Shown piece by piece: positions 1-64,000 of a stretch of DNA of 64,000 bases. The notes beneath the pieces were generated by a model that saw nothing but the letters and a program-made list of their open reading frames with translations, did not search any database and was not told the origin of the DNA. Position 1 is the first letter of the stretch. The number at the start of each line of letters is the position of its first letter. This DNA is from Clostridia bacterium. Its GTDB lineage: Bacteria; Bacillota; Clostridia; Christensenellales; CAG-138. The DNA lies in NCBI GenBank assembly GCA_017538255.1, contig JAFYJD010000025.1, forward strand, positions 62,001-126,000. The letters run 5' to 3'. The position numbers were made by a program, and so were the translations under genes.

Positions 1-261
1 CATCTTAGGGCCTATCTTGATAAACAGCGCCTTTGCCCCCTCGTCCGACACAAGCAGATTGCTGCCGTTTCCGATAACATAAACGGGATACTCGGCTTCT
101 TTTGCCGCGTTGAGCAGGGCGATAAGTTCGTCAATGTTCGCCGGCTCGGCGAAATAGGCCATAGGTCCCCCTATGCGAAAACTCGTATAATTGCGCGCAG
201 GCACGTTTTTCCTCGCGCCAAGTGAAAGTAATCTCTTTGAAAGGCAGTTGCAGGACTTCAT
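1..261 (-). CDS. murB: UDP-N-acetylmuramate dehydrogenase, N-terminal part
   Basis: MurB reduces UDP-GlcNAc-enolpyruvate to UDP-MurNAc in cytoplasmic peptidoglycan precursor synthesis. Only the first 87 codons lie in the window; the gene runs off the left edge. The FAD-binding region is recognisable: NYTSFRIGGP at about residues 24-33 and VIGNGSNLLVSDEG at about 62-75. Three in-frame ATGs occur at 297, 282 and 261. A promoter with its -10 at 299-304 puts the transcript start near 292, which excludes 297. A GGAG about 10 nt upstream of 261 favours that start, while 282 has almost no leader. Confidence 0.9.
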   Translation of the reverse strand, partial: MKSCNCLSKRLLSLGARKNVPARNYTSFRIGGPMAYFAEPANIDELIALLNAAKEAEYPVYVIGNGSNLLVSDEGAKALFIKIGPKM

Positions 262-298
262 CTCCGCAGATCTCCGTAGCATATAATTATTCAACATA

Positions 299-327
299 AT
301 TCTACCACGGTTTGGCTTCCGTGTAAA
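299..327 (-). promoter_or_regulatory. Sigma-A-type promoter of murB
   Basis: Read on the minus strand, a -35 box TTTACA (322-327), a 17-bp spacer and a -10 box TAGAAT (299-304) precede the murB start by about 40 bp. This was assigned by consensus match only. Confidence 0.6.
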
Positions 328-363
328 CATTCTTTTGGGATAAAATCGAAGTTTGTCGTCAAC

Positions 364-1224
364 TCAGTTTTCGCCATTTTTCAGTTTCTCGTAGGCTTCT
401 TTCAAAAAAGATTGCTCGTACTCGAGCGGGATATCGTTTCGCGCAGGCATAAGTCCGAGTTCTGTCAGTGCTTTCTGCGCTTTTATGTCAAGACAGAGTT
501 CAATGAACTCTATCGCGTAGTCTATCTTTTCACTGTCGATATGTGCCGAAATGCCGATGTGCTGATTGAGCGGCGTTTCATAATATGGCGATAAAACATC
601 AAAATCATCAGCCTTGTTTGACAGCACGAGTCTGTACATATCCCCCGCTCCCCGCGCGTCGGTGATACAGCACGGGGCTTTGCCAGATTTGAACTCGTCA
701 AGGCTCGGTGCGCTGTGCTCTTGCGCTGCGTGTTCAAGTTCCAAGTCCGAGATATCCGCCCGTCTGTAAAGCAGCAGTTCGCAACTCGAAGCAAGGTGTA
801 TACTTTGAACAGTACTTTCTCCGCCATTCACCGGAAGCGTTTCCCTCGGGATGAAGGCAAGCAGTTTTTCGTTTGCAACAGTACCTTCGGAGAAAGCGAT
901 GATATCCGGAAACTCGCCGTTTGAGATGCGGCTATTCGCTTCTTCTTCCGATATTGATTCGATATCGAAATAAACACCATAGTGGTATTTCTCCGCCCTT
1001 GCACCAACGGTTTTCAGCCAAGCGCCAAGACTGCCGACATATGGCCTGAATCCTGCGATGTTCCAAACAGTTATGACGCCCTTGTACTTTTCCTGTTTTG
1101 GCTTCATAAAATCAAGAGGCGAAGAATGTACGATTAGACCGCCGATATACTTCGGAAGCAGCACCATAACAAGCAATATGAGGGCCATCATAACAGCCGC
1201 AAATAGTTTTTTTACGAGCGCCAT
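364..1224 (-). CDS. Membrane-anchored solute-binding-like protein
   Basis: A 286-residue protein of uncertain function. The first 35 residues are a hydrophobic anchor or uncleaved signal without a lipobox Cys. The rest resembles the second half of an extracellular solute-binding protein: ITVWNIAGF, then a segment rich in acidic and aromatic residues, and a C-terminal helix pair ending ALTELGLMPARNDI, which is typical of binding-protein ends. No permease or ATPase lies beside it. It follows the amidohydrolase gene, from which it is separated by a terminator. An ATG at 1260 is also in frame but directly abuts that terminator, so 1224 is preferred. The ribosome binding site is weak at both. Confidence 0.6.
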   Translation of the reverse strand: MALVKKLFAAVMMALILLVMVLLPKYIGGLIVHSSPLDFMKPKQEKYKGVITVWNIAGFRPYVGSLGAWLKTVGARAEKYHYGVYFDIESISEEEANSRISNGEFPDIIAFSEGTVANEKLLAFIPRETLPVNGGESTVQSIHLASSCELLLYRRADISDLELEHAAQEHSAPSLDEFKSGKAPCCITDARGAGDMYRLVLSNKADDFDVLSPYYETPLNQHIGISAHIDSEKIDYAIEFIELCLDIKAQKALTELGLMPARNDIPLEYEQSFLKEAYEKLKNGEN

Positions 1225-1260
1225 ACTCAAATATATTTGTAATATGGCGCGGTTATTCAT

Positions 1261-1288
1261 AAAAACGGCCGCGATAGATGCTCGCGGC
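1261..1288 (-). terminator. Rho-independent terminator after the amidohydrolase gene
   Basis: A 7-bp perfect stem (1268-1274 with 1282-1288) and 7-nt loop are followed on the minus strand by CGTTTTT. It separates the pncB-amidohydrolase pair from the next gene. Confidence 0.7.
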
Positions 1289-1326
1289 TCGTCATTTATT
1301 CGATATTCTGTTTATATTTCATTGTT

Positions 1327-2943
1327 TCATCGCTCAAAAACGCATTCGCCGCCGAGATATGTTTTTATAACCTTTATCAAGTGGATGTTCGACGCGGGAA
1401 CATCGAACGGCGAAGCATCAAGAACAACGAAATCGGCCAGTTGTCCGTTTTTGATCCGACCCTTGATATTCTCATCAAAACTCGCGCGGGCGCCGCTGAC
1501 AGTAAAACTGTCAAGCGCTTCGGCGACGGAAAACGCCTGCTCCGGCAGATACGGCCCCGTTCCGTCCAGCGAAGTGCGGGTGATCGCGCATTCGACGCCC
1601 TTTAAAACATCGGGCGGCTCGACCGGACAGTCCGATCCGTTGGAAATATAAAGACCGCCGTCGAGCAAAGTTTTCCAATTATAACTCGTATCGGCAAGTT
1701 CCTTTTCAACAAGTTTATTTACGATATGGTTGTCGTAGTCAAGGAAAACGGATTGAGCGTAGATATGAAGGCGCATATCAGTCATCCTTTGAAGTTGGTC
1801 GCGGCGCGTTATCTGGCAATGCACTATGCCGTGCCTGTGATCGATTCGCGGATTCCTGTTCAATGCCTCCTCAAATGCGTCCAGCACCGTGTCAAGGCAA
1901 GCGTCGCCTATCGCGTGAACTGCGATCTGCATACCCGCGCTGTGCGCTATATCGACCAGTTCAAAAAGCTTCGCCCTTTCCATAAGCGAAAAGCCCGTTC
2001 CCCCGCCGCCTATATACTGCACGGTCAAATGCGCAGTGCGGCTTCCGAGCGATCCGTCGCCTAGCAGTTTAAGCGGGCCGATCTTGAACATATCGCCTCC
2101 TCTGCCCGTGATGTTTCCTTCTGAGATAAAGGCTTCGAGTTCTTTCGGATCGGTGAAATTGCACTGTTCCGATACGCGAACCGTCAGTTCGCGTTCCATC
2201 TCGAGTTCACGATATGCGGCGTTTATCTCATCAAAAGGCACGGTTCTGAACACACAGTAATCATCCGTTTGCGCACTTGTTATACCGTAGGAATTGAGCG
2301 CGCGGCACGCTGTCTTTATCATACGCTTTAAGCCCTCTCTATCGGGCGGCGTTATGCTGTCGAGCACGAGATCCATAGCATTATCGTACAGTCTGCCGTC
2401 GGGCTCGCCGTTCGTTTTGCCGACAAAGCCGCCTTCCGGCGAAACTGTAGCCTTTGTTATTCCGGCTATTTCAAGCGCCTTTGAGTTGACCACGCAGCAA
2501 TGCCCGCAAGCCCTTGTTATGATTATCGGCACCTCTTCAGAAACTTCGTCAAGATCCCGTCTGTTCGGCATTCTGTCCGTATCTGTAAAATAGTCCTGAT
2601 TCCAGCCGCGCCCTTTGAGCCAGCCGCCGTTTGTTGGCGGATAGAGTTCGAGTTGGCGCTTCATACACACCAAGACTTCGTTCAGGCTTGAAGTATGCGC
2701 CATCAGCGGTGCTGACATCAACGCTTGAGCGTAGTTAACAAGATGCATATGCGAATCATTGAAGCCGGCGCAAACAAAGCGTCCGCAAAGATCGACTTTT
2801 TCGGTATTTGGAAAATGTTCCAGCACTGCCGCGTTCGTTCCGACCGAGCAGAAACTTCCGTCCTCAACGGCGAACGCTTCCGCAAAACCGCCGTTTCCTG
2901 TATAGACTTTTCCGTTATAATAGACCTTGGCATTTGAGTTCAT
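1327..2943 (-). CDS. Amidohydrolase family protein (YtcJ/NfdA type)
   Basis: A 538-residue metal-dependent hydrolase of the amidohydrolase-3 group. The beta-barrel metal site is visible: DSHMH (HxH) near residue 65, HAIGD and HGIVH for later His ligands, and SNGSDCPVEPPD for the catalytic Asp region. An N-terminal composite domain (YYNGKVYTGNGG) precedes the barrel. Family members hydrolyse N-substituted formamides or other amides; the substrate here is unknown. The ATG at 2943 sits 1 nt after the pncB stop, so the two are translationally coupled. The reading frame stays open another 54 codons upstream, but that stretch overlaps pncB. Confidence 0.85.
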   Translation of the reverse strand: MNSNAKVYYNGKVYTGNGGFAEAFAVEDGSFCSVGTNAAVLEHFPNTEKVDLCGRFVCAGFNDSHMHLVNYAQALMSAPLMAHTSSLNEVLVCMKRQLELYPPTNGGWLKGRGWNQDYFTDTDRMPNRRDLDEVSEEVPIIITRACGHCCVVNSKALEIAGITKATVSPEGGFVGKTNGEPDGRLYDNAMDLVLDSITPPDREGLKRMIKTACRALNSYGITSAQTDDYCVFRTVPFDEINAAYRELEMERELTVRVSEQCNFTDPKELEAFISEGNITGRGGDMFKIGPLKLLGDGSLGSRTAHLTVQYIGGGGTGFSLMERAKLFELVDIAHSAGMQIAVHAIGDACLDTVLDAFEEALNRNPRIDHRHGIVHCQITRRDQLQRMTDMRLHIYAQSVFLDYDNHIVNKLVEKELADTSYNWKTLLDGGLYISNGSDCPVEPPDVLKGVECAITRTSLDGTGPYLPEQAFSVAEALDSFTVSGARASFDENIKGRIKNGQLADFVVLDASPFDVPASNIHLIKVIKTYLGGECVFER

Positions 2944-2944
2944 A

Positions 2945-4195
2945 TTACATTCTCTTTTCGTACTTTCTCTTTTCGTACTTTGCTTTGATATGCCTCTGTT
3001 CGTTCGGCTCCCTGTCAAGACGGAATTGGACGGAGTTTTTAAGATAATGCAGATAACTTTCGTCGTCGCACATAGCCTTGCCCGGCGTATCCGACAGTTT
3101 TGCAACGGGGCGGTCGTTCACATACTGCAGTTTTATAACGATATTGAGGGGATCCACACAGGTGTCGTTGGAGCAAAATGTACCGATGCCGAATGAGACC
3201 TTTGTCTTGTCCTTAAAGTACTCGTAGAGCGCCTGCGCATTGTCGAAGTTCAGGCTGTCGCTGAACAGCAGCAGTTTTGTTTTCGGATCAACACCGTATT
3301 TTTTATAGTGATCGATTATCTTGTCGCCCCATACGAATGGATCGCCGCTGTCGTGCCTAACGCCCGAATAGTTATTTACCATGGAGCGGTTGAAGTCCAG
3401 TAAGAACAGATCGGTTGTTATCGTATCCGTGAGTGCAGTTCCGTTATCGCCGTCATATTCATCGTACCAATCGCGAAGCGCGTAGTGGTTGGTAAACGCG
3501 AGCGGGATCGAATCGATGCCCTGGTACATCTGCACGAACTCGTGCGCGTATGTGCCTATCGGCGTCAGATCGTATTTCATTGCGAGATAGACATTTGAGG
3601 TGCCCACACAGTTCTTTGTTTCCGTCGCCAAGCGCCGCACAACCTCGTCCTGCCACTCCCTTGAAAGCCTGCGTCTGCATCCAAACTCCGCAAATGAGAA
3701 TGTGTATTTGCCGGAGTTAAAATCGGCAATCTTTTGGTCAAGGCGTTCCATCGCGGAAGCCTGTAACTCTTCATAATTATAACTTAGTCTGAAATAAACC
3801 TCGTTGATGATCTCCAAAAGATATATCTCAAACTGCATCGCAGAAAACAACGGACCGTCGACGATGACACTCAATTCGCCGTCTTCGCTGAGGCTTGTAA
3901 AAACATATTCCCTTATCGGATGCCAAAGGCGCAAGAACTCAACATAGTCGTTTTTAATAAAACGAATGGAACGCAGATAATCAAGTTCCCGCTTCGTAAA
4001 ACTTAAACTGCAAAGATGGTCGATCTGCGCATTGATCTCCTCAAGCATTTCTTTTGTAAACCTTATATCCTCATTGCGGCATTTGAAATGGTATTCGCCG
4101 CAGAGGTCGGTATGCTTATGAAAGATGACCTGATCCATATTGAACTTATACAGATCCGTGTCAAGCAGCGAGACAACAATTGGTTCGAGTTTCAT
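2945..4195 (-). CDS. pncB: Nicotinate phosphoribosyltransferase
   Basis: A 416-residue enzyme that converts nicotinate and PRPP to nicotinate mononucleotide in the Preiss-Handler NAD salvage route. Recognisable elements are LLDTDLYKFNMDQ at the N terminus, the active-site segment GCRRRLSREWQDEV, and VRHDSGDPF followed by LLLFSDSLN in the phosphate-binding barrel. ATG 4195 is chosen over 4213 because AAAGGA lies 8-9 nt upstream of it. The C terminus ends in a Lys/Arg/Tyr-rich tail encoded by two exact 15-bp tandem copies. The gene is first in a pair with the amidohydrolase. Confidence 0.9.
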   Translation of the reverse strand: MKLEPIVVSLLDTDLYKFNMDQVIFHKHTDLCGEYHFKCRNEDIRFTKEMLEEINAQIDHLCSLSFTKRELDYLRSIRFIKNDYVEFLRLWHPIREYVFTSLSEDGELSVIVDGPLFSAMQFEIYLLEIINEVYFRLSYNYEELQASAMERLDQKIADFNSGKYTFSFAEFGCRRRLSREWQDEVVRRLATETKNCVGTSNVYLAMKYDLTPIGTYAHEFVQMYQGIDSIPLAFTNHYALRDWYDEYDGDNGTALTDTITTDLFLLDFNRSMVNNYSGVRHDSGDPFVWGDKIIDHYKKYGVDPKTKLLLFSDSLNFDNAQALYEYFKDKTKVSFGIGTFCSNDTCVDPLNIVIKLQYVNDRPVAKLSDTPGKAMCDDESYLHYLKNSVQFRLDREPNEQRHIKAKYEKRKYEKRM

Positions 4196-4370
4196 ATTCG
4201 GTTCCTTTCGCATTTAAAGTTCTGTTTTCGCAACTATACAAAAATGATAACATATTCAATATGAAAAATCAACTGTGCCCGGACGCCGTCTCATTTTCTC
4301 AAAAGGCACAGCAACAGCGATATTATTCAGCCAAATCAAAGCGGCACGAACAATTGCTCGCGTCGCCTTC

Positions 4371-4399
4371 TTGCAACTCTGCGCGTATTGGAATATAAT
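4371..4399 (+). promoter_or_regulatory. Sigma-A-type promoter of the response regulator operon
   Basis: TTGCAA (4371-4376), a 17-bp spacer and TATAAT (4394-4399) lie 80 bp upstream of the response regulator start. The region 4214-4370 between the divergent genes shows no other feature. Confidence 0.65.
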
Positions 4400-4479
4400 A
4401 CGGATATGTCCTTGTTGTTTGCTTTAATATGTCGCTGAATGACGGGGTAATTTACATTGACCTAAAACGAGGTGAAAAT

Positions 4480-5148
4480 ATGCACTCGGTGCTCGTAATT
4501 GAGGATGACAAAGATATCAACGGCCTTCTTTGCAGCATTATGGTTCAAAGCGGCTTCGCTGTTGATTCCGCCCGCGACGGGCTTGAAGGACTGCAAAAAG
4601 CATTATCCGGCAACTATCAAATAATCCTTATGGATCTGATGCTACCATTAAAAACAGTCGAAGAACTGCTGAAGGAACTGCGCGCCGTAAAAGATACTCC
4701 GGTGGTGATTATCTCTGCCAAGTCCGAGGTCTACAGCAGAATAGAACTTTTCAGGATAGGTGCGGACGACTATATCACAAAGCCCTTTGATATTGACGAG
4801 GTCACGCTCCGCATACAGGCGGTACTGCGGCGAACAGCAGCGCAAAACACTTCCTTTCTGATGTTCAGGGATATTAAACTTGATACCGACTCCAAGCGCG
4901 TATACGTCAAGGACAGCGAGATCTCCTGTACCGCCACCGAATATGCGATACTTGAACTTTTGCTGAAAAACCCTAAAACGATATTCTCAAAGAGGAGGCT
5001 TTATGAAGGCGTTTCCGGCAACGAATACCTAAGCGACGACAACACTATGAACGTGCACATCAGCAATCTTCGCAAGAAGATGGCTAAATATACCTCCGAT
5101 GAATATATCGAAACGGTTTATGGATTGGGCTACCGGTTGATAAATTAA
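4480..5148 (+). CDS. OmpR-family response regulator
   Basis: A 222-residue two-component regulator. The receiver domain (1-115) has the acidic pocket at residues 9-10, the phospho-acceptor Asp52 in LMDLMLP and Lys101 in ITKPF. The C-terminal winged-helix DNA-binding domain contains LLLKNPKTIFSKRRLYE and ends with VYGLGYRL. It is first in a four-gene operon with an ABC ATPase, a permease and the cognate kinase, so it probably controls that transporter. The start at 4480 follows GAGGTG by 6 nt; an upstream in-frame ATG at 4429 lacks a ribosome binding site. Confidence 0.92.
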   Translation: MHSVLVIEDDKDINGLLCSIMVQSGFAVDSARDGLEGLQKALSGNYQIILMDLMLPLKTVEELLKELRAVKDTPVVIISAKSEVYSRIELFRIGADDYITKPFDIDEVTLRIQAVLRRTAAQNTSFLMFRDIKLDTDSKRVYVKDSEISCTATEYAILELLLKNPKTIFSKRRLYEGVSGNEYLSDDNTMNVHISNLRKKMAKYTSDEYIETVYGLGYRLIN

Positions 5149-5219
5149 GGTTTTCTTTAGATTTAATGAAGAATATTTAGAGTATCGTATGTCATTATAA
5201 GAGTTGAAAGGAGATGTTT

Positions 5220-6149
5220 GTGCATATGGAAAATATCATTTTGCAAACACGCGGAATTACCGTAAAATACGGCGGTTTTTCAGTTCTCGACAACGTAAGC
5301 ATAAGTCTTAAAGAAAGACATATCTATGGCTTTATCGGCGAAAACGGCGCAGGCAAAACCACGCTTATGAAGGTCATTACAGGTCTGCTTTATCCTGACA
5401 GCGGCGATCTGACGCTGTTTGGAAAGAGCAAGCCTTCCGATCTTTTGCAGATGCGCCGTAAAATCGGAAGCACCATCGAAGCGCCCGCACTTTACCCCGA
5501 ATACTCCGCAATACGCAATCTTGAATTGCAACGCATAATTATCGGCAATCCCGACAAGGAAATATGCAATAAACTGCTGGAAACGGTAGGTTTAACATCT
5601 GTTGGCGACAAAAAGGTAAAAAAGTTCTCAATGGGCATGAAGCAACGGTTAAGCATCGCAATGGCGCTTATCGGCAAGCCAAAACTGCTGATACTCGACG
5701 AGCCCACAAACGGTCTTGATCCCAAAAACATAGCCGAACTTCGCGCTTTATTGAAAAGGTTGAATGATGAAAACGATGTGACGCTGTTCATATCAAGCCA
5801 TATACTCAGCGAACTGTACCTGCTTGCCACCGATTATTATATCATCCACAAGGGGCGAATCATAGAGTCGCTGACCCATGATGAGTTATGCCAAAAATGC
5901 AGGCAGTACATAAATATCAAAACAACAGAACTGCCAAGATGCATAACCACAATAGAGGCAGCGTTCGGCAATGTTGAATACACCGTAATCGATAGCGAAA
6001 CAATGCGCCTTTTCTCCTGTGTAGACAGAGCCGAGGACGTCGCAAAAACACTTATGAACGATCATATCGTCACAAAGGAGTTTTCGGTCATCGAGCAGAG
6101 TTTGGAAGAGTATTTTCTTTCCATTACGGGAGGTGTGAGTCATGCTTAA
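5220..6149 (+). CDS. ABC transporter ATP-binding protein
   Basis: A 309-residue ATPase of the BcrA/NatA export type. Walker A is GENGAGKT (about 40-47), the signature is FSMGMKQRLSIAMAL and Walker B is LLILDEPTNGLDP. A C-terminal accessory domain of about 90 residues follows. In this family such proteins, with a small permease and a two-component pair, give resistance to antimicrobial peptides or export lipids. AAAGGAG (5207-5213) overlaps the ATG at 5214, so the start is GTG 5220 (6-nt spacing) or ATG 5226. The gene overlaps the permease by 8 bp. Confidence 0.9.
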   Translation: MHMENIILQTRGITVKYGGFSVLDNVSISLKERHIYGFIGENGAGKTTLMKVITGLLYPDSGDLTLFGKSKPSDLLQMRRKIGSTIEAPALYPEYSAIRNLELQRIIIGNPDKEICNKLLETVGLTSVGDKKVKKFSMGMKQRLSIAMALIGKPKLLILDEPTNGLDPKNIAELRALLKRLNDENDVTLFISSHILSELYLLATDYYIIHKGRIIESLTHDELCQKCRQYINIKTTELPRCITTIEAAFGNVEYTVIDSETMRLFSCVDRAEDVAKTLMNDHIVTKEFSVIEQSLEEYFLSITGGVSHA

Positions 6150-6837
6150 TCAAATGTCTGTCCAGAAGTATAAAGCTGTACGCTTTCCGATCCTGTATAT
6201 CGCGGCGCTTGTCACGATTACGATGGGTTTTTTGTACGGTTATTTAAAACTGCCGCCAACATTCGATACGAATGCGGTATTCTCGGATACGGTATGCGAC
6301 ACCTCCGGTTTCTTTATTTTTGCCCTTGTAGCCGCTTGGTTTGCCGGGAACGATTTTCTGACAAGAACGATACACAATGAGATCAAAGCAGGCTACAGAC
6401 GTTTTTCGCTGATCCTTACCAGAACCGTCACAACTACAACAATGGTGATACTGCTGCATCTTGGCTATATTCTGTCTACCGTTATCGGATTTTCCGTAAA
6501 AAACGGATTTGACACAAGTCTGTTTACCGTTGTCAATCTTTTTTGGCTGCTTACGGTTCTTATTCAGGTATGCGCTGATATCTGCATTGTTATGTTCATC
6601 GTTTTCTCGCTGAAGAAAGCGACGTCCGCAATCGCAGTAGCGGTTGTTTTCGCATTTATAGCGTTCAATGTTCTCAGAAACTTTATAAGCGAAAGCGTGT
6701 TCAGGTTGACCCCGTTCAGCCTTGCGCAGACAAGCGATGCCGGAACGCTCGCATTATCGGCAGTAATTGCGGCAGCGGTGATTGCCTGGACCCTTACCGC
6801 TACCCACTTTGTGTTCAGAAAGGCAGAGATTAAATGA
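6142..6837 (+). CDS. ABC transporter permease, six-helix membrane subunit
   Basis: A 231-residue integral membrane protein with six predicted transmembrane segments and no recognisable catalytic motif. Its size and position fit the ABC-2 type permeases that pair with BcrA-like ATPases. GGGAGGTG lies before the ATG inside the end of the ATPase gene, so the two are coupled. The histidine kinase starts 10 bp downstream. The transported substrate cannot be told from sequence; lantibiotic-like peptides are the commonest case in this gene arrangement. Confidence 0.8.
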   Translation: MLNQMSVQKYKAVRFPILYIAALVTITMGFLYGYLKLPPTFDTNAVFSDTVCDTSGFFIFALVAAWFAGNDFLTRTIHNEIKAGYRRFSLILTRTVTTTTMVILLHLGYILSTVIGFSVKNGFDTSLFTVVNLFWLLTVLIQVCADICIVMFIVFSLKKATSAIAVAVVFAFIAFNVLRNFISESVFRLTPFSLAQTSDAGTLALSAVIAAAVIAWTLTATHFVFRKAEIK

Positions 6838-6846
6838 GGAGATGAT

Positions 6847-7740
6847 TTGGCTTTGGAAATAACCATTATATCAGCACTATGCGTGGCTGCTTTCCTGTTG
6901 TCGGCAAAGTTGATCGCCCTGAAACGACGAATACGCGCATTGTCAATTCAACTGGATGATTGCGACGCTACGCTGATTGCAGCACAACTCAATGGAGATG
7001 AACTCGAAACTGTTGTAAAAAAGATCAACTCCAAGATAGCGGAAGAGCAGAAGGCTAAAGCGCAAATACGCAAAGAGCAGGACGCGATAAAACAGGCGAT
7101 CGCCAATATATCACACGATATGCGCACACCGCTTACATCGGTGATCGGGTATCTTCAACTGGCAGAGCGCTCTGCCGAAAACGACGAACAACGGGCTAAT
7201 ATACGTATCGCACTTGAACGCGCAAAGCATTGCTGTTCCCTGGTGGACGACTTTTTTGAACTGTCGGTCATCGATGCAAACGGATGCGATCCTGTGATGG
7301 AAAAGATCGATGTAAACGAATTGCTCTGCGAAATGATACTTGCCAATCACCCGGTTTTCGAAGCCAAAAGTATCACTCCCCGCTTTGATTACAGCAAAGA
7401 GCCTGTCTATGCGCTGGCGGATCGAAAACTTCTAACAAGAGTCATACAAAATCTGCTGTCAAACGCTGTCAAGTACGGTTATGACAGCATCGACTTTTCT
7501 GTCGTATCGAGTGAAACCGTATGCATTTCCATGGCAAATCCCATAGCCGACAACGACCTTGATACAGAACGATTATTCGATAGATTCTACCGTGCAAGCA
7601 AGTCAAGAACGGATTCAGGCACCGGAATAGGGCTGTATTTGTGCAAGCAGCTGTTGGAATCTATGGGCGGAAGGATTTCGGCTAGTGTCGACAGCGGCAG
7701 TTTGACTATCTCCGTTACGCTTAAGCTTTTTCATAATTGA
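6847..7740 (+). CDS. Sensor histidine kinase
   Basis: A 297-residue kinase with a single N-terminal membrane helix (about 4-25), a coiled-coil linker and almost no extracellular part, so it probably senses through the membrane or the transporter. The H-box ISHDMRTPL has His90. The N-box is NLLSNAVKYG, and DSGTGIGLYLCKQL is the G2 region. The G1 motif is degenerate (NPIAD). Translation starts at TTG, 5 nt after GAGGAG; no ATG fits the frame. It closes the regulator-ABC transporter operon. Confidence 0.88.
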   Translation: MALEITIISALCVAAFLLSAKLIALKRRIRALSIQLDDCDATLIAAQLNGDELETVVKKINSKIAEEQKAKAQIRKEQDAIKQAIANISHDMRTPLTSVIGYLQLAERSAENDEQRANIRIALERAKHCCSLVDDFFELSVIDANGCDPVMEKIDVNELLCEMILANHPVFEAKSITPRFDYSKEPVYALADRKLLTRVIQNLLSNAVKYGYDSIDFSVVSSETVCISMANPIADNDLDTERLFDRFYRASKSRTDSGTGIGLYLCKQLLESMGGRISASVDSGSLTISVTLKLFHN

Positions 7741-7831
7741 AAGCAGTTATACAATGATGCATTCGAGTCAAGTTAGTCATTCCAAAGCCTTGGAGCACTT
7801 GGCAAATGCATAAGTCGATAGAAGTGCACAA

Positions 7832-8452
7832 TTAAAACATATGAGGGAGCTCGTAAAGAGAATGCACCGTGTATTCCGGTATCTCGTCAACGCATAGCGG
7901 CGATTGATATGCACCGAACCCGCGAAGCAGCCTCACGCTGTGCATTCCCAGGCGATTCGCCGGCGCAATATCGTTATCCAACCTATCACCTACCATCACG
8001 GCGCTTTGTGCGCTGCATTTTGCCTGTTCCAATGCCCATTGAAAGATAACCGTATCCGGCTTTGTCATACCCAATTCCGCCGAAGCGGCGATCACATCAA
8101 AGTATTGAAGCAGATCCCAATCGGCAAGCCGCTGCTCCGTTCCGTAATTCTGATTTGCGATCACACCGAGTTTATATCCCTTCTGCTTAAGTTGTTCAAG
8201 CGTTGGCGCGGCATCAGGATAGGGTGCTTCTTCCTCGCTGTGCCAAGGCGCTTTTGTCAATCCAAAATAAGAAATGACATAGCGATCAGCATAAAAACCT
8301 TTGCGGATCATTTCTATGCGCTTTATGCGGTATTCATCCTCTGTGATGTCCGTGCCGGCTATCATCTCGCGTATCCTTCGCAGGTCGGCTTTCTCTTCAT
8401 CTATCAATGTTGAGCCAATATCAAAAAATATCCATTCGATTTTATGAGTCAT
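7832..8452 (-). CDS. HAD-family hydrolase
   Basis: A 206-residue haloacid dehalogenase-superfamily protein. Motif I reads FFDIGSTLID, so the nucleophilic Asp is present but the second Asp of the usual DxD is Gly. Motif III Lys is in GMTKPD and motif IV is MVGDRLDNDI. A cap domain lies between motifs I and II. Loss of the acid/base Asp is known in some HAD subgroups and makes the reaction hard to predict. ATG 8452 has GAGGAT upstream; the frame extends to 8488 without a ribosome binding site. Confidence 0.82.
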   Translation of the reverse strand: MTHKIEWIFFDIGSTLIDEEKADLRRIREMIAGTDITEDEYRIKRIEMIRKGFYADRYVISYFGLTKAPWHSEEEAPYPDAAPTLEQLKQKGYKLGVIANQNYGTEQRLADWDLLQYFDVIAASAELGMTKPDTVIFQWALEQAKCSAQSAVMVGDRLDNDIAPANRLGMHSVRLLRGFGAYQSPLCVDEIPEYTVHSLYELPHMF

Positions 8453-8503
8453 AATTTGATCCTCAAATTTACACGCACAGTTCGGCAAACCGAAAACTGC
8501 CGA

Positions 8504-9169
8504 TCAAAACCTATCAAATCTTAAAAAGGCTTTTCGACACCATGCAAATAATAAATTGAACGCATTATCGAAATCATAATCATCCGGCAGTTCCGACAAT
8601 GCCAGCACCCTGCGATCTTCTTCAGACGACATTTCCATCAATTTGCTTTTTGTCGTGACGAATTCGCCGCTTTCAAGATAGTGAAGGTTTTGAATGAGAA
8701 AAAACAGTCCTTTACACGTTAAGCGAAACCTATCATAATTGAACTCACGATCGCTATGGATATATCGGTGGCATAATTCGTGATAGATATTTCCGAGGCT
8801 GAACTTAGCATAGTTGATCTCATCATCTTTTGATGCGTCCGGCAGGTACGCATTTAATGTACCGTATATGTCTTTTGTCGTATTCTTAAGTTGGCACACT
8901 TCCAACGGATTCCATCGCGTCATTTCATCTATTCCGCAAATAAAGCCGCACGACTTTTCAAAGTGCCCTATCCTCTCAAGTATGGACCGATACACGTTCA
9001 TATCCGCAACGGAAAAATCTTCAATGATGACCATAACGTCTATATCGCTGTTTTCGGTTGCTTCGCCGCGCATATAGCTGCCCTGAAGTCCGACATACAG
9101 CAATCTGTCGCCAAATGCTGATCTGCACGCCGTAATCAGTTCCCGTAGGTACGCATCCAATTCAAACAT
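8504..9169 (-). CDS. Nucleotidyltransferase-domain protein
   Basis: A 221-residue protein with an N-terminal polymerase-beta-like nucleotidyltransferase fold. GSYMRGEATENSDIDVMV contains the GS and DxD metal-binding signature. The C-terminal helical half resembles the substrate domain of small-molecule adenylyltransferases (aminoglycoside or HEPN-like). The substrate is unknown. The ATG follows GGAGG at ideal spacing. The HAD gene lies 51 bp downstream on the same strand, so they may be co-transcribed. Confidence 0.75.
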   Translation of the reverse strand: MFELDAYLRELITACRSAFGDRLLYVGLQGSYMRGEATENSDIDVMVIIEDFSVADMNVYRSILERIGHFEKSCGFICGIDEMTRWNPLEVCQLKNTTKDIYGTLNAYLPDASKDDEINYAKFSLGNIYHELCHRYIHSDREFNYDRFRLTCKGLFFLIQNLHYLESGEFVTTKSKLMEMSSEEDRRVLALSELPDDYDFDNAFNLLFAWCRKAFLRFDRF

Positions 9170-9215
9170 AACGCCTCCATAAACCTAAATTCGTTAACGC
9201 GGAACACTTAGTTGA

Positions 9216-9239
9216 AAAAAGTACTTGCCTTCGCAAGTT
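9216..9239 (-). terminator. Terminator downstream of the His-tailed EamA gene
   Basis: A 6-bp stem (9224-9229 with 9234-9239), CTTC loop on the plus strand, and six T on the minus strand. It lies just beyond repeat copy A. Confidence 0.55.
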
Positions 9240-9248
9240 CTATTTTCT

Positions 9249-9340
9249 GTGAAAGATGCGGCAAAAGTACACTTTTTGATGGTATTCAAGTTAAAAGTAC
9301 ACCTGCCGTCTGCCTCGACAAACGGGAAGTTGTCAATCTG
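9249..9340 (-). repeat. About 90-bp dispersed repeat, copy A
   Basis: Starts GTGAAAGATGCGGCAAAAGT and ends CTCGACAAACGGGAAGTT on the plus strand, matching copies at 10934-11017 (start) and 51914-52003 (start and end). It lies directly 3' of a minus-strand gene, like the other two. The central part is diverged and lacks the inverted repeat seen in the copy at 51914. Confidence 0.5.
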
Positions 9341-9382
9341 GTATTATTATGCTCTCAATCCGTGACAGATGCATTTATACGA

Positions 9383-10417
9383 TCAATGAGTCTTTGCCAA
9401 TTGCTTCTCCAGTTCGGCTTTGGAATGATGATGACCGTGCTTTTCATCGGAGAGGTAGTGATCGTGCTCATGCTCGTGCGTCACGGTGTGAATGTGTGTT
9501 GAGCCGTCGTGCGTGTGGGTGAAGGTGTGCGCGTGCAGATGCGTGTGGTTCCGCTTCAGCGTGTCGACAACGACGAGTGCCGCGCCAAGCACCATAACCG
9601 CGAGCGCGATAAGATACGTCCACGAGAGCTTTTCGCGGAGTATCACGAAGGAGAGAAACGCCCCGATGAACGGCGCGACCGCGTAGTACGCGCTGGTCTT
9701 TGCCGCGCCGAGGGCGCTCTGCGCGCGGACGTATAGAAATATGCTGAGCCCGTAAGCGACGAACCCGAGCGCGAGGGCGGCGGCGATATAGCCGAAGCCG
9801 GGGAAGGCCTCCCTCTTGATAAGCGCGATTGCAAGCGCACCAAGGCCGGAGAATACGCCCTTCAATATGACGATATCATACGTGCTCTTTGAGGAGATCT
9901 TCCTCGTGCAGTTGTTTTCAAGGCCCCAGCAGATCGTCGCCCCGAGCACAAAAAGCGAAGCATAGGAAAACCGGAAGCTGTCCGTGCCTTCAAACGAAAG
10001 AATGATGCTGGAAAGGGTTATCAGCGCGATGGCGATCCACAGCCTTCTTGATACGGCTTCCCTGAATATGGCAAGCGCGATGACGGTTGTTGCGACGATC
10101 TCGAAATTGCCGAGCAGAGAGGCGTTGGCCGAGGAACCTCGGCTGATGCCGAGCATGAGCAGTATCGGCGCGACGATATCGAGAATGATCATACCTATGA
10201 CGTATGGCAGGTCGCTTTTTCCGAGCTTCTCGGACTCTGCTCGATCCTTTTTATTGAACAGCGAGAGTATGCCTATCCCGACGCCAGCGCCGAGGTATAA
10301 AAGCGCGGCCATGGTCGTCTCCCCGACGTGCGCGAGCAGCAGCTTTGAAAGCGGCACGTTGACCGCGTAGAACGCCGCCGCGAGTATCGCGAATAGTATC
10401 GCTTTGATTTTGCTCAT
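9383..10417 (-). CDS. EamA/DMT-family transporter with His-rich tail
   Basis: A 344-residue drug/metabolite-transporter protein. About ten membrane helices (two EamA repeats) span residues 1-285. After the last helix a cytoplasmic or exposed tail of about 56 residues holds 17 histidines, mostly as alternating His-x-His, plus Glu and Asp. Such tails bind Zn, Ni or Co in other transporters, so metal sensing or buffering is possible; this is inference. The start follows GGAGAG. Repeat copy A and a terminator lie downstream. Confidence 0.82.
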   Translation of the reverse strand: MSKIKAILFAILAAAFYAVNVPLSKLLLAHVGETTMAALLYLGAGVGIGILSLFNKKDRAESEKLGKSDLPYVIGMIILDIVAPILLMLGISRGSSANASLLGNFEIVATTVIALAIFREAVSRRLWIAIALITLSSIILSFEGTDSFRFSYASLFVLGATICWGLENNCTRKISSKSTYDIVILKGVFSGLGALAIALIKREAFPGFGYIAAALALGFVAYGLSIFLYVRAQSALGAAKTSAYYAVAPFIGAFLSFVILREKLSWTYLIALAVMVLGAALVVVDTLKRNHTHLHAHTFTHTHDGSTHIHTVTHEHEHDHYLSDEKHGHHHSKAELEKQLAKTH

Positions 10418-10480
10418 GTTCTCTCCGCAAATTCCGATTTATCGAGCTGATTATACCATACCTTCCATGACAATTCAATC

Positions 10481-10526
10481 AAAAACGGGCTGCGGCAGCA
10501 GGTCATCCCCCGCCGTCGCAGCCCGT
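10481..10526 (-). terminator. Terminator after the recombinase remnant
   Basis: A 10-bp stem (10485-10494 with 10517-10526) with a long loop. The minus-strand reading ends GCCCGTTTTT. The plus-strand reading has only three T. Confidence 0.65.
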
Positions 10527-10530
10527 TTCA

Positions 10531-10740
10531 TTATCTCACATATTCCTGCCCGATGCTCACACCACACTTGAGACACACCTCGATGCCGTCGTCCATTACG
10601 ATGATCCGGTCGACGATCATTCGCATTATCTCGCAGTCCGTCGTCGTGAGCAGTTTTCCGGAGTTGATGCCTTCGTCGAAGGCCTTAAGCCATGCCCTGA
10701 CTTCCGCATATTTAAGCGTGCTGCTCTCAAGGGCCGCACA
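10531..10740 (-). pseudogene. Serine recombinase C-terminal fragment
   Basis: About 70 minus-strand codons end at TAA 10531-10533. The last part reads MIVDRIIVMDDGIEVCLKCG, then VSIGQEYVR. That resembles the extreme C terminus of large serine recombinases, where a VDRI-V-DDG-IE-LKCG pattern is common. No resolvase catalytic domain or zinc domain is present upstream; the frame runs into repeat-like sequence at about 10750. It is probably what is left of a mobile element near tRNA-Asn. Confidence 0.5.
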
Positions 10741-10750
10741 CTTATCTTTT

Positions 10751-10790
10751 TTCTTTGCATCGCAAAGAAACGCAAAAAGTACACCATCGC
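10751..10790. repeat. Short relative of the dispersed repeat
   Basis: A small hairpin (CTTTGCATCGCAAAG) followed by AAACGCAAAAAGTACACCAT, similar to the left end of the dispersed repeat family. It marks the point where recombinase similarity stops. Confidence 0.35.
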
Positions 10791-10888
10791 TTTGGGCCGT
10801 TTACGGGCTCTGAGAGCAAAAATAGGGCTGCGGTGCCCGTTTTACTCTTGTTTTGCCTGATTATGCCTGTTTTTCGTCCAAAAAGCAA

Positions 10889-10932
10889 GGAAAAACCCCT
10901 TTTGCCATAGGAGACAAAAGAGGTTTCTTTGT
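10889..10932 (-). repeat. Diverged copy of the tRNA-Asn terminator
   Basis: About 40 bp matching the terminator directly behind tRNA-Asn (11606-11649) with a few mismatches and one insertion; the shared core is AGAGGTTTCTTTG. It can still form a terminator hairpin on the minus strand, after the isochorismatase gene and repeat copy B. Confidence 0.55.
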
Positions 10933-10933
10933 T

Positions 10934-11017
10934 GTGAAAGAACGCGGAAAAGTGCACCAAAGCATAGAAAGAACGCCTAAAAGGTACATGGTGTGCAGCG
11001 CTGCAGACGGGGGCGCG
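10934..11017 (-). repeat. About 90-bp dispersed repeat, copy B
   Basis: Starts GTGAAAGAACGCGGAAAAGT and contains AGCATAGAAAGAA, both shared with the copy at 51914. It ends exactly at the stop codon of the isochorismatase-family gene. Confidence 0.55.
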
Positions 11018-11539
11018 TCATTGCCCCATCATCTCAAAGGCTTCTTCAAGGGGAACGGAGTCAACAAGTTCTTCCCAGACGTCTTCATTGTAATACCGGA
11101 CGGTGGTTTCACCTGTCATGTAATCATTATCAAAAGTGGAGTTGGTACCCTCGGGAATGATCACATCGAAGCCTCTTTCAAATGCGGATTTCACGGTTGC
11201 GTCAATGCAGTAGTTCGTCTGCAGGCCGATGATCATCAGGCGCTTATCCTCCTGCTGCTCCATGTATGCTTTGAATTCTTTGTTCCCGAAGCAGCTGTTG
11301 ATGTTCTTGACGAAGACTTTTTCTCCCGGCTTGGGCTGCAGCAGATCAATGATCTCAAATCCTTCGTCGCCTGCGGACAGACCGCTGCCGGGGCCGGCGT
11401 CATGCTGGACGAAGATGACTTCAACTCCTTTTTTTCTGGCAGCGTCGACGAGCCGAACGGTGCTGTCCAAAAAGGTGTCAAAGGCATACAAGTCCTCATC
11501 CACAAGGGCTTTCTGCATATCGATCACTAATAGAATCAT
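11018..11539 (-). CDS. Isochorismatase-family cysteine hydrolase
   Basis: A 173-residue alpha/beta hydrolase of the isochorismatase-like superfamily. The catalytic triad fits Asp7 (LVIDMQ), Lys78 (VFVKN) and Cys111 (GLQTNYCID). Members include nicotinamidases and N-carbamoyl hydrolases; the metal-binding Asp-x-His set of PncA is not evident, so nicotinamidase is not claimed. ATG 11539 follows AGGAGGG. The frame stays open through tRNA-Asn but that part is not coding. The gene lies between tRNA-Asn and a copy of its terminator, suggesting insertion. Confidence 0.85.
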   Translation of the reverse strand: MILLVIDMQKALVDEDLYAFDTFLDSTVRLVDAARKKGVEVIFVQHDAGPGSGLSAGDEGFEIIDLLQPKPGEKVFVKNINSCFGNKEFKAYMEQQEDKRLMIIGLQTNYCIDATVKSAFERGFDVIIPEGTNSTFDNDYMTGETTVRYYNEDVWEELVDSVPLEEAFEMMGQ

Positions 11540-11603
11540 TAGATGTCCCTCCTGTTGTTTTCCTGTGACAGGATCATTATACCATAACCCATCGGGGAAG
11601 TAA

Positions 11604-11649
11604 ACAAAGAAAACCTCTTTTGCCTTGGCAGACAAAGAGGTTTCTTTGG
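11604..11649 (-). terminator. Terminator of tRNA-Asn
   Basis: Arms 11606-11622 and 11633-11647 form a long A/T-rich stem directly behind the CCA end, with T runs on the minus strand. Confidence 0.7.
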
Positions 11650-11652
11650 TGG

Positions 11653-11725
11653 CTCCCCCTGTTGGACTCGAACCAACGACACTGCGGTTAACAGCCGCAT
11701 GCTCTACCGACTGAGCTAAGGAGGA
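11653..11725 (-). tRNA. tRNA-Asn (GTT)
   Basis: A standard 73-nt cloverleaf. The acceptor stem TCCTCCT pairs with AGGGGGA, the D arm is AGCTCAGTCGGTAGAGC, the anticodon loop CTGTTAA carries GTT, and the T arm has GGTTCGAGTCC. The discriminator is G and CCA is encoded (11650-11652). Its terminator is partly duplicated at 10889-10932. Confidence 0.97.
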
Positions 11726-11918
11726 ATAATGTTTATGTTCTTCGGAACAGCGCTTATTATACATCACAGTTTATGCGAATGCAAGCCCTTTTCACGACTT
11801 TTCATAAAGTATATTCTTTTTGGCGTCTGCACTCGCATTATTTGCCACAAATTGTATTGTATTACCGCTTCGGCTATGCTATAATCGAAATATACGAATG
11901 ATACGGAGGTGCAGTTTT

Positions 11919-12326
11919 TTGATTAAGGTTATTTACGGTAAAAAAGGCACCGGCAAATCACGCCGACTCATCGCCATCGCCAACGAAAGACATACTTCAA
12001 GCGGCGAAAACGCCGTTTTCATCGACCATGACTGCGACAGGATGTATCTTATCGACCGCGGCATCCGCTTTATAAACGCGAGCGAGTTCCCGATCGACGG
12101 ACCCAAGATGTTTTCCGGGTTTGTATCGGGCATCGCGGCGCAGGATTACGATCTGCAGGCTGTTTACATAAACAGTTTTATGAAGATAGTCAAGCATCCG
12201 ATCACAAGTCTTGAAAAGATGTTCGGCTTTCTTGAAGTGTTTTCGGACAGGATGAATGTAGAACTCATAATCAGCATCAGTTCCGATGAGCCGATGCCCG
12301 CGTTTCTCGAAAAATACATCCTTTAG
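11919..12326 (+). CDS. Small P-loop ATPase-like protein
   Basis: A 135-residue protein beginning IKVIYGKKGTGKSRRLI, with Walker A GKKGTGKS at its N terminus. No clear Walker B or other domain follows, and the function is unknown. Translation probably starts at TTG 11919, 9 nt after GGAGG; no ATG with a ribosome binding site fits. A strong terminator follows, so it is a single-gene unit upstream of the pepP-efp operon. Confidence 0.7.
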   Translation: MIKVIYGKKGTGKSRRLIAIANERHTSSGENAVFIDHDCDRMYLIDRGIRFINASEFPIDGPKMFSGFVSGIAAQDYDLQAVYINSFMKIVKHPITSLEKMFGFLEVFSDRMNVELIISISSDEPMPAFLEKYIL

Positions 12327-12349
12327 TCATTAAACTTACCTTTCTGCCT

Positions 12350-12377
12350 GCCCCTCGTTCAAACGAAGGGGCTTTTT
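12350..12377 (+). terminator. Terminator after the P-loop gene
   Basis: A GCCCCTCGTT / AACGAAGGGGC stem with one bulged base, followed by six T. Confidence 0.8.
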
Positions 12378-12465
12378 TCTTAATTTCTGTTTGAATCGAT
12401 CCGGCAATTCATCGTTTACCGCTTCATATTTAGGTGCATATCCGTTCTTTTTTTTAAAAAAACAC

Positions 12466-12495
12466 TTGTGTATTCACACCATAATGTGGTACAAT
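12466..12495 (+). promoter_or_regulatory. Candidate promoter of the pepP-efp operon
   Basis: TTGTGT (12466-12471), an 18-bp spacer and TACAAT (12490-12495). A second TATAAT lies about 15 bp further on without a good -35. The leader is about 100 nt and shows no known riboswitch. Confidence 0.5.
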
Positions 12496-12603
12496 ATCAA
12501 GTGGTGTATAATGTGCATAAGGTGTGTTTCGTTTTTTCGCGATTTTCATTATGCACAGATAGCACGCTATTTTCGGCTTATGCCGTAGGAAAGGATGCAA
12601 CAA

Positions 12604-13671
12604 ATGAAACATAGATGCGAAAAACTTCTTAAAATACTCGCAGAAAACAATATCGACGCCGCAATCATTACCTCCGGCGTCAACCGCAGGTATTTTTCCG
12701 GCTTCACAGGAAGCAACGGCGTTGTTGTGGTATCCGCGACAGGCCGTGTGCTTTTGACCGATTTTCGATACACGATCCAAGCTAACCAGCAATGCGCAGG
12801 CATCTGCGAGGTACGCCAGGTCGACCGAGGCATAACCCCAGCCGATGTTGAAGCCGTACTCAATGAGTTCGGCGCAAAGCGAGTCGCGTTTGAGGACAGG
12901 CTGATGACCGTTGTTGAGTTCAACGGCTACAGCGCTCTGCCGTTTGAGTTTGTTCCCGCTTCCGATAAGATTACCGGCTGCAGACTCGTTAAGGACGAGC
13001 ATGAGATCGCGCTTATGCAAAAGGCCCAGAACTACGCAGACGCCGCTTTTGAAGAACTGCTCAAGCGCGCAAAGGTCGGTATGAGCGAAATCGAACTCCG
13101 CAACGAACTCGACTATCTGCTCCGTAAATGCGGCGCGGACGAAAACTCGTTCGATACGATCGTCGGATCCGGCCCGAACGGTGCGCTCTGCCACGCATAT
13201 CCCGGTCCGCGCAAGATCGAAAACGGCGATATGGTCGTCATCGATTTCGGTGCTCGCGTCGGCGGCTACTGCTCCGATATGACAAGAACCGTTGCTTTCG
13301 GCAAACCCGCTGACGAAATGCTGAAGATTTACAAGATCGTGCTTGAGGCGCAGCTCAAATGCCTCAACATCCTACGCCCGAATATGACCGGCTCCGAACT
13401 CGACCTCTGTGCCCGCGATCATATCGCGTCATACGGCTACGGCGAGAACTTCGGCCACAGCCTCGGCCACGGTTTCGGTCTTGAGGTGCATGAGAGCCCC
13501 TCGGCGAACTCCCGTTCTATGGATCTTCTCGTTCCCGGATCCACTATCACCGTCGAGCCCGGCATCTATATCGAAGGACTTGGCGGCGTACGCATCGAGG
13601 ATTGCTGTGTGCTCACCGAAACAGGATTCATAAATCTTTGTTCAACCACAAAGGAACTGATAATTCTTTAA
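12604..13671 (+). CDS. Xaa-Pro aminopeptidase, M24 family
   Basis: A 355-residue metallopeptidase that removes an N-terminal residue preceding proline. A creatinase-like N-terminal domain is followed by the pita-bread catalytic domain with all metal ligands visible: Asp in VIDFGARVGG and YCSDMTRT, His in GHGFGLEVHE, Glu in VEPGIYIEG and Glu in VRIEDCCV. ATG 12604 is preferred over 12595, which directly abuts AAAGG. It lies 46 bp upstream of efp, an arrangement common in Firmicutes. Confidence 0.92.
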   Translation: MKHRCEKLLKILAENNIDAAIITSGVNRRYFSGFTGSNGVVVVSATGRVLLTDFRYTIQANQQCAGICEVRQVDRGITPADVEAVLNEFGAKRVAFEDRLMTVVEFNGYSALPFEFVPASDKITGCRLVKDEHEIALMQKAQNYADAAFEELLKRAKVGMSEIELRNELDYLLRKCGADENSFDTIVGSGPNGALCHAYPGPRKIENGDMVVIDFGARVGGYCSDMTRTVAFGKPADEMLKIYKIVLEAQLKCLNILRPNMTGSELDLCARDHIASYGYGENFGHSLGHGFGLEVHESPSANSRSMDLLVPGSTITVEPGIYIEGLGGVRIEDCCVLTETGFINLCSTTKELIIL

Positions 13672-13717
13672 TATCGGTACCGTTGTAAAATAAATAATCA
13701 CGCCAGGAGGTTTTATT

Positions 13718-14275
13718 ATGATTTTAGCAGGTGATTTCAGAAAAGGCATTACCGTCGAGATCGACGGGCAGGTATGGAGCATTGCGGATTTCCAGCACGT
13801 TAAGCCCGGCAAGGGCGCGGCTTTTGTTCGCACCAGGCTCAAAAACGTTATGACCGGCGCCGTTCTTGAAAAAACTTTCTCCCCCACCGACAAGTATCCC
13901 ACCGCGCATATCGAGACCCGTGAGATGCAGTATCTGTACAACGACGGCGATCTCTACTACTTTATGGATAACGAATCCTATGAGCAGCTTGCGCTCAATC
14001 ACGACCAGGTCGAAGACGCCATCGATTTCATCGTTGAGAACTCCAACGTTACCATTCGTTTTTTCAAAGGCAATGCGTTCTCCGTTGCGGCTCCCAACTT
14101 TGTTGAACTCACTGTTACGGAGACCGAGCCCGGCTTCGCCGGCGACACCGCAACCGGCGCGACCAAGCCCGCAACGGTCGAAACAGGCTACCAGATCAAC
14201 GTTCCTTTGTTTGTAAACGAGGGCGACCGCGTCCGTATCGACACCCGTACCGGCGAGTATATGTCCCGCTGCTGA
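13718..14275 (+). CDS. efp: Translation elongation factor P
   Basis: A 185-residue factor that rescues ribosomes stalled at polyproline. Three beta-barrel domains fit: KOW-like N domain, then the central and C-terminal OB domains ending [12 protein letters not shown]. Lys32 sits at the tip of the KPGKGAAF loop, the position modified in many bacteria. No EpmA/B or YmfI gene is seen in the window. The ribosome binding site is AGGAGGT. Codon use is strongly biased, as expected for an abundant protein. Confidence 0.97.
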
Positions 14276-14288
14276 TCGAGGTACCGCT

Positions 14289-14696
14289 ATGATCAAGGAA
14301 AAGGTTGAATATTTGCGCGGTCTTGCGGACGGTTTGAACATCTCCGCAAACGATGACAGCACTTCCAAACTGCTTCGCGCGATCATCGACTGTCTCTCCG
14401 ATATCGCGGATTCCGTCGACGAGAATACCGATATGATCGACTCGATCAACGATGATCTTGACGAGGTTTACGAAACGCTCGATGTGTACGACGAACTCAT
14501 CTTCGATGACGAAGAAGACTGTGATTACGATGACTGCGACGATTGCTGCTGTGAGGATTGTGAAGAAGAGGATTGCGAGCATTGCGATTGCGAAAAGCCG
14601 AACGTGATCTGTGCAAGCTGCGGCGAGGAGATCGATCTTGACGAACTCCTGAACTGCCCCGTTTGCCATAAGCCCGTATTCGGTGATAAGGAATAA
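14289..14696 (+). CDS. CD1247-type acidic Cys-rich protein
   Basis: A 135-residue protein with three parts: an N-terminal helical region (1-70) like the CD1247 N-terminal domain of Clostridia, a very acidic Cys-rich stretch (about 75-105) of Asp, Glu and Cys, and a C-terminal zinc-ribbon-like CASCGEE with CPVCHK. It begins 13 bp after efp, as in other Clostridia, so it is probably in the same operon. The function is unknown; metal binding is likely from the Cys pattern. Confidence 0.75.
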   Translation: MIKEKVEYLRGLADGLNISANDDSTSKLLRAIIDCLSDIADSVDENTDMIDSINDDLDEVYETLDVYDELIFDDEEDCDYDDCDDCCCEDCEEEDCEHCDCEKPNVICASCGEEIDLDELLNCPVCHKPVFGDKE

Positions 14697-14728
14697 GCCT
14701 TATACAGTTTTCGTTTGATCCTTTTCGG

Positions 14729-14760
14729 CAGGGCCTCATATCGCGAGGTCCTGCTGTTTT
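14729..14760 (+). terminator. Terminator after the efp operon
   Basis: A CAGGGCCTC / GAGGTCCTG stem (one G-T pair), 7-nt loop, then CTGTTTT. Confidence 0.65.
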
Positions 14761-14790
14761 AGGAAAATAATTATTATCGGGGGCTTGTTG

Positions 14791-15534
14791 ATGTCCGCAA
14801 TCGAAACTACAGCGCATACAAAATTGACGCCCCGCCTTGCCGCAGCGCTTGAGATGCTCGGAAACGGCGAAGGCAAAACGCTTGCGGATATCGGCTGCGA
14901 TCACGGCAAGTTCGCCTTGGCCGCGATCAAAAGTTTCGGCTATGACGGCGTTATTATGAGCGATATAAGCGCGCCTTCGCTCGACAAGGCACGCGCGCTG
15001 TTTGAATCGTTCGATCTGAACGATAAATGCTCGTTCAAATGCTGTTCGGGGCTCGATGACTATTCCGAGGGCGAAGCGGATAAGGCCGCGCTTCTCGGTA
15101 TGGGCGGTGAACTCATCGCGGCTATACTTGAGAACGGAAAGTCTGTTGCCGAACGATTTGAACTGATCGTTATGCAGCCTATGCGCGGCGAAGCGGAACT
15201 GAGGCGTTATCTTTATAAAAACGGCTATTCCGTCATTGATGAGCGTATCGTGCTTGACGCGGGAAGATATTATCAGCTGATCTGCGCGAAGCATAGTTCA
15301 AGCGAAAACATTGCATTGCCCGAATGGTTTCCCAAGGACTGTTATCAGTTCGGTGCTGTCGCGCTCCAAAAGCGCGAAAAGGAGTTGCTTCCGATGATGC
15401 AAAGGTATCTTGGCATCATCGAGAATAAACTTGCCGATTCAAAACGTGTCGGCCGTTCCCCCGCTTTTTTGCTCCGCGAAATCAATAACACCAAAGCATT
15501 GATCTCACTCTATTTGGGTGAGCGTGCCGAATAG
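14791..15534 (+). CDS. trmK: tRNA (adenine22-N1)-methyltransferase
   Basis: A 247-residue SAM-dependent enzyme that makes m1A22 in tRNA. The Rossmann domain shows LADIGCDHGKFALAA for SAM binding, the family motif GMGGELI, and VMQPMRGEAELRRYL. A C-terminal coiled coil follows. ATG 14791 is 7 nt after GGGGG; two in-frame TTGs just upstream are less likely. It is followed 7 bp later by the NIF3 gene, as in Bacillus and many Clostridia. Confidence 0.93.
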   Translation: MSAIETTAHTKLTPRLAAALEMLGNGEGKTLADIGCDHGKFALAAIKSFGYDGVIMSDISAPSLDKARALFESFDLNDKCSFKCCSGLDDYSEGEADKAALLGMGGELIAAILENGKSVAERFELIVMQPMRGEAELRRYLYKNGYSVIDERIVLDAGRYYQLICAKHSSSENIALPEWFPKDCYQFGAVALQKREKELLPMMQRYLGIIENKLADSKRVGRSPAFLLREINNTKALISLYLGERAE

Positions 15535-15541
15535 AGGTCTT

Positions 15542-16306
15542 ATGCATATTGACGATTTTATCAAAACTATGGAATCGCTTGCCCCCGCCGAAACGGCGAT
15601 GGCATACGATAACTGCGGACTTTTGATCGGCACCGAAAAGAGCGAGATAAGGCGCGTTCTTGTTGCGCTTGACTGCACGCTTGCCGCCGTCGATGAAGCG
15701 ATTGAAAAGGATTGCGATATCGTTTTAACGCACCATCCCCTGCTTTTCAAAGCCGTGAATCGGATACTCCCCGATTCGCCCGATACCGCCGCCGTGTATA
15801 AACTCATCCGTTCCGGAATAGGTCTGTTTGCGGCGCACACGAACCTTGACGCGGCTGAAGGCGGCGTGAACACAGTGCTTTGCACGCTTCTCGGCATCAA
15901 GAACGCATCGGCTGTTCCGCCCGATAACATTATGCGTGTCGGAGAACTTGACGGAATGCTCCCCATCGATGACTTTTCACAACTCGTCTGCAAAAGGCTT
16001 GGCGCATCCGTGCTTGTCAGTGGGCCGCGCAAGTCCGTCAAGCGCATCGCGGTCGTCGGAGGCTCAGGTGGCGGCGAGTACCGCTCTGCCTATGAATACG
16101 GCGCTGACTGCCTTGTTACAGGCGAATGCAAGCATTCTGATGCGATCGCCGCTTCATCACTCGGTATAAGCATTATAGTTGCGGGGCATTATGAGACCGA
16201 GAATCCGGTGCTCGTGCCGCTTATTGAATATTTAAGAAAAAACACGACCGGAGTTGAATACTTCTTCTCCGAAAAGAATCTGCCTGTTTTCAGGCATATT
16301 CGCTGA
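15542..16306 (+). CDS. NIF3-like dinuclear metal-centre protein
   Basis: A 254-residue NIF3/DUF34 (YqfO-type) protein. His and Glu metal ligands are seen in THHPLLFK, AAHTNLDAAEGGVN and AGHYETENPV. The family forms hexamers and has been linked to GTP cyclohydrolase I type IB-like folds; its reaction is unsettled. The version here lacks the extra PII-like insert found in longer homologues. AGAGG precedes ATG 15542, 7 bp after the trmK stop. Confidence 0.9.
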   Translation: MHIDDFIKTMESLAPAETAMAYDNCGLLIGTEKSEIRRVLVALDCTLAAVDEAIEKDCDIVLTHHPLLFKAVNRILPDSPDTAAVYKLIRSGIGLFAAHTNLDAAEGGVNTVLCTLLGIKNASAVPPDNIMRVGELDGMLPIDDFSQLVCKRLGASVLVSGPRKSVKRIAVVGGSGGGEYRSAYEYGADCLVTGECKHSDAIAASSLGISIIVAGHYETENPVLVPLIEYLRKNTTGVEYFFSEKNLPVFRHIR

Positions 16307-16333
16307 ATACAAATACTATTTGGAGGTATGAAT

Positions 16334-17056
16334 ATGAGTCAGTTGAGTCTTCTTTGGAAATACCAGCAGTCCGAACTCGAACTTGCAAAACTCAACAAAG
16401 AGATGAAATCCTCGCAGGCTTACAAAAAAAGGAGCCAGCTGCAGAAGATAATGCGCGAACAGCAGGATATCATCAAAGGTTACGAAACAAAGCTCGAGGA
16501 ACAATCATCGCAGATAGTTTCGCTCAATTCTCAACTTGAAGCGCTTCTGCACGACTATGATCTTGAACACTCCGAACTCGAATCGATGGAATCTGATGAC
16601 GAAGTAACCGTTGAAGAACTCACCGAGTCGAGAAAGTCCATCGAAAAACTCGTTGCAAGGATCAACTCTCTTAACAAGGATCTCGGCGCGCTCATAGAAT
16701 GGTGCGATAAGATCCAGGCCTCGATCACCGACGCATATGCAAAGGGCGTCCGCGCGAAGAAGGATTACGATACGATCCGCACCGTTTGCGACGCTGAAAA
16801 GGAGAGTTTTGCGCCCAAGATCGAAACGCTTGAAAAGCAACTCGAAGAGATCAAGTCGGATATCCCCGATGAACTCATGAATAAGTATCAAACGCTTAAG
16901 ATGAATCATCCAGCGCCTATATCCATACTTCGCAACGGACAATGCGGCGGATGCTTCGTGTCGCTGCCCTCTGTCGTCCAAAGAAATGTTGCGGATGAGA
17001 CTAAGATAGTCCGATGTGAGAATTGCGGAAGGATACTTTATATTCCAAAAGAATAA
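16334..17056 (+). CDS. Coiled-coil protein with C-terminal zinc ribbon
   Basis: A 240-residue protein. Residues 5-190 are almost wholly heptad-type coiled coil (rich in Lys, Glu, Ser, Leu). The C terminus holds a C4 zinc ribbon, CGGCFVSLP and CENCGRILY, typical of the CdsZ/DUF164 family. It directly follows the NIF3 gene, a conserved linkage. The function is not established in detail. ATG 16334 has GGAGG at 7-nt spacing; ATG 16328 is too close to it. Confidence 0.85.
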   Translation: MSQLSLLWKYQQSELELAKLNKEMKSSQAYKKRSQLQKIMREQQDIIKGYETKLEEQSSQIVSLNSQLEALLHDYDLEHSELESMESDDEVTVEELTESRKSIEKLVARINSLNKDLGALIEWCDKIQASITDAYAKGVRAKKDYDTIRTVCDAEKESFAPKIETLEKQLEEIKSDIPDELMNKYQTLKMNHPAPISILRNGQCGGCFVSLPSVVQRNVADETKIVRCENCGRILYIPKE

Positions 17057-17063
17057 TACGCAA

Positions 17064-17395
17064 AAACCCGAGTAAGACAAGTGACCGCGCTTCGTGCGAG
17101 GAAAGTCCGAGCTCCACAGGACAGGGTGCCGGGTAACGCCCGGTGAAGGCGACTTCAAGGAAAGTGCAACAGAAATAAACCGCCGCTTTGCGGTAAGGAT
17201 GGAAAGGCGAGGTAAGAGCTCACCGACGCTTCGGCGACGAAGCGTGCCCTGTAAACCCCACCCGGAGCAAGATTGATATGAGAGCATTCAATGGTCGTCC
17301 GCCACGCTCCCCGTAATCGCTGGAATATGCAGGCAACTGCATATCAAGATAGATGGTCACATAAACAGAACTCGGCTTACGGCTTACTCGGTTTT
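17064..17395 (+). ncRNA. rnpB: RNase P RNA, bacterial class A
   Basis: The catalytic RNA that trims tRNA 5' leaders. Conserved segments are present in order: GAGGAAAGTCCGAGCTCC (CR I), ACAGAA, GGTAAGAGCTCACCG, AAACCCCACCCGGAGCAAG, and AGATGGTCACATAAACAGAA near the 3' end. Helix P1 pairs AAAACCCGAGTAAG (17063-17076) with CTTACTCGGTTTT (17383-17395) with one bulge, which sets the ends. A strong terminator follows directly. Confidence 0.96.
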
Positions 17396-17427
17396 ACGGC
17401 TGCGAATATCGCAGCCGTTATTTTTTT
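17396..17427 (+). terminator. Terminator of rnpB
   Basis: A perfect 10-bp stem (17396-17405 with 17409-17418), 3-nt loop, then TATTTTTTT. Confidence 0.9.
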
Positions 17428-17494
17428 GCGGCATACGAAGCGCGACTTATGCATATAAACAATTGAGGCAAAAAGATATTCTACGGAGGTCCTT

Positions 17495-18439
17495 ATGGAA
17501 TTAAGACGCAGAAGAGGCGGCGCAAGACACGCGCGAAACTACTATACTTCAAGAACATATTCTCGCAGAAAACAGGATGGCGAAGGAGGCCTTTTCGGCA
17601 CCCTGCTTTTACTTATACTGACGGCCGCGCTCGTGTACATACTTGTTGCAACGCCCGTCGGCAGTTGGCTTGCCGGAAGTGTATTAGGCATCGGCAAGAA
17701 TGGAAAGCCGGAAAGCGGCATAACTTCGCCCCTCCCAAGCCTGAGTCCGACAGGCCCTACAACTGATACCAACTCCCCTCAAAGCGTCGATACCGACACG
17801 AAGCAGTTTGAATTGAAGGCGCTCGAAACTTACGCGCTTCAAATCGGGGTCTTCGATACCGCCGACAGTGCGCGTTCGCTCATATCGACGCTGAAATCGC
17901 TCGGCGCTGCTGGCTACGCACTTTCAACGGACGAAGGCATACGCGTCATCGCTTCCAGTTATCCCACGGAAGCCGCGGCGTCAAGCGTCAGCAAAAGGCT
18001 CAACGAACAGGGTTATCAGTCCGTCGTCTACCCCATCGCCTTAGAAAGCGCTGTTTTGACCTGCACCTCTGATGCGGAAAAACTGAAAGCGGTTGAAACA
18101 GCCTGCTCAACGGCAGGCGAAATGATCGACCTTGTATATGAGGAAACTATCCGATTTGACGGCGAAGAACGCGGCGTGGATTACGGCAACGCCGTTGTTC
18201 GTGAACTGCTTGAAAAGGTTCGCGCGATCCGCACGTCGCTTGACGGCATAAATGATGATGGCGGCGTCATAGCATGCCTTGATGAATACTATCTGCAGTT
18301 GACCGGCGCCCTGATGCGGTTTTTATCATCGGAGACCGATAACCGAGTTGAATTGAGCGGCAGACTGAAGTATCTTGAGATCGAGATAATCGATCATTAC
18401 AAGACTTTGCTCTCTGATGTGCTTGCTCACAAAACATAA
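17495..18439 (+). CDS. Membrane-anchored SPOR-domain protein
   Basis: A 314-residue protein with a basic N terminus (Arg/Lys/Gly-rich, 1-32), one membrane helix (about 33-55), a Pro/Ser/Thr linker and a SPOR-type domain at about 110-182 (YALQIGVFDTADSA to YQSVVYP). SPOR domains bind denuded glycan at division septa or spore cortex. The C-terminal 130 residues are helical and unrecognised. The ribosome binding site is GGAGG. It ends 1 bp from the convergent Spo0A_C-like gene. Confidence 0.8.
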   Translation: MELRRRRGGARHARNYYTSRTYSRRKQDGEGGLFGTLLLLILTAALVYILVATPVGSWLAGSVLGIGKNGKPESGITSPLPSLSPTGPTTDTNSPQSVDTDTKQFELKALETYALQIGVFDTADSARSLISTLKSLGAAGYALSTDEGIRVIASSYPTEAAASSVSKRLNEQGYQSVVYPIALESAVLTCTSDAEKLKAVETACSTAGEMIDLVYEETIRFDGEERGVDYGNAVVRELLEKVRAIRTSLDGINDDGGVIACLDEYYLQLTGALMRFLSSETDNRVELSGRLKYLEIEIIDHYKTLLSDVLAHKT

Positions 18440-18440
18440 C

Positions 18441-18809
18441 CTAAGCAGATCTGTCGCTTCCGACGTCCGTTTCGCCGCTTATCTCTATCGCGGCGCGGCA
18501 GATGAACTCGCTCAGCGACGGCGGATAGTTCTTTGAATAGGACGGAAAGATGCTGTGCAGGCGCGAATTGTACGATGTTTGCCAAGCCGTTTGCAGCGAA
18601 TAATACATACAACGCTTTGCGCAGCTTTCTGACACACCGTACTCGCTTTTAAGCGCCGCGTATACGTCGATCTTACCACTGTAGTATCCAAGCGGATCGG
18701 CTGATATCATCCTGATCGCATACACAAGATACCCAAATCCGCTGTGTTGCGGAAAGAACCCGAGTTCAAGCAAATACTTTGCGGGGACATTTGAAAACAT
18801 ATCACTCAC
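18441..18809 (-). CDS. Stand-alone Spo0A C-terminal-domain-like protein
   Basis: A 122-residue protein that resembles the DNA-binding (effector) domain of Spo0A: LLELGFFPQHSGFGYLVYAI, a helical middle, and YGVSESCAKRCMYYSLQTAW in the place of the Spo0A recognition helices. No receiver domain is present, so it would not be controlled by phosphorylation. It could act as a constitutive regulator or decoy in sporulation, which is inference. AAAGGAG lies 8 nt before the ATG. Confidence 0.65.
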   Translation of the reverse strand: MSDMFSNVPAKYLLELGFFPQHSGFGYLVYAIRMISADPLGYYSGKIDVYAALKSEYGVSESCAKRCMYYSLQTAWQTSYNSRLHSIFPSYSKNYPPSLSEFICRAAIEISGETDVGSDRSA

Positions 18810-18894
18810 TCCTTTGTCGAAAACTGATGTTTTCTGTGGAAACGATTATAGTGCTGTTTGTTTCAAAAATCCTAAAATCGCGCATAATATATTT

Positions 18895-18924
18895 TGCCCG
18901 TTTGCTTGACAAATGAAACGGGCA
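18895..18924 (-). terminator. Possible terminator of spoVT
   Basis: A perfect 9-bp stem (18895-18903 with 18916-18924). On the minus strand it is followed by an A/T-rich stretch without a clean T run, so termination is uncertain. Confidence 0.45.
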
Positions 18925-18959
18925 GTAATTAGTGCTTTTGAAATATGGATAGCGTATTT

Positions 18960-19538
18960 TCAGTTTTCGAGTTGTTTGCCGATAAATATCGCCGCTGTCT
19001 CCGCGACCTTGATATCCGCCGGATCGAAAACAGCGTTTTTATCCTTCGAAATGAGCATAACAGCCCCTATCGCGTCGCCCGCCGAGATTATCGGATGGAT
19101 GAACTGAAGCGTATACGCGCCGATGCTTTCATCGCCCCTTGTTATCTCGGTCATCCTGTCGCCATGTGAACCGTTATTGAGTACGTTCCTTCTTGCATCG
19201 ATAAGTCCCAGCATCTCCTCGCTGATCTGCCTTCCCGCGGCAAGCGACGATCCCTGCGCGTAATCGCGCCTTGACGAGCCGCTTGAAGCAACTATCGCGT
19301 CCTTATCGCAGATCGCCACGATATGCCCCACGGATTGGTGGATCGTTTCGGCGTATTCCTTGACAAAACCGCCGAGTTCGCCAACAAGAGAGTATTTTTT
19401 GAGTATGACTCCCCCGTCCCTGTCAGTATATATCTCAAGAGCGTCGCCTTCACGTATCTTCAGCGTTCTTCTTATCTCTTTTGGTATAACTACTCTTCCG
19501 AGTTCATCTATCCTTCTGACAATTCCGGTTGCTTTCAT
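18960..19538 (-). CDS. spoVT: Stage V sporulation protein T
   Basis: A 192-residue regulator of late forespore genes. The N-terminal AbrB-type swapped-hairpin domain (MKATGIVRRIDELGRVVIPK to EGDALEIYTD) binds DNA. The C-terminal GAF-like domain (about 55-190) follows, as in Bacillus SpoVT. The ribosome binding site is AAGGAG. In Bacillus it is transcribed by sigma-G; the upstream region contains GCATAAA and CAATAATA at roughly fitting spacing, a weak match only. Confidence 0.94.
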   Translation of the reverse strand: MKATGIVRRIDELGRVVIPKEIRRTLKIREGDALEIYTDRDGGVILKKYSLVGELGGFVKEYAETIHQSVGHIVAICDKDAIVASSGSSRRDYAQGSSLAAGRQISEEMLGLIDARRNVLNNGSHGDRMTEITRGDESIGAYTLQFIHPIISAGDAIGAVMLISKDKNAVFDPADIKVAETAAIFIGKQLEN

Positions 19539-19690
19539 TTCTGTCTCCTTCCGGTTGTTTTAATCAGTATTATTGACAACTTGGCTCTGTTTATGCAAAA
19601 GTTTTCATTTCGGCGTATCCTCATCACTTTGCGATGATGCGCTATTTTGTTCTTTTGCACGGTATTTAAATGAAAAGTTGTAAACGGTAC

Positions 19691-19719
19691 TTGATTGAAG
19701 CTCGGTATTGGTGTATAAT
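19691..19719 (+). promoter_or_regulatory. Promoter of the surface-protein operon
   Basis: TTGATT (19691-19696), 17-bp spacer and TATAAT (19714-19719), about 105 bp upstream of the start. Confidence 0.65.
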
Positions 19720-19824
19720 AGAGTATAGGTTTATGTGCCCGAACGTATGCTTCCGGCGCTCTTCCGAAAAAGATCACTATCTCTCAACGCCCGCGTTTTG
19801 CGGCGGCGTACAAAGGAGTTTACA

Positions 19825-21675
19825 TTGAATATGAAGAAGTTATTTGCTTTTGTTCTTATATCTATATTTGCTCTTATGCAGGCAATCACCGTGTTTGCGG
19901 TCGGAAGCGACGAAGGTGAATCATCGCCCGTTATGCTTAACGATGATATGTATTACGTTGATGCGTACACCGTCGCTCCTCAGAGCGGCAGTTCAACCGG
20001 GATCGCAACGATCGAGGCGAATCCTTCGAGGCTTGCTTCACCCGGTACGGTTGAAGTAACGATCAAACTTCGCAATACCGGCAATCAATACGGCGGCAAT
20101 TCTTCCGATGTCAAGGATGACGCCTTTGGCGGATCTTCTCTTAACGATCAATCGGCGCTCGATCCCTCTATCACCATCAATCCATCGACCGAACCGGTCA
20201 AACCCAGTCCCAGTCCCACTCCCACAACAACTCCCCCGTCTGAACCTACCCCAACGCCTGACATCACAATAACGCCCACTTCCGGGCCGGATCCCACGCC
20301 CGTGCCTACGCCCGGACTTTTTACCAACGTCAACATCACAAACGCATATAACGCTGTTTTTACAACAAGCGACGTCAGCCCCGGGCAGGTCGGCGTATAC
20401 CGCACCTCGATGATGGTTACCGAAGCGATGATTGGTCAAACGCTCTCATTTACCATCTCCTGGTTCGACACTTCGGTCAACCGCACCTATTATCAGCAGC
20501 TCGCGCTTGTTATCCAACGTTCTGATACCGCATATCTGCGCCTTACACGAACGTCAAGCACCGCCAACGCCGCAATCGGTGATGAGGTAAAGTTTGTTTA
20601 CACCGTTGTCAACACTGGAACACGGCGCCTCAATACGATCAAGATCGTTGATGACAAGATCGGCGGCTCCTCTCCCATCGCCGCGCCTTTTTCGCTCGCG
20701 TCCGGTGAGAAGCGCGAGATCGTTTATACCTACAAGATGAAAAGTGCAAGCGTTGTGTCCAAGCCAACGGCGACATTCGTACCCGACGGCAGCAGTACGG
20801 TGCTCTCCGTTACTGTATCCAAATTAACCATTGGACTTGTAACGGCGCAGCTCACAAAGAGCGCCACCATCGGCACCCCCACTCCCGAGGGTGTTCCATT
20901 CACGCTGTTTTTGACCAATAACGGCAGCCAGAATCTTACAAACCTTACCGTAAAGGATGATCTCGGCACCGTGCTTGCTTCGTCATTCACGCTTGCGATC
21001 GGCGAAAGCAAGATAATTGAGCATTTTGTTCCGAACCCCTCAACCGTTCGCAACGTGGTATTCTATATAACGGGCAAATACGATGCGGACAAGGAGTTTA
21101 GCGACAATACTGCAAGTTATACCGTGCGCCCATATATCAACCCCGATCTGCTGGGCATCAGATTCAGCGGCGAAGTCAGGCGGACGCTCGACGGCGATAA
21201 CAGTATAGGGCTTACCTTTACCGTTAAAAACACCGGCCAAGTTACATATACAAATGTTATCCTGACTGAGAAGGAACTCGGATACAACATCCACGAAATA
21301 CCTACGCTTGCGCCCAACTCCGGTGATATATCGTTCAATGTGGATCTCAAGATCGATGAGCCTCGCGAACTTGTGTTCTATCTCACCGCGCTTGATTCAT
21401 CCGGCAATACGCATTTATTTGAAGCGTACATCAACGCGAGTTCGATCGACATCGATTCTTCCGTGCCCAATGCTACGCCCGTGCCGGGAGACGACAGCGG
21501 TGCATCGATCGTGGATATCGATGTTGACAGGCAGATCAGCGACAAAGGTCAGAAATTGCTGAAACTTTGGAACACGCTTAAGATAATCTTCATCTTTGCG
21601 CTTGTGGTCGTGCTTCTGCTCGGCGCTTTCGAAATATATCTGTTCATCCGCAGCAGGCGCGCCGCAAAACGCTGA
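19825..21675 (+). CDS. Secreted, membrane-anchored surface protein with Ig-like repeats
   Basis: A 616-residue protein with a signal peptide (LFAFVLISIFALMQAITVFA), four or more beta-rich repeats of about 100 residues, and one C-terminal membrane helix followed by RSRRAAKR. The repeats share phrases such as VKNTGQVTYTNV and LTNNGSQNLTNLTVKD, typical of CARDB/DUF11-like domains in S-layer-type proteins. A Pro/Thr/Ser linker lies between repeats one and two. There is no sortase motif. Start: TTG 19825 is 6 nt from AAAGGAG; ATG 19831 is 12 nt away. Confidence 0.75.
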   Translation: MNMKKLFAFVLISIFALMQAITVFAVGSDEGESSPVMLNDDMYYVDAYTVAPQSGSSTGIATIEANPSRLASPGTVEVTIKLRNTGNQYGGNSSDVKDDAFGGSSLNDQSALDPSITINPSTEPVKPSPSPTPTTTPPSEPTPTPDITITPTSGPDPTPVPTPGLFTNVNITNAYNAVFTTSDVSPGQVGVYRTSMMVTEAMIGQTLSFTISWFDTSVNRTYYQQLALVIQRSDTAYLRLTRTSSTANAAIGDEVKFVYTVVNTGTRRLNTIKIVDDKIGGSSPIAAPFSLASGEKREIVYTYKMKSASVVSKPTATFVPDGSSTVLSVTVSKLTIGLVTAQLTKSATIGTPTPEGVPFTLFLTNNGSQNLTNLTVKDDLGTVLASSFTLAIGESKIIEHFVPNPSTVRNVVFYITGKYDADKEFSDNTASYTVRPYINPDLLGIRFSGEVRRTLDGDNSIGLTFTVKNTGQVTYTNVILTEKELGYNIHEIPTLAPNSGDISFNVDLKIDEPRELVFYLTALDSSGNTHLFEAYINASSIDIDSSVPNATPVPGDDSGASIVDIDVDRQISDKGQKLLKLWNTLKIIFIFALVVVLLLGAFEIYLFIRSRRAAKR

Positions 21676-21691
21676 GTTTCAAATAAAGATA

Positions 21692-22195
21692 ATGCTTAAT
21701 TCGTCTTCCGATCAAAAACTGCTCCGCCTTGTGACTGCGGGCGTGTTTATTGCGCTTGTCGCCGTTGTAACGATGCTCGCCATCCCCCTTCCCGGCGGAC
21801 ACGGCTATATCAACCTCGGCGACACGCTTATACACATAGTCGTTTTTGCGTTTGGCGATATCTATGCCGTCGCTATAGCGGCGCTCGGCAGTGCGATAGC
21901 CGATCTCATACTTGGCTATACCGTGTACGCACCCTGTACGCTAATAGTCAAGGGGCTGATGGTCCTTATTGGCATAATTCTGATAAAACGCTTTAAGCAT
22001 AGACCCATCGCGTTCTTTATCAGCGGACTCATTGTTCCGTTTGGCTATTTTATCTTTGAGATACTGCTTTATTCCGCTGAAGTCGCTGCGCTGAATCTAA
22101 TTTGGAACACGCTTCAATACGCCGTCAGCGCTATCCTCGCTTCCGTTATCCTCAAACTGCTTGAAAAGCCGATAGAGCGGTTTCGCGGCAGATAA
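21692..22195 (+). CDS. ECF transporter S component
   Basis: A 167-residue membrane protein with six predicted helices. GGHGYINLGDTLIH and GSAIADLILGYTVYAP are hallmarks of vitamin-binding S components of the ECF type (PF07155-like). S components share a common ATPase/EcfT module, which is not in the window. The vitamin cannot be told; riboflavin or hydroxymethylpyrimidine relatives are closest by eye. It lies 16 bp after the surface protein gene, with a weak ribosome binding site. No riboswitch was seen upstream. Confidence 0.8.
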   Translation: MLNSSSDQKLLRLVTAGVFIALVAVVTMLAIPLPGGHGYINLGDTLIHIVVFAFGDIYAVAIAALGSAIADLILGYTVYAPCTLIVKGLMVLIGIILIKRFKHRPIAFFISGLIVPFGYFIFEILLYSAEVAALNLIWNTLQYAVSAILASVILKLLEKPIERFRGR

Positions 22196-22220
22196 ACCAT
22201 CCTCAAACACAAAGAAAACT

Positions 22221-23660
22221 ATGGATAATACGCTTTCGATAATCATACTCATATTCAGTCTTGTTTCATTGGCAACGACTGTTTCGCTGCTTTTGTTTAC
22301 GATACTTCAAAACAAGCGTATCTCTTCAAAGACTTTAGAGGCGTATTCCGGTCTTTTGAGCGAACACGAGCGCAGAATGCATGCTAAACTCAACGATATC
22401 CGTGCTGAGACCGCGCGCGATTTTGAGCAGCTGCGCACTTCGCTTGGCGACAGTCTTTCCGCGCGACTTGAGTTTATGGGGCGTTCGCTCGGTGAAAAGA
22501 GCGATAGTATGAATCAAACCATCACAGCGAATCACGAAACGCTTGAAAGGCATCTCCTTGACAGGCAGGAAACGCTCCGTGCAAGCGTCGGCGAAAATCT
22601 TGCAAATGTTCAGTCTACACTCAACGCGAACAATCTGCACAGCGAAGAAAGATTTAAAAGTTTTGAAAGTGCGCTGGGCGAACAACTTCGATCCCTTGAA
22701 ACATCACTTAGGTTGTTAAGGGAAACGACCTCGACTCAGCTTGACGCCATTCGCGGCGTTGTTAACGAGAAACTCCAGCAAACACTCAACGAGCGTCTTA
22801 GCGAAAGTTTCAAGATCGTGGACGATCGGCTTGCCGAAGTCTATAAGGGACTCGGTGAGATGCAGACGCTTGCGACGGGCGTTGGCGACCTAAAAAAAGT
22901 GCTGTCCAATGTTAAAACACGCGGCATACTTGGCGAGATCCAGTTAAAGGCGATACTCGACGAGATACTTGCGCCCGAGCAGTTCGTCAGCAACTTCGCG
23001 CCCGAAAAGGGCAAACGTGAGGTCGTCGAATTTGCGGTCAAACTGCCCAACACCGGCGGCAGCGCGCCCGTATATCTTCCTATCGACAGTAAATTCCCCG
23101 GAGACAGGTACATCGCGCTTATGGATGCGTACGATATCGGCGACCAAGTTGTTATCGCCGAAGCCAAGAACTCGCTCAAGGACACGCTGATCTCCTGCGC
23201 CAAAGATATCAACAAAAAATACATCAAACCGCCTATAACCACCAATTTTGCGATAATGTTTTTACCAACGGAGGGGCTTTATGCCGAAGCCGTCAGGATG
23301 GGAATGATCGAGGAGCTGCAAACCAGGCATTCAGTCAACCTTGCGGGTCCATCCACAATGGCTGCGCTTTTGAACAGTCTTCAAATGGGCTTCAGGACGC
23401 TCGCTATACAGAAGCAAAGCAGCGATGTTTGGGATCTGCTTGCCGATGTAAAGAAAGAGTTCGGAGCATTCAACACCGTGCTCACTAGGGCAAGAAGCGC
23501 TATAGAAAATGCGAACACCGAACTTGATGCGCTGATCGGAACGCGCACGCGCAAGATACTTAACACTATCAGCAAGATCGAATCCCTGCCAAGCCCCAAC
23601 GATGCCGCCAAACTGACGGACGGCGCGGTCTTGGACAGCACCAAAATAATCGAAGAATAA
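22221..23660 (+). CDS. rmuC: DNA recombination protein RmuC
   Basis: A 479-residue protein with an N-terminal membrane helix (about 4-26), a long coiled coil (45-210) and a nuclease-like C-terminal domain. The family core is seen in GILGEIQLKAILDEIL, EFAVKLPNTGG, LPIDSKFPGDRY and FLPTEGLYAEAV. RmuC limits inversions and is thought to process DNA near replication. It lies in the run with the ECF S component (25 bp upstream) and lgt (29 bp downstream). Confidence 0.92.
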   Translation: MDNTLSIIILIFSLVSLATTVSLLLFTILQNKRISSKTLEAYSGLLSEHERRMHAKLNDIRAETARDFEQLRTSLGDSLSARLEFMGRSLGEKSDSMNQTITANHETLERHLLDRQETLRASVGENLANVQSTLNANNLHSEERFKSFESALGEQLRSLETSLRLLRETTSTQLDAIRGVVNEKLQQTLNERLSESFKIVDDRLAEVYKGLGEMQTLATGVGDLKKVLSNVKTRGILGEIQLKAILDEILAPEQFVSNFAPEKGKREVVEFAVKLPNTGGSAPVYLPIDSKFPGDRYIALMDAYDIGDQVVIAEAKNSLKDTLISCAKDINKKYIKPPITTNFAIMFLPTEGLYAEAVRMGMIEELQTRHSVNLAGPSTMAALLNSLQMGFRTLAIQKQSSDVWDLLADVKKEFGAFNTVLTRARSAIENANTELDALIGTRTRKILNTISKIESLPSPNDAAKLTDGAVLDSTKIIEE

Positions 23661-23689
23661 TCTACAACAACCGTTTGGGAGGAATCAAA

Positions 23690-24604
23690 ATGCATCCGTT
23701 TATACATATCTTTGGGCTCAACATCCCAAGTTACGGGCTTATGATGTCGCTGGCATTCATTACAGCGATACTGATCTCGTATTTCAGGGTCAAGAAAGCA
23801 GGACTCGATCAGGACACCTTTTTGAATCTCGCGATTATCTCGCTCGTTGCCGGGCTCATTTCCGCGTATCTTCTCTATATCTTTGTAACTTATCCAATCA
23901 AGGAGATATTCAAAAGCATCACCTCCGGCAGTTTCTATGTGTTCAAAAACGGCGGTCTTGTTTTCTACGGCGGTGTTATCGGCGGCGTGCTTGCAGCTTT
24001 GCTCTACATACACATCAAAAAGCAGCGCTTCCTTGACTATGCCGCTGTGATCGTGCCTACGATACCGCTTGCGCACGCGTTCGGCAGGATCGGATGTTTT
24101 CTTGCGGGTTGCTGCTATGGCAAAGTCTGCGAAACTCCTATCTCCGTTTTCTATAAAAATCCGATAGGCGGAGCGCCAATTGGCGTGCCTGTTTTTCCAA
24201 TCCAACTTATAGAAGCCGCATGCAATATTGTCGTGTTTGTGATACTTATGGTCTATGTAGGCAAAAAACTCAAAAAAGGAAGCGTCATATTCCTTTATAT
24301 GATCCTGTACGGCATCGAAAGGTTCATCCTCGAATACTTCCGATTCGACGAGATCCGCGGCATCTTCCTCGGGCTCTCGACCTCGCAATGGATCAGCATA
24401 TTTATGGTAGTAACAGGCATAGCCGGTATGATAATTATGCTCAAAAAGGAGCGCGGATCGATGTTGGACGCGTCCATGCCCGATGCAGGTTCGCAAGACG
24501 GTCGGCAAGCGCTTGACGAAGCGTCAACAATCGCTGTCGAAAGCACCGCTGATGATGCTGTAAGCGATGCTGCGGAGCCTGTTTCCGGCGACGATAACCA
24601 ATGA
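23690..24604 (+). CDS. lgt: Prolipoprotein diacylglyceryl transferase
   Basis: A 304-residue membrane enzyme that transfers diacylglycerol from phosphatidylglycerol to the lipobox Cys of prolipoproteins. The signature HAFGRIGCFLAGCCYGK is intact. Seven helices fit residues 5-260. A hydrophilic acidic C-terminal extension of about 45 residues, rich in Asp, Ala and Ser, is not part of the core family. ATG 23690 follows GGGAGGA. A strong terminator closes the operon. Confidence 0.95.
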   Translation: MHPFIHIFGLNIPSYGLMMSLAFITAILISYFRVKKAGLDQDTFLNLAIISLVAGLISAYLLYIFVTYPIKEIFKSITSGSFYVFKNGGLVFYGGVIGGVLAALLYIHIKKQRFLDYAAVIVPTIPLAHAFGRIGCFLAGCCYGKVCETPISVFYKNPIGGAPIGVPVFPIQLIEAACNIVVFVILMVYVGKKLKKGSVIFLYMILYGIERFILEYFRFDEIRGIFLGLSTSQWISIFMVVTGIAGMIIMLKKERGSMLDASMPDAGSQDGRQALDEASTIAVESTADDAVSDAAEPVSGDDNQ

Positions 24605-24607
24605 TTC

Positions 24608-24645
24608 GATTTGCCCGTTTGCGTGCCAAACGGGCAAATCTTTTT
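24608..24645 (+). terminator. Terminator after lgt
   Basis: A perfect 14-bp stem (24608-24621 with 24627-24640) and TTTTTATT. Confidence 0.93.
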
Positions 24646-24715
24646 ATTATATGCAAAACTGAAAACGAACCCATCCGTTTTAACACAAAATAAGATATAT
24701 CTTCATCCAAAGCCT

Positions 24716-24743
24716 TTGTCTATTGCTCAATTAGTGATATAAT
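24716..24743 (+). promoter_or_regulatory. Promoter of the 2-oxoacid oxidoreductase operon
   Basis: TTGTCT (24716-24721), 16-bp spacer and TATAAT (24738-24743), 50 bp upstream of the ferredoxin subunit start. Confidence 0.6.
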
Positions 24744-24792
24744 ACTGTTGGATTTATGCGGCATACGCCGCGAAGAATAAGGAGGACTGTTT

Positions 24793-25002
24793 ATGGTCAA
24801 ACTCACCATCGATGAAAGTCGCTGCAAGGGCTGCGGTCTTTGCGTGCGTGCATGTCCGAAGAAGATCCTCGAACTTGCGAAGCACAAACTCAACGAGAAG
24901 GGTTACCATCCCGCTCAATTGATCGATCAGTCGGCCTGTGTTGCATGTGCAAGCTGCGCAAGGACATGCCCCGACGCCGTCATCACCATTGAGAAAGAAT
25001 AG
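24793..25002 (+). CDS. 2-oxoacid:ferredoxin oxidoreductase, ferredoxin-like delta subunit
   Basis: A 69-residue protein with two 4Fe-4S motifs, CKGCGLCVRACPK and CVACASCARTCPD. It passes electrons from the catalytic subunits to ferredoxin. It is first of four genes that together make a KorDABC/VorDABC-type enzyme. The ribosome binding site is GGAGG. Intergenic spacing to the alpha subunit is 15 bp. Confidence 0.93.
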   Translation: MVKLTIDESRCKGCGLCVRACPKKILELAKHKLNEKGYHPAQLIDQSACVACASCARTCPDAVITIEKE

Positions 25003-25017
25003 TAGGAGGAAACTATT

Positions 25018-26088
25018 ATGGCAAAGAAATTGATGAAGGGCTGTGAAGCGGTTGCGGAAGCAGCCATCCAGGCTGGCTGCCATTACTTCTTCGGCTACCC
25101 CATCACCCCTCAGAACGACATCCCCGAGTATATGTCCGCTCGTCTGCCCCAGATCGGCGGCTGCTTCCTGCAGGCCGAGAGTGAAGTTGCGGCAATCAAC
25201 ATGGTTTACGGCGCCGCCGCTTCCGGTGCGCGCGTTATGACCAGTTCTTCCAGCCCGGGCATCAGCCTCAAGCAGGAAGGTATGAGTTATCTTGCCGGCG
25301 CCGAACTGCCCTGCGTAGTTGTCAATATGGTGCGCGGCGGTCCCGGCCTCGGCTCCATCCAACCCTCTCAGGGCGACTATTTCCAGGCGACCCGCGGCGG
25401 CGGCCACGGCGACTATCATCCCATAGTGCTCGCGCCGTCTTCCGTTCAGGAAGCGGTTGATCTTATGCAGGACGCATTCGATCTTGCCGACGTCTATCGC
25501 ACGCCCGTTATGATCCTCGCAGACGGCATCATCGGTCAGATGATGGAACCCGTCGAGTTCCACGAGAGCAAGAATACCCGCGCACTGCCCAAAAAGGACT
25601 GGGCGGCAACCGGTTGGGATCCCAAATCCGGGCGCGCCCGCGCTGTCGTCAACTCACTCTACATCGAGGTCGATGAACTTCAGGAACTCAACGACAGGCT
25701 TCAGTCAAGATATCAGGTCATCCGCGACAATGAGACCAAAGCCGAACTTTATAACACCGACGGCGCGGAGATAATCGTATGCGCATACGGCACCGTTGCC
25801 CGTATCGTAAAATCCGCCATCAATATCTGTGAAAAGCAGGGCGTAAAGGTCGGACTTTTCCGCCCCATCACCATATGGCCTTTCCCCGAGAAGGAACTTT
25901 CCGGTGCTATGGATCAAGCAAGCGTTAAAAAGGCGATCACTGTTGAGATCAGCGCAGGTCAGATGGTAGAAGATGTACGCCTTGTTGTAAACGGCAAAAA
26001 GCCCGTCGAGTTCTTTGGCAAACCCGGCAGTTATACACCTACCGCCGAGGAGATCGCGGAATACATTATGAAGTCAAGGGAGGCTTGA
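25018..26088 (+). CDS. vorB: 2-oxoacid:ferredoxin oxidoreductase alpha subunit, VorB type
   Basis: A 356-residue subunit carrying the pyrimidine-binding and transketolase C-like domains. GYPITPQNDIPEYM, MTSSSSPGISLKQEGMSYL and VVNMVRGGPGLGSIQPSQGD are characteristic. The enzyme oxidatively decarboxylates branched-chain 2-oxoacids (3-methyl-2-oxobutanoate) or 2-oxoglutarate to the acyl-CoA, reducing ferredoxin. Sequence pattern favours VorB, but 2-oxoglutarate cannot be excluded by eye. Codon use is strongly biased, suggesting high expression. Confidence 0.88.
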   Translation: MAKKLMKGCEAVAEAAIQAGCHYFFGYPITPQNDIPEYMSARLPQIGGCFLQAESEVAAINMVYGAAASGARVMTSSSSPGISLKQEGMSYLAGAELPCVVVNMVRGGPGLGSIQPSQGDYFQATRGGGHGDYHPIVLAPSSVQEAVDLMQDAFDLADVYRTPVMILADGIIGQMMEPVEFHESKNTRALPKKDWAATGWDPKSGRARAVVNSLYIEVDELQELNDRLQSRYQVIRDNETKAELYNTDGAEIIVCAYGTVARIVKSAINICEKQGVKVGLFRPITIWPFPEKELSGAMDQASVKKAITVEISAGQMVEDVRLVVNGKKPVEFFGKPGSYTPTAEEIAEYIMKSREA

Positions 26089-26090
26089 TT

Positions 26091-26837
26091 ATGCAGACTG
26101 TATTTAAGAAAACCCCTATTCTGACCGATGCTGTTTTGCATTATTGCCCCGGCTGCGGTCATGGTATCGTTCATAGGCTCGTTGCCGAAGTTATCGAAGA
26201 ACTCGGCATCCAGGATCGCGCAGTCGCGTATGTTCCTGTAGGATGCGCTGTGTTCGGTTATAAATATTTCAACATTGACTGCGTTGAAGCGGCGCATGGC
26301 CGCGCCCCCGCTGCCGCTACCGGCACCAAGCGCACCGATCCCAACAGGGTCGTATTCACCTATCAGGGCGACGGCGACCTTGCTTCCATCGGCGCTGCGG
26401 AGATTGTTCATGCTGCACACCGCGGTGAAAAGATCACCACGATCTTCATCAACAACGCGATCTACGGTATGACCGGCGGTCAGATGGCGCCGACGACCCT
26501 CGTCGGTCAGAAGACCACCACCAGCCCCTACGGCCGTGATAAGGATCATTGCGGCAGCCCTATCCGCGTTGCCGAGATGCTCGCGACGATTGAGGGCAGC
26601 GCTTACATCGAGCGTGTTGCCGTAAATACCCCCGCCAACATCATCAAGGCAAAGAAGGCCATCAAAAATGCCTTTGAATGCCAGATTGCCGGCAAGGGAT
26701 TCAGCCTTGTTGAAGTGCTCTCCAACTGCCCCACCAACTGGGGTATGAGCCCTGTTGAATCAATGGAATGGCTCGAGGAGAATATGATCCCCTACTATCC
26801 TCTTGGCGTCAAGAAGGATATCACTAAGGAGGTATGA
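26091..26837 (+). CDS. vorA: 2-oxoacid:ferredoxin oxidoreductase beta subunit (TPP-binding)
   Basis: A 248-residue subunit binding thiamine diphosphate and Mg. HYCPGCGHGI, the TPP motif GDGDLASIGAAEI and NNAIYGMTGGQMAPT are intact. It starts 2 bp after the alpha-subunit stop with GGGAGG 7 nt upstream of ATG 26091. The gene symbol follows VorA of the Vor nomenclature; KorB is the equivalent in 2-oxoglutarate enzymes. Confidence 0.9.
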   Translation: MQTVFKKTPILTDAVLHYCPGCGHGIVHRLVAEVIEELGIQDRAVAYVPVGCAVFGYKYFNIDCVEAAHGRAPAAATGTKRTDPNRVVFTYQGDGDLASIGAAEIVHAAHRGEKITTIFINNAIYGMTGGQMAPTTLVGQKTTTSPYGRDKDHCGSPIRVAEMLATIEGSAYIERVAVNTPANIIKAKKAIKNAFECQIAGKGFSLVEVLSNCPTNWGMSPVESMEWLEENMIPYYPLGVKKDITKEV

Positions 26838-26840
26838 GTT

Positions 26841-27380
26841 ATGCTTTGGACTAATATCTTTGCCGGTTTCGGCGGACAGGGCGTTCTTTTGATCGGTCAA
26901 CTTCTTGCTTACGCAGGTATGTACGAAGGCAAGAATGTAAGTTGGCTTCCCTCCTACGGCCCCGAAATGCGCGGAGGTACGGCAAACTGCTCCGTCGTCG
27001 TTTCCGACGAGCCCATTGCTTCCCCCGTTCTCAGTATGGCGGACTGCGTTATCGCAATGAACACTCCATCTCTTGATAAGTTCGAGAGTTGTGTCAACCC
27101 CGGCGGCAAACTGTTTATCAACAGTTCCATCATCGACAAGAAAGCCACGCGCACCGATATCGAGGTCTACTATGTTCCCTGCAACGAGATAGCGGAGAAA
27201 CTCGAGAACCCCAAGGTAGCGAATATGGCTATGCTCGGCGCTTATCTTGAAGCTACAAAGGCTGCAAAGACCGAAAGCGTTCTTGATGCGCTTCTTTACA
27301 AACTCGGCGAGAAGAAGGCCAAACTGATCCCCCTCAACAAAGAGGCGATCGAGGCCGGCGCAGCGAGCATCAGAAAGTAA
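26841..27380 (+). CDS. 2-oxoacid:ferredoxin oxidoreductase gamma subunit
   Basis: A 179-residue subunit with the CoA-binding domain of the family: FAGFGGQGVLLIGQLLA, SYGPEMRGGTANCSVVVSD and MLGAYLEAT. It completes the four-gene operon and begins 3 bp after the beta subunit, with AAGGAGG. Such enzymes serve amino acid fermentation or reverse carboxylation in anaerobes. Confidence 0.92.
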   Translation: MLWTNIFAGFGGQGVLLIGQLLAYAGMYEGKNVSWLPSYGPEMRGGTANCSVVVSDEPIASPVLSMADCVIAMNTPSLDKFESCVNPGGKLFINSSIIDKKATRTDIEVYYVPCNEIAEKLENPKVANMAMLGAYLEATKAAKTESVLDALLYKLGEKKAKLIPLNKEAIEAGAASIRK

Positions 27381-27399
27381 TTGCGTTATAATAATACAG

Positions 27400-27432
27400 A
27401 CCGGCTTCCCATCATCGGGTTGCCGGTTTGTT
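27400..27432 (+). terminator. Terminator of the oxidoreductase operon
   Basis: An ACCGGC / GCCGGT stem with inner TTCCC / CGGGT pairing possible, then TTGTTTG. Moderate quality. Confidence 0.55.
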
Positions 27433-27448
27433 TGATAAGTGAGAAACT

Positions 27449-27823
27449 ATGTTCTTATCTGACAAATACATAAACAGCACGCATCCCGCTTACTGCGGCT
27501 TTGACTGCGGTGAATGCCCTATGTATCAAGCGACGGTGAACGATGACGCGGAACTGAAAAAGGCGCTTATCGCTCGTTATTCAACCAAGGACAGAACTCT
27601 GACCGAGGCGGATATCGTTTGTTGCGGCTGTAGATCCGACAAACGCTATGTACATCCGTTTTGTGAACAATGCCGCATAAGACTTTGTGCCATCGAGCGC
27701 GGGCTTTCTGCCAACTGCGGCGAATGCGCGGACTATCCCTGCGATGAGATAATAAACAAGATACCCGCAGACAGTCCGAGCAGAAACGCAATGGATGAGG
27801 TGCATTCAAATATCCAATTATGA
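27449..27823 (+). CDS. DUF3795-type Cys-rich protein
   Basis: A 124-residue protein with twelve or so cysteines in the DUF3795 pattern: YCGFDCGECPMYQAT at the N terminus, CCGCRSD, FCEQCRIRLCAIERGL and NCGECADYPC. The family has no proven function and probably binds metal or an Fe-S cluster. It lies alone between the oxidoreductase terminator and convergent tadA. The ribosome binding site is weak. Confidence 0.8.
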   Translation: MFLSDKYINSTHPAYCGFDCGECPMYQATVNDDAELKKALIARYSTKDRTLTEADIVCCGCRSDKRYVHPFCEQCRIRLCAIERGLSANCGECADYPCDEIINKIPADSPSRNAMDEVHSNIQL

Positions 27824-27857
27824 AAAACGGTCGGATCACTCCGACCGTTTATTTATT
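27823..27857. terminator. Bidirectional terminator between DUF3795 gene and tadA
   Basis: A perfect 9-bp stem (27827-27835 with 27840-27848), 4-nt loop, A run before and TTATTTATT after. Confidence 0.8.
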
Positions 27858-28331
27858 ACGCAGTTCTGAGAAAAATCTGTTTAAGAGTTTTACGCACTCG
27901 TCCTCCATAACGCCGCCGATAAAGTCGGTTTGGCGGTCAACGAGTGTTGTCAGTTCGCATCTTGATACGGCGCATCCCGCTTCTGGATCAAAGGCGCCGA
28001 AGCAAAGAGCCCCTACCCGAAATCCGATTATCGCCCCCATACACATCGCACATGGTTCAAGTGAAACATACAGCACACAATCGTTCAATCGACGTGTTCC
28101 GAGCACCTTTGACGCTTTTTTAAGGGCGATCATCTCCGCGTGCATTGTCGCATCCTGCATTTTTTCAACAAGATTATGCGCGGCGGCTACAACTTCGTCG
28201 TCCTTTACAACGACGGCTCCTACGGGCACCTCGCCAAGCGCATATGCCTTTTCTGCCTCGTCAACGGCAAGACGCATAAACTTTTGTTCAATAACAAATC
28301 TGTTTTTCATTTTATCTGTAGAATCCGGCAC
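27849..28331 (-). CDS. tadA: tRNA adenosine(34) deaminase
   Basis: A 160-residue zinc enzyme that converts A34 to inosine in tRNA-Arg(ACG). The deaminase motifs are intact: TMHAEM (His ligand and proton-shuttling Glu) and PCAMCMGAI (two Cys ligands). The likely start is GTG 28331, with GAGG 5 nt upstream; ATG 28310 and 28277 have no ribosome binding site. The usual Firmicute neighbours (SRP RNA, dnaX) are absent. A strong hairpin of unclear role lies just upstream. Confidence 0.92.
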   Translation of the reverse strand: MPDSTDKMKNRFVIEQKFMRLAVDEAEKAYALGEVPVGAVVVKDDEVVAAAHNLVEKMQDATMHAEMIALKKASKVLGTRRLNDCVLYVSLEPCAMCMGAIIGFRVGALCFGAFDPEAGCAVSRCELTTLVDRQTDFIGGVMEDECVKLLNRFFSELRNK

Positions 28332-28357
28332 CGCTGCCTCGCAGTATGTTTTAACGC

Positions 28358-28390
28358 AAGAATCGTCCGGCTTAGCCGGACGGTTCTTTG
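28358..28390. other. Strong hairpin upstream of tadA
   Basis: A 14-bp stem (28358-28371 with 28375-28388, one G-T pair) and 3-nt loop, 27 nt upstream of the tadA start. Neither strand has a good T run. It could be a leader structure or an orphan terminator. The rest of 28391-28556 is A/T-rich without a recognisable RNA gene. Confidence 0.6.
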
Positions 28391-28556
28391 CTCAATAGAG
28401 GGGCCGATATGATCGGATTATAATTCCCATTAAAGAATCCTCTTGCACATCGCAAAACCTTAGAGCACATAGCGATTTTATCTATGCAATAATATTATAT
28501 CATAATTATTAGCCAAATGCAACAAAATATTCAAAAAGCCCATTTGAGAGGTGGAT

Positions 28557-29969
28557 ATGAAAAATACAGACAATAGAGCTATTCGTGAAAGTTTGATCGG
28601 TCGCATAAAAAACATTGCGCTTGTTTCATGCTTATTGCTTATCGCCATACTTGCTGTGGTCATTTTTATGCTGTCTTGCTCCAACTCATCAAAAAACAGC
28701 AACCTTGCTCCAGGCGAAAGCGACGCTGACGAAGCGCGTTTTTCAAATGGAACGATTATCTCGGGGCTTGATGTGTCGGGCTTGACGACCGCAGAAGCAT
28801 CGCGAGCACTCAGCGACATAAACGAACGCATAAAAAGCGAGTATGTAGCGCATCTCAACTATGAAGAGCACTCATTTCTGCTCGACAAAGGCAAGATAAA
28901 CGTCGAAACAGATATGGATGATGTTTTGAATGAGGCGCTTTATAACGGCCGGCGAGAATACCGCATCGAAGCGCTTCCCGTTGACGACGCACTACTCGAC
29001 GCTGCGCTTGATGATATCGCCTGCGAAATTGACGCCCCGGCAGAGCCTTCATTATTGGTCGGCATCGACTCCATAGGCTCCGTTGAAACAGCACAGATCA
29101 ATGAAAGATTTGCGCTGACAATGAGCAAGGACGGCGTATCCGTTGACAAGGATGCTACAAAAGCGCTTATCCTAAGCGGTGCAAATGAGATCGATATAGC
29201 AGTCAGGGTTCTGCCCACGGATGAAAAAACGGAAGGCCTGCCCGAGAGGCTTGCAGTATTCTACACCTCGTTTAACAGCGCGTCGCTGAGTGCGAAGGGG
29301 CGCGTCAACAATATAAAAAAGGCCGCAAAACTTATTGACGGAAGCGTAGTGGAAGCAGGCGAAGAGTTCTCATGCAATGCGACGCTCGGAGAGCGCCTTG
29401 AGGAACACGGATGGTCCAAGGGAACTGCATTTGCAAGCGGTGGGCGCGAAACAAAGCAGCAGTTCGGAGGAGGCATATGTCAGGTCAGTACGACGCTGTA
29501 TAACTGTGCGCTGTTATCGGGTCTTGAAACAGTCGAGCGGCATGGGCATTCACGGCGCGTCGCCTACATCGATGGCGGGCGTGATGCTTCGCTCGTATGG
29601 GGAGCGAGCGATCTGATAATCAAGAACAATACGCTTTCCCCCATCCACATCTTTATGTGGACGGATGATGATGAAAAGCGACTGTTCTGCGAGATATACG
29701 GCGAAAAAAACGACGATTACGACGGCATCGAGATTGTTTCCGAACTCATTGAACGTATAGAGCCTACGGAGCCCGAGTTCGAGGTCAACGAAAACCTTAA
29801 ATCCGGCGAATGCGTGCTTGTCAGAAGCGCTATAACAGGCAGCAGATACAGAACGTATCGCATATATAAAAAACTCGGCAAAGAGATCAAGAACGAACTT
29901 ATCGACGAAACGACATATGTTATGCTGCCTGCGATCTACGCCGTGCCGCCTGCAAAAGAAAGCCCGTAA
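28557..29969 (+). CDS. VanW-family protein
   Basis: A 470-residue membrane-anchored extracytoplasmic protein. One helix at about 22-42 is followed by a PG-binding-like region (about 70-190) and the VanW domain (about 240-390), with GEEFSCNATLGERL, GGGICQVSTTLYNCALLSGLE and a short beta-rich C-terminal end. VanW occurs beside some glycopeptide-resistance genes but is widespread in Clostridia without them; the function is unknown. ATG 28557 follows GAGAGG. Confidence 0.88.
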   Translation: MKNTDNRAIRESLIGRIKNIALVSCLLLIAILAVVIFMLSCSNSSKNSNLAPGESDADEARFSNGTIISGLDVSGLTTAEASRALSDINERIKSEYVAHLNYEEHSFLLDKGKINVETDMDDVLNEALYNGRREYRIEALPVDDALLDAALDDIACEIDAPAEPSLLVGIDSIGSVETAQINERFALTMSKDGVSVDKDATKALILSGANEIDIAVRVLPTDEKTEGLPERLAVFYTSFNSASLSAKGRVNNIKKAAKLIDGSVVEAGEEFSCNATLGERLEEHGWSKGTAFASGGRETKQQFGGGICQVSTTLYNCALLSGLETVERHGHSRRVAYIDGGRDASLVWGASDLIIKNNTLSPIHIFMWTDDDEKRLFCEIYGEKNDDYDGIEIVSELIERIEPTEPEFEVNENLKSGECVLVRSAITGSRYRTYRIYKKLGKEIKNELIDETTYVMLPAIYAVPPAKESP

Positions 29970-29985
29970 AGCGCGCTGCCACAAC

Positions 29986-30014
29986 TTGCTATTTTGCGGC
30001 GAATAAACTATAAT
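29986..30014 (+). promoter_or_regulatory. Promoter of the YgiQ gene
   Basis: TTGCTA (29986-29991), 17-bp spacer and TATAAT (30009-30014), 33 bp upstream of the start codon. Confidence 0.65.
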
Positions 30015-30046
30015 AGCATAAGTATTATTGTTGGATCGAGGTATGG

Positions 30047-32011
30047 ATGCCGTCAAATAAGCAAGCACAATATCAATATCCTTACGAAGTAGAACGTGTG
30101 CCTTTGCCGCTCTCATCGGATGAGTTTTTTAACCTTCACGGTAAGCGCACCCCCGATTTCGTGATAGTTTCCGGCGACGCGTACATCGATCATCCTTCGT
30201 TCGGCACGGCGATCATCGGGCGCGTACTTGCCGCGCACGGTTATACGGTCGGGATAATCGCACAGCCCGATTGGAAAAGCGCCGAGTCCGTCAAAGTTTT
30301 TGGAGAGCCAAGGCTTGCTTTTCTTGTAAATGCGGGCAATATGGATTCGATGGTGAACAAATACACCGTTGCCAAAATGCCGCGTTCGTCCGACGCATAT
30401 ACCCCGGGCGGCAGGAGCGGCAAGCGGCCTGACCGCGCTGTCAACGTTTACTGCGGACTGATCCGCAAGGCATACGGCGATACGCCTATAATCATCGGCG
30501 GCATCGAAGCAAGTCTTCGCCGCTTCGCGCATTACGATTACTGGCAAAACCGCATTTTGCCTTCCGTGCTCGTTTCTTCGCGTGCGGATCTGCTCGTTTA
30601 CGGAATGGGTGAAAAACAAACCGTCGAACTCGCTGAAGCGCTCGACGGCGGGCTGAATATTCACGACATCACCTATATCAACGGAACAGCATATTTGACC
30701 GAAAGCCTTGAGCGAGTGTATGAATACAACGAGATCGAGAGTTTTGAAGTGGTCTCTTCCGACAAAAAAGCGTATTGCTCCGCTTTTATGGCTCAACAGC
30801 GCGAACAGGATGCGATAAGCGGCACGCGTCTAGTTCAACAGCACGGTAATAAATATCTTGTTGTCAACCCACCCGCAATGCCTCTCACGGAGAGCGAACT
30901 TGATTTTGTTTATGATCTACCCTATACGCGCCTGCCGCACCCAAGTTATAAAGAGCATATCCCCGCGCTTGATGAAGTCAGTTTTTCGTTGACGAGTTGC
31001 CGCGGGTGCTTCGGTCAATGCTCGTTCTGCGCGCTCACATTCCACCAGGGGCGCGTTATCCAGGCGCGCAGCCACGCTTCACTTATTCGAGAAGCAAATC
31101 TTTTGACAAAATTGCCCGGCTTTAAAGGCTATATCCACGACATTGGCGGGCCGACGGCGAACTTCCGTTTTCCTGCCTGCAAAAAGCAATCGACAAAGGG
31201 CGTTTGCAAGGACAAATCTTGCCTTGGATATTCACCCTGCAAGAATATGACCGTCGATCACCGCGACTATGTTGAACTGCTGCGGAAACTTCGCAAACTG
31301 GACGGCGTTAAAAAGGTATTCGTTCGAAGCGGGATACGCTATGATTATCTGATGTACGATAAGGACGATACCTTTATACGCGAACTTATAAAATACCACG
31401 TCAGCGGTCAACTCAAGGTCGCCCCCGAGCACATCGACGAAAGGGTCCTTGAGTATATGGACAAGCCCGCAGGTGGGCTATACGAGCGTTTTGTGCAAAA
31501 GTATATGAGTATCAACAAAAGTTTGGGGCTTGAGCAGTACATTGTTCCGTATTTTATGTCCAGTCATCCGGGAAGCGATCTTAACTCGGCCATCGCGCTT
31601 GCCGAATACCTAAAGTCAAGCGGTCAACGCCCCGAGCAGGTGCAGGACTTCTACCCCACCCCCGGTACGCTTTCTACCTGCATGTTTTATACGCGACTCG
31701 ACCCGCGCACGATGAAGAGCGTTTATATCCCGCGCACGCCTAAGGAAAAAGCGATGCAGCGTGCTTTGATGCAGTTCTTTATACCGAAGAATCGCCCGCT
31801 CGTTCGAGAAGCGTTGCGGCTCGCGGGCAGGGACGATCTTATCGGATACGGAAAGAACTGTCTTGTTCCTCCGGAATCTGCCGATAAACAGAATGCCGGG
31901 AAACAAAACCGCACCGGACGCGCGCAGGGCGAAAAAACCGTGCGCGGCAGCGGCGGCAATGCCTCAAATGCACGCAAAGCATCCCGCAGACCAAAAGGCA
32001 AAAAGAAATAG
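30047..32011 (+). CDS. YgiQ-family radical SAM protein
   Basis: A 654-residue B12-type radical SAM enzyme of unknown reaction. The N-terminal domain has DFVIVSGDAYIDHPSFG, and the cluster motif is CRGCFGQCSFC (CxxxCxxC spacing from the second Cys). A second Cys set, CKKQSTKGVCKDKSCLG, and PEHIDERVLEYMDKP are family-typical. The C-terminal 45 residues are basic, Gly/Asn/Arg-rich and probably disordered. It is monocistronic between its own promoter and a hairpin. Confidence 0.92.
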   Translation: MPSNKQAQYQYPYEVERVPLPLSSDEFFNLHGKRTPDFVIVSGDAYIDHPSFGTAIIGRVLAAHGYTVGIIAQPDWKSAESVKVFGEPRLAFLVNAGNMDSMVNKYTVAKMPRSSDAYTPGGRSGKRPDRAVNVYCGLIRKAYGDTPIIIGGIEASLRRFAHYDYWQNRILPSVLVSSRADLLVYGMGEKQTVELAEALDGGLNIHDITYINGTAYLTESLERVYEYNEIESFEVVSSDKKAYCSAFMAQQREQDAISGTRLVQQHGNKYLVVNPPAMPLTESELDFVYDLPYTRLPHPSYKEHIPALDEVSFSLTSCRGCFGQCSFCALTFHQGRVIQARSHASLIREANLLTKLPGFKGYIHDIGGPTANFRFPACKKQSTKGVCKDKSCLGYSPCKNMTVDHRDYVELLRKLRKLDGVKKVFVRSGIRYDYLMYDKDDTFIRELIKYHVSGQLKVAPEHIDERVLEYMDKPAGGLYERFVQKYMSINKSLGLEQYIVPYFMSSHPGSDLNSAIALAEYLKSSGQRPEQVQDFYPTPGTLSTCMFYTRLDPRTMKSVYIPRTPKEKAMQRALMQFFIPKNRPLVREALRLAGRDDLIGYGKNCLVPPESADKQNAGKQNRTGRAQGEKTVRGSGGNASNARKASRRPKGKKK

Positions 32012-32034
32012 GCTGCAACATTTGCAAGCCTATT
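32007..32034. terminator. Hairpin between YgiQ and lipoprotein genes
   Basis: AATAGGCT (32007-32014) pairs with AGCCTATT (32027-32034). It lies between two convergent genes; T runs are short. Confidence 0.5.
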
Positions 32035-32044
32035 GTTATATATG

Positions 32045-33352
32045 TCAAAAACCGAGTTTTGCCATCAGTTCCGCATATGGGCAGGTTTGCTCCAAACGAT
32101 ACCCGTTATTTACCTTGGCGGATATAACGAATTCGTCCGCTGAGCCCGTCGGTACAAAGCCCGAATAATCGCCGTTGGGAGCGTACCATATCCTTCCGTC
32201 GGGCGTTACGCTAAAACTGTTCAGCACGTATCCATTTTCAAACTGATCGTAAATCGCACCCGCATCGGCTACAAAAACCGTAAACTTAATCGATTCCGCA
32301 TCATCGGTATGCTCTTGATCCGCCAGCCTTACCGCAGGAAAATCTCTGTCTGCAAAATCAACACCGAAAACATCTATTAGATAATCAACGTCGTCTTTGC
32401 CCTCAATGTTTATCTTTCTTCCCCCATATTCGGCTTCAACACGAATAACCGATGAATAGTCGTCCAACTTCGGAAGAGCGTTCAGCCCAAGTGGGCTTCT
32501 GATCGAGGCCCTATTACATTCAGCGCGCAAATAGTGAATATTCATCGCAAGAAGATGCAGAAATACTTCCTCGTCAATAGGTTCGATGCTGATATCCTCA
32601 ATATCATCGTCTGAGGTCAAATTATAGATACTTTCAGGGCTTTCCTTTAATATTGAATCCACATCCTTTGTCGTGTGCATTACGCGCAGATCCTTGCCTA
32701 TAATATAGGTGTCCCGTATTCCGTAATCATTTTCTATAAAGCAAAAGAGTTTGATATGAGGCTGACCAAGTATATCATCTATGCATTCACCCTTTGTATA
32801 TGCTCTATATCTGTTCTGAGCAAGATTCCGGAACACAAAGGCAAAGTCCGACGAATCGGTCACATTGCGACTGTATCCCAAATCCGGAAAACCATTCAGC
32901 GAATAATCGCGCAGATGCAAAAACGAAACGCGGCAACCTTCAAAAAAGCAATTCTCACCTGTTTGATCGGATTGCTTGATCGAAGTAAATGCGAACCTGT
33001 AAACGGGATAATCGTAGATGTCCCATTCATACTCATCAATATCATATTCGGCCTTGCACTCATCGACAATAAAACGGCTTGAGCGGCATTTGAGCAGGAC
33101 TTGATTCGGCTCCGCTACAGCAGAATTGTACTCCTCAGTGCCGATAAGCACCCCTCTTTCCGGCATTGAATAACCGGACAGATCGATATTTGTTCTGTCA
33201 AAGCAATACGTCCCGTCCGGATAAGCGATGGTACTAGGAACGTTTGTAGGATCCGTAGTTTCCGAAATGCCTGTACCGGTGCAGCCGAATGCGGCTATCG
33301 CCGCAAAAGCAAGCAATATTGCTGCGCATAGCAGCGATTTTACAGATTTCAT
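32045..33352 (-). CDS. Lipoprotein of unknown function
   Basis: A 435-residue protein with a lipoprotein signal peptide: basic start, hydrophobic core and IAAFGC lipobox with Cys near residue 24. The mature part is acidic and aromatic-rich with no motif I recognise. The ribosome binding site is AGGAGG. The neighbour on the same strand, 62 bp upstream, is another exported protein of different base composition, so co-transcription is uncertain. Confidence 0.7.
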   Translation of the reverse strand: MKSVKSLLCAAILLAFAAIAAFGCTGTGISETTDPTNVPSTIAYPDGTYCFDRTNIDLSGYSMPERGVLIGTEEYNSAVAEPNQVLLKCRSSRFIVDECKAEYDIDEYEWDIYDYPVYRFAFTSIKQSDQTGENCFFEGCRVSFLHLRDYSLNGFPDLGYSRNVTDSSDFAFVFRNLAQNRYRAYTKGECIDDILGQPHIKLFCFIENDYGIRDTYIIGKDLRVMHTTKDVDSILKESPESIYNLTSDDDIEDISIEPIDEEVFLHLLAMNIHYLRAECNRASIRSPLGLNALPKLDDYSSVIRVEAEYGGRKINIEGKDDVDYLIDVFGVDFADRDFPAVRLADQEHTDDAESIKFTVFVADAGAIYDQFENGYVLNSFSVTPDGRIWYAPNGDYSGFVPTGSADEFVISAKVNNGYRLEQTCPYAELMAKLGF

Positions 33353-33414
33353 GAAGTCCTCCTATATATTAAATTGTGATTCGCATACTTCACCATAACA
33401 AACGCCCATTCATT

Positions 33415-34536
33415 TTATGATTCTGATTGCAACAATTCACCAACTGTAATCGGGAGTTCGTCACGCACGAAGTATCCGCAATATATGCACTTTTTATATA
33501 TTCCAACATTTGTAAATGTGTGAAGAATTGTATTATTATTAACCAATTTGCCTCTTCCGCAACAAGAGCACGCAGCATGATGCGTATTTTGATCATTAAA
33601 TTTATAATTCTGCCCAAAATTCCAAGTAATATCAACATTATGCGACGGCCTATAAACTGCAAGTTTTCGCGGTTTTCCTGCAGAAGGTCCATTTTGCACA
33701 TAATAATAACTATTCGCATCGGAACCGTTTACATAATGGGTAGAAACATTCTTACCGGGTGCAGTTGACTTTACTCTCAATCTACCATTGGAATCAAATC
33801 CGACAACTATTGCACTATGGGCAACATTAGACTGTCCAATTTCTTCACCAGAGGCATAGATATACAGAAGAACATCTCCTGGGCGAACAATTACATCTCC
33901 ATTGTTTAGTGTCGAACCTTGTTTTTTTAGTTGAGACAAAGTTGCATTGGTTATAATCTTCGAATAACAAGTTGGTTTAGTTTCAAAATAGTATTCAGGT
34001 CGATGAATGCTTACATTTATATCGCTTACATGAGAACAATTGCCATTATTTATTTTTCCACCATAGTACCAAGCATAAGTATGGCAATTCATTGACAGAA
34101 TCGAAATGCACGAACCGTTGTCAAATGCTTTAATGGTTTTCCCGGAAATTGTTGTAGTTTGTATTTCAACAGCTCTTGAAAGTAGCAATATAGATTTCTC
34201 AGAAAAACCACTCTTTATGTAATTAATGAATACTGATAGAACAGTTCTATCTATTCTGCTGTTTTTTTCCATAATATCGGACAAAATGTCAAGCGCATTG
34301 TCCTTATGAATGAAGTCATTCAGTTCAGGCATTGATTGCAATACATCGTCAATATTATCTGATTCAAAAACAATTGATGCGAGTATTGTTTCAACAGAAT
34401 CAATTATCCTGTGTTCTTCGGACTCACCCGCCGGCTCACAGATGCGGCTATCGGCCGCCAAGTCATAAGAACTCAACTGTAGCGTTAGAGCGAACGCACA
34501 TATAATTATGCAAACTATAATTCTAACTCTTTTCAT
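33415..34536 (-). CDS. Secreted papain-fold cysteine peptidase-like protein
   Basis: A 373-residue exported protein with an N-terminal signal segment. MNCHTYAWYY (Cys151) and SNVAHSAIVVGF (His240), separated by RPGDVLLY, fit the Cys and His of NlpC/P60- or CHAP-like papain folds. The C-terminal 60 residues hold CSCCGRG and CIYCGYF, a zinc-ribbon-like pair. The gene is clearly richer in A/T than its neighbours. ATG 34536 follows AGGAA; 34560 is also in frame. Peptidase activity is inferred, not shown. Confidence 0.6.
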   Translation of the reverse strand: MKRVRIIVCIIICAFALTLQLSSYDLAADSRICEPAGESEEHRIIDSVETILASIVFESDNIDDVLQSMPELNDFIHKDNALDILSDIMEKNSRIDRTVLSVFINYIKSGFSEKSILLLSRAVEIQTTTISGKTIKAFDNGSCISILSMNCHTYAWYYGGKINNGNCSHVSDINVSIHRPEYYFETKPTCYSKIITNATLSQLKKQGSTLNNGDVIVRPGDVLLYIYASGEEIGQSNVAHSAIVVGFDSNGRLRVKSTAPGKNVSTHYVNGSDANSYYYVQNGPSAGKPRKLAVYRPSHNVDITWNFGQNYKFNDQNTHHAACSCCGRGKLVNNNTILHTFTNVGIYKKCIYCGYFVRDELPITVGELLQSES

Positions 34537-34653
34537 ATTGTTTATTCCTGTATTTGTCATATTTTTTTATGCAATTATATCGCAGACTCTTTCTGCTGTC
34601 AACAACCATTATATTGCATTTCAACAATATATTTGAAAATCTAAAAAAAACTC

Positions 34654-34682
34654 TTGAAAAGCAAAGTTAATAGTGGTATAAT
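34654..34682 (+). promoter_or_regulatory. Promoter of rpsT
   Basis: TTGAAA (34654-34659), 17-bp spacer and TATAAT (34677-34682). It lies 38 bp upstream of the TTG start. Confidence 0.75.
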
Positions 34683-34719
34683 CACTTTTGTTTGAGATTT
34701 TACAAGGAGGTGAACCGAT

Positions 34720-34980
34720 TTGGCAAACATTAAGTCAGCGATGAAGCGCGTTAAGGTTTCGCGTCAGCAGAATATGCGCAACCGTATGATCCTGTCCGCT
34801 ACCAAGACCGCTATCAAAAAGTTTGACAAGGCTTTGGAGTCTAACGACGAGGCTGCTATCGAAGAAGCATACACCGCCGCAGTCAGCAAGGTTGACAAAG
34901 CTGTCACCAAGGGCGTTATCCACAGGAACGCAGCCAATCGTAAAAAGGCTCAGCTTGCTAAAAAGCATGATGCCAAATAA
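34720..34980 (+). CDS. rpsT: 30S ribosomal protein S20
   Basis: An 86-residue basic helical protein that binds 16S rRNA. ANIKSAMKRVKVS at the N terminus and KGVIHRNAANRKKAQLAKK at the C terminus are typical. Translation starts at TTG behind a perfect AAGGAGGTGA; a non-ATG start is known to keep S20 synthesis autoregulated in E. coli, though the mechanism here is not shown. It has its own promoter and terminator and faces holA. Confidence 0.98.
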   Translation: MANIKSAMKRVKVSRQQNMRNRMILSATKTAIKKFDKALESNDEAAIEEAYTAAVSKVDKAVTKGVIHRNAANRKKAQLAKKHDAK

Positions 34981-35010
34981 GGTTTATCTAAACGATCGAC
35001 CCGAAATATC

Positions 35011-35041
35011 AAAGACCGCTTCAGTTGAAACGGTCTTTTTC
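35011..35041. terminator. Terminator between rpsT and holA
   Basis: AAAGACCG / CGGTCTTT with an inner TTCA / TGAA stem, then TTTTTCG on the plus strand. The A run before it may serve holA on the minus strand. Confidence 0.85.
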
Positions 35042-35053
35042 GTTATCTGTGCC

Positions 35054-36034
35054 CTATTTCCAGTCAAAGCCCATCATTATCGCACCCAATGCGCTTTTTG
35101 CGTCCGCTCCGCCTGAGCGTTCGTTGAATATGACGAGCGAGAGTCTGCCGACGAGTTCGGCAAGCGCGTCAAAAGAGTATTTTTTTGCAATTGCGCACGC
35201 CTTTTCGTTGCCGTAGGGTTTGCCGTCCATTTTGGCTGCCGCCGATTTGACGTCAAGCCCCGTGTCAAGAAGCGATCTTGCCGTCAAAATGCGCTTGAAA
35301 CTTGCGAGCAGGGCGCCTACTATCCTTGTGCAATCGCCCTCGGATTCGACGAGTGCGCCGAGAGATCGCATACCTTCACTGACTTTGCCGTAAGTAAAGC
35401 AGTTTATCGCATCGAACACTTCAGCGTCGATATTCGCGATAGATACGAACGAAACGGTCTGCGGCGTTATCGTGCCGCCTTCCCCAACAAGATCGATGAG
35501 TTTGGTTAGTTCATTATTTACAAATGACATATCCGTGCCGACCTTGCCGATGAACGCGCGGGCGGTATTGTCGTGCAGCATAACTCCGCGGCGGTTTGCT
35601 TCAAATACGCACCATTTGGCGGCGTCATATTCGCTCGGCTCGGCAAAATGCACTTCGCGGCCCATTTGCGCGAACGCTTTCAGCAGCGCGCTTTTTGCGT
35701 CCATCTTGCCGCTCACGGCAATTATGAGCACGGTCTCAGCGGGCATCCTTGCGATATAGTCGATCAGCGCCTTTGCGTCCGTCTTCGGTGCGAGTTCACG
35801 AACGATCACGAGCGAGAACGGATTCATCACAGGAAGCGTTTCGCAGCAGGAAACGATCGTTTCCAGCGAAGCGTTATTCACGGTATTCAAATTGAACGCG
35901 CGTATCTCCTCGGGTATTGAAGACTCGACGTTTTTGATCGCTGCAAGTTTAAAAAACTCGTCATCGCCGTGAACAAGGTAGGCGCCCGAAAGTGTTCCGG
36001 TATTTATCTGTTTGTAAAAATCGTTTGCATTCAT
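35054..36034 (-). CDS. holA: DNA polymerase III delta subunit
   Basis: A 326-residue clamp-loader subunit that opens the beta clamp. The N-terminal AAA-like domain begins GAYLVHGDDEFFKLAAI; the ATP site is not functional in this subunit, as usual. Segments such as TVLIIAVSGKMDAKSALLKA and VGALLASFKRILTARSLL fit the family. It overlaps comEC by 4 bp and ends facing rpsT, a gene order conserved in Firmicutes. Confidence 0.93.
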   Translation of the reverse strand: MNANDFYKQINTGTLSGAYLVHGDDEFFKLAAIKNVESSIPEEIRAFNLNTVNNASLETIVSCCETLPVMNPFSLVIVRELAPKTDAKALIDYIARMPAETVLIIAVSGKMDAKSALLKAFAQMGREVHFAEPSEYDAAKWCVFEANRRGVMLHDNTARAFIGKVGTDMSFVNNELTKLIDLVGEGGTITPQTVSFVSIANIDAEVFDAINCFTYGKVSEGMRSLGALVESEGDCTRIVGALLASFKRILTARSLLDTGLDVKSAAAKMDGKPYGNEKACAIAKKYSFDALAELVGRLSLVIFNERSGGADAKSALGAIMMGFDWK

Positions 36035-37563
36035 ACTATGATTATACTAATAACATAGGCGATTGTAAATATCGTTATCAGCGCGGCGGCATAGCAAAGG
36101 CGTTTTTTTATCGGCCTTAGAATGTATTCAGAAAGAATGAACAGCACCGCAAGATAGATCGCGCACACGAGAATCGGCAGGGGCTTTAGGCTCAAACTTG
36201 CATAAGGCAGCGAAGATATGCCGCCAAGCGCCCATTCGGCCGCATTGAGCACGGTGCGCGGGATATAGGCAAGCATTTGCGCCGCGGGCGGGTAGATGAA
36301 AGCGAGCACGGTCGAGATCAGGCCAAGGACGACGATCACTGAAAATGCCGGTACCGCGACAAGGTTTGAGATGAGCGTGTAAGGTGAAAACGCGGAGAAC
36401 GCGCGTATCTGCAAAGCAAGCGTACCGAGCGTTGCGGATATGCAGACTGCGGCCGAGGAAGATAACCACTCCCCCAGTTTGGCCTTATGAAACATCTCCC
36501 CTATCTGGCGCATATACAGCGCGATTCCGAATACCGCCGCAAACGACAGTTGAAAGCCCAACGAGTAGATCTGATACGGGTTTACCGCAAGGATCAGTAT
36601 CGCGGCGAGCGACAGAGCAGAGAGTTGGTCTCCCCTTCTTTCAAAGCATCCGGCGCACATAAGCGCAACGAGCATTATCGATGCGCGAACCACGCCCGGA
36701 GTGAACGCAGTCAGCGCGCAGTAAAACAACAACAGCGCGGCGATGATCGCCGTTCTTACGCCGCTTTTGAGTCTTTTTAGAGCCGCTATCAGCACGCCGG
36801 CGATGATGCCGACGTGAAAGCCGGATATCGCAAGCAGATGCGCCGTACCTGATGCGCGAAACGGCGCGTAACGTTCGTCCGTAAGTTCAGATCTGTCGCC
36901 TACCAACAACGCCGAGAAAACTGCGGAATCATCGCCGAACGCCGACTTTATGCGCCGGATTATCGCCAGCCTTACGGAAACTATAAACTCTTTAACGGGC
37001 AGATTGTTTTTAGATTCCACAAACGCGCTTTTTGCCTGCGCTACGCATCCGACGCCCGACGCGAGCCTAACTTTGAACTCGTCATAGGTTCCGAACTTCC
37101 GCGACGGCTTTTTGACGCTTGCGACGGTCATTATCCCGTCTCCGACCTCGTATTTATCGGAAGCGTCAAGCGTCAGCCTTACACGCTTATTGAACTTTGT
37201 TCCCGCGACAGCGGCATCCGTAAGAATTAAAACTGTTTTATCGCCGTCATCCTCTATGTCGGATATTACGCCCATAAGTTCGGCCGTTCCTTCGTAAAAA
37301 GGTTTCGGGAGCGCCCCGAAAGCAAGCGTCAGCCCCAAAAGCGCGGATATTGCGATGATTCCGAGGCGTTTTTGCCCGATGGCAACGAGGACTATGCCAA
37401 CTACTCCAAGCACCGCCGCCGCGACGTATCTGAGAGTATCGCCAAGCGGTGCACAAATAACTATGCCCGCCATCATACCAAGCGCAAACTCAAACAGCGG
37501 GCGATAGTTTATAAGCCTTCTTTTACTAACTTGATTATTGTTTTTATCCGCGCTCTCGCTCAT
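36031..37563 (-). CDS. comEC: ComEC/Rec2-family DNA uptake channel
   Basis: A 510-residue membrane protein. An N-terminal pair of helices, an OB-like extracellular domain (about 95-180) and the competence domain (about 225-480) with LLVGDRSELTDERYAPFRASGTAHL and LAISGFHVGI are present. The C-terminal metallo-beta-lactamase-like domain of long ComEC proteins is missing. ATG 37563 overlaps the ridA stop (TGATG). ComEC brings single-stranded DNA through the membrane in competent bacteria. Confidence 0.9.
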   Translation of the reverse strand: MSESADKNNNQVSKRRLINYRPLFEFALGMMAGIVICAPLGDTLRYVAAAVLGVVGIVLVAIGQKRLGIIAISALLGLTLAFGALPKPFYEGTAELMGVISDIEDDGDKTVLILTDAAVAGTKFNKRVRLTLDASDKYEVGDGIMTVASVKKPSRKFGTYDEFKVRLASGVGCVAQAKSAFVESKNNLPVKEFIVSVRLAIIRRIKSAFGDDSAVFSALLVGDRSELTDERYAPFRASGTAHLLAISGFHVGIIAGVLIAALKRLKSGVRTAIIAALLLFYCALTAFTPGVVRASIMLVALMCAGCFERRGDQLSALSLAAILILAVNPYQIYSLGFQLSFAAVFGIALYMRQIGEMFHKAKLGEWLSSSAAVCISATLGTLALQIRAFSAFSPYTLISNLVAVPAFSVIVVLGLISTVLAFIYPPAAQMLAYIPRTVLNAAEWALGGISSLPYASLSLKPLPILVCAIYLAVLFILSEYILRPIKKRLCYAAALITIFTIAYVISIIIV

Positions 37564-37943
37564 CAAAGAACGACTGCCATAGCCTCGATCTCAACAAGCG
37601 CGCCGGCCGGCAGAGCCGCCACCTCAACGCAGCTGCGTGCGGGGAAAGGCTCGGGTATCAGCATGCCGTATAGTTTGTTTACCTGAGCAAAATCGCTCAT
37701 ATTCTTAACAAATACGGTCGTTTTGACAATGCCGGCAAGCGATGCGCCCGCGGTTTCAAGTACCTCTTTAAGGTTGGTTATCGCCTGGATGGTCTGAGCC
37801 TCTACGCCGTTTGCGAGTTCGCCCGTATCGGGATTTATTCCGATCTGACCCGAAGTGAATACCATCTTGCCGACCTTGGTGCAATGGCTGTAAGGCCCGA
37901 TCGCTTTGGGTGCGTTTTCCGCATTAAATACTTGTTTCATCAT
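37563..37943 (-). CDS. ridA: RidA-family enamine/imine deaminase
   Basis: A 126-residue trimeric YjgF/YER057c protein that hydrolyses reactive 2-aminoacrylate and related imines. NAPKAIGPYSHC, FTSGQIGINPDTGEL, the Arg-containing FPARSCVEVAALPAGALVEIEA and the terminal Glu are intact. GGAGG lies 6 nt before the first of two adjacent ATGs. It is coupled to comEC and lies 28 bp after rimI. Confidence 0.94.
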   Translation of the reverse strand: MMKQVFNAENAPKAIGPYSHCTKVGKMVFTSGQIGINPDTGELANGVEAQTIQAITNLKEVLETAGASLAGIVKTTVFVKNMSDFAQVNKLYGMLIPEPFPARSCVEVAALPAGALVEIEAMAVVL

Positions 37944-37971
37944 TTGTATCCTCCGTTTTGTTGTTTGTGAT

Positions 37972-38445
37972 CTATTTTTGCTTTTCTATCGTATCGGCGA
38001 TCGCGTTGTTCCAAAGGATGAACGCGTTTTCGCCGGTATCACTGTAATATTTTCGGCGTATGCCGATCTTGGAAAACCCGAGCGAAGCATACAGATCCTG
38101 CGCGCCGAAATTGAACTCGCGCACCTCAAGCGTCATCTTGCTTGCACCTCGTTTCTGCGCTTCATACATCATATTGAGTATCAGCCTTGTTGCAATGCCG
38201 ATTCTTCGCATATCCTCTGCGACGGCGATATTGGTCATATGGGCTTCGTCGTACATTATCCAGCAGCCTGCGTAGCCGACTATCCTGCCGTCGATATCGG
38301 CAACGACATAGTACGCGACATCGTTTTGCACGAGTTCGCCGATGAGCGATTCGACGCTCCACGGCTGCGTGAAGCATTTGCATTCAAGCACATAAACCTG
38401 TTCTATGTCGGGTAGCGTCATCTCCCGATAAACGATCTCATTCAC
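37972..38445 (-). CDS. rimI: Ribosomal-protein-S18-alanine N-acetyltransferase
   Basis: A 157-residue GNAT enzyme. MTLPDIEQVYVLECKCF and PWSVESL at the N terminus, the acetyl-CoA loop EDMRRIGIATRL, and GFSKIGIRRKYYSDTGENAF near the end are typical of RimI. The start is probably GTG 38445, overlapping the comF stop (GGTGAATGA) with GGAGG about 13 nt upstream. The reading frame is open further upstream but covers comF. The tsaB/tsaE/tsaD partners are not in the window. Confidence 0.9.
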   Translation of the reverse strand: MNEIVYREMTLPDIEQVYVLECKCFTQPWSVESLIGELVQNDVAYYVVADIDGRIVGYAGCWIMYDEAHMTNIAVAEDMRRIGIATRLILNMMYEAQKRGASKMTLEVREFNFGAQDLYASLGFSKIGIRRKYYSDTGENAFILWNNAIADTIEKQK

Positions 38446-39097
38446 CTTTTTTAATCTCCTCCATCGCCGAAAAAGCGGTAAGCGCATATACTCTAACAGC
38501 GCCGTGCTTTTTGAGTTCAAGCGCGCATTCCTTAAGCGTTGAGCCCGTTGTTCTGACGTCGTCCACGAGCACGAGGCTTTTGCCTTTGCACTCATCCGTC
38601 GCCCTGAACGCGCCCTTGACGTTTTTAAGCCTTGCCGCACGGTCAAGTTTGGTCTGCGCCTCCGTTGCCCTGATGCGCGTTATCAGCGTTTCATCGATCG
38701 GTATGCCGCTGTTTTCGGACAACACCTTCGCGATCACCGTGCTTTGGTTGTAGCCGCGCTCCTTAAGGCGTTTTTTGTGGAGCGGCACGGGTACGAACGC
38801 GTCGAACATCCAGTCGTCAGGTATCTTTATAAAATGCGTTATGAACTCCTTTTTATAGATCGCGCCGTTGAACTTAAACGATAGCTCCGCTCTGCGCGCG
38901 GTATCGTTGTATTGAAGCGCGGAATAAAAAGCGTCTATACCGTCGATCTTGGCGTCGTTTGCGGAAAACAGCAGTTTTTGTTCGCAGTCAACGCATATGC
39001 CGTAAGAGTTCACTTCCGCTTCGCGGTTGCAGCAATGGCATTTGAGATGCTGCGGAAAGAGTATGTCAAGCGCGTATTTTAGTGAGGATATCTTCAT
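38438..39097 (-). CDS. comF: ComF-family phosphoribosyltransferase-like protein
   Basis: A 219-residue protein. The N-terminal zinc finger is CHCCNREAEVNSYGICVDCE. The C-terminal phosphoribosyltransferase fold has VPVPLHKKRLKERGYNQS and the PRPP loop LVLVDDVRTTGSTLKEC. ComF acts in the cytosol during DNA uptake, near PriA and the ComFA helicase, which is not present here. ATG 39097 overlaps the recD2 stop by 4 bp. Confidence 0.93.
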   Translation of the reverse strand: MKISSLKYALDILFPQHLKCHCCNREAEVNSYGICVDCEQKLLFSANDAKIDGIDAFYSALQYNDTARRAELSFKFNGAIYKKEFITHFIKIPDDWMFDAFVPVPLHKKRLKERGYNQSTVIAKVLSENSGIPIDETLITRIRATEAQTKLDRAARLKNVKGAFRATDECKGKSLVLVDDVRTTGSTLKECALELKKHGAVRVYALTAFSAMEEIKKGE

Positions 39098-41295
39098 ACG
39101 GATATGCCACCTTTGATCTCCTTTAGGAACGCGCCGAGCGCGCTGTAGCGCCTTCGGACGTTTGTGTTGGATACCATAAACGAAATGCATTCCTCCGTGC
39201 CGAGGATGATCACGCGCTCCCTTGCGCGCGTGATCGCCGTGTAGAGTATGTTTCGGTTAAACAGCATATTCGGACCGCTGACCAGCGGCAGAACGACCGT
39301 CGCAAACTCGCTCCCCTGGCTCTTGTGAACGGAGATGCAGTACGCGAGTTCGAGTTCTTCGAGCATAGGATAGTTGTATTCGGCATAACGTTCATCGTCA
39401 AACAGAACGCCTACTGTTCTATTCGCGCTGTCAATCTGCATAACGGTCCCTATATCGCCGTTGAACACGCCCGTACCCATAACGGTCTTGAGTTTGCCCT
39501 TTGTTTTCTTCCATTCGAGGTCGTAGTTGTTGCGTATTTGCATCACCCTGTCGCCCTCGCGAAAAACTGTATCGCCATAGGTATACTCGTTCTTTTCTTC
39601 AGCCGGCGGGTTGAGTTCCTTTTGCAGTTCGGCATTTAGGTTATGCACGCCGAGCACGTTTGCTTTCATCGGTGAAAGCACCTGAAGATCGTTCGATCTG
39701 CCGAGATAAGCATAATCGCCACAAAGATTGAGTACCGAATCAAGCGCGACCTTGGCGTTCGGGCAAAAATAGAACTGAAAATCGTCCTCCGTGCCGAGCG
39801 AAGGCATCTTGCCGTTATTGACAAGGTGCGCGTTCGTTACGATACTGCTTCTTCCCGCCTGGCGGAAGATCTCGTTCAGGCGAATGACGGGCACTATATC
39901 CGAATCGACTATATCCTTAAGCACATTGCCCGGTCCGACCGACGGAAGCTGGTCGACATCGCCCACCATCACAAAGCGTGTACCCGGAGCTATCGCTTTC
40001 ACAAGTGCGGCAAATAGCGACGCATCAACCATCGACATCTCATCGACGATTATTGCGTCCGTTTCGATCGGGCACTCATCATTTCGATTGAAGCCTTCTC
40101 CTCCCGCGCTGTATTCAAGCAATCGGTGGAGCGTTCTTGCTTCCGTGCCCGTGGTATCGCTTATGCGTTTTGCTGCGCGCCCCGTCGGAGCGGCGAGTTC
40201 AAATTCAAGATCAAGCCTTATGAAAAGGTCGATTATAAAGCGCAGTATCGTTGTTTTGCCCGTTCCGGGTCCGCCCGTGATAACGAGCACTCCGTCTGCG
40301 ATACTTCGCTTTATCGCTTCCCTTTGAAGCGGTGCGAGTTCTATGCGGTATTTCTTTTCAAGGCGCGATATATCGTACTCGATGTCATAAAAAGGGAGGA
40401 TTTCTACCGACTTTGCAACTGAATCGAGTTTTGCGGCAGCTGACAGTTCGGTCTTGAACATATACGGCAGAAAGACATGTTCCTCATCGCCAATGGTTTT
40501 TGCAAAAAGTTTTCCATTTTCGACCATTGATGCGAGCATATCTTCAACAAGCGGCACCGGCACGCCGAGGACATTGTTTGCGGCGAACATAACGAGTTTG
40601 TCCTTCGGAAGGCAGGTATTGCCCTCAGTCGCCGCAAACGAAAGCGCGTATCTTATGCCCGCCGTCAAACGGAACTCGGATTCCGCCTCCACGCCCGCCT
40701 CAAAAGCGATCTTATCCGCCGTCTTAAAGCCTATGTTTTCAACGTCCTCGATGAGCCTGTATGGGTTTTCTTTAACGAGTCTTACGCAGTCGGCGCCGTA
40801 GCGTTTATAGATCTTCATCGTCATAGCAAGCGAAAGGCCCAACTGCTGCATACCGATAACTATATCCTGCATCTGCGCCTTTTCAAGATAGGATTCGTGT
40901 ATCTGCTTCGCCTTTTTGAGACCGATGCCGCTTATCTTTGTTAATTCGTTGGGTGTAAGTTTTATCACATCAAGCGCTTCGGGACCGAACCTGTCCACTA
41001 TCAGCCTTGCGGTCGATTTGCCGACGCCCTTTAAAAAACCGCTTGAAAGATATGCGAGCACCGTCTCCGCGGATGTGGGCATGTCTACTTTAAACGAGGT
41101 TATCTTTATCTGCTCGCCGTAGAGCGGATGCGAGGTCCACTCACCCGATATGCTCGCGCGTTCGCCAAGCGAAACAGACGGCACCGCGCCGACGGCGGTG
41201 ATGCTTTTGTCGTCGTCCGTTTCAAGCGAAAGGACTGTCCATCCGTTTTCTTCATTGCGATAGCGAACAGCGGTTATCGTGCCGGTGATCTCCAT
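39094..41295 (-). CDS. recD2: RecD2-type ATP-dependent DNA helicase
   Basis: A 733-residue SF1B 5'-3' helicase. The N-terminal region has an OB fold and helix-hairpin-helix segments (LTKISGIGLKKAKQIHESY). The helicase core shows Walker A ITGGPGTGKTTI, Walker B IIVDEMSMVDASL, GDVDQLPSVGPGNVL and motif V/VI SVHKSQGSEF. It is first of a six-gene minus-strand run recD2-comF-rimI-ridA-comEC-holA with 4-bp overlaps or short gaps. Confidence 0.95.
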   Translation of the reverse strand: MEITGTITAVRYRNEENGWTVLSLETDDDKSITAVGAVPSVSLGERASISGEWTSHPLYGEQIKITSFKVDMPTSAETVLAYLSSGFLKGVGKSTARLIVDRFGPEALDVIKLTPNELTKISGIGLKKAKQIHESYLEKAQMQDIVIGMQQLGLSLAMTMKIYKRYGADCVRLVKENPYRLIEDVENIGFKTADKIAFEAGVEAESEFRLTAGIRYALSFAATEGNTCLPKDKLVMFAANNVLGVPVPLVEDMLASMVENGKLFAKTIGDEEHVFLPYMFKTELSAAAKLDSVAKSVEILPFYDIEYDISRLEKKYRIELAPLQREAIKRSIADGVLVITGGPGTGKTTILRFIIDLFIRLDLEFELAAPTGRAAKRISDTTGTEARTLHRLLEYSAGGEGFNRNDECPIETDAIIVDEMSMVDASLFAALVKAIAPGTRFVMVGDVDQLPSVGPGNVLKDIVDSDIVPVIRLNEIFRQAGRSSIVTNAHLVNNGKMPSLGTEDDFQFYFCPNAKVALDSVLNLCGDYAYLGRSNDLQVLSPMKANVLGVHNLNAELQKELNPPAEEKNEYTYGDTVFREGDRVMQIRNNYDLEWKKTKGKLKTVMGTGVFNGDIGTVMQIDSANRTVGVLFDDERYAEYNYPMLEELELAYCISVHKSQGSEFATVVLPLVSGPNMLFNRNILYTAITRARERVIILGTEECISFMVSNTNVRRRYSALGAFLKEIKGGISV

Positions 41296-41392
41296 AAATC
41301 AATGCCCTTGATAAATAGGTTTCGTTCAGTTATATCTTAACATATTTTATGGCGAATATCAATCTTGCCCGCGGTACTTACGCCAAAAAAAA

Positions 41393-41421
41393 TGGACAAA
41401 TGCTCCGTTCCGTGATATAAT
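41393..41421 (+). promoter_or_regulatory. Promoter of rsmA
   Basis: TGGACA (41393-41398), 17-bp spacer and TATAAT (41416-41421), 39 bp upstream of the start. Confidence 0.7.
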
Positions 41422-41459
41422 CCGTTTTCGACAGGAAGAAACTTAAAAGGCGGCACGAT

Positions 41460-42287
41460 ATGATCGATGCAAAAAAACTTATAAAAGAGTATTCGCTTAC
41501 CCCAAACAAGGCGCTTGGTCAAAACTTTCTTGTTGACGAAAACGCGCTTATGCAGATCGTCGGGTTTTCACGCTGCGAAGGCGCGGAAGTTTTGGAGATC
41601 GGACCGGGACTGGGTACATTAACGAATGAACTTGCCGGGCGCGCCAAAAATGTTGTCGCGGTTGAGATAGACAAAAGGATGTGCGAACTGCTTAAGCGCA
41701 CGCTGTCAGGGCATAAAAACACGCATATAATCAACGGGGATATTCTGAAGTTAAAAAACGATGAGTTGACTTCGCTGTTTTCGGGCGAATTCATCGTTGC
41801 CGCCAATCTCCCCTATTATATCACCAGCCAAACCGCTATGAAGTTCATCGATTCCGATCTGCCGATAAAGCATATGGTGCTGATGATGCAGCAGGAAGCT
41901 GCCGCGCATTTTATAGCGGGAGTGAAAGAAAAATGCTATACGCCCGTCAGCGTTATTTCAAACCGATACTTTGAGATGGATGAGGCGCTTAGGCTTTCGC
42001 CCGCCTCCTATTACCCCGCGCCTGCCGTCAATTCTTCCGTGCTTGTTTTCAAGCGCAAAGACGCCCCTTATGATAAGGGGCTGTCGAGGCTTATAAAAGC
42101 GGCTTTTTCTATGCGAAGAAAGACTCTGAAGAATAATCTCTCTGCGATCCTTCCCAAAGCAAGCGTTGATGAGATCATTTTAAACGCCGGGCTCGCTCCT
42201 GTTTCACGAGCCGAGGAACTGACAAGCGACGATTTCGTTCGCCTAACAGAAAGCGCACGGCTCATTCTTGGCGCGGACGCAATCTAA
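41460..42287 (+). CDS. rsmA: 16S rRNA (adenine1518/1519-N6)-dimethyltransferase
   Basis: A 275-residue KsgA enzyme that dimethylates two adenines near the 3' end of 16S rRNA. KALGQNFLVDENAL, VLEIGPGLGTLTNEL and the catalytic NLPYYI (in VAANLPYYITSQ) are intact, with a helical C-terminal domain. The ribosome binding site is AAAGGCGG. Its last 4 bp overlap the convergent spoVAC gene. Confidence 0.96.
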   Translation: MIDAKKLIKEYSLTPNKALGQNFLVDENALMQIVGFSRCEGAEVLEIGPGLGTLTNELAGRAKNVVAVEIDKRMCELLKRTLSGHKNTHIINGDILKLKNDELTSLFSGEFIVAANLPYYITSQTAMKFIDSDLPIKHMVLMMQQEAAAHFIAGVKEKCYTPVSVISNRYFEMDEALRLSPASYYPAPAVNSSVLVFKRKDAPYDKGLSRLIKAAFSMRRKTLKNNLSAILPKASVDEIILNAGLAPVSRAEELTSDDFVRLTESARLILGADAI

Positions 42288-42763
42288 ATAAGTCCTATGA
42301 CCCAAAATATGACGCCGATCAGCGCAGAAGTCGTTATGCCGTATACGAGCACGGGGCCCGCTATGCTGAACAGTTGTCCGCCGATGCCCATAACAAGGCC
42401 TTCGCGTTTATGCTCCATTGCGGGAGCAACGATCGAGTTTGCAAACCCCGTTATCGGCACAACGGAACCCGCGCCCGCAAACGTGCCTATCTTATCATAG
42501 ACGCCCAGTCCCGTTAAGAGTGCGCCGATGAATATCAGCACGATCGAAACGAAAGCACTTCGCGTTTTTTCATCGAGTTTGAACAGGAGTTCTCCGATAT
42601 CGCCTATCGCCTGACCAAGAACGCATATTGCGCCGCCGACAAGAAAAGCGAGCAGGCATTGCTTTAGCGTTTTGCTCTTCGGCATCATTTCGATCACGAG
42701 CGCTTGGTACGCTTCGTGCTCCGCACGCTGCTCTAACGTAAGTTTTCGTCCTTCATTTTTCAT
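42284..42763 (-). CDS. spoVAC: Stage V sporulation protein AC
   Basis: A 159-residue membrane protein of the dipicolinate channel of spores. After a hydrophilic N terminus (about 45 residues) there are four or five helices with LLAFLVGGAICVLGQAI, VPITGFANSIVAPAMEHKREG and AGPVLVYGITTSALIGVIFW, typical of SpoVAC. ATG 42763 has no clear ribosome binding site and lies inside the 3' end of a 54-codon ORF, so coupling is likely. spoVAD and spoVAE do not follow; the next gene is convergent rsmA. Confidence 0.92.
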   Translation of the reverse strand: MKNEGRKLTLEQRAEHEAYQALVIEMMPKSKTLKQCLLAFLVGGAICVLGQAIGDIGELLFKLDEKTRSAFVSIVLIFIGALLTGLGVYDKIGTFAGAGSVVPITGFANSIVAPAMEHKREGLVMGIGGQLFSIAGPVLVYGITTSALIGVIFWVIGLI

Positions 42764-42917
42764 ATCGATCTGTACATGTTCCCTTTCCAGCGACACAAAG
42801 GTGCTGTTTTTCTTTATACGCTTTATACCTGATTTCCCTGTCCGCAGCGCCCCTGTTTGAGTGATCCGTTTCAAGATACGGAGTTGGGAATGATCTTAGT
42901 TCAGTTTCAGCCTGCAT
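42753..42917 (-). CDS. Possible 54-residue protein between sigF and spoVAC
   Basis: A hydrophilic 54-codon ORF, rich in Arg, Lys and Glu, with no recognised motif. It is supported by AAGGA 9 nt before its ATG, an 11-bp overlap with the preceding small gene and an 11-bp overlap with spoVAC. It could be a real peptide or only a coupling device that brings ribosomes to the spoVAC start. Confidence 0.4.
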   Translation of the reverse strand: MQAETELRSFPTPYLETDHSNRGAADREIRYKAYKEKQHLCVAGKGTCTDRYEK

Positions 42918-43059
42918 AGTATTGGTTCCTTCCGGCATATACAAGTTCTGCGCCGCTATACATTGATTCCGCGTGTTTGCCGTGCTTGAACGCAATTAAC
43001 ATTACTGCTGCCGCAAAAACAATCAATCCCGCTATTATTATCGCCGTTTTTTTAATCAT
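42907..43059 (-). CDS. Small single-helix membrane protein in the sigF operon
   Basis: A 50-residue protein: short basic start, one membrane helix (about 5-25) and a polar tail rich in Tyr, Gly and His. AAAGGA lies 8 nt before ATG 43059. It sits 46 bp after sigF. I do not recognise it, though its place in a forespore operon suggests a role during sporulation. Confidence 0.6.
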   Translation of the reverse strand: MIKKTAIIIAGLIVFAAAVMLIAFKHGKHAESMYSGAELVYAGRNQYYAG

Positions 43060-43105
43060 TTCCGTTTTCCTTTCGTTTTTGCTATTATGCGAAGTCCGGC
43101 GTTTT

Positions 43106-43795
43106 TTATTCACTAACTATATTTTCTCTGATCATCGTGCGAAGTTTTTCCATAGCATTTTTTTCGATCTTTGAAATTGACGATTGCGTTCTATTAAGCG
43201 TTTCGGCAACAGTTCGCTGCGTTGCGCCCGTAAAATATCGAAGATACAAGACCCGTGCCTCGTTCTTATCGAGACTTTTCATAAGCGCTCGCAAATAAAG
43301 ACTTTCTGTACTTTCGCACTCAAACGATTCGGAAACCAATTCGGTTTCGTTATTTAACAGCATATCATCAAGCGAACACGGCTTTGAGGCAAGTTCCAGT
43401 ATGAACAGTTCGTTAGTCAATATTTTAGCATCGATACCGAGCTTCTCAGCCGCTTCCGACACGCTCATATTTCCGTTTTCGAGCGTCAGCTCATCCATAC
43501 GTTTTTTGATTGAAGCGGCGGCTCGGAGTTCATCGCGCGAAACGGCAATAAGCCTTTCCTTGCGAAGAAAAGCCCGTATCTCCCCCTCTATGAACTTGAA
43601 GGCGTAAGCGGCAAACGCACCTCGGCTTTGATCGTAGGTTTTTTGTGCCTTAACGAGCCCGAGATAGCCGCTTTGGATTATATCGTCGTTGTCATACCCG
43701 CGGGCAAAAAAGCGTTTGGCGACCGAGTATACGAGCCCGGCGTATTCGGTTTGCTGCATTATTTCAGCGCCAACGCCTTTCTTATATTCGGTCAT
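43106..43795 (-). CDS. sigF: Sporulation sigma factor F
   Basis: A 229-residue sigma-70-family protein, the first forespore-specific sigma. Region 2 is GLVYSVAKRFFARGYDNDDI with IIQSGYLGLVKAQKTYD and FAAYAFKFIEGEIRAFLR; region 4 is LDKNEARVLYLRYFTGATQRTVA with NRTQSSISKIEKNAMEKLR. Position after spoIIAB identifies it as SigF rather than SigG. Its ATG lies 14 bp inside the spoIIAB end, giving coupled translation. Confidence 0.95.
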   Translation of the reverse strand: MTEYKKGVGAEIMQQTEYAGLVYSVAKRFFARGYDNDDIIQSGYLGLVKAQKTYDQSRGAFAAYAFKFIEGEIRAFLRKERLIAVSRDELRAAASIKKRMDELTLENGNMSVSEAAEKLGIDAKILTNELFILELASKPCSLDDMLLNNETELVSESFECESTESLYLRALMKSLDKNEARVLYLRYFTGATQRTVAETLNRTQSSISKIEKNAMEKLRTMIRENIVSE

Positions 43796-44225
43796 CTATC
43801 CGCTCGCTTGACGAGAGAGTCTTCTTCATAATGACTGTCGTACCGCTTCCCGGCGCGGATATTACTTCAAGTGAATCCATAAACGCCTGCATAACTGCAA
43901 AACCCATTCCGGAGCGCTCGCCACCGTTCCCGCTTGTATAAAACGGAGTCTTGGCAAGTTCAATATCCTCTATGCCGCAGCCTTTATCCTCGACAGCTAC
44001 CGTCAGGATCTTGCCGTCGAGTTCCAAAAGCATCGTAATTATGCCGCTTGTATTTCTGTATCCGTGTATTATCGCGTTTGTTATCGCCTCGCTTACGGCG
44101 GTGCGCACATCCGCCAGTTCTTCAAGCGTTGGATCAAGCGGCGTTATGAAAGCGGCGGCAACGGCGCGCGCAAGGGATTCGTTTTGAGATAAACTCATCA
44201 GTTCGAGTTTAATGCGGTTATTCAT
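43782..44225 (-). CDS. spoIIAB: Anti-sigma F factor
   Basis: A 147-residue GHKL-type serine kinase that binds SigF and phosphorylates SpoIIAA. The ATP site shows the N-box AVSEAITNAIIHGY, G1 VEDKGCGIEDI and G2 GGERSGMGFAVMQAF. ATG 44225 is 8 bp after the spoIIAA stop, with AAAGG upstream inside spoIIAA. Confidence 0.96.
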   Translation of the reverse strand: MNNRIKLELMSLSQNESLARAVAAAFITPLDPTLEELADVRTAVSEAITNAIIHGYRNTSGIITMLLELDGKILTVAVEDKGCGIEDIELAKTPFYTSGNGGERSGMGFAVMQAFMDSLEVISAPGSGTTVIMKKTLSSSERIDDRI

Positions 44226-44233
44226 AATGCTTT

Positions 44234-44548
44234 TTACCTTTCTTTTTTTGCGCAAAGCGAATAGATGCCGGACATTTTGAGGAGTTTGTCCGTACTGCCG
44301 CGAGCGTTTTCTATTATGAGTTCTCCGCCGCGCGACGCGATCTTTTTGTATCTTCCGATAACTACCCCTATCCCCGAACTGTCCATAAAACTGACGAACG
44401 CAAAATCAAGGATAAGCCTTTTTATGCCGGCGTCCCTGTCTACGGCGCTGTCCGCTTTTAGACGCAGATCGGAAGCTGAGTGCTGGTCAACTTCGCCCTG
44501 CGGTATTATCCTCAACGCGTCGCCTTCCTTTTTGATAATCACCTTCAC
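44234..44548 (-). CDS. spoIIAA: Anti-sigma F factor antagonist
   Basis: A 104-residue STAS-domain protein. The phosphorylated Ser lies in FMDSSGIGVVIG (residues 57-58). When dephosphorylated by SpoIIE it frees SigF from SpoIIAB. Translation starts at GTG with AGGTG 5 nt upstream. In Bacillus the operon is read by sigma-H with Spo0A; here AGGGTTTT and GTGTAAT, 12 bp apart at 44605-44631 (minus strand), are a weak sigma-H-like match. Confidence 0.95.
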   Translation of the reverse strand: MKVIIKKEGDALRIIPQGEVDQHSASDLRLKADSAVDRDAGIKRLILDFAFVSFMDSSGIGVVIGRYKKIASRGGELIIENARGSTDKLLKMSGIYSLCAKKER

Positions 44549-44669
44549 GGTATCACCTGTCCTTTCGAGCGATTTAAGTTTGGGGCTTAACGCCCATCTA
44601 TCCGATTACACTTATTGATCCATAAAACCCTGCCGCGAAGAATCACTTCTTTTGCCGAATCTCTGCGTA

Positions 44670-44698
44670 TTGCAAAAACAGTCAAAATAGGTTATCAT
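44670..44698 (+). promoter_or_regulatory. Promoter of the shikimate operon
   Basis: TTGCAA (44670-44675), 17-bp spacer and TATCAT (44693-44698), about 50 bp upstream of aroB. Confidence 0.6.
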
Positions 44699-44750
44699 AA
44701 GCCTTGAAAACAGGCGTAGCACGCTATGCCGTTCGATCTTGGGGTGCAGT

Positions 44751-45803
44751 ATGTATACTCTCGGCTTTAGGTTTGATAAAAACACCGAATACCACGCGCT
44801 TATCGGAGAAGATCTCGCCGCTTTTTGCAATGGACTCTCGAGCCTTGTCCGCGGTCGGAAAGCGCTGATACTTACGGATGAAACGATCTCCGATCTTCAC
44901 CTTGCCAAACTTACGGCATTATTTGACGGAGAGGGGATCAACTACCGCGTACATCTGATCCCTGTGGGCGAAAGCGCGAAAAACTTTGATACTTTTAGGG
45001 ATATTCTCACCGTGCTTTCGAGCGAACGCTTTGTTCGCGGCGATCATCTGATCGCGTTTGGCGGCGGCTCCGTTGGCGATATCGGCGGGTTTGCTGCGTC
45101 CGTGTATATGCGCGGAATGAGCCACATAAACATCCCCACTACGCTCCTTTCTATGATCGACAGTTCGGTAGGCGGCAAGACCGGCATCGATATGTTTGGA
45201 GTAAAAAACGCGGTCGGCACTTTTCATCAGCCGAAACTCGTTCTTTGCGCGACCGAGTTTTTGTCCACCTTGCCCAAGCGCGAACTCACAAGCGGTTTCG
45301 GCGAGGTCATAAAATACATTGCGCTAAGCGGCAAGGATCTTTGTTCCCTAATAGGTGCGGACGGGGTGTCGCCGCAGCTGATCTATGAATGCCTAAAGAT
45401 AAAGCGCGAATATGTTTTAGCCGATGAGTTTGACTCGGGAAGGCGGCAGATCCTGAATCTCGGGCACACGTTCGGGCACGCCTTTGAAGCGGCGAGCGAG
45501 TATGCGCTTTCGCACGGCGAAGCGGTTGCGCTCGGGCTGATCGCGGAAGCGCGGTTCGGAGCCGAAAGCGGATTGATCGGGCACGATGTTGAGCGCGAAC
45601 TTGCTGCTTTAAGCGATCGTTTTTGTCTTTGCCAAGGCCCTATCGAGTACGCAAAAAAGGCCGCTGCGCTGATAGCCCGCGATAAAAAATCCAACGGTGA
45701 AAGCATTAGTATGCCGTTTGTCAAGCGTTTCGGCGCGCCGTTTATCGCGGATGTTTCCGTCGATGCCGCCGAAAGGTTTATATTGAGTAATGAAGATGCT
45801 TGA
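44751..45803 (+). CDS. aroB: 3-dehydroquinate synthase
   Basis: A 350-residue NAD- and metal-dependent enzyme that cyclises DAHP in the shikimate pathway. FGGGSVGDIGGFAASVYMRG, SMIDSSVGGKTGID, SGFGEVIKYIAL and LGHTFGHAFE carry NAD and Zn ligands. ATG 44751 follows GGGGTG; an upstream TTG frame is not needed. It begins a coupled operon aroB-aroA-aroC-aroQK with overlaps of 14 and 4 bp. Confidence 0.96.
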   Translation: MYTLGFRFDKNTEYHALIGEDLAAFCNGLSSLVRGRKALILTDETISDLHLAKLTALFDGEGINYRVHLIPVGESAKNFDTFRDILTVLSSERFVRGDHLIAFGGGSVGDIGGFAASVYMRGMSHINIPTTLLSMIDSSVGGKTGIDMFGVKNAVGTFHQPKLVLCATEFLSTLPKRELTSGFGEVIKYIALSGKDLCSLIGADGVSPQLIYECLKIKREYVLADEFDSGRRQILNLGHTFGHAFEAASEYALSHGEAVALGLIAEARFGAESGLIGHDVERELAALSDRFCLCQGPIEYAKKAAALIARDKKSNGESISMPFVKRFGAPFIADVSVDAAERFILSNEDA

Positions 45804-46944
45804 TATTACAGTTTCCTCAACCGAATTAAGCGGCAAGATAACGCCGCCGCCCTTTAAGAGCGAGGTCATACGCCTGCTCATTCTCGGTGCGCTTTGCGGT
45901 ATACACCCGGAAAATATCATAACGCCCTCACCTGATCTTGGCGATGATATCATCATATCCGCAAAAGCCGTGAAAAGCGCGTTTTTTGACGACATTCAGA
46001 CCCCTGTATTTGTCGGCGAATCTGCCACGCTTCTGCGCATTTTGGCGCCCGTGCTTGCGATAAAACGCGGAGAAATTGCGTTTACGTGCGGCAAACCCCT
46101 TCTTCGCCGCGATATGAGTCCGTTTTCGCGCGTTGAAGGATGTTCCGTAGAAAGCGCCGAAGATCGTTTGATTTTTCGCTCCGATATCGAAACTGGTGCT
46201 TCCGTCGCAATCGACGCTGCGGGCAGTTCGCAGTTTGCGAGCGGGTTTTTGATCGCCGCCGCATTTCGCTCGGATATTCGCGTAATGCCGCTCTCCCCCG
46301 TTTCCCTGCCCTATATCGCGCTGACGCTCGACACGCTTCGGCGTTTTGGCGTTGAGATGTATCTTGACGATGACGGATATTACCGTTCAAACGGCGCCGG
46401 ATTGACGCCGCCGAAGAGTTTTGAGTTTGAAGCGGATATGTCCTACGCCGCGGTATTCAAGGCGGCAAACTTCGTTCAGAACTTTGACGGCGTTATGATT
46501 GCAGGCGAAAGATCGGATTCCCTGCAGCCGGACGCGGCGTTTAGAATGCTTGCCTCTATGCGTGATCCATCCGTGCAAAACGCGCCCGATCTGTTTCCTC
46601 TGCTATGCGTCTGTGCTTTAACCAAGGCTCATAGTACGCATATCCATAACACCGCTCGACTCAGGGACAAAGAGAGCGACCGGGTGCTTTCGAGCGAAAA
46701 ACTCATTCGCGCGCTCGGCGGCAAGATGGAGGTATTCGACGATTCGGTTATCGTCCACGGCGCAGACAAAAAACTTTTGGGCGGCGTCGTTGACGCCTGC
46801 GGCGACCACCGTATCGTTATGGCAGCGGCGATCGCTTCAATGATGTGCGAAAAACCTGTCAGAATACTTGGCGCGGACTCTGTTAAAAAGAGTGCGCCGC
46901 GATTCTTCGACGACTTTATTTCACTTGGGGGTAAGATACTATGA
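45790..46944 (+). CDS. aroA: 5-enolpyruvylshikimate-3-phosphate synthase (diverged)
   Basis: A 384-residue enzyme that joins PEP to shikimate-3-phosphate. Family motifs are present: GKPLLRRDMSPF, GSSQFASGFLIAA, RLRDKESDRV and CGDHRIVMAAAI. It is shorter than typical AroA (about 430), and two substrate loops are changed: the PPSKS-type start reads PPFKS, and the glycine of the GxSGTTLR loop is Ala (GESATLLRIL). The operon setting still supports the assignment. ATGs at 45790 and 45796 lie inside the aroB end. Confidence 0.88.
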   Translation: MKMLDITVSSTELSGKITPPPFKSEVIRLLILGALCGIHPENIITPSPDLGDDIIISAKAVKSAFFDDIQTPVFVGESATLLRILAPVLAIKRGEIAFTCGKPLLRRDMSPFSRVEGCSVESAEDRLIFRSDIETGASVAIDAAGSSQFASGFLIAAAFRSDIRVMPLSPVSLPYIALTLDTLRRFGVEMYLDDDGYYRSNGAGLTPPKSFEFEADMSYAAVFKAANFVQNFDGVMIAGERSDSLQPDAAFRMLASMRDPSVQNAPDLFPLLCVCALTKAHSTHIHNTARLRDKESDRVLSSEKLIRALGGKMEVFDDSVIVHGADKKLLGGVVDACGDHRIVMAAAIASMMCEKPVRILGADSVKKSAPRFFDDFISLGGKIL

Positions 46945-47990
46945 ATCAGTTTGGAACGGCATTGCGGCTGTCGATCTTCGGTGAATCTCACGGCGCGGCA
47001 CTCGGCTGTATACTCGATGGTCTGCCAGCGGGTTTTGCTCCGGATCTTGCCCTTATTGAATACGAACTCAAAAGGCGGCGGCCACGCACCGGAACTGAAA
47101 GCACTTCACGCAGGGAGTGCGACAACTATCGTATCATATCGGGATTCTACAACGGGTGTTTCACGGGTGCGCCCTTTACCGTCATATTCGAAAACGCGGA
47201 CGCACGATCCGAGGATTATTCAAACAACATTGCGCGGCCTTCGCACGCCGATCTTGTTTCGTTCGTCAAGTTTTCAGGCGCGAACGATCCTCGCGGCGGC
47301 GGGCATTCGTCTGGCAGGCTCACGCTGCCCATCGTGTTCGCAGGCGCGATAGCAAAACAGCTGCTCGCTAAAAAAGGTATCAAGATCGCCTCGCATATCG
47401 CGGCCGTCGGTGATATTTCAGATGCGCCGTTTGATCCCTGTATGACGGAGTTCCCCGAACTCGATCCAATGTTCCCGCTTGTTGACAAATCGCTTAAGCC
47501 CGGTATAGAAAAACTGTTTGAGTCCGTGCGCGAACGCGGTTCAAGCGTCGGCGCTGTCTGCGAATGCGCGGCGCTCGGCGCACCCATCGGCATCGGAGAG
47601 CCCTTCTTTGACGGGCTCGAGAGCGTCATCGCGCATCTTGTTTATTCGATACCGGGCGTTCACGCGCTGGAGTTCGGCGCGGGGTTTGGATTTGCGCGCC
47701 TATTCGGCGAACAGGCAAACGATGCGATACTGCCAAATAAAAAGACCGCAACTAACAGATCCGGCGGCATCAACGGCGGCATTTCAAACGGCATGCCGAT
47801 AATCTTCAAAGCGGGCTTCAGACCCGTTCCGTCCATCGCACTCGAGCAGGAGAGCATCGATCTTGATTCGGGCGAAAAAACAACTCTCAAACTCGGCGGA
47901 AGGCACGATGTATGCATCCTTCCGCGCGGACTTGCGGCCGTCGAAGCCTGCCTCGCGCTTGCGCTGTATGAACTTATATCAAGGAAATAG
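46941..47990 (+). CDS. aroC: Chorismate synthase
   Basis: A 349-residue FMN-dependent lyase that makes chorismate from EPSP. LSIFGESHGAALGCILDGL, ARSEDY, GGGHSSGRLT and TATNRSGGINGGISNGM match the conserved signatures. ATG overlaps the aroA stop by 4 bp. Reduced FMN must come from an FMN reductase elsewhere. Confidence 0.97.
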   Translation: MNQFGTALRLSIFGESHGAALGCILDGLPAGFAPDLALIEYELKRRRPRTGTESTSRRECDNYRIISGFYNGCFTGAPFTVIFENADARSEDYSNNIARPSHADLVSFVKFSGANDPRGGGHSSGRLTLPIVFAGAIAKQLLAKKGIKIASHIAAVGDISDAPFDPCMTEFPELDPMFPLVDKSLKPGIEKLFESVRERGSSVGAVCECAALGAPIGIGEPFFDGLESVIAHLVYSIPGVHALEFGAGFGFARLFGEQANDAILPNKKTATNRSGGINGGISNGMPIIFKAGFRPVPSIALEQESIDLDSGEKTTLKLGGRHDVCILPRGLAAVEACLALALYELISRK

Positions 47991-47991
47991 T

Positions 47992-48762
47992 ATGAACACC
48001 AACAGGGACGAACAACTGAAACTGATTTCATCGCTCCGCGCCGATATCGACGAGATCGACGGTGAAATAATAAAACTGCTTGTTGAAAGAAACGAACTTG
48101 CGCTTCAGCTTGCCGAGAACAAACGCGCGCTTGGGCTTCCGCTTGAAAACGCGGAGCGTGAAAAAGAGGTCATCAAACGCTGCCGGGACGACGCAAGCGG
48201 CTTTTCGGGCGCGATCTCATCCGTTTACGCCGAGGTAATCAAGCAGTCGAAGCGCATACAGCGCAGGCATCAGAATCTTTACTTTGTGGGCATGCCGAAC
48301 TGCGGCAAAACAAGGCTTGCGCTTCAGGTCGGCCGCGCTATGAAAAAGACCTATGTTGATACCGACGCGCTGATAATGAAGCGCACGGGCAAAACCATCG
48401 ACGCGATATTCGACGAAAGCGGAGAGGCGAGTTTTCGCGCGATAGAGAATGAAGTGCTGACGGACTGCGCTTACCTTGGCGGGCTGATCGTTGCAACCGG
48501 CGGCGGCATACTTACCAACCCCGATAATGTTCCGATACTCAAAAACAGCGGCGTCGTTGTTTTTCTTGACAGATCGCTTGATAAACTCGTCAAGGCAAAG
48601 ATCAAAAACCGCCCCCTCATCCGAAGCGGCGAGGAAGCGGTCAAAAACCTGTATTATGAGCGTATCAAACAGTATCGCGGAGCCTCCGATCTGACGGTCG
48701 ATCCTGATGAAAAGGGAACCGTGGCGCGGATAATCGCGCTCTACCGCTCAAAACTCAAGTGA
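47992..48762 (+). CDS. Chorismate mutase-shikimate kinase fusion
   Basis: A 256-residue bifunctional protein. Residues 1-90 form an AroQ-type chorismate mutase: LRADIDEIDGEIIKLLVERN, LALQLAENK and KEVIKRC. Residues 95-256 form shikimate kinase, with P-loop GMPNCGKT (100-107), DTDALIM, FRAIENEVL and GGGILT. So one polypeptide acts at the middle and after the end of the shikimate pathway. It starts 1 bp after aroC with AAGGAAA. Fusions of this kind are known in Clostridia. Confidence 0.9.
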   Translation: MNTNRDEQLKLISSLRADIDEIDGEIIKLLVERNELALQLAENKRALGLPLENAEREKEVIKRCRDDASGFSGAISSVYAEVIKQSKRIQRRHQNLYFVGMPNCGKTRLALQVGRAMKKTYVDTDALIMKRTGKTIDAIFDESGEASFRAIENEVLTDCAYLGGLIVATGGGILTNPDNVPILKNSGVVVFLDRSLDKLVKAKIKNRPLIRSGEEAVKNLYYERIKQYRGASDLTVDPDEKGTVARIIALYRSKLK

Positions 48763-48763
48763 T

Positions 48764-49621
48764 TCAAATATTCAAAAGCACAAGGGCAACGATCACGAGC
48801 GCATAGCCGATTAGCCGTCTGCCCTTTGCTTTTTCTTTGAAAACGAGTATCCCGAAAAGCCCGATCAATACTATAGCGCCGATGTTGTAGACGGGATAGA
48901 CGATCACGGCGGGTATCTTTTGCAGCGAAAGCAATAAAAACCTTGTTGCAAAATAATTCGGAAAACCTATGAGCGCACCATAGAGAATGTCCTTTGACAT
49001 CGCTTTTTCTTTTTTCAAAAGCGCAACGATCATGCTCAATATGAACGCAAACAGGAAAACAAAGAGCATATAGTAATTCTTATACGCAATGTTTCCGAGT
49101 TTTTCATAGAACTGTGTGAACGCGCCCGTCATACCGCCGCCGATAAGCAATGCTATAAGCAGCGCGACAGAGCCGAGTTTCGCGCGTTTTGACGCTGTTT
49201 CGCCCGGCTCAAGATAGATTATGAAGATCGCGGCAACGGCGATTATCAAGCCGATGATCTGCGCGACGGTCGGCTTTTCTTTGAATACGATCACGGCGAA
49301 AGCAAGCGGGATCAGAACGCCGAGTTTCATAAATACAGACGAAAGCGTGACGCCGCTCCTGTTTATGTTTACGCGCATCAGTATCAGCGTCAACAGGTAC
49401 ATAACACCCGCGATCGCTCCCAGCCAGAGCGCAAAGTAAAAACCGCTTCCGCCCTCGCCCGTCCCGCCCGAAAGCGCGAAGATGAGAGCCGTTAACCAGC
49501 ATACCGCGTAGTTTGCGGCGAACATCGAAAAGGTGTTTTTTGCGCGGCCTTCGCTTGCACGCATCACAATGGATACTGCCGAACTTGCTATGACTGAAAG
49601 GATCAAATAGATCATAGACAC
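48764..49621 (-). CDS. EamA/DMT-family transporter
   Basis: A 285-residue protein with ten predicted membrane helices in two EamA repeats (GSVALLIALLIGGGMTGAF marks the second). The direction and substrate are unknown. The ribosome binding site is GAGGTG. It ends 1 bp from the convergent aro operon. The 125-bp upstream region holds a promoter and a leader of about 60 nt with two small hairpins. Confidence 0.82.
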   Translation of the reverse strand: MSMIYLILSVIASSAVSIVMRASEGRAKNTFSMFAANYAVCWLTALIFALSGGTGEGGSGFYFALWLGAIAGVMYLLTLILMRVNINRSGVTLSSVFMKLGVLIPLAFAVIVFKEKPTVAQIIGLIIAVAAIFIIYLEPGETASKRAKLGSVALLIALLIGGGMTGAFTQFYEKLGNIAYKNYYMLFVFLFAFILSMIVALLKKEKAMSKDILYGALIGFPNYFATRFLLLSLQKIPAVIVYPVYNIGAIVLIGLFGILVFKEKAKGRRLIGYALVIVALVLLNI

Positions 49622-49685
49622 CTCGATTCAGCGCGATCTGAATCCAAATAACTTATCGGTTCGTTCACCGATATGGCGCAGGGTG

Positions 49686-49714
49686 ATTATACCATAAACC
49701 ATCAGCGATAACAA
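49686..49714 (-). promoter_or_regulatory. Promoter of the EamA transporter gene
   Basis: On the minus strand TTGTTA (49709-49714), 17-bp spacer and TATAAT (49686-49691). Confidence 0.6.
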
Positions 49715-49746
49715 CGCATATATTGGTTTTTATGATCGAGCTGCGG

Positions 49747-50610
49747 TTAGTCCGCCCTTTTCCTCCGAGTTTCTGTTGACACATCCGGCAGGCGACCTAT
49801 ATGACTTGTTCCGAAAAACATAGCTTTGTTCGCCAGCACGATAATCGCGGTGGCGGCAAAAACAACTATCGTTTCAACGCATTTTGTTTCGGGCGTCATC
49901 GCAATCTTTTCCTGCGTAAAATTTACGAACATATGGAATATCATACAGGCAAGGATGGATCGGTCGCTTGCCAGATAGACCCAAGTGATTATATACCCCA
50001 TCGGAACTGCACTTACGAAGAAGTTTACCACATACAGCGGATTCGCCATAAGTCCCGCATGATAGGTTCCCTCGATGAATATCAGCGGCAGATGCCACAG
50101 CGACCAAATAACGCCGAAGATAAGCGATTCCCAGAACCAGTTCATATAATCCCCGATCGAATCCTCGCAATAGCCCTTCCACGCGACCTCCTCTATGATC
50201 GAAGCCAGAAGTAGCGTTAAAAGCGCGCTGCCAACTCCAACGCCGGTAAAGGAGAAGTCATCGGTGAATGCGAACTGATCGAGCGACTGTCCGAACAGCA
50301 GCGACAGCAGTATCGAGCATACAACGATCGCGGCAAACACCAGCATCGCCCAAAAGACGTTGCTCCATTTTATTTTATAAAAGCCGATAAGTCTATTCTT
50401 TAGATCCTGTTTAAGCGCATCCGATTTTGAAAACATAACGAACAATGTCGACACCACAGCAGGCGCGATCAATCCTGCAGCCATCAGCACAAAACTCACA
50501 TTCTCAGGAAGGAAGATCGCAGGGATCCAAAAGATCCATGTGAACAGGTATGCCAAAACAAAGAACTTTACAGGTTTGTATTTATATTTTTCAGATCGAT
50601 TCATATGCAT
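49747..50610 (-). CDS. CPBP-family intramembrane metalloprotease
   Basis: A 287-residue protein with about eight membrane helices. The CPBP (Abi/CAAX) motifs are SIIEEVAWKGY (paired Glu) and WSLWHLPLIF plus FHMFVNF (His ligands). Such proteases mature peptides or give self-immunity to bacteriocins; the target here is unknown. GGAGT lies 5-6 nt before the ATG. It starts 21 bp after the tetR gene, so both share one promoter. Confidence 0.86.
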   Translation of the reverse strand: MHMNRSEKYKYKPVKFFVLAYLFTWIFWIPAIFLPENVSFVLMAAGLIAPAVVSTLFVMFSKSDALKQDLKNRLIGFYKIKWSNVFWAMLVFAAIVVCSILLSLLFGQSLDQFAFTDDFSFTGVGVGSALLTLLLASIIEEVAWKGYCEDSIGDYMNWFWESLIFGVIWSLWHLPLIFIEGTYHAGLMANPLYVVNFFVSAVPMGYIITWVYLASDRSILACMIFHMFVNFTQEKIAMTPETKCVETIVVFAATAIIVLANKAMFFGTSHIGRLPDVSTETRRKRAD

Positions 50611-50631
50611 TTTTTACTCCATTCTGCTTAT

Positions 50632-51222
50632 TTACTGTAATATCGTATGTATCAATCCCATAGTGCCGGGCGCGGCTCCCAATAGTTTTTCCATTACGTC
50701 AATGAACACATCCGCATCGGCTGCTGTGAAGTCTGCCTTGTCGAACAGTTCGCTGCTGAGAACAAGCAGCATTCTTACTCGCTCCGGGATATGATCACAG
50801 TCAAACAATCCGCATTGAACACCCTCCTCCACTGCTCTTGACAGCAGTGGAACTATGACATTAAACAGGTGTTCGCCTATCTTTTTATGCATCAGCACAT
50901 TCTCCGGCCTATTGAGCACCTCCTTGATGTGCTGTTCATCCTGCGCGGGGCGCACAGCCGCGATGATTCCCAATATCTTCTGCGGTACACTAAGCTGCGA
51001 ACCCAGGACACGCTTCGCCGCCTCGGCTTCCTCTGCGATCATCCCTTCGATTACCTCTTCCAGCATCTGCTCCTTACTGTTGAAGTAATAATAAAATGTG
51101 CCCTTAGCGATTCCCGCCGCTTTGATGATCTCGTCCACGCTGGTATTCTCATACCCTTGAGCAAGAAACATCTTATATGCGATACCTAGCAATTCAGACC
51201 TGCGTTTTTCGCCTTTTTTCAT
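50632..51222 (-). CDS. TetR-family regulator
   Basis: A 196-residue repressor. The N-terminal HTH is SVDEIIKAAGIAKGTFYYYFNSKEQ; the ligand domain follows. ATG 51222 is 4 nt after GGGGAGG. A palindrome overlapping its transcription start suggests autorepression and control of the downstream protease gene. The frame stays open far upstream but that part is the promoter. Confidence 0.9.
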   Translation of the reverse strand: MKKGEKRRSELLGIAYKMFLAQGYENTSVDEIIKAAGIAKGTFYYYFNSKEQMLEEVIEGMIAEEAEAAKRVLGSQLSVPQKILGIIAAVRPAQDEQHIKEVLNRPENVLMHKKIGEHLFNVIVPLLSRAVEEGVQCGLFDCDHIPERVRMLLVLSSELFDKADFTAADADVFIDVMEKLLGAAPGTMGLIHTILQ

Positions 51223-51240
51223 AATGCCTCCCCTAAAATA

Positions 51241-51251
51241 GACCATTGGTC
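51241..51251. promoter_or_regulatory. Candidate TetR operator
   Basis: A perfect 5-1-5 palindrome, GACCATTGGTC, at the expected transcription start of the tetR promoter. Confidence 0.6.
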
Positions 51252-51258
51252 GGTTATT

Positions 51259-51287
51259 AGTATAATCGTTCCGTTCGCCATTGTCAA
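51259..51287 (-). promoter_or_regulatory. Strong promoter of tetR-CPBP
   Basis: On the minus strand TTGACA (51282-51287), 17-bp spacer and TATACT (51259-51264): a consensus -35 and near-consensus -10. Confidence 0.8.
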
Positions 51288-51319
51288 GAGCGAAATCATA
51301 CGTATTTGACGCTTGGTAC

Positions 51320-51348
51320 TTGATTACGCCACAAAAATTCGGTATAAT
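51320..51348 (+). promoter_or_regulatory. Promoter of the small membrane protein gene
   Basis: TTGATT (51320-51325), 17-bp spacer and TATAAT (51343-51348). It is divergent from the tetR promoter with about 30 bp between the -35 boxes. Confidence 0.65.
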
Positions 51349-51379
51349 TATACAAGGACAAAATAAGGAGGTATCTCTA

Positions 51380-51688
51380 ATGTATCCGCAAAACAATCAG
51401 TACGATCAGAACAACTACAACACCGCTGTCGAGCAGCCGAACCTTCTGGTATTCGGCATATTGAGTCTTGTATTGGGCTCGATCGTCGGCATCATCCTCG
51501 GCTTCATCGGCCGCAAAAAGGGCAATGAGTACATAGCGCGCGGCGGCACCCTTACGGGCGCTTCCAAAACCGGCTACATCCTTTCCAAGGTCGGCATCGT
51601 CCTGGGCGTCATCACCACGATCCTGCTCATCATCTACATCATCATCATCGCTACCTCAGTCAACTCGCTCAACTCCCTCTACTATTAA
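51380..51688 (+). CDS. Small two-helix membrane protein (DUF4190-like)
   Basis: A 102-residue protein with an Asn/Gln/Tyr-rich N terminus and two membrane helices: about 25-45 (LLVFGILSLVLGSIVGIILG) and about 70-95 (very Ile-rich). The layout fits DUF4190-type proteins of unknown function. AAGGAGGT precedes ATG 51380. Divergent transcription from tetR could place it under the same regulator. Confidence 0.7.
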   Translation: MYPQNNQYDQNNYNTAVEQPNLLVFGILSLVLGSIVGIILGFIGRKKGNEYIARGGTLTGASKTGYILSKVGIVLGVITTILLIIYIIIIATSVNSLNSLYY

Positions 51689-51742
51689 TTTTGCGATTTG
51701 CGTCGAATAACGGCAATTGCACTCAGTGTAAGAAGTAAGGAT

Positions 51743-51772
51743 AGAGCCGCTCAATGAGTGGCTCTGTTTTTT
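51743..51772 (+). terminator. Terminator after the small membrane protein gene
   Basis: A 10-bp stem, AGAGCCGCTC / GAGTGGCTCT with one G-T pair, 3-nt loop and GTTTTTTG. Confidence 0.8.
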
Positions 51773-51843
51773 GAATGTATAAGTAATAGCGAAGTTTGCG
51801 CCTGTCGGCGCAAGTGATGTTATTCGTTACGCTCACTGTGAAG

Positions 51844-51915
51844 CTTCGCGGCTTCGAATCCAATTGATATTCTTGCCAAAAACAATAGCCACCCTGTTGG
51901 TGGCTGTTGTTTTTG
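51844..51915. repeat. 72-bp direct repeat, distal copy of the tRNA-Tyr terminator
   Basis: Identical to 52716-52787 except one base, an offset of 872 bp. It contains the full terminator hairpin found behind tRNA-Tyr and stops at the base matching the tRNA CCA end. On the minus strand it now serves the membrane protein gene. Confidence 0.92.
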
Positions 51916-52003
51916 TGAAAGAGCGCATAAAAGCGTACCATAGCATAGAAAGAAAAGCGAAATGGTACGCGCCGCTTTCTCTCGGCAAACGGGAAATTAT
52001 CCT
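51914..52003 (-). repeat. About 90-bp dispersed repeat, copy C
   Basis: Starts GTGAAAGAGCGCATAAAAGC and ends CTCGGCAAACGGGAAATT. A 9-bp inverted repeat (GCGTACCAT / ATGGTACGC) spans its centre. It covers the 3' end of the minus-strand membrane protein gene, like copies A and B at 9249 and 10934. Confidence 0.6.
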
Positions 52004-52446
52004 TTTTTATATTCTGCATTTTTGTATGTCACGAAAATATGTCCGACAGCAAACATGACGGCAAAACCGACAAGCAGCCAATGCCGCAGGAGGACTCCGC
52101 TGAGAAGAAAAATACACGATGGAATCACAGCAAGGACGAGGGCAAGCACTGTTGTTTTCCGCTTCATATATACCGCAAACGCGAACCAATACACGGTGAT
52201 CAGTATTGCGTTGCCTGCCAGATAAAGCGCCATTTCAAGCACACTCAAAAAACCAAACTTCCATACAAGGAGAGGAAGCCACATGAGCACGATACAAGCA
52301 TATCTTCCGATCTGCTCGATGATATTCATAAACCGGTTGCTGCAATGATTCGTTTCGCCTTTGTTTTTGAACGCATAAGCGATATTCGGTATCAGCATCA
52401 GAATCACAAAAGCAGCCCCAAAAACATTGATCCATCCAAATTTCAT
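51997..52446 (-). CDS. Four-helix membrane protein of unknown function
   Basis: A 149-residue protein with helices at about 5-25, 47-70, 74-95 and 100-130, and a short Lys-rich tail. No motif is recognised. The ribosome binding site is poor (GTGGTG), but a promoter lies upstream. It lies between the two 72-bp repeats behind tRNA-Tyr and reads in the same direction as the tRNA. Confidence 0.65.
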   Translation of the reverse strand: MKFGWINVFGAAFVILMLIPNIAYAFKNKGETNHCSNRFMNIIEQIGRYACIVLMWLPLLVWKFGFLSVLEMALYLAGNAILITVYWFAFAVYMKRKTTVLALVLAVIPSCIFLLSGVLLRHWLLVGFAVMFAVGHIFVTYKNAEYKKG

Positions 52447-52481
52447 TCTTGCACCACGTTGAATCCAGATTTGTCGAGTTG

Positions 52482-52510
52482 ATTATATCACAGCCAAGCG
52501 TTTTGGGCAA
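52482..52510 (-). promoter_or_regulatory. Promoter of the four-helix protein gene
   Basis: On the minus strand TTGCCC (52505-52510), 17-bp spacer and TATAAT (52482-52487). A GTTCCGC / GCGGAAC hairpin lies just upstream at about 52530-52550. Confidence 0.55.
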
Positions 52511-52562
52511 TAAAAACCTGTCTTGACATCACGTTCCGCGCAGCGGAACACATCGTTCCACC

Positions 52563-52597
52563 AAAGGAAAAAACCGCCATCCGGCGGTTTTTCCTTT
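52563..52597 (-). terminator. Second terminator hairpin in the tRNA-Tyr locus
   Basis: A 15-bp stem (52563-52578 with 52583-52597, one bulged A) and ATCC loop. On the minus strand it directly follows the 18-nt tRNA-Tyr fragment, as a terminator follows the tRNA. Confidence 0.7.
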
Positions 52598-52598
52598 A

Positions 52599-52616
52599 GT
52601 GGACGGGGATGGATTC
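52599..52616 (-). repeat. 18-nt fragment of the tRNA-Tyr 3' end
   Basis: An exact copy of 52788-52805: acceptor 3' strand, discriminator, first two bases of CCA and half of the T arm. The 5' part of a tRNA is missing. Confidence 0.85.
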
Positions 52617-52735
52617 CTTTTTCGCGCATTGGGTCTGCGTGCTCGCTCATACCGCTCGCACTCGCCCTGCGTCGCAAAAGCCGGCCGCGGAAAACGCGTC
52701 GCAGGCGCGTTTTCTCTTCGCGGCTTCGAATCCAT
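52609..52735. repeat. 127-bp GC-rich element with inverted ends
   Basis: Begins ATGGATTC (52609-52616) and ends GAATCCAT (52728-52735). Inside is an AAAACGCG / CGCGTTTT hairpin (52691-52698 with 52706-52713). Both ends equal part of the tRNA-Tyr T arm (GATGGATTCGAAC). It has no coding potential that I trust; long spurious frames cross it. Confidence 0.5.
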
Positions 52736-52787
52736 TTGATATTCTTGCCAAAAACAATAGCCACCCTGTTGGTGGCTGTTGTTTTTG
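52716..52787. repeat. 72-bp direct repeat, copy next to tRNA-Tyr
   Basis: Matches 51844-51915 with one mismatch. It contains the tRNA-Tyr terminator and the right end of the 127-bp element. Confidence 0.92.
52749..52786 (-). terminator. Terminator of tRNA-Tyr
   Basis: A 13-bp stem (52753-52765 with 52771-52783, one mismatch) and a T run on the minus strand, directly behind the CCA end. Confidence 0.8.
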
Positions 52788-52788
52788 G

Positions 52789-52870
52789 TGGACGGGGATG
52801 GATTCGAACCATCGTAGTCTGTGACAACGGATTTACAGTCCGCTCCCTTTGGCCGCTCGGGAACCCGTCC
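52789..52870 (-). tRNA. tRNA-Tyr (GTA)
   Basis: An 82-nt class II tRNA with a long variable arm. The acceptor GGACGGG pairs with CCCGTCC, the anticodon loop CTGTAAA carries GTA, the variable arm is TGTCACAGACTAC, and the T arm is GATGGTTCGAATCCATC. The discriminator is A and CCA is encoded (52786-52788). Confidence 0.97.
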
Positions 52871-52930
52871 ATAACCGAATGCAATTATTATAACTGATAT
52901 TTAAGATTTGTCAATCCCCTTTTTAATCAT

Positions 52931-52959
52931 TTGAAATGCGTCCATAGTTATGCTATAAT
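52931..52959 (+). promoter_or_regulatory. Promoter of the Crp/Fnr-type regulator
   Basis: TTGAAA (52931-52936), 17-bp spacer and TATAAT (52954-52959), 43 bp upstream of the start. Confidence 0.7.
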
Positions 52960-53002
52960 CGAAATCGTATAAGACTTGCGCCATACTATAAGGAGATTTG
53001 AT

Positions 53003-53662
53003 ATGCTTGCAGTTTCGGATTTCTTTCCGATGTGGGATGAACTTCCCGACGGGATAAGGGCAAAACTTTTGCGTGCGTCTAGAGATAGAAGCGCCGAGAA
53101 GGGAGCGCGCATCGAGCCGAGCGGTGAAAACTGCGTCGGGCTTATCCTTATACGCTCCGGTCAACTGCGAGTGCATACCTCTTCCGCGGACGGACGCGAG
53201 ATAACGCTCTATCGCCTGCTCGATAGGGATATCTGCCTGTTTTCCGCCTCGTGTATGCTACACAGCATCAATTTCGAGCTCGGGATCGGCGTTGAAAAGG
53301 ATACGGAGTATTATTTGATACCTCCCAATGTTTTTGCTGAGGCAATGCGGGAATCCGCGGCAGTTTCAAACTATATAAACAGCATTATGGCGAGCCGCTT
53401 TTCCGAAGTTATGTGGCTTATAGACAAAGTGCTTTGGAAGCGGATGGATCAGCGCGTCGCCGCGTTTTTGATCGACGAGGCCGCGCTCGACGGCTCGGCT
53501 TGCCTGCACCTAACGCACGATGAGATCGCAAACCACCTCGGCACCGCGCGCGAGGTCGTATCGAGGATGCTGAAGTATTTTGAGAGCGAGGGCATAGTGA
53601 AACTTGCCCGCGGCAGCGTTGAGATCATCGACTTTGAAAAACTGAACGCTTTTGCCGAATGA
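53003..53662 (+). CDS. Crp/Fnr-family regulator
   Basis: A 219-residue regulator. The cNMP-binding-like beta roll spans about 15-120, followed by the dimer helix (about 125-150) and a winged HTH with LTHDEIANHLGTAREVVSRML. There is no N-terminal four-Cys cluster motif of Fnr, and the cAMP-contact residues are not obvious, so the signal is unknown. AAGGAG lies 7 nt before ATG 53003. It converges on the CoA-disulfide reductase operon. Confidence 0.88.
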   Translation: MLAVSDFFPMWDELPDGIRAKLLRASRDRSAEKGARIEPSGENCVGLILIRSGQLRVHTSSADGREITLYRLLDRDICLFSASCMLHSINFELGIGVEKDTEYYLIPPNVFAEAMRESAAVSNYINSIMASRFSEVMWLIDKVLWKRMDQRVAAFLIDEAALDGSACLHLTHDEIANHLGTAREVVSRMLKYFESEGIVKLARGSVEIIDFEKLNAFAE

Positions 53663-53676
53663 TTTTACCAAGATAA

Positions 53677-53706
53677 AGGCTCGCCCGAAGAAAAGCGGAC
53701 GAGCCT
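53677..53706. terminator. Bidirectional hairpin between the Crp-like gene and the reductase gene
   Basis: AGGCTCG (53677-53683) pairs with CGAGCCT (53700-53706), with inner CCG / CGG pairing. It separates two convergent genes. Confidence 0.6.
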
Positions 53707-53713
53707 GATTATA

Positions 53714-55411
53714 TCAGTTTTCCTTCCCGCAGTATGCTGCCGTCTCCGCGGCGAGTTTGTCGCCGATCACCGTGCTGTACAGCCGATAACCGCCCGCGAG
53801 ATTCAGGCAATCAAAGCCCCTGCCCGTAAGGATGCGGCAGGCGATATAGCTTCTCAGCGCGCTTTGGCACATCACATAAACGGGTTTATTTCTGTCTATT
53901 TCCCCTATCCTGTCGCGCAGTTCATCGACAGGGATGTTTATGAATCCTTCTATGTGTCCCGACCCGTACTCGCGCTCTGTTCTGACATCGAGTTTTGATA
54001 TACTTCCATCGTCCGGGAGCGCCGCAACATCGTGCCAATGGTACTGCTTAACGATGCCCTCGTTGATGTTCTCGATCATAAATCCCGCCATATTTACGGG
54101 ATCCTTCGCCGATGAGTACGGAGGCGCATAAGCAAGATCGAGGTTTTTGAGTTCGCTTGCTTTCATCCCCGCACGAATGGCTGTCGCGATAACATCGATA
54201 CGCTTATCAACGCCGTCATAACCCACTATCTGCGCTCCAAGCAGCCTGTCTGTTTCCTTTTCAAACAGTATTTTGAGTGTCATCACCTTGCCGCCCGGAT
54301 AGTATCCCGCGTGGTTCGCCGACGACAGAAACACCTTTTCGTAATCGATGCCGTTTGTGGCGGCAGTCTTTTCGTTTATACCTGTCGCGGCGACCGTCAT
54401 ATCGAATACTTTTATGACCGACGACCCCTGCGAGCCGTCGTATCGGCTATGTTTTCCGCAGATATTGTCCGCAGCGATCCTTCCCTGTTTGTTTGCGGGG
54501 CCCGCAAGCGCGATCAGCGCGGGCTCGCCGGTTATGAAATGCTTGACCTGTACCGCATCGCCAACGGCGTAGATGTCCTCAACCGAAGTTCCCATTCGGT
54601 CGTTCACCAATATGCTTCCGCGGACGCCGAGTGCTATCCCCGCATCCTTTGCAAGCGCGGTATCGGGCGAAACGCCGATAGCAAGCGCGACCATTTCCGC
54701 GCTTACCGTTTCGCCGCCGTCGAGCAAAGTTTTAACCGTACTGCCGACCGTTTCAAAAGCCTTTACGCTTTTTGAAAGCAGCAGTTTAACGCCCTTTGAG
54801 CGCAGTTTTGCGTGAACGAATGCCGCCATATCGCCGTCGAGTTGATTCATCACTTGGCCTTGCATATCCACGATACTGACTTCGATACCAAGTTCAGCCA
54901 GATTTTCCGCGAGTTCTATGCCGATGAAGCCTCCGCCCACGATCAGCGCGCTTTTGGGCTTTTCGCTATCGATAAATCTATGAATACCGAAAGTATCCTC
55001 AACTGTGCGCAGCGAGAATATTCGCTCGCTGTTTATGCCTTCTATCGGCGGGATGATCGGCTTGGCTCCAGGTGAAAGCAATAGTTTATCGTATTCGACG
55101 TCGAACTCATTGCCGTTTTCGAGATCACGAACCGAAACGCTCTTTGATGCGGGATCGATACGAAAGACCTCGTGGCGCACCTTTACAACTATTCTGAATC
55201 TCTCAAAAAAGCCTTCGGGCGATTGCAGGACGAGATCGTCCTCGGCCTTTATCGTTCCGCCGATGAAATACGGCAAGCCGCAGTTTGCGTACGAAACGTA
55301 CCCCGAGCGTTCGAATACGGTTATCTGCGCGTTTTCGTCAAGCCTGCGAATACGCGCGGCGGCCGTTGCGCCGCCCGCAACGCCGCCAACGATGACGATC
55401 CTTTTCATCAT
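53714..55411 (-). CDS. CoA-disulfide reductase with C-terminal rhodanese domain
   Basis: A 565-residue flavoenzyme of the CoADR-RHD group. FAD site VGGVAGGATAAARIRRL, redox Cys44 in YANCGLPYFIGG, NAD site ALIVGGGFIGIELAENLAE and IYAVGDAVQV are present. The C-terminal rhodanese (about 460-555) has the Cys loop VYVMCQSALRSY. The family reduces CoA disulfides, persulfides or polysulfide. GGGAGG precedes two adjacent ATGs; it overlaps the rhodanese gene by 4 bp. Confidence 0.92.
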   Translation of the reverse strand: MMKRIVIVGGVAGGATAAARIRRLDENAQITVFERSGYVSYANCGLPYFIGGTIKAEDDLVLQSPEGFFERFRIVVKVRHEVFRIDPASKSVSVRDLENGNEFDVEYDKLLLSPGAKPIIPPIEGINSERIFSLRTVEDTFGIHRFIDSEKPKSALIVGGGFIGIELAENLAELGIEVSIVDMQGQVMNQLDGDMAAFVHAKLRSKGVKLLLSKSVKAFETVGSTVKTLLDGGETVSAEMVALAIGVSPDTALAKDAGIALGVRGSILVNDRMGTSVEDIYAVGDAVQVKHFITGEPALIALAGPANKQGRIAADNICGKHSRYDGSQGSSVIKVFDMTVAATGINEKTAATNGIDYEKVFLSSANHAGYYPGGKVMTLKILFEKETDRLLGAQIVGYDGVDKRIDVIATAIRAGMKASELKNLDLAYAPPYSSAKDPVNMAGFMIENINEGIVKQYHWHDVAALPDDGSISKLDVRTEREYGSGHIEGFINIPVDELRDRIGEIDRNKPVYVMCQSALRSYIACRILTGRGFDCLNLAGGYRLYSTVIGDKLAAETAAYCGKEN

Positions 55412-55728
55412 CTTTCGACCTCCCCTTTATAAGCGCTTATGCCGCCGATATTGTTTACGGTTTTATAGCCGAGCGCAACGAGCATAGAAGTCGCCCTTGC
55501 GCTTCTCCCGCCGCTCAAACAGTACACATAGAGCGGGGCGTTCTTGTCGGTAACGATTTCCGCTATCGAATCGAGCCTTGAAAGCGGAATGTTTTTGCTG
55601 CCTGGAATATGCCCTGAAGCGTATTCGTCCGGCTCACGAACATCGACGAGCACCGCGCCCTGCGTATTTCTGAATTGGGAAACTCCGCTATTTATATCGG
55701 GCGATCTTAAAAAATCAAACAGACCCAT
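55408..55728 (-). CDS. Single-domain rhodanese-like sulfurtransferase
   Basis: A 106-residue rhodanese. The active Cys is in LYVYCLSGGRSARAT, and VDVREPDEYASGHIPGSKNI is the CH2A-type segment. It moves sulfane sulfur, probably to or from its neighbours thioredoxin and CoADR-RHD. ATG 55728 follows AAGGAGG; the frame opens at 55746 inside trxA. Confidence 0.92.
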   Translation of the reverse strand: MGLFDFLRSPDINSGVSQFRNTQGAVLVDVREPDEYASGHIPGSKNIPLSRLDSIAEIVTDKNAPLYVYCLSGGRSARATSMLVALGYKTVNNIGGISAYKGEVER

Positions 55729-55738
55729 ATTTACCTCC

Positions 55739-56044
55739 TTAATCAAGCATTGCCAATAGCGCTTCCTTCGGACGTACGCCGACCGATTTGTTGACGACCT
55801 GCCCGTTCTTGATCGCGACGACCGTAGGAATGCTCATTATGCCGAACATCGACGCGAGTTCCGGCTCTTCGTCCACATTAACTTTGCAGACCTTGATATC
55901 GCCGCGTTCTTTTGCGATGGTCTCGATAACGGGTACGAGCATCCTGCACGGACCGCACCAGCTTGCCCAAAAATCGACCAGTACAGGCTTGTTGCTATCG
56001 AGTACTTCGGTCTTGAAATCAGCGTTTGTTATCGTGTTTACCAT
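55739..56044 (-). CDS. trxA: Thioredoxin
   Basis: A 101-residue protein with the active site WCGPC (Cys30, Cys33), VDFWASWCGPC and cis-Pro in MSIPTVVAI. It leads a three-gene operon with a rhodanese and a CoA-disulfide reductase, suggesting a thiol/persulfide repair pathway. Ribosome binding site AAAGGACGGA. No thioredoxin reductase is in the window. Confidence 0.96.
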   Translation of the reverse strand: MVNTITNADFKTEVLDSNKPVLVDFWASWCGPCRMLVPVIETIAKERGDIKVCKVNVDEEPELASMFGIMSIPTVVAIKNGQVVNKSVGVRPKEALLAMLD

Positions 56045-56372
56045 TTTTGTTTCCGTCCTTTCGTTTCGGGATATTCACCCGATGTTTTGTTTGATCGTAT
56101 TATATCAAAGCCGCGGAGCGGTTTCCGTGATAAAATCACAAAAGACGCGCTTGCTTAAAAATATTGCGCTTTCTACGCTCCGAGGCGGATCACCCCGACA
56201 AAGCGCTCAAGGTATTCCCTTTCCCAATTATGCCCAACAACGATTCGAAGCATATCGTCCAACAATGTTGAAAGAAAATAACGTTAATATTCTGTACAAA
56301 CGTGCGCGATTCTGTTATACTTATATGGTTGAATATTTTGCTTTTCGCAAAAAAGGAAAAGAGGACAGAAAA

Positions 56373-57545
56373 ATGAATTATGCCGAAGAATCCCTGAAAC
56401 TCCACGAAAAATGGAAAGGCAAGATCGAAGTCATTTCGACCGTGCCCGTTGCGTCCAAGGAGGATCTTTCGCTCGCGTACACCCCGGGGGTTGCGCAGCC
56501 CTGCCTTGAGATACAGAAGGATGTTGAGCGTTCGTATGACCTCACCCGCCGTCATAATCTCTGCGCCGTCATCACGGACGGTTCCGCCGTGCTCGGTCTC
56601 GGCGATATCGGCCCAGAAGCGGGAATGCCCGTTATGGAAGGCAAATGCGTTCTGTTTAAGTCGTTCGGCGGCGTTGACGCTTTTCCGCTCTGCGTAAAGA
56701 CCAAGGACGTTGACGAGTTTGTAAACACCGTTGCGCTGATCTCAGGCAGTTTCGGCGGCATCAATCTTGAAGATATCTCCGCTCCCCGCTGTTTTGAGAT
56801 CGAACGCAAACTTAAACAGCGCTGCGATATACCGATCTTCCACGACGATCAGCACGGCACGGCCGTCATCACGCTCGCGGGGCTCATCAACGCGCTCAAG
56901 GTAGTTGGCAAAAAGAAAGAGGATGTGCGCATCGTTACCTCCGGCGCGGGCGCGGCTGCGGTTTCGATAGTTAAACTGCTGCTCTCTGCAGGCTTTAAAA
57001 ACATCATTATGACTGACAGGAACGGCGCTATCTACGAGGGACGCGACAATTTGAACTGGATAAAGGAAGAAATGGCGCTTGCCACCAACCGCGAGATGAA
57101 AAAGGGCTCGCTCAAGGATGCGATCGTCGGCGCGGATGTGTTCATCGGCGTATCCGCTCCCGGCACCGTGAGCGCGGAAATGGTCCAAACCATGGCAAAA
57201 GATCCCATTATATTTGCCTGCGCAAACCCCACCCCCGAGATAATGCCCGACGAAGCCAAGGCGGGCGGCGCGGCTGTTATCGCGACAGGAAGGTCGGATT
57301 TCCCGAATCAGATAAACAACGTGCTTGCGTTCCCCGGCATCTTCCGCGGCACTTTTGACGTTCGCGCACGCGACATAAACGAGGAGATGAAGACCGCAGC
57401 GGCTATCGCGCTTGCGGAACTTGTCTCCGATGACGAACTCTCCGCTGATTACATCATCCCGATGGCGTTCGATCCGCGCGTAGGTCCCGCAGTTGCGAAG
57501 GCTGTCGCCGAAGCGGCGCGCGCGAGCGGCGTTGCGAGACTGTAA
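56373..57545 (+). CDS. NAD(P)-dependent malic enzyme
   Basis: A 390-residue oxaloacetate-decarboxylating malate dehydrogenase giving pyruvate, CO2 and NAD(P)H. LAYTPGVAQPC (catalytic Tyr), ITDGSAVLGLGDIGP, FHDDQHGTAVI (metal Asp) and VTSGAGAAAVSIVKLL (nucleotide site) are intact. It is the short bacterial form without a phosphotransacetylase domain. The ATG has GAGGA upstream; the frame continues 195 codons upstream over trxA, which is not coding. Codon bias suggests high expression. Confidence 0.95.
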   Translation: MNYAEESLKLHEKWKGKIEVISTVPVASKEDLSLAYTPGVAQPCLEIQKDVERSYDLTRRHNLCAVITDGSAVLGLGDIGPEAGMPVMEGKCVLFKSFGGVDAFPLCVKTKDVDEFVNTVALISGSFGGINLEDISAPRCFEIERKLKQRCDIPIFHDDQHGTAVITLAGLINALKVVGKKKEDVRIVTSGAGAAAVSIVKLLLSAGFKNIIMTDRNGAIYEGRDNLNWIKEEMALATNREMKKGSLKDAIVGADVFIGVSAPGTVSAEMVQTMAKDPIIFACANPTPEIMPDEAKAGGAAVIATGRSDFPNQINNVLAFPGIFRGTFDVRARDINEEMKTAAAIALAELVSDDELSADYIIPMAFDPRVGPAVAKAVAEAARASGVARL

Positions 57546-57546
57546 A

Positions 57547-57741
57547 TTATCCTAATATGCAAACGGGGTCCTTGGACGCATCAGCACAAGGATAAACAGC
57601 CTCAAAATGTATCTTTTCGCGCCGGGCTTCGTTGAAAATGCTCGAAAGACCGCTGCGAGTATTTCTGCGCTTTTCGCCTTGTTCGGCACAAAAATCCGCT
57701 ATTTTGAGGCGCTGCGCTGTTTTCAGCCGAATATCAAGCAT
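57547..57741 (-). other. Doubtful 64-codon ORF
   Basis: A minus-strand frame of 64 codons, rich in Arg, Glu, Lys and Ala. It starts 4 nt from a 36-bp palindrome and has no ribosome binding site. It fills the gap between the malic enzyme and the next promoter. It may be part of a repeat rather than a gene; I recognise no domain. Confidence 0.25.
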
Positions 57742-57744
57742 AAC

Positions 57745-57780
57745 AAAAATCCGCTAATACATATGTATTAGCGGATTTTT
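57745..57780. terminator. Perfect 36-bp palindrome, terminator-like
   Basis: Two 18-nt arms pair without mismatch (57745-57762 with 57763-57780); AAAAATCCGC on one side, GCGGATTTTT on the other. It is a symmetrical terminator, usable on both strands. Confidence 0.8.
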
Positions 57781-57872
57781 GATTGATGAATGAGTTTTCC
57801 GGCTTAAAACCTGTATCTCCTTATGCGGATACGCCCTTGGTCCCGTTTTTTTGTGCTTTTTATTCTTTTTGC

Positions 57873-57900
57873 TTGCGTTTTTGCGCCTTTATGGTATAAT
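57873..57900 (+). promoter_or_regulatory. Promoter of the ion transporter gene
   Basis: TTGCGT (57873-57878), 16-bp spacer and TATAAT (57895-57900), about 31 bp upstream of the start. Confidence 0.55.
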
Positions 57901-57931
57901 TACGGCTGAAAAAAGTTTTTGGCGGCTCTTT

Positions 57932-59233
57932 ATGACTTTGATACTACTGATATCCGCTTTCAGTCTTATAGGACTGATCGCGCTGATATTCTTCAAACCT
58001 TCGGTTTTGTACCGAGGCAGATCGATAAACATTTACTGGCTTGCGCCGCTGCTCGGCGCTTGCGCTTTGTTGTTAGTTGGCTCGGTATCGCCAAAAACCG
58101 TCTTTACGGAACTGACGCGCGATTCGGGTATGAATCCGATAAAGATACTCGTTTTGTTGATATCGATGACGGTAATTTCGATCTATCTCGACAACGCAGG
58201 TTTCTTTGGGTACATCGCGGCGAAGGTGGTCGGGCTTGCCGGATCAAGCGAGAAAAAACTTTTTTTAATTCTGTATCTAATCGTTTCCGTACTCACATTT
58301 TTTACGTCGAACGACATCATCGTTTTGACGTTCACGCCGTTCATCTGCTATTTTTCACGGAGCGCTAAGATCGATCCAATACCGTTCCTTGTATGCGAGT
58401 TCGTTGCGGCGAACACCTGGAGCATGGCGCTCATCATCGGCAATCCTACAAATATTTATCTTGCCTCTAACGCGGGCATCAGTTTTTTTGAGTATTTAAA
58501 AACGATGCTCCTTCCAACTCTTGCTTCCGGCGCTGTATCGCTCTTTGTAATGTTCTTGATTTTCCGCAGGCAGCTTGAACAAAAGATAACAACCGAAAAA
58601 CCAAGCCTCAAACTCGAAAACCGCTTTGACGTTATTCTTGCGCTCAGTCATCTGTTTGTCTGCATAGTGCTGATGAGCATATCGGTTTATATCTCGATCC
58701 CGATGTGGCTTATATCCTTTTGCGCCTGCATAAGCCTTTTGACGATCTCGTTTGTGCGCTCGCTTTGTGCTAAAACAGGTTTTACGCTGATATCGTCCAC
58801 CCTCAGGCGCGCGCCCTGGGATGTTATACCTTTTGTGCTGTCGATGTTCGTTATCGTGACTGCGCTGAACGCTTCCGAGTTTACCGAAAGATTTGCAGAA
58901 TTTTTGCTCCGTAAAAACCCCGTCTACACATACGGTCTTGCCTCTTTTTTGAGCGCCAACCTTATCAACAACATCCCTATGAGCGTGCTGTTTTCTTCCG
59001 TATGCGAAAACGCAGTCGGCGCATCGCAAGTGGGCGCGCTCTACGCTTCAGTGATAGGGTCGAATATCGGCGCATTCTTCACCCCCATCGGCGCGATCGC
59101 CGGCATTATGTGGATGAGTCTTTTAAAACTTCAGCGCGTCAAGTTCAGTTATGTTGATTTTATAAAATACGGCGCGCCCATTTCCGTTGCGGCTATAGGC
59201 GCGTCGCTTGCAGTTCTTGATATAATTATTTAG
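57932..59233 (+). CDS. ArsB/NhaD-superfamily ion transporter
   Basis: A 433-residue protein with about 11 membrane helices. NAGFFGYIAAKVVG, FFTSNDIIVLTFTPF, IIGNPTNIYLASNAGI and the repeat-related NLINNIPMSVLF are typical of the ArsB/SLC13 ion-transporter fold, with two SNDI/NNIP hairpins and a GNPTN motif. Substrate could be a dicarboxylate, arsenite or Na+; not decidable here. It ends 1 bp from the convergent HIT gene. Confidence 0.82.
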   Translation: MTLILLISAFSLIGLIALIFFKPSVLYRGRSINIYWLAPLLGACALLLVGSVSPKTVFTELTRDSGMNPIKILVLLISMTVISIYLDNAGFFGYIAAKVVGLAGSSEKKLFLILYLIVSVLTFFTSNDIIVLTFTPFICYFSRSAKIDPIPFLVCEFVAANTWSMALIIGNPTNIYLASNAGISFFEYLKTMLLPTLASGAVSLFVMFLIFRRQLEQKITTEKPSLKLENRFDVILALSHLFVCIVLMSISVYISIPMWLISFCACISLLTISFVRSLCAKTGFTLISSTLRRAPWDVIPFVLSMFVIVTALNASEFTERFAEFLLRKNPVYTYGLASFLSANLINNIPMSVLFSSVCENAVGASQVGALYASVIGSNIGAFFTPIGAIAGIMWMSLLKLQRVKFSYVDFIKYGAPISVAAIGASLAVLDIII

Positions 59234-59234
59234 T

Positions 59235-59570
59235 TTAACCGGGCGGCCACTGCAAACCGCGTCCGCCGAGTATGTGCATATGCAGATGCTTTACGCTCTG
59301 CTGACCGTCCCTGCCCGTATTGACCACGAGCCTGAAGCCCGTTTCGTCGATGCCGAGTTGTTTTGCGAGCATCGCGACGATGCCGCGCATATAGCCCACG
59401 GTTTCGTCATCGGCATCGAGAATGCTGTCAAAATGCGCTTTCGGTATCACGAGCACGTGCACCGGCGCCTGCGGCTCGATATCGTAAAACGCAAGCACCC
59501 TGTCGTCCTCATAGATCTTTTTGGACGGTATCTCACCCGACGCTATTCGACAAAAGAGACAGTTCTCCAT
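59235..59570 (-). CDS. HIT-family hydrolase
   Basis: A 111-residue histidine-triad protein (HinT type) that cleaves nucleoside phosphoramidates. CLFCRIASGEIPSKKIYEDD is the N-terminal signature and HLHMHILGG the triad. GGAGGAG lies 4 nt before ATG 59570, well inside the 3' end of mtaB: the genes overlap by 38 bp. Confidence 0.95.
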   Translation of the reverse strand: MENCLFCRIASGEIPSKKIYEDDRVLAFYDIEPQAPVHVLVIPKAHFDSILDADDETVGYMRGIVAMLAKQLGIDETGFRLVVNTGRDGQQSVKHLHMHILGGRGLQWPPG

Positions 59571-60849
59571 CGCTCTCCTCCTTTATATCGTTTATTTTGA
59601 CCGCCGCTATCGTGTTCGGCGGCAATTCTTTATTTATTTCGACCTTGATGTAATTATCCGTGCAGCCAAAGGAGTTTCCTCCCTCGCATTTTTCAATCAG
59701 CACCTCGACATCGCTGCCGATATAGGCGGATATGAACGCTCTTTCAAGGCGCTTCGCCTCGGCGATAAGTTCGCCCGCGCGGCGGCTCTTTTCGGCGTTT
59801 GTGAGTTGGTCGGGCATCTTTTCCGCTTTTGTGCCCGAACGCACAGAAAACGGAAAGATATGCCCCTTTGCGAGGTTTATACGCTTTATAAACTCGATCG
59901 TTTCACGGTGTTCGGATATTGTTTCACCCGGAAAGCCCGCGATGATATCGGTCGTTATCGCCGTATCCGCACCGAACGCCGCGCGAAGAGAATTGCATAT
60001 CCGCTCGTATTCTTCTACGGTGTAGCCGCGGTTCATACGCTCAAGCACGGTGTTCGAGCCGCTTTGAAGCGACAGATGGAACTGCCTGCAGATGCGTTTT
60101 TCTTTTGAAAGCGCGGAAATGATCTCATCGGTCATAAGGTGCGGCTCAAGCGAGCCGAAGCGTATGCGTTTAATGCCGTCAAGTCCATGGAAGCAGTTAA
60201 CGGCATCCACGATGTTCGTACCGTCCTTGAAGTCAACGCCGTAACTCATAAGGTGTATGCCGGTCAGAACGACCTCTGCATAGCCCTCCGCGTTGAGTTT
60301 TTCCGCCTCGGCGCGCATGGATGCAATGCTCCTTGAACGGAGCCTGCCTCGCGCGAACGGTATCGCGCAGTAGGTACAGAACTTATTGCAGCCGTCCTGG
60401 ATTTTGAGATAGGCGCGCGTTCTGCCCTCGCGTACAGCGGAGAGTTCCTCAAACTTCTTTTCAAGCATTATGTCGCCCGCAAGTATACGCTTTTTGTTTG
60501 CGTTTTCATCGGCAAAGAGCGATTCGACGACCTTTACGATGCCGCCCCTGTCCGCGCTGCCGACTACCGCGTCAACGCCTTCGAGCAAAGCCGCCTGTTC
60601 GGGCTCGCGCTGAGCCCAGCATCCCGCCGCGATGATCTTCGCCTTTTCGTTCAGGCGGTGCGCTTTTGACAGCATCTGACGCGATTTTCTGTCCGCGATA
60701 TTCGTAACGGTGCAGGTATTTACGATGCACACGTCGGCCTCTGAAGGATCGTCCGACACGGCATGCCCCGCGCTTATCAGAAGTTCCTTCATCGCGTCGC
60801 TTTCGTACTGATTGACGCGGCAGCCGAGGGTGATTATAGAAACGATCAT
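59533..60849 (-). CDS. mtaB: tRNA-t6A37 methylthiotransferase
   Basis: A 438-residue radical SAM enzyme converting t6A37 to ms2t6A37. The N-terminal cluster domain has LGCRVNQYESDAM and VNTCTVTNIADRKSRQ; the SAM cluster is CNKFCTYCAIPFARGR; a TRAM domain lies at the C terminus. It is 1 bp from rsmE upstream and overlaps the HIT gene downstream. Confidence 0.95.
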   Translation of the reverse strand: MIVSIITLGCRVNQYESDAMKELLISAGHAVSDDPSEADVCIVNTCTVTNIADRKSRQMLSKAHRLNEKAKIIAAGCWAQREPEQAALLEGVDAVVGSADRGGIVKVVESLFADENANKKRILAGDIMLEKKFEELSAVREGRTRAYLKIQDGCNKFCTYCAIPFARGRLRSRSIASMRAEAEKLNAEGYAEVVLTGIHLMSYGVDFKDGTNIVDAVNCFHGLDGIKRIRFGSLEPHLMTDEIISALSKEKRICRQFHLSLQSGSNTVLERMNRGYTVEEYERICNSLRAAFGADTAITTDIIAGFPGETISEHRETIEFIKRINLAKGHIFPFSVRSGTKAEKMPDQLTNAEKSRRAGELIAEAKRLERAFISAYIGSDVEVLIEKCEGGNSFGCTDNYIKVEINKELPPNTIAAVKINDIKEESDGELSLLSNSVG

Positions 60850-60850
60850 A

Positions 60851-61591
60851 TCAGCCCTCCAACTCGTACATCAACATCGAGAGCATGGCAAGCCCCGCCG
60901 TTTCCGTGCGCAATATGCGCTTACCGAGGGACACGGAGAAGGCGTTCTTGTTTGATGCGAGCAGATACTCGACCTCGCTCTCATCAAATCCTCCCTCCGG
61001 TCCTATGACAAGCGCGATATCCGCATTATGCTTAAGATCGGGCTTTGCTTTTTCAAGCGCAAGTTTGAGAGTGAGTTTTTCTTCACCCTCAAAGGCGACA
61101 AGCACAAGATCGAACGCCGAAAAATCGCATTCAGCGAGTTTAACCGGCGCGTATACCTCCGGCACGGTCGAGCGCAGACACTGTTTTGCCGCCTCGTGCG
61201 AGATGCGGTTGAATCGCGCAAGTTTACCGTCGTTCTTTTCGGGTTTTACAACGCAGCGTTTCATAGAAACGGGTCTGATCGCCGATATTCCGAGTTCCAC
61301 GCATTTTTGAATGATAAGATCGAGTTTTCCCGCCTTGGGCAGCCCCTGGAACAGAACGACATTGTTTGCGGGCTCCGCGTCCGAAACGGCGGCGGACAGC
61401 ACCTCTAACACGGCGCAGCCCGCTTCTTCGCGCAGAATCTCCGCTGTCATCTCACACCCCGAGCCGTTTATCAGTATCAGCCTGTCCCCCGCGCTCATAC
61501 GAAGCACGGTAAGCATATGGCGCGATTCCTCGGCGTCAAGCATCACTTCTTCACCGATCTCCACACATTTATCAAGAAAGAATCTTCGCAT
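60851..61591 (-). CDS. rsmE: 16S rRNA (uracil1498-N3)-methyltransferase
   Basis: A 246-residue SPOUT methyltransferase. The N-terminal PUA-like domain includes EESRHMLTVLRMSAGD; the knot is LVIGPEGGFDESEVEYL and SLGKRILRTETAGLAML. It sits 3 bp after prmA and 1 bp before mtaB, a conserved Firmicute order. Confidence 0.95.
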   Translation of the reverse strand: MRRFFLDKCVEIGEEVMLDAEESRHMLTVLRMSAGDRLILINGSGCEMTAEILREEAGCAVLEVLSAAVSDAEPANNVVLFQGLPKAGKLDLIIQKCVELGISAIRPVSMKRCVVKPEKNDGKLARFNRISHEAAKQCLRSTVPEVYAPVKLAECDFSAFDLVLVAFEGEEKLTLKLALEKAKPDLKHNADIALVIGPEGGFDESEVEYLLASNKNAFSVSLGKRILRTETAGLAMLSMLMYELEG

Positions 61592-61594
61592 AGT

Positions 61595-62566
61595 TCAAGG
61601 TTTGATCGCGAGTATCGCGCGCCAGTCGTCGCCTGCGACGACCTCCTTTATCTCAAGTCCTCCGTCAGTCAGCGACTTTGCGACCTCGTCGAGCCTGTCG
61701 TCGATTATGCCCGAGGCGATCAGCGCGCCGCCTTTTTTGAGCATACGCGGTATTACGGGCGCGAACGCGATTATGACATTTGCGACGATATTTGCGAGCA
61801 CGATATCGTACTTTGCGTTTGTAAAGCGTTGTTCAAACGCTTTGTCAGCAAGGATATCGCCCACCATGGCAAAATACTTTTCGGGATCGACGCCGTTTAT
61901 CTCCGCGTTTTCAAGCGCAACGCGAACGGCAACGGGATCGATATCCACAGCGTCCGTCCTCTCCGCGCCCAAGAGGCTCGCGGCTATCGAGAGTATGCCG
62001 CTTCCGCAGCCGAGATCGGCTACGGTATCGCCCTTTTTAAGCGTTTTTTCGATCAGTTCAAGGCACATACGCGTTGTGTTGTGCGTGCCCGTTCCAAAAG
62101 CCATACCCGGGTCTATGCGCAGCACCTTTCGGGTTTCGGTTTCTGGCACTTTTTCCCATGAGGGACAGACGAGCAGTCTTTCTCCGATATTGAACGGCTT
62201 AAAATACGCCTTCCAGTTGTTAGCCCAATCCTCTTCGTCCACGGTTTTGACCTCGACTTTTAGACTCCCTATGTCCAATCCGATATCATTGCGCATCGCA
62301 TCGAGTTGAGATACGGATTCGCGCACAAGCCGCTCCATCTCTTCATCGGGGCCCGCTTCCGAAAAATACGCTTTGACCGCGGGGCGCGTGTTCAGAGCCG
62401 CGTCCTCGGCGTAGTCCCAAGTTTTTTCGTTTGCGCGAAGAAGCCCTTCGATCTCGTTCTGCCCCTGGACGATGCTCACCTGCGTTATGCCGAGCATATC
62501 AAAACGCGCGAGTACTATCTCTATGCCCTCTTCGCTTGTTTCAACGGTTATCTCTTTCCATTTCAT
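61595..62566 (-). CDS. prmA: Ribosomal protein L11 methyltransferase
   Basis: A 323-residue enzyme that trimethylates L11. An N-terminal substrate domain precedes the SAM fold with FGTGTHNTTRMCLELIE, VADLGCGSGILSIAASLLGA and LANIVANVIIAFAP. It is the first gene of prmA-rsmE-mtaB-HIT and has its own promoter. No dnaJ lies upstream, unlike many relatives. Confidence 0.95.
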   Translation of the reverse strand: MKWKEITVETSEEGIEIVLARFDMLGITQVSIVQGQNEIEGLLRANEKTWDYAEDAALNTRPAVKAYFSEAGPDEEMERLVRESVSQLDAMRNDIGLDIGSLKVEVKTVDEEDWANNWKAYFKPFNIGERLLVCPSWEKVPETETRKVLRIDPGMAFGTGTHNTTRMCLELIEKTLKKGDTVADLGCGSGILSIAASLLGAERTDAVDIDPVAVRVALENAEINGVDPEKYFAMVGDILADKAFEQRFTNAKYDIVLANIVANVIIAFAPVIPRMLKKGGALIASGIIDDRLDEVAKSLTDGGLEIKEVVAGDDWRAILAIKP

Positions 62567-62614
62567 AGTATCACTCTCACGATATATCTATTTGGGCGCC
62601 AATTCGCCAATTTG

Positions 62615-62643
62615 ATTATACTATAAGCACGCCGAACAATCAA
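62615..62643 (-). promoter_or_regulatory. Promoter of the prmA operon
   Basis: On the minus strand TTGATT (62638-62643), 17-bp spacer and TATAAT (62615-62620). The -35 overlaps the stop of the preceding gene. Confidence 0.7.
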
Positions 62644-63191
62644 CTTATTGCGCCGATGCCGAACAGTTTTTTAAAGAATCCGGCAATGCCTCCATTCCTT
62701 GCACCGCCCTTTATCCACTCGTATTCGGTCTCGCCGGATGTCAGAAAACTTTTGAGCCATACCCTGAACTCATCTTCGGACACGTATCCGTCCGCGACAT
62801 ATAAAGAATAATTATCGTCCGGAAACGAAAACTTCCACCACGGCGCTCTGTATTCCGCATCGACCGCAAACGCGTATTCCGAAACGCGATACATATCGTT
62901 TATAAGTCTGCCGAGGTCATCGGGCGCAGATTCATACGCTTTAAAAAAATGTATGCGCATTTGATCGAAAACCGCATTCATATCTATGCTGTCGATGGGT
63001 GCGAACTCAAGATACGCATTGAGCGCGGACAAAAGTTTATTTATATCTTTTCCCGCATATGCCAGTTCGGTTGCAACATCGCTCAACGGATTCTCGTCCT
63101 CGATAAGCTGTTCTATTGTCGCATTGGTCTCATCGGTCATTCCCGCCTCAAGAAGCAGTTTATGATACATTGCCTGTTCGTAAGTCAGCAT
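62640..63191 (-). CDS. Hypothetical protein, 183 residues
   Basis: An acidic, mainly helical protein with no membrane segment or known motif. The middle holds AEYRAPWWKFSFPDDNYSLY; the tail (about 155-183) is Gly-rich with NGGIAGFFKKLFGIG, which might be amphipathic. It follows the GNAT gene by 29 bp and is probably co-transcribed with it. Function unknown. Confidence 0.6.
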   Translation of the reverse strand: MLTYEQAMYHKLLLEAGMTDETNATIEQLIEDENPLSDVATELAYAGKDINKLLSALNAYLEFAPIDSIDMNAVFDQMRIHFFKAYESAPDDLGRLINDMYRVSEYAFAVDAEYRAPWWKFSFPDDNYSLYVADGYVSEDEFRVWLKSFLTSGETEYEWIKGGARNGGIAGFFKKLFGIGAIS

Positions 63192-63220
63192 ACTTTGATC
63201 CTCTGATCACAAAACAGTTG

Positions 63221-64000
63221 TCATTCACCATCGTACCTGTATTCAAGGCCGTATGTTCTTTCGTTTGTCGAACCGTACAGATAACAGTAGCCATTATCCG
63301 CCACGATCTCAAAGCCGCATTTTTTATGCGTATTTAGCGACGCCTCGTTGGCTTTGTGCACGCAGTCGCAGAGTCGAAACGCGCCGCCCTCTTTAAGCGC
63401 ATCGATCACCGCATTTACGAGTGTTGAGGCATAGCCGCGTTTTCTGTAATCGCCGTGGGTCTCGAGCGCTTCAAGATAATAAAGACCGTCCTCGATCCTG
63501 CTTGTCCGCAGCGCGCTTATCCAAACCCCGTTTTCTTCGAGAATCCAGTAAGTGTCCTCGGGCCTCTTGAAAAACTCGCCCTCCAGCCACTCCAAAAAAG
63601 ATTCCTCTATCAGCCGTGCTGCCTCCTGCTTATCCTCGATCTCTGGATATTGGTACTCGGCTTCCTCAAGATTTCCTTTTAGGTAAATATCCATCAGTTT
63701 TCTTTGATCGATATCCTTAAATTGCGTTATCCTTTTCAGCATAGCATTCTCATTCTGTTCGTCTGTTTCTTCATCAGTCAGGCGCTCGATAACGCCCGCG
63801 TAGTCCGTTTCGATCAGTTTAATATCCTCTCCCGATGCACGAAAGCCCTCAATTACGCGCCGATTCCAAGCCTTTAGGTCGGACGCAGTAAAGTTTTGTT
63901 CAAAAAGCCTCGATTCTATATCCGAACTATGCGCTTTTATGTCGTGAAAATGCGCGTCGATATAGGCATCGCTCATCGCAAGGCAGATAAAGCGGATGCT
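63221..64000 (-). CDS. GNAT-family acetyltransferase, 5' end outside window
   Basis: At least 259 codons. The C-terminal GNAT fold carries the acetyl-CoA loop in THGDYRKRGYASTLVNAV (Q/R-x-x-G-x-A form) and ends HKKCGFEIVADNGYCYLYG. The N-terminal half is helical and unassigned. An ATG at 63976 has no ribosome binding site, and the frame is open to the window edge (reading IRFICLA before it), so the true start probably lies outside. Confidence 0.75.
   Translation of the reverse strand, partial: SIRFICLAMSDAYIDAHFHDIKAHSSDIESRLFEQNFTASDLKAWNRRVIEGFRASGEDIKLIETDYAGVIERLTDEETDEQNENAMLKRITQFKDIDQRKLMDIYLKGNLEEAEYQYPEIEDKQEAARLIEESFLEWLEGEFFKRPEDTYWILEENGVWISALRTSRIEDGLYYLEALETHGDYRKRGYASTLVNAVIDALKEGGAFRLCDCVHKANEASLNTHKKCGFEIVADNGYCYLYGSTNERTYGLEYRYDGE

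Follow-up and report, generated by a model that had tools for sequence, protein, structure and literature searches.

The question raised by this locus is why a 72-bp sequence directly behind a tRNA-Tyr gene recurs on the far side of a neighboring gene, and what kind of element leaves such an arrangement. The window, the whole 64-kb stretch of DNA that was analyzed, holds the two copies at 51844-51915 and 52716-52787, 872 bp apart and identical at 71 of 72 positions, as stated in the original prediction. As a genome-wide search recovered only these two copies in the 1.76-Mb genome, and as the pair is the sole long repeat of the window, the match is not due to chance. An assembly artefact is an unlikely source, since the repeat is shorter than the usual short read and lies inside a 203-kb contig. 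The original prediction explained the repeat by one insertion behind the tRNA that duplicated a 72-bp target. We instead observed two tandem units, a gene-less unit of 189 bp and a gene-bearing unit, each with a copy of a folded element that we call BODY, truncated in the gene-bearing unit.

The anchor of both units is tRNA-Tyr(gta) on the minus strand (52786-52870; ARAGORN and Rfam tRNA), whose last two bases are shared with the 72-bp repeat. Unit 1 (52617-52805, minus strand), delimited by repeat analysis and comparison with relatives, carries in order the working tRNA 3' end, terminator A, a 12-nt spacer and BODY. Its insertion into the T-loop was placed at 52806/52805 (TTC/GAATCC) from a comparison of empty and occupied sites at this genome's other tRNA-Tyr. 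Terminator A is a palindrome that takes in the tRNA CCA (52748-52788, minus strand; inverted repeat I4 and terminator scan). BODY, of ~127 nt (52609-52735, minus strand; covariance model match of 131 bits), is bounded by R'' ATGGATTCGAA (52725-52735) and R' GAATCCAT (52609-52616) and folds as a three-way junction of helices P1, P2 and P3. A displaced 20-nt copy of the tRNA 3' end, GAATCCATCCCCGTCCACTA, occupies 52597-52616 (minus strand; direct repeat D4), with terminator-like palindrome B to its 3' side (52557-52603, no strand assigned; inverted repeats I8 and I10). Neither this second tRNA 3' end with its own palindromic terminator, nor the strongly folded element that lies between it and the proximal 72-bp copy, had been described in the original prediction.

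The interval between the repeats had been proposed to hold one minus-strand gene with its own promoter, together with a copy of a dispersed repeat. The gene is plausible, as an open reading frame for a 149-aa membrane protein (51997-52446, minus strand). The promoter-like site upstream of it (TTGCCC-17-TATAAT, 52482-52510, minus strand; 10/12 in a consensus scan) has an extended -10 element, but it is weak evidence because the region contains 3 such sites against 1.9 expected from shuffled sequence. The dispersed repeat could not be substantiated, as BODY and the palindrome at 52534 each have a single match in the window. Unit 2 ends in the distal 72-bp copy (51844-51915, minus strand; direct repeat D1), in which terminator A' is followed by the same spacer, by R'' and by the opening bases of a BODY that stops after GCCGCGAAG at 51844. 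A covariance model scan of the window detected no complete BODY at this copy, and unit 2 is probably no longer independently mobile given this truncation. A REP-like hairpin (AACTTCACTTGCGCC...GGCGCAAACTTC) adjoins the truncated BODY (51787-51823, no strand assigned; 92% match at G000:C12:223992-224028); it has two copies in the genome, each beside a truncated BODY. We considered this hairpin as the origin of the 72-bp duplication and rejected it, as it merely abuts the truncated BODY.

The 72-bp repeat consists of a terminator, a spacer and the first part of BODY and occurs once in each unit. The idea of a small unit inserted behind the tRNA stands, and the tRNA and the cargo gene do each have a terminator, but the 72 bp are the unit's own 3' module, and what was duplicated as the target is the tRNA 3' end of ~20 nt. 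Near-identical 72-bp copies on either side of a gene are what a single insertion with a 72-bp target duplication would leave; however, the 72 bp span R'' and the beginning of BODY, and gene-less units elsewhere consist of one terminator and BODY with only the tRNA end duplicated. We consider a single insertion of that kind extremely improbable.

BLAST searches with the tRNA-BODY stretch placed BODY behind other tRNAs of the genus as well, tRNA-Ser and tRNA-Arg among them, and in 9 of 11 genus genomes; G003 and G004 matched by the tRNA end only. Using a covariance model built from 29 copies, we detected BODY in 37 of the 61 genomes of the GTDB family, with up to 22 copies per genome. The loci that we fetched comprise 69 distinct tRNA-BODY pairs covering 23 isoacceptor types, and in all 69 the first BODY lies 46-83 nt past the tRNA CCA, always on the tRNA strand, with further copies in tandem behind it. 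Most units are ~190 bp long and gene-less. Outside the family, weak matches were obtained in 3 of ~290 genomes of the class, with shorter hairpins, behind tRNAs Ser(gga), Gln(ctg) and Leu(taa); R''/R' match in the Gln and Leu cases. As these weak matches still lie directly behind tRNAs, the covariance model is probably too narrow and this kind of element more widespread. A degenerate BODY was also seen behind tRNA-Pro in a red-deer MAG. No BODY match above the Rfam gathering score was found for the window and ten related loci, BLASTN against plasmid and phage records returned none, and 93 pattern matches in viral contigs included none that a profile identified as real.

The ends of BODY are matched to the tRNA that it follows. 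R'' is the reverse complement of the T-loop and T-stem of its own tRNA: in the window, ATGGATTCGAA is the exact complement of TTCGAATCCAT in tRNA-Tyr, and the corresponding R''/tRNA pairs are TTCGATTCCCA/TGGGAATCGAA for Gly(ccc), TTCAAGTCCCA/TGGGACTTGAA for Leu(gag) and TTCGAGCCCCT/AGGGGCTCGAA for Lys(ctt). Across the 69 pairs, not all of which are independent as related species share loci, R'' matched its own tRNA at a mean of 10.5 of 12 positions compared to 8.9 when tRNAs were swapped, a value reached in 0 of 2000 permutations. The sequence 3' of BODY repeats that of the tRNA, in direct orientation, from GAATCC onward (11.0/12 for the own tRNA, 7.8 when permuted; 0 of 500 permutations), and this copy matches at 10 or more of 12 positions in 57 of the 69 pairs, which span the 23 isoacceptor types.

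Empty sites in relatives indicate how such a unit is joined to its tRNA. The other tRNA-Tyr of this genome lies in a conserved cluster (Pro-Glu-Met-Asp-Thr-Tyr-Leu(cag)) and is occupied, reading TTC/GAATCCATCCCCGTCCACCA-terminator-BODY-GCGAAAAAC/GAATCCATCCCCATCCACCATTTTTTATTTTGCGGATATGG, the last part belonging to tRNA-Leu. The same site is empty in G005 and G008, where it reads TTCGAATCCATCCCCGTCCACCATTTTTTATATGCGGATATGG and ...CCATTTTTATTTGCGGATATGG. In the occupied site the copy behind BODY adjoins the native neighbor and the front copy completes the tRNA. A second polymorphism was found between Gly(gcc) and Gly(tcc), which is empty here and occupied in G006. The tRNA-Tyr comparison concerns the same element at the other tRNA-Tyr and not the window locus, where synteny is lost within the genus. 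These alignments give good support to an insertion of units at the T-loop between TTC and GAATCC, with the exact base ambiguous inside the repeated stretch. "Displaced" as used for the rear copy refers to position only, and either the front or the rear copy may be the original.

We asked whether BODY acts as DNA or as RNA. Folded as single-stranded DNA, the window BODY forms P1 (R'' with R', 8 bp), P2 and P3, and its two strands have z-scores of -4.4 and -4.8. Across 51 copies, pairing in P1 and P2, together with a short P3 helix, was present in 95.4% of cells, falling to ~46% when the alignment was slid by one column, and two-sided changes outnumbered one-sided changes by 238 to 17. Covariation in P1 follows from the match of both ends to the tRNA; P2 is independent of that match. 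A structured RNA that serves tRNA 3' processing or termination, and is copied along with tRNA ends, would explain this strong covariation and the constant placement of BODY, 46-83 nt behind the tRNA and on its strand. Such an element is nonetheless improbable, as BODY follows strong terminators, is found in tandem copies and behind protein genes far from the tRNA, has no Rfam match and is lacking from the empty sites of relatives. G-T pairs make up just 1.2-1.5% of pairs in BODY compared to 3.9% in the acceptor stems of the same loci. The low G-T share and the location behind terminators point to BODY acting as DNA more than as RNA, and because of that location it is probably little transcribed. 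Among non-Watson-Crick pairs G-T exceeds A-C, which favors the RNA reading to some extent and makes an RNA or one-strand role of BODY possible.

From these data we lean toward a reading of the window as a two-unit array of tRNA-anchored cassettes whose BODY recombines as folded single-stranded DNA. Each unit would consist of the 3' part of a tRNA, an optional gene, a terminator, a spacer and BODY, with BODY as the presumed recombination site, active in its folded single-stranded form. Pairing of R'' with R' would create a duplex with the sequence of the tRNA's right half-site, and a recombinase would then join BODY to the tRNA in the way that integrons join a folded attC to attI, the tRNA acting as an attI-like dock. 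New units would enter beside the tRNA and push older ones outward, and a gene trapped between a tRNA end and BODY would become a co-oriented cassette. The circular junction expected from this scheme is GCGAAAAAG joined to GAATCC and the tRNA end; neither a circular form nor movement at the level of strains was observed, which weighs against the scheme.

The proposed array resembles integron cassettes in having one or more genes followed by a structured site of conserved fold and variable sequence, and in arrays that extend from one anchor with co-oriented genes and mixed cargo, including restriction-modification genes. In contrast to integrons, BODY units are anchored at tRNA T-loops, with many anchors per genome, and BODY is a three-way junction with ends that match the tRNA rather than one long attC hairpin. 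None of the 61 family genomes encodes an integron integrase (TIGR02249) above cut-off, and the attC boxes RYYYAAC and GTTRRRY were found on neither strand of any of the 51 BODYs. As both IntI and the attC boxes are lacking at these thresholds, the BODY system is not an integron, though it is possible that an integron integrase acts in trans or was missed in incomplete genomes. The predicted enzyme may likewise act in trans or have been lost; Xer, a lost or trans-acting enzyme and a non-tyrosine enzyme are candidates. No dedicated tyrosine recombinase common to the unit-rich genomes was evident, and G035, with at least 9 units, has one tyrosine recombinase gene. A serine recombinase was found beside BODY only at L240 and in a 15-kb island (L353).

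A non-autonomous single-strand transposon, of the HUH/Y1 type or similar, could produce related structures if R'' guided it to the T-loop and the tRNA 3' end were duplicated on insertion. Consistent with this, the complementarity of R'' to the tRNA extends over 11-12 nt, includes the invariant TTC and exceeds that of R', and many of the displaced copies have a length, 14-20 nt, that a target duplication would have. Y1 elements, however, usually make no target duplication, and the duplicated tail often extends through the CCA; we regard such a transposon as unlikely, though worth keeping in mind.

BODY could also be the leftover attachment region of integrative and conjugative elements (ICEs) or prophages that inserted at tRNA genes, and some BODYs do have an ICE-type integrase or a large serine recombinase nearby. 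Against such an origin, which we rate as quite unlikely, most units are 190 bp long and gene-less, the BODY structure is conserved across 23 tRNA types, and phage records, plasmid records and viral contigs contained no match. In G030, the ICE at tRNA-Ser(cga) has its crossover in the anticodon arm and has moved away a BODY that was already there, so the units are not remnants of an ICE of this type. At this site (L391 and L392, G030:C19) the ICE, with its tyrosine integrase, lies by the tRNA, and the old tRNA 3' half with its BODY is found ~15 kb away.

The BODY units share with tRNA-targeting elements (ICEs, genomic islands and tycheposon-like elements) insertion into a tRNA, restoration of its 3' end and a displaced copy left behind. 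They differ from these in being mostly ~190 bp without genes or an integrase of their own, in a single conserved fold that serves 23 tRNA types, and in a crossover at the T-loop rather than in the anticodon arm, as in the local ICE. Like REP sequences and MITEs, they are short non-coding hairpin elements found across the genome; unlike them, they lie mainly at tRNA 3' ends, contain a sequence complementary to the target tRNA as well as a copy of it, and sometimes include genes. The open-access PMC literature yielded no description of such units, and this family of small folded tRNA-inserting units is apparently undescribed. On balance, we favor the view that they form a new class of mobile cassette in Clostridia, with DNA sites encoded by structure, tRNA docks, matched ends and gene collection without an integron integrase. 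If this is true, cassette arrays are anchored at tRNA genes across a bacterial family, which would be a second route to gene collection of the integron kind, based on tRNA T-loops. It would bear on the origin of integron sites and on tRNA 3' ends as integration hot spots, and the recombinase acting on BODY would be a clear search target.

Genes are carried by six of the BODY-flanked units, a small number that weighs against the cassette reading, and in all six the genes are co-oriented with the tRNA (two-sided chance ~0.03). Genes of integron cassettes lack promoters, but the gene in the window has a weak promoter-like site. Besides the 149-aa membrane protein of the window, the cargo comprises an APH-like phosphotransferase (L121), a 174-aa protein with an alpha/beta hydrolase (L128), a CDP-alcohol phosphatidyltransferase-like protein with a 129-aa protein (L173), DUF1648/SdpI (L183), and a cytosine methylase with a type II restriction enzyme (L185), and restriction-modification cargo ties the units to defence. 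The 149-aa protein had no Pfam match above cut-off. In 10 genus-mates its gene is absent save for one 29% match, and 45 homologous loci were found in rumen and gut bacteria MAGs, most of these relatives having 60-76% identity. No BODY was matched at these homologue loci (search R1), which indicates that the gene also travels by other means. Judged from this distribution of sequences, the 149-aa gene is a horizontal acquisition, not necessarily as a cassette.

Variation in the makeup of units was seen at several other loci. At L129 (G010:C11, ~3360-3450), a unit follows the 3' half of a tRNA resembling tRNA-Arg(cct), with no recognizable 5' half, and Rfam detected no intron there. The island at L353 (G005:C19:26500-44569) has tRNA-Gly(ccc) and BODY, then 15 kb with type I restriction-modification-like genes (named from their sequence alone), a primase-like gene and the large serine recombinase, and then two BODYs. 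In units not adjacent to the tRNA (L130, L175, L181, L182 and L187), the terminator palindrome tends to be reduced to its right arm, as if selection acted on the first terminator only, or as if palindromes lost an arm after displacement.
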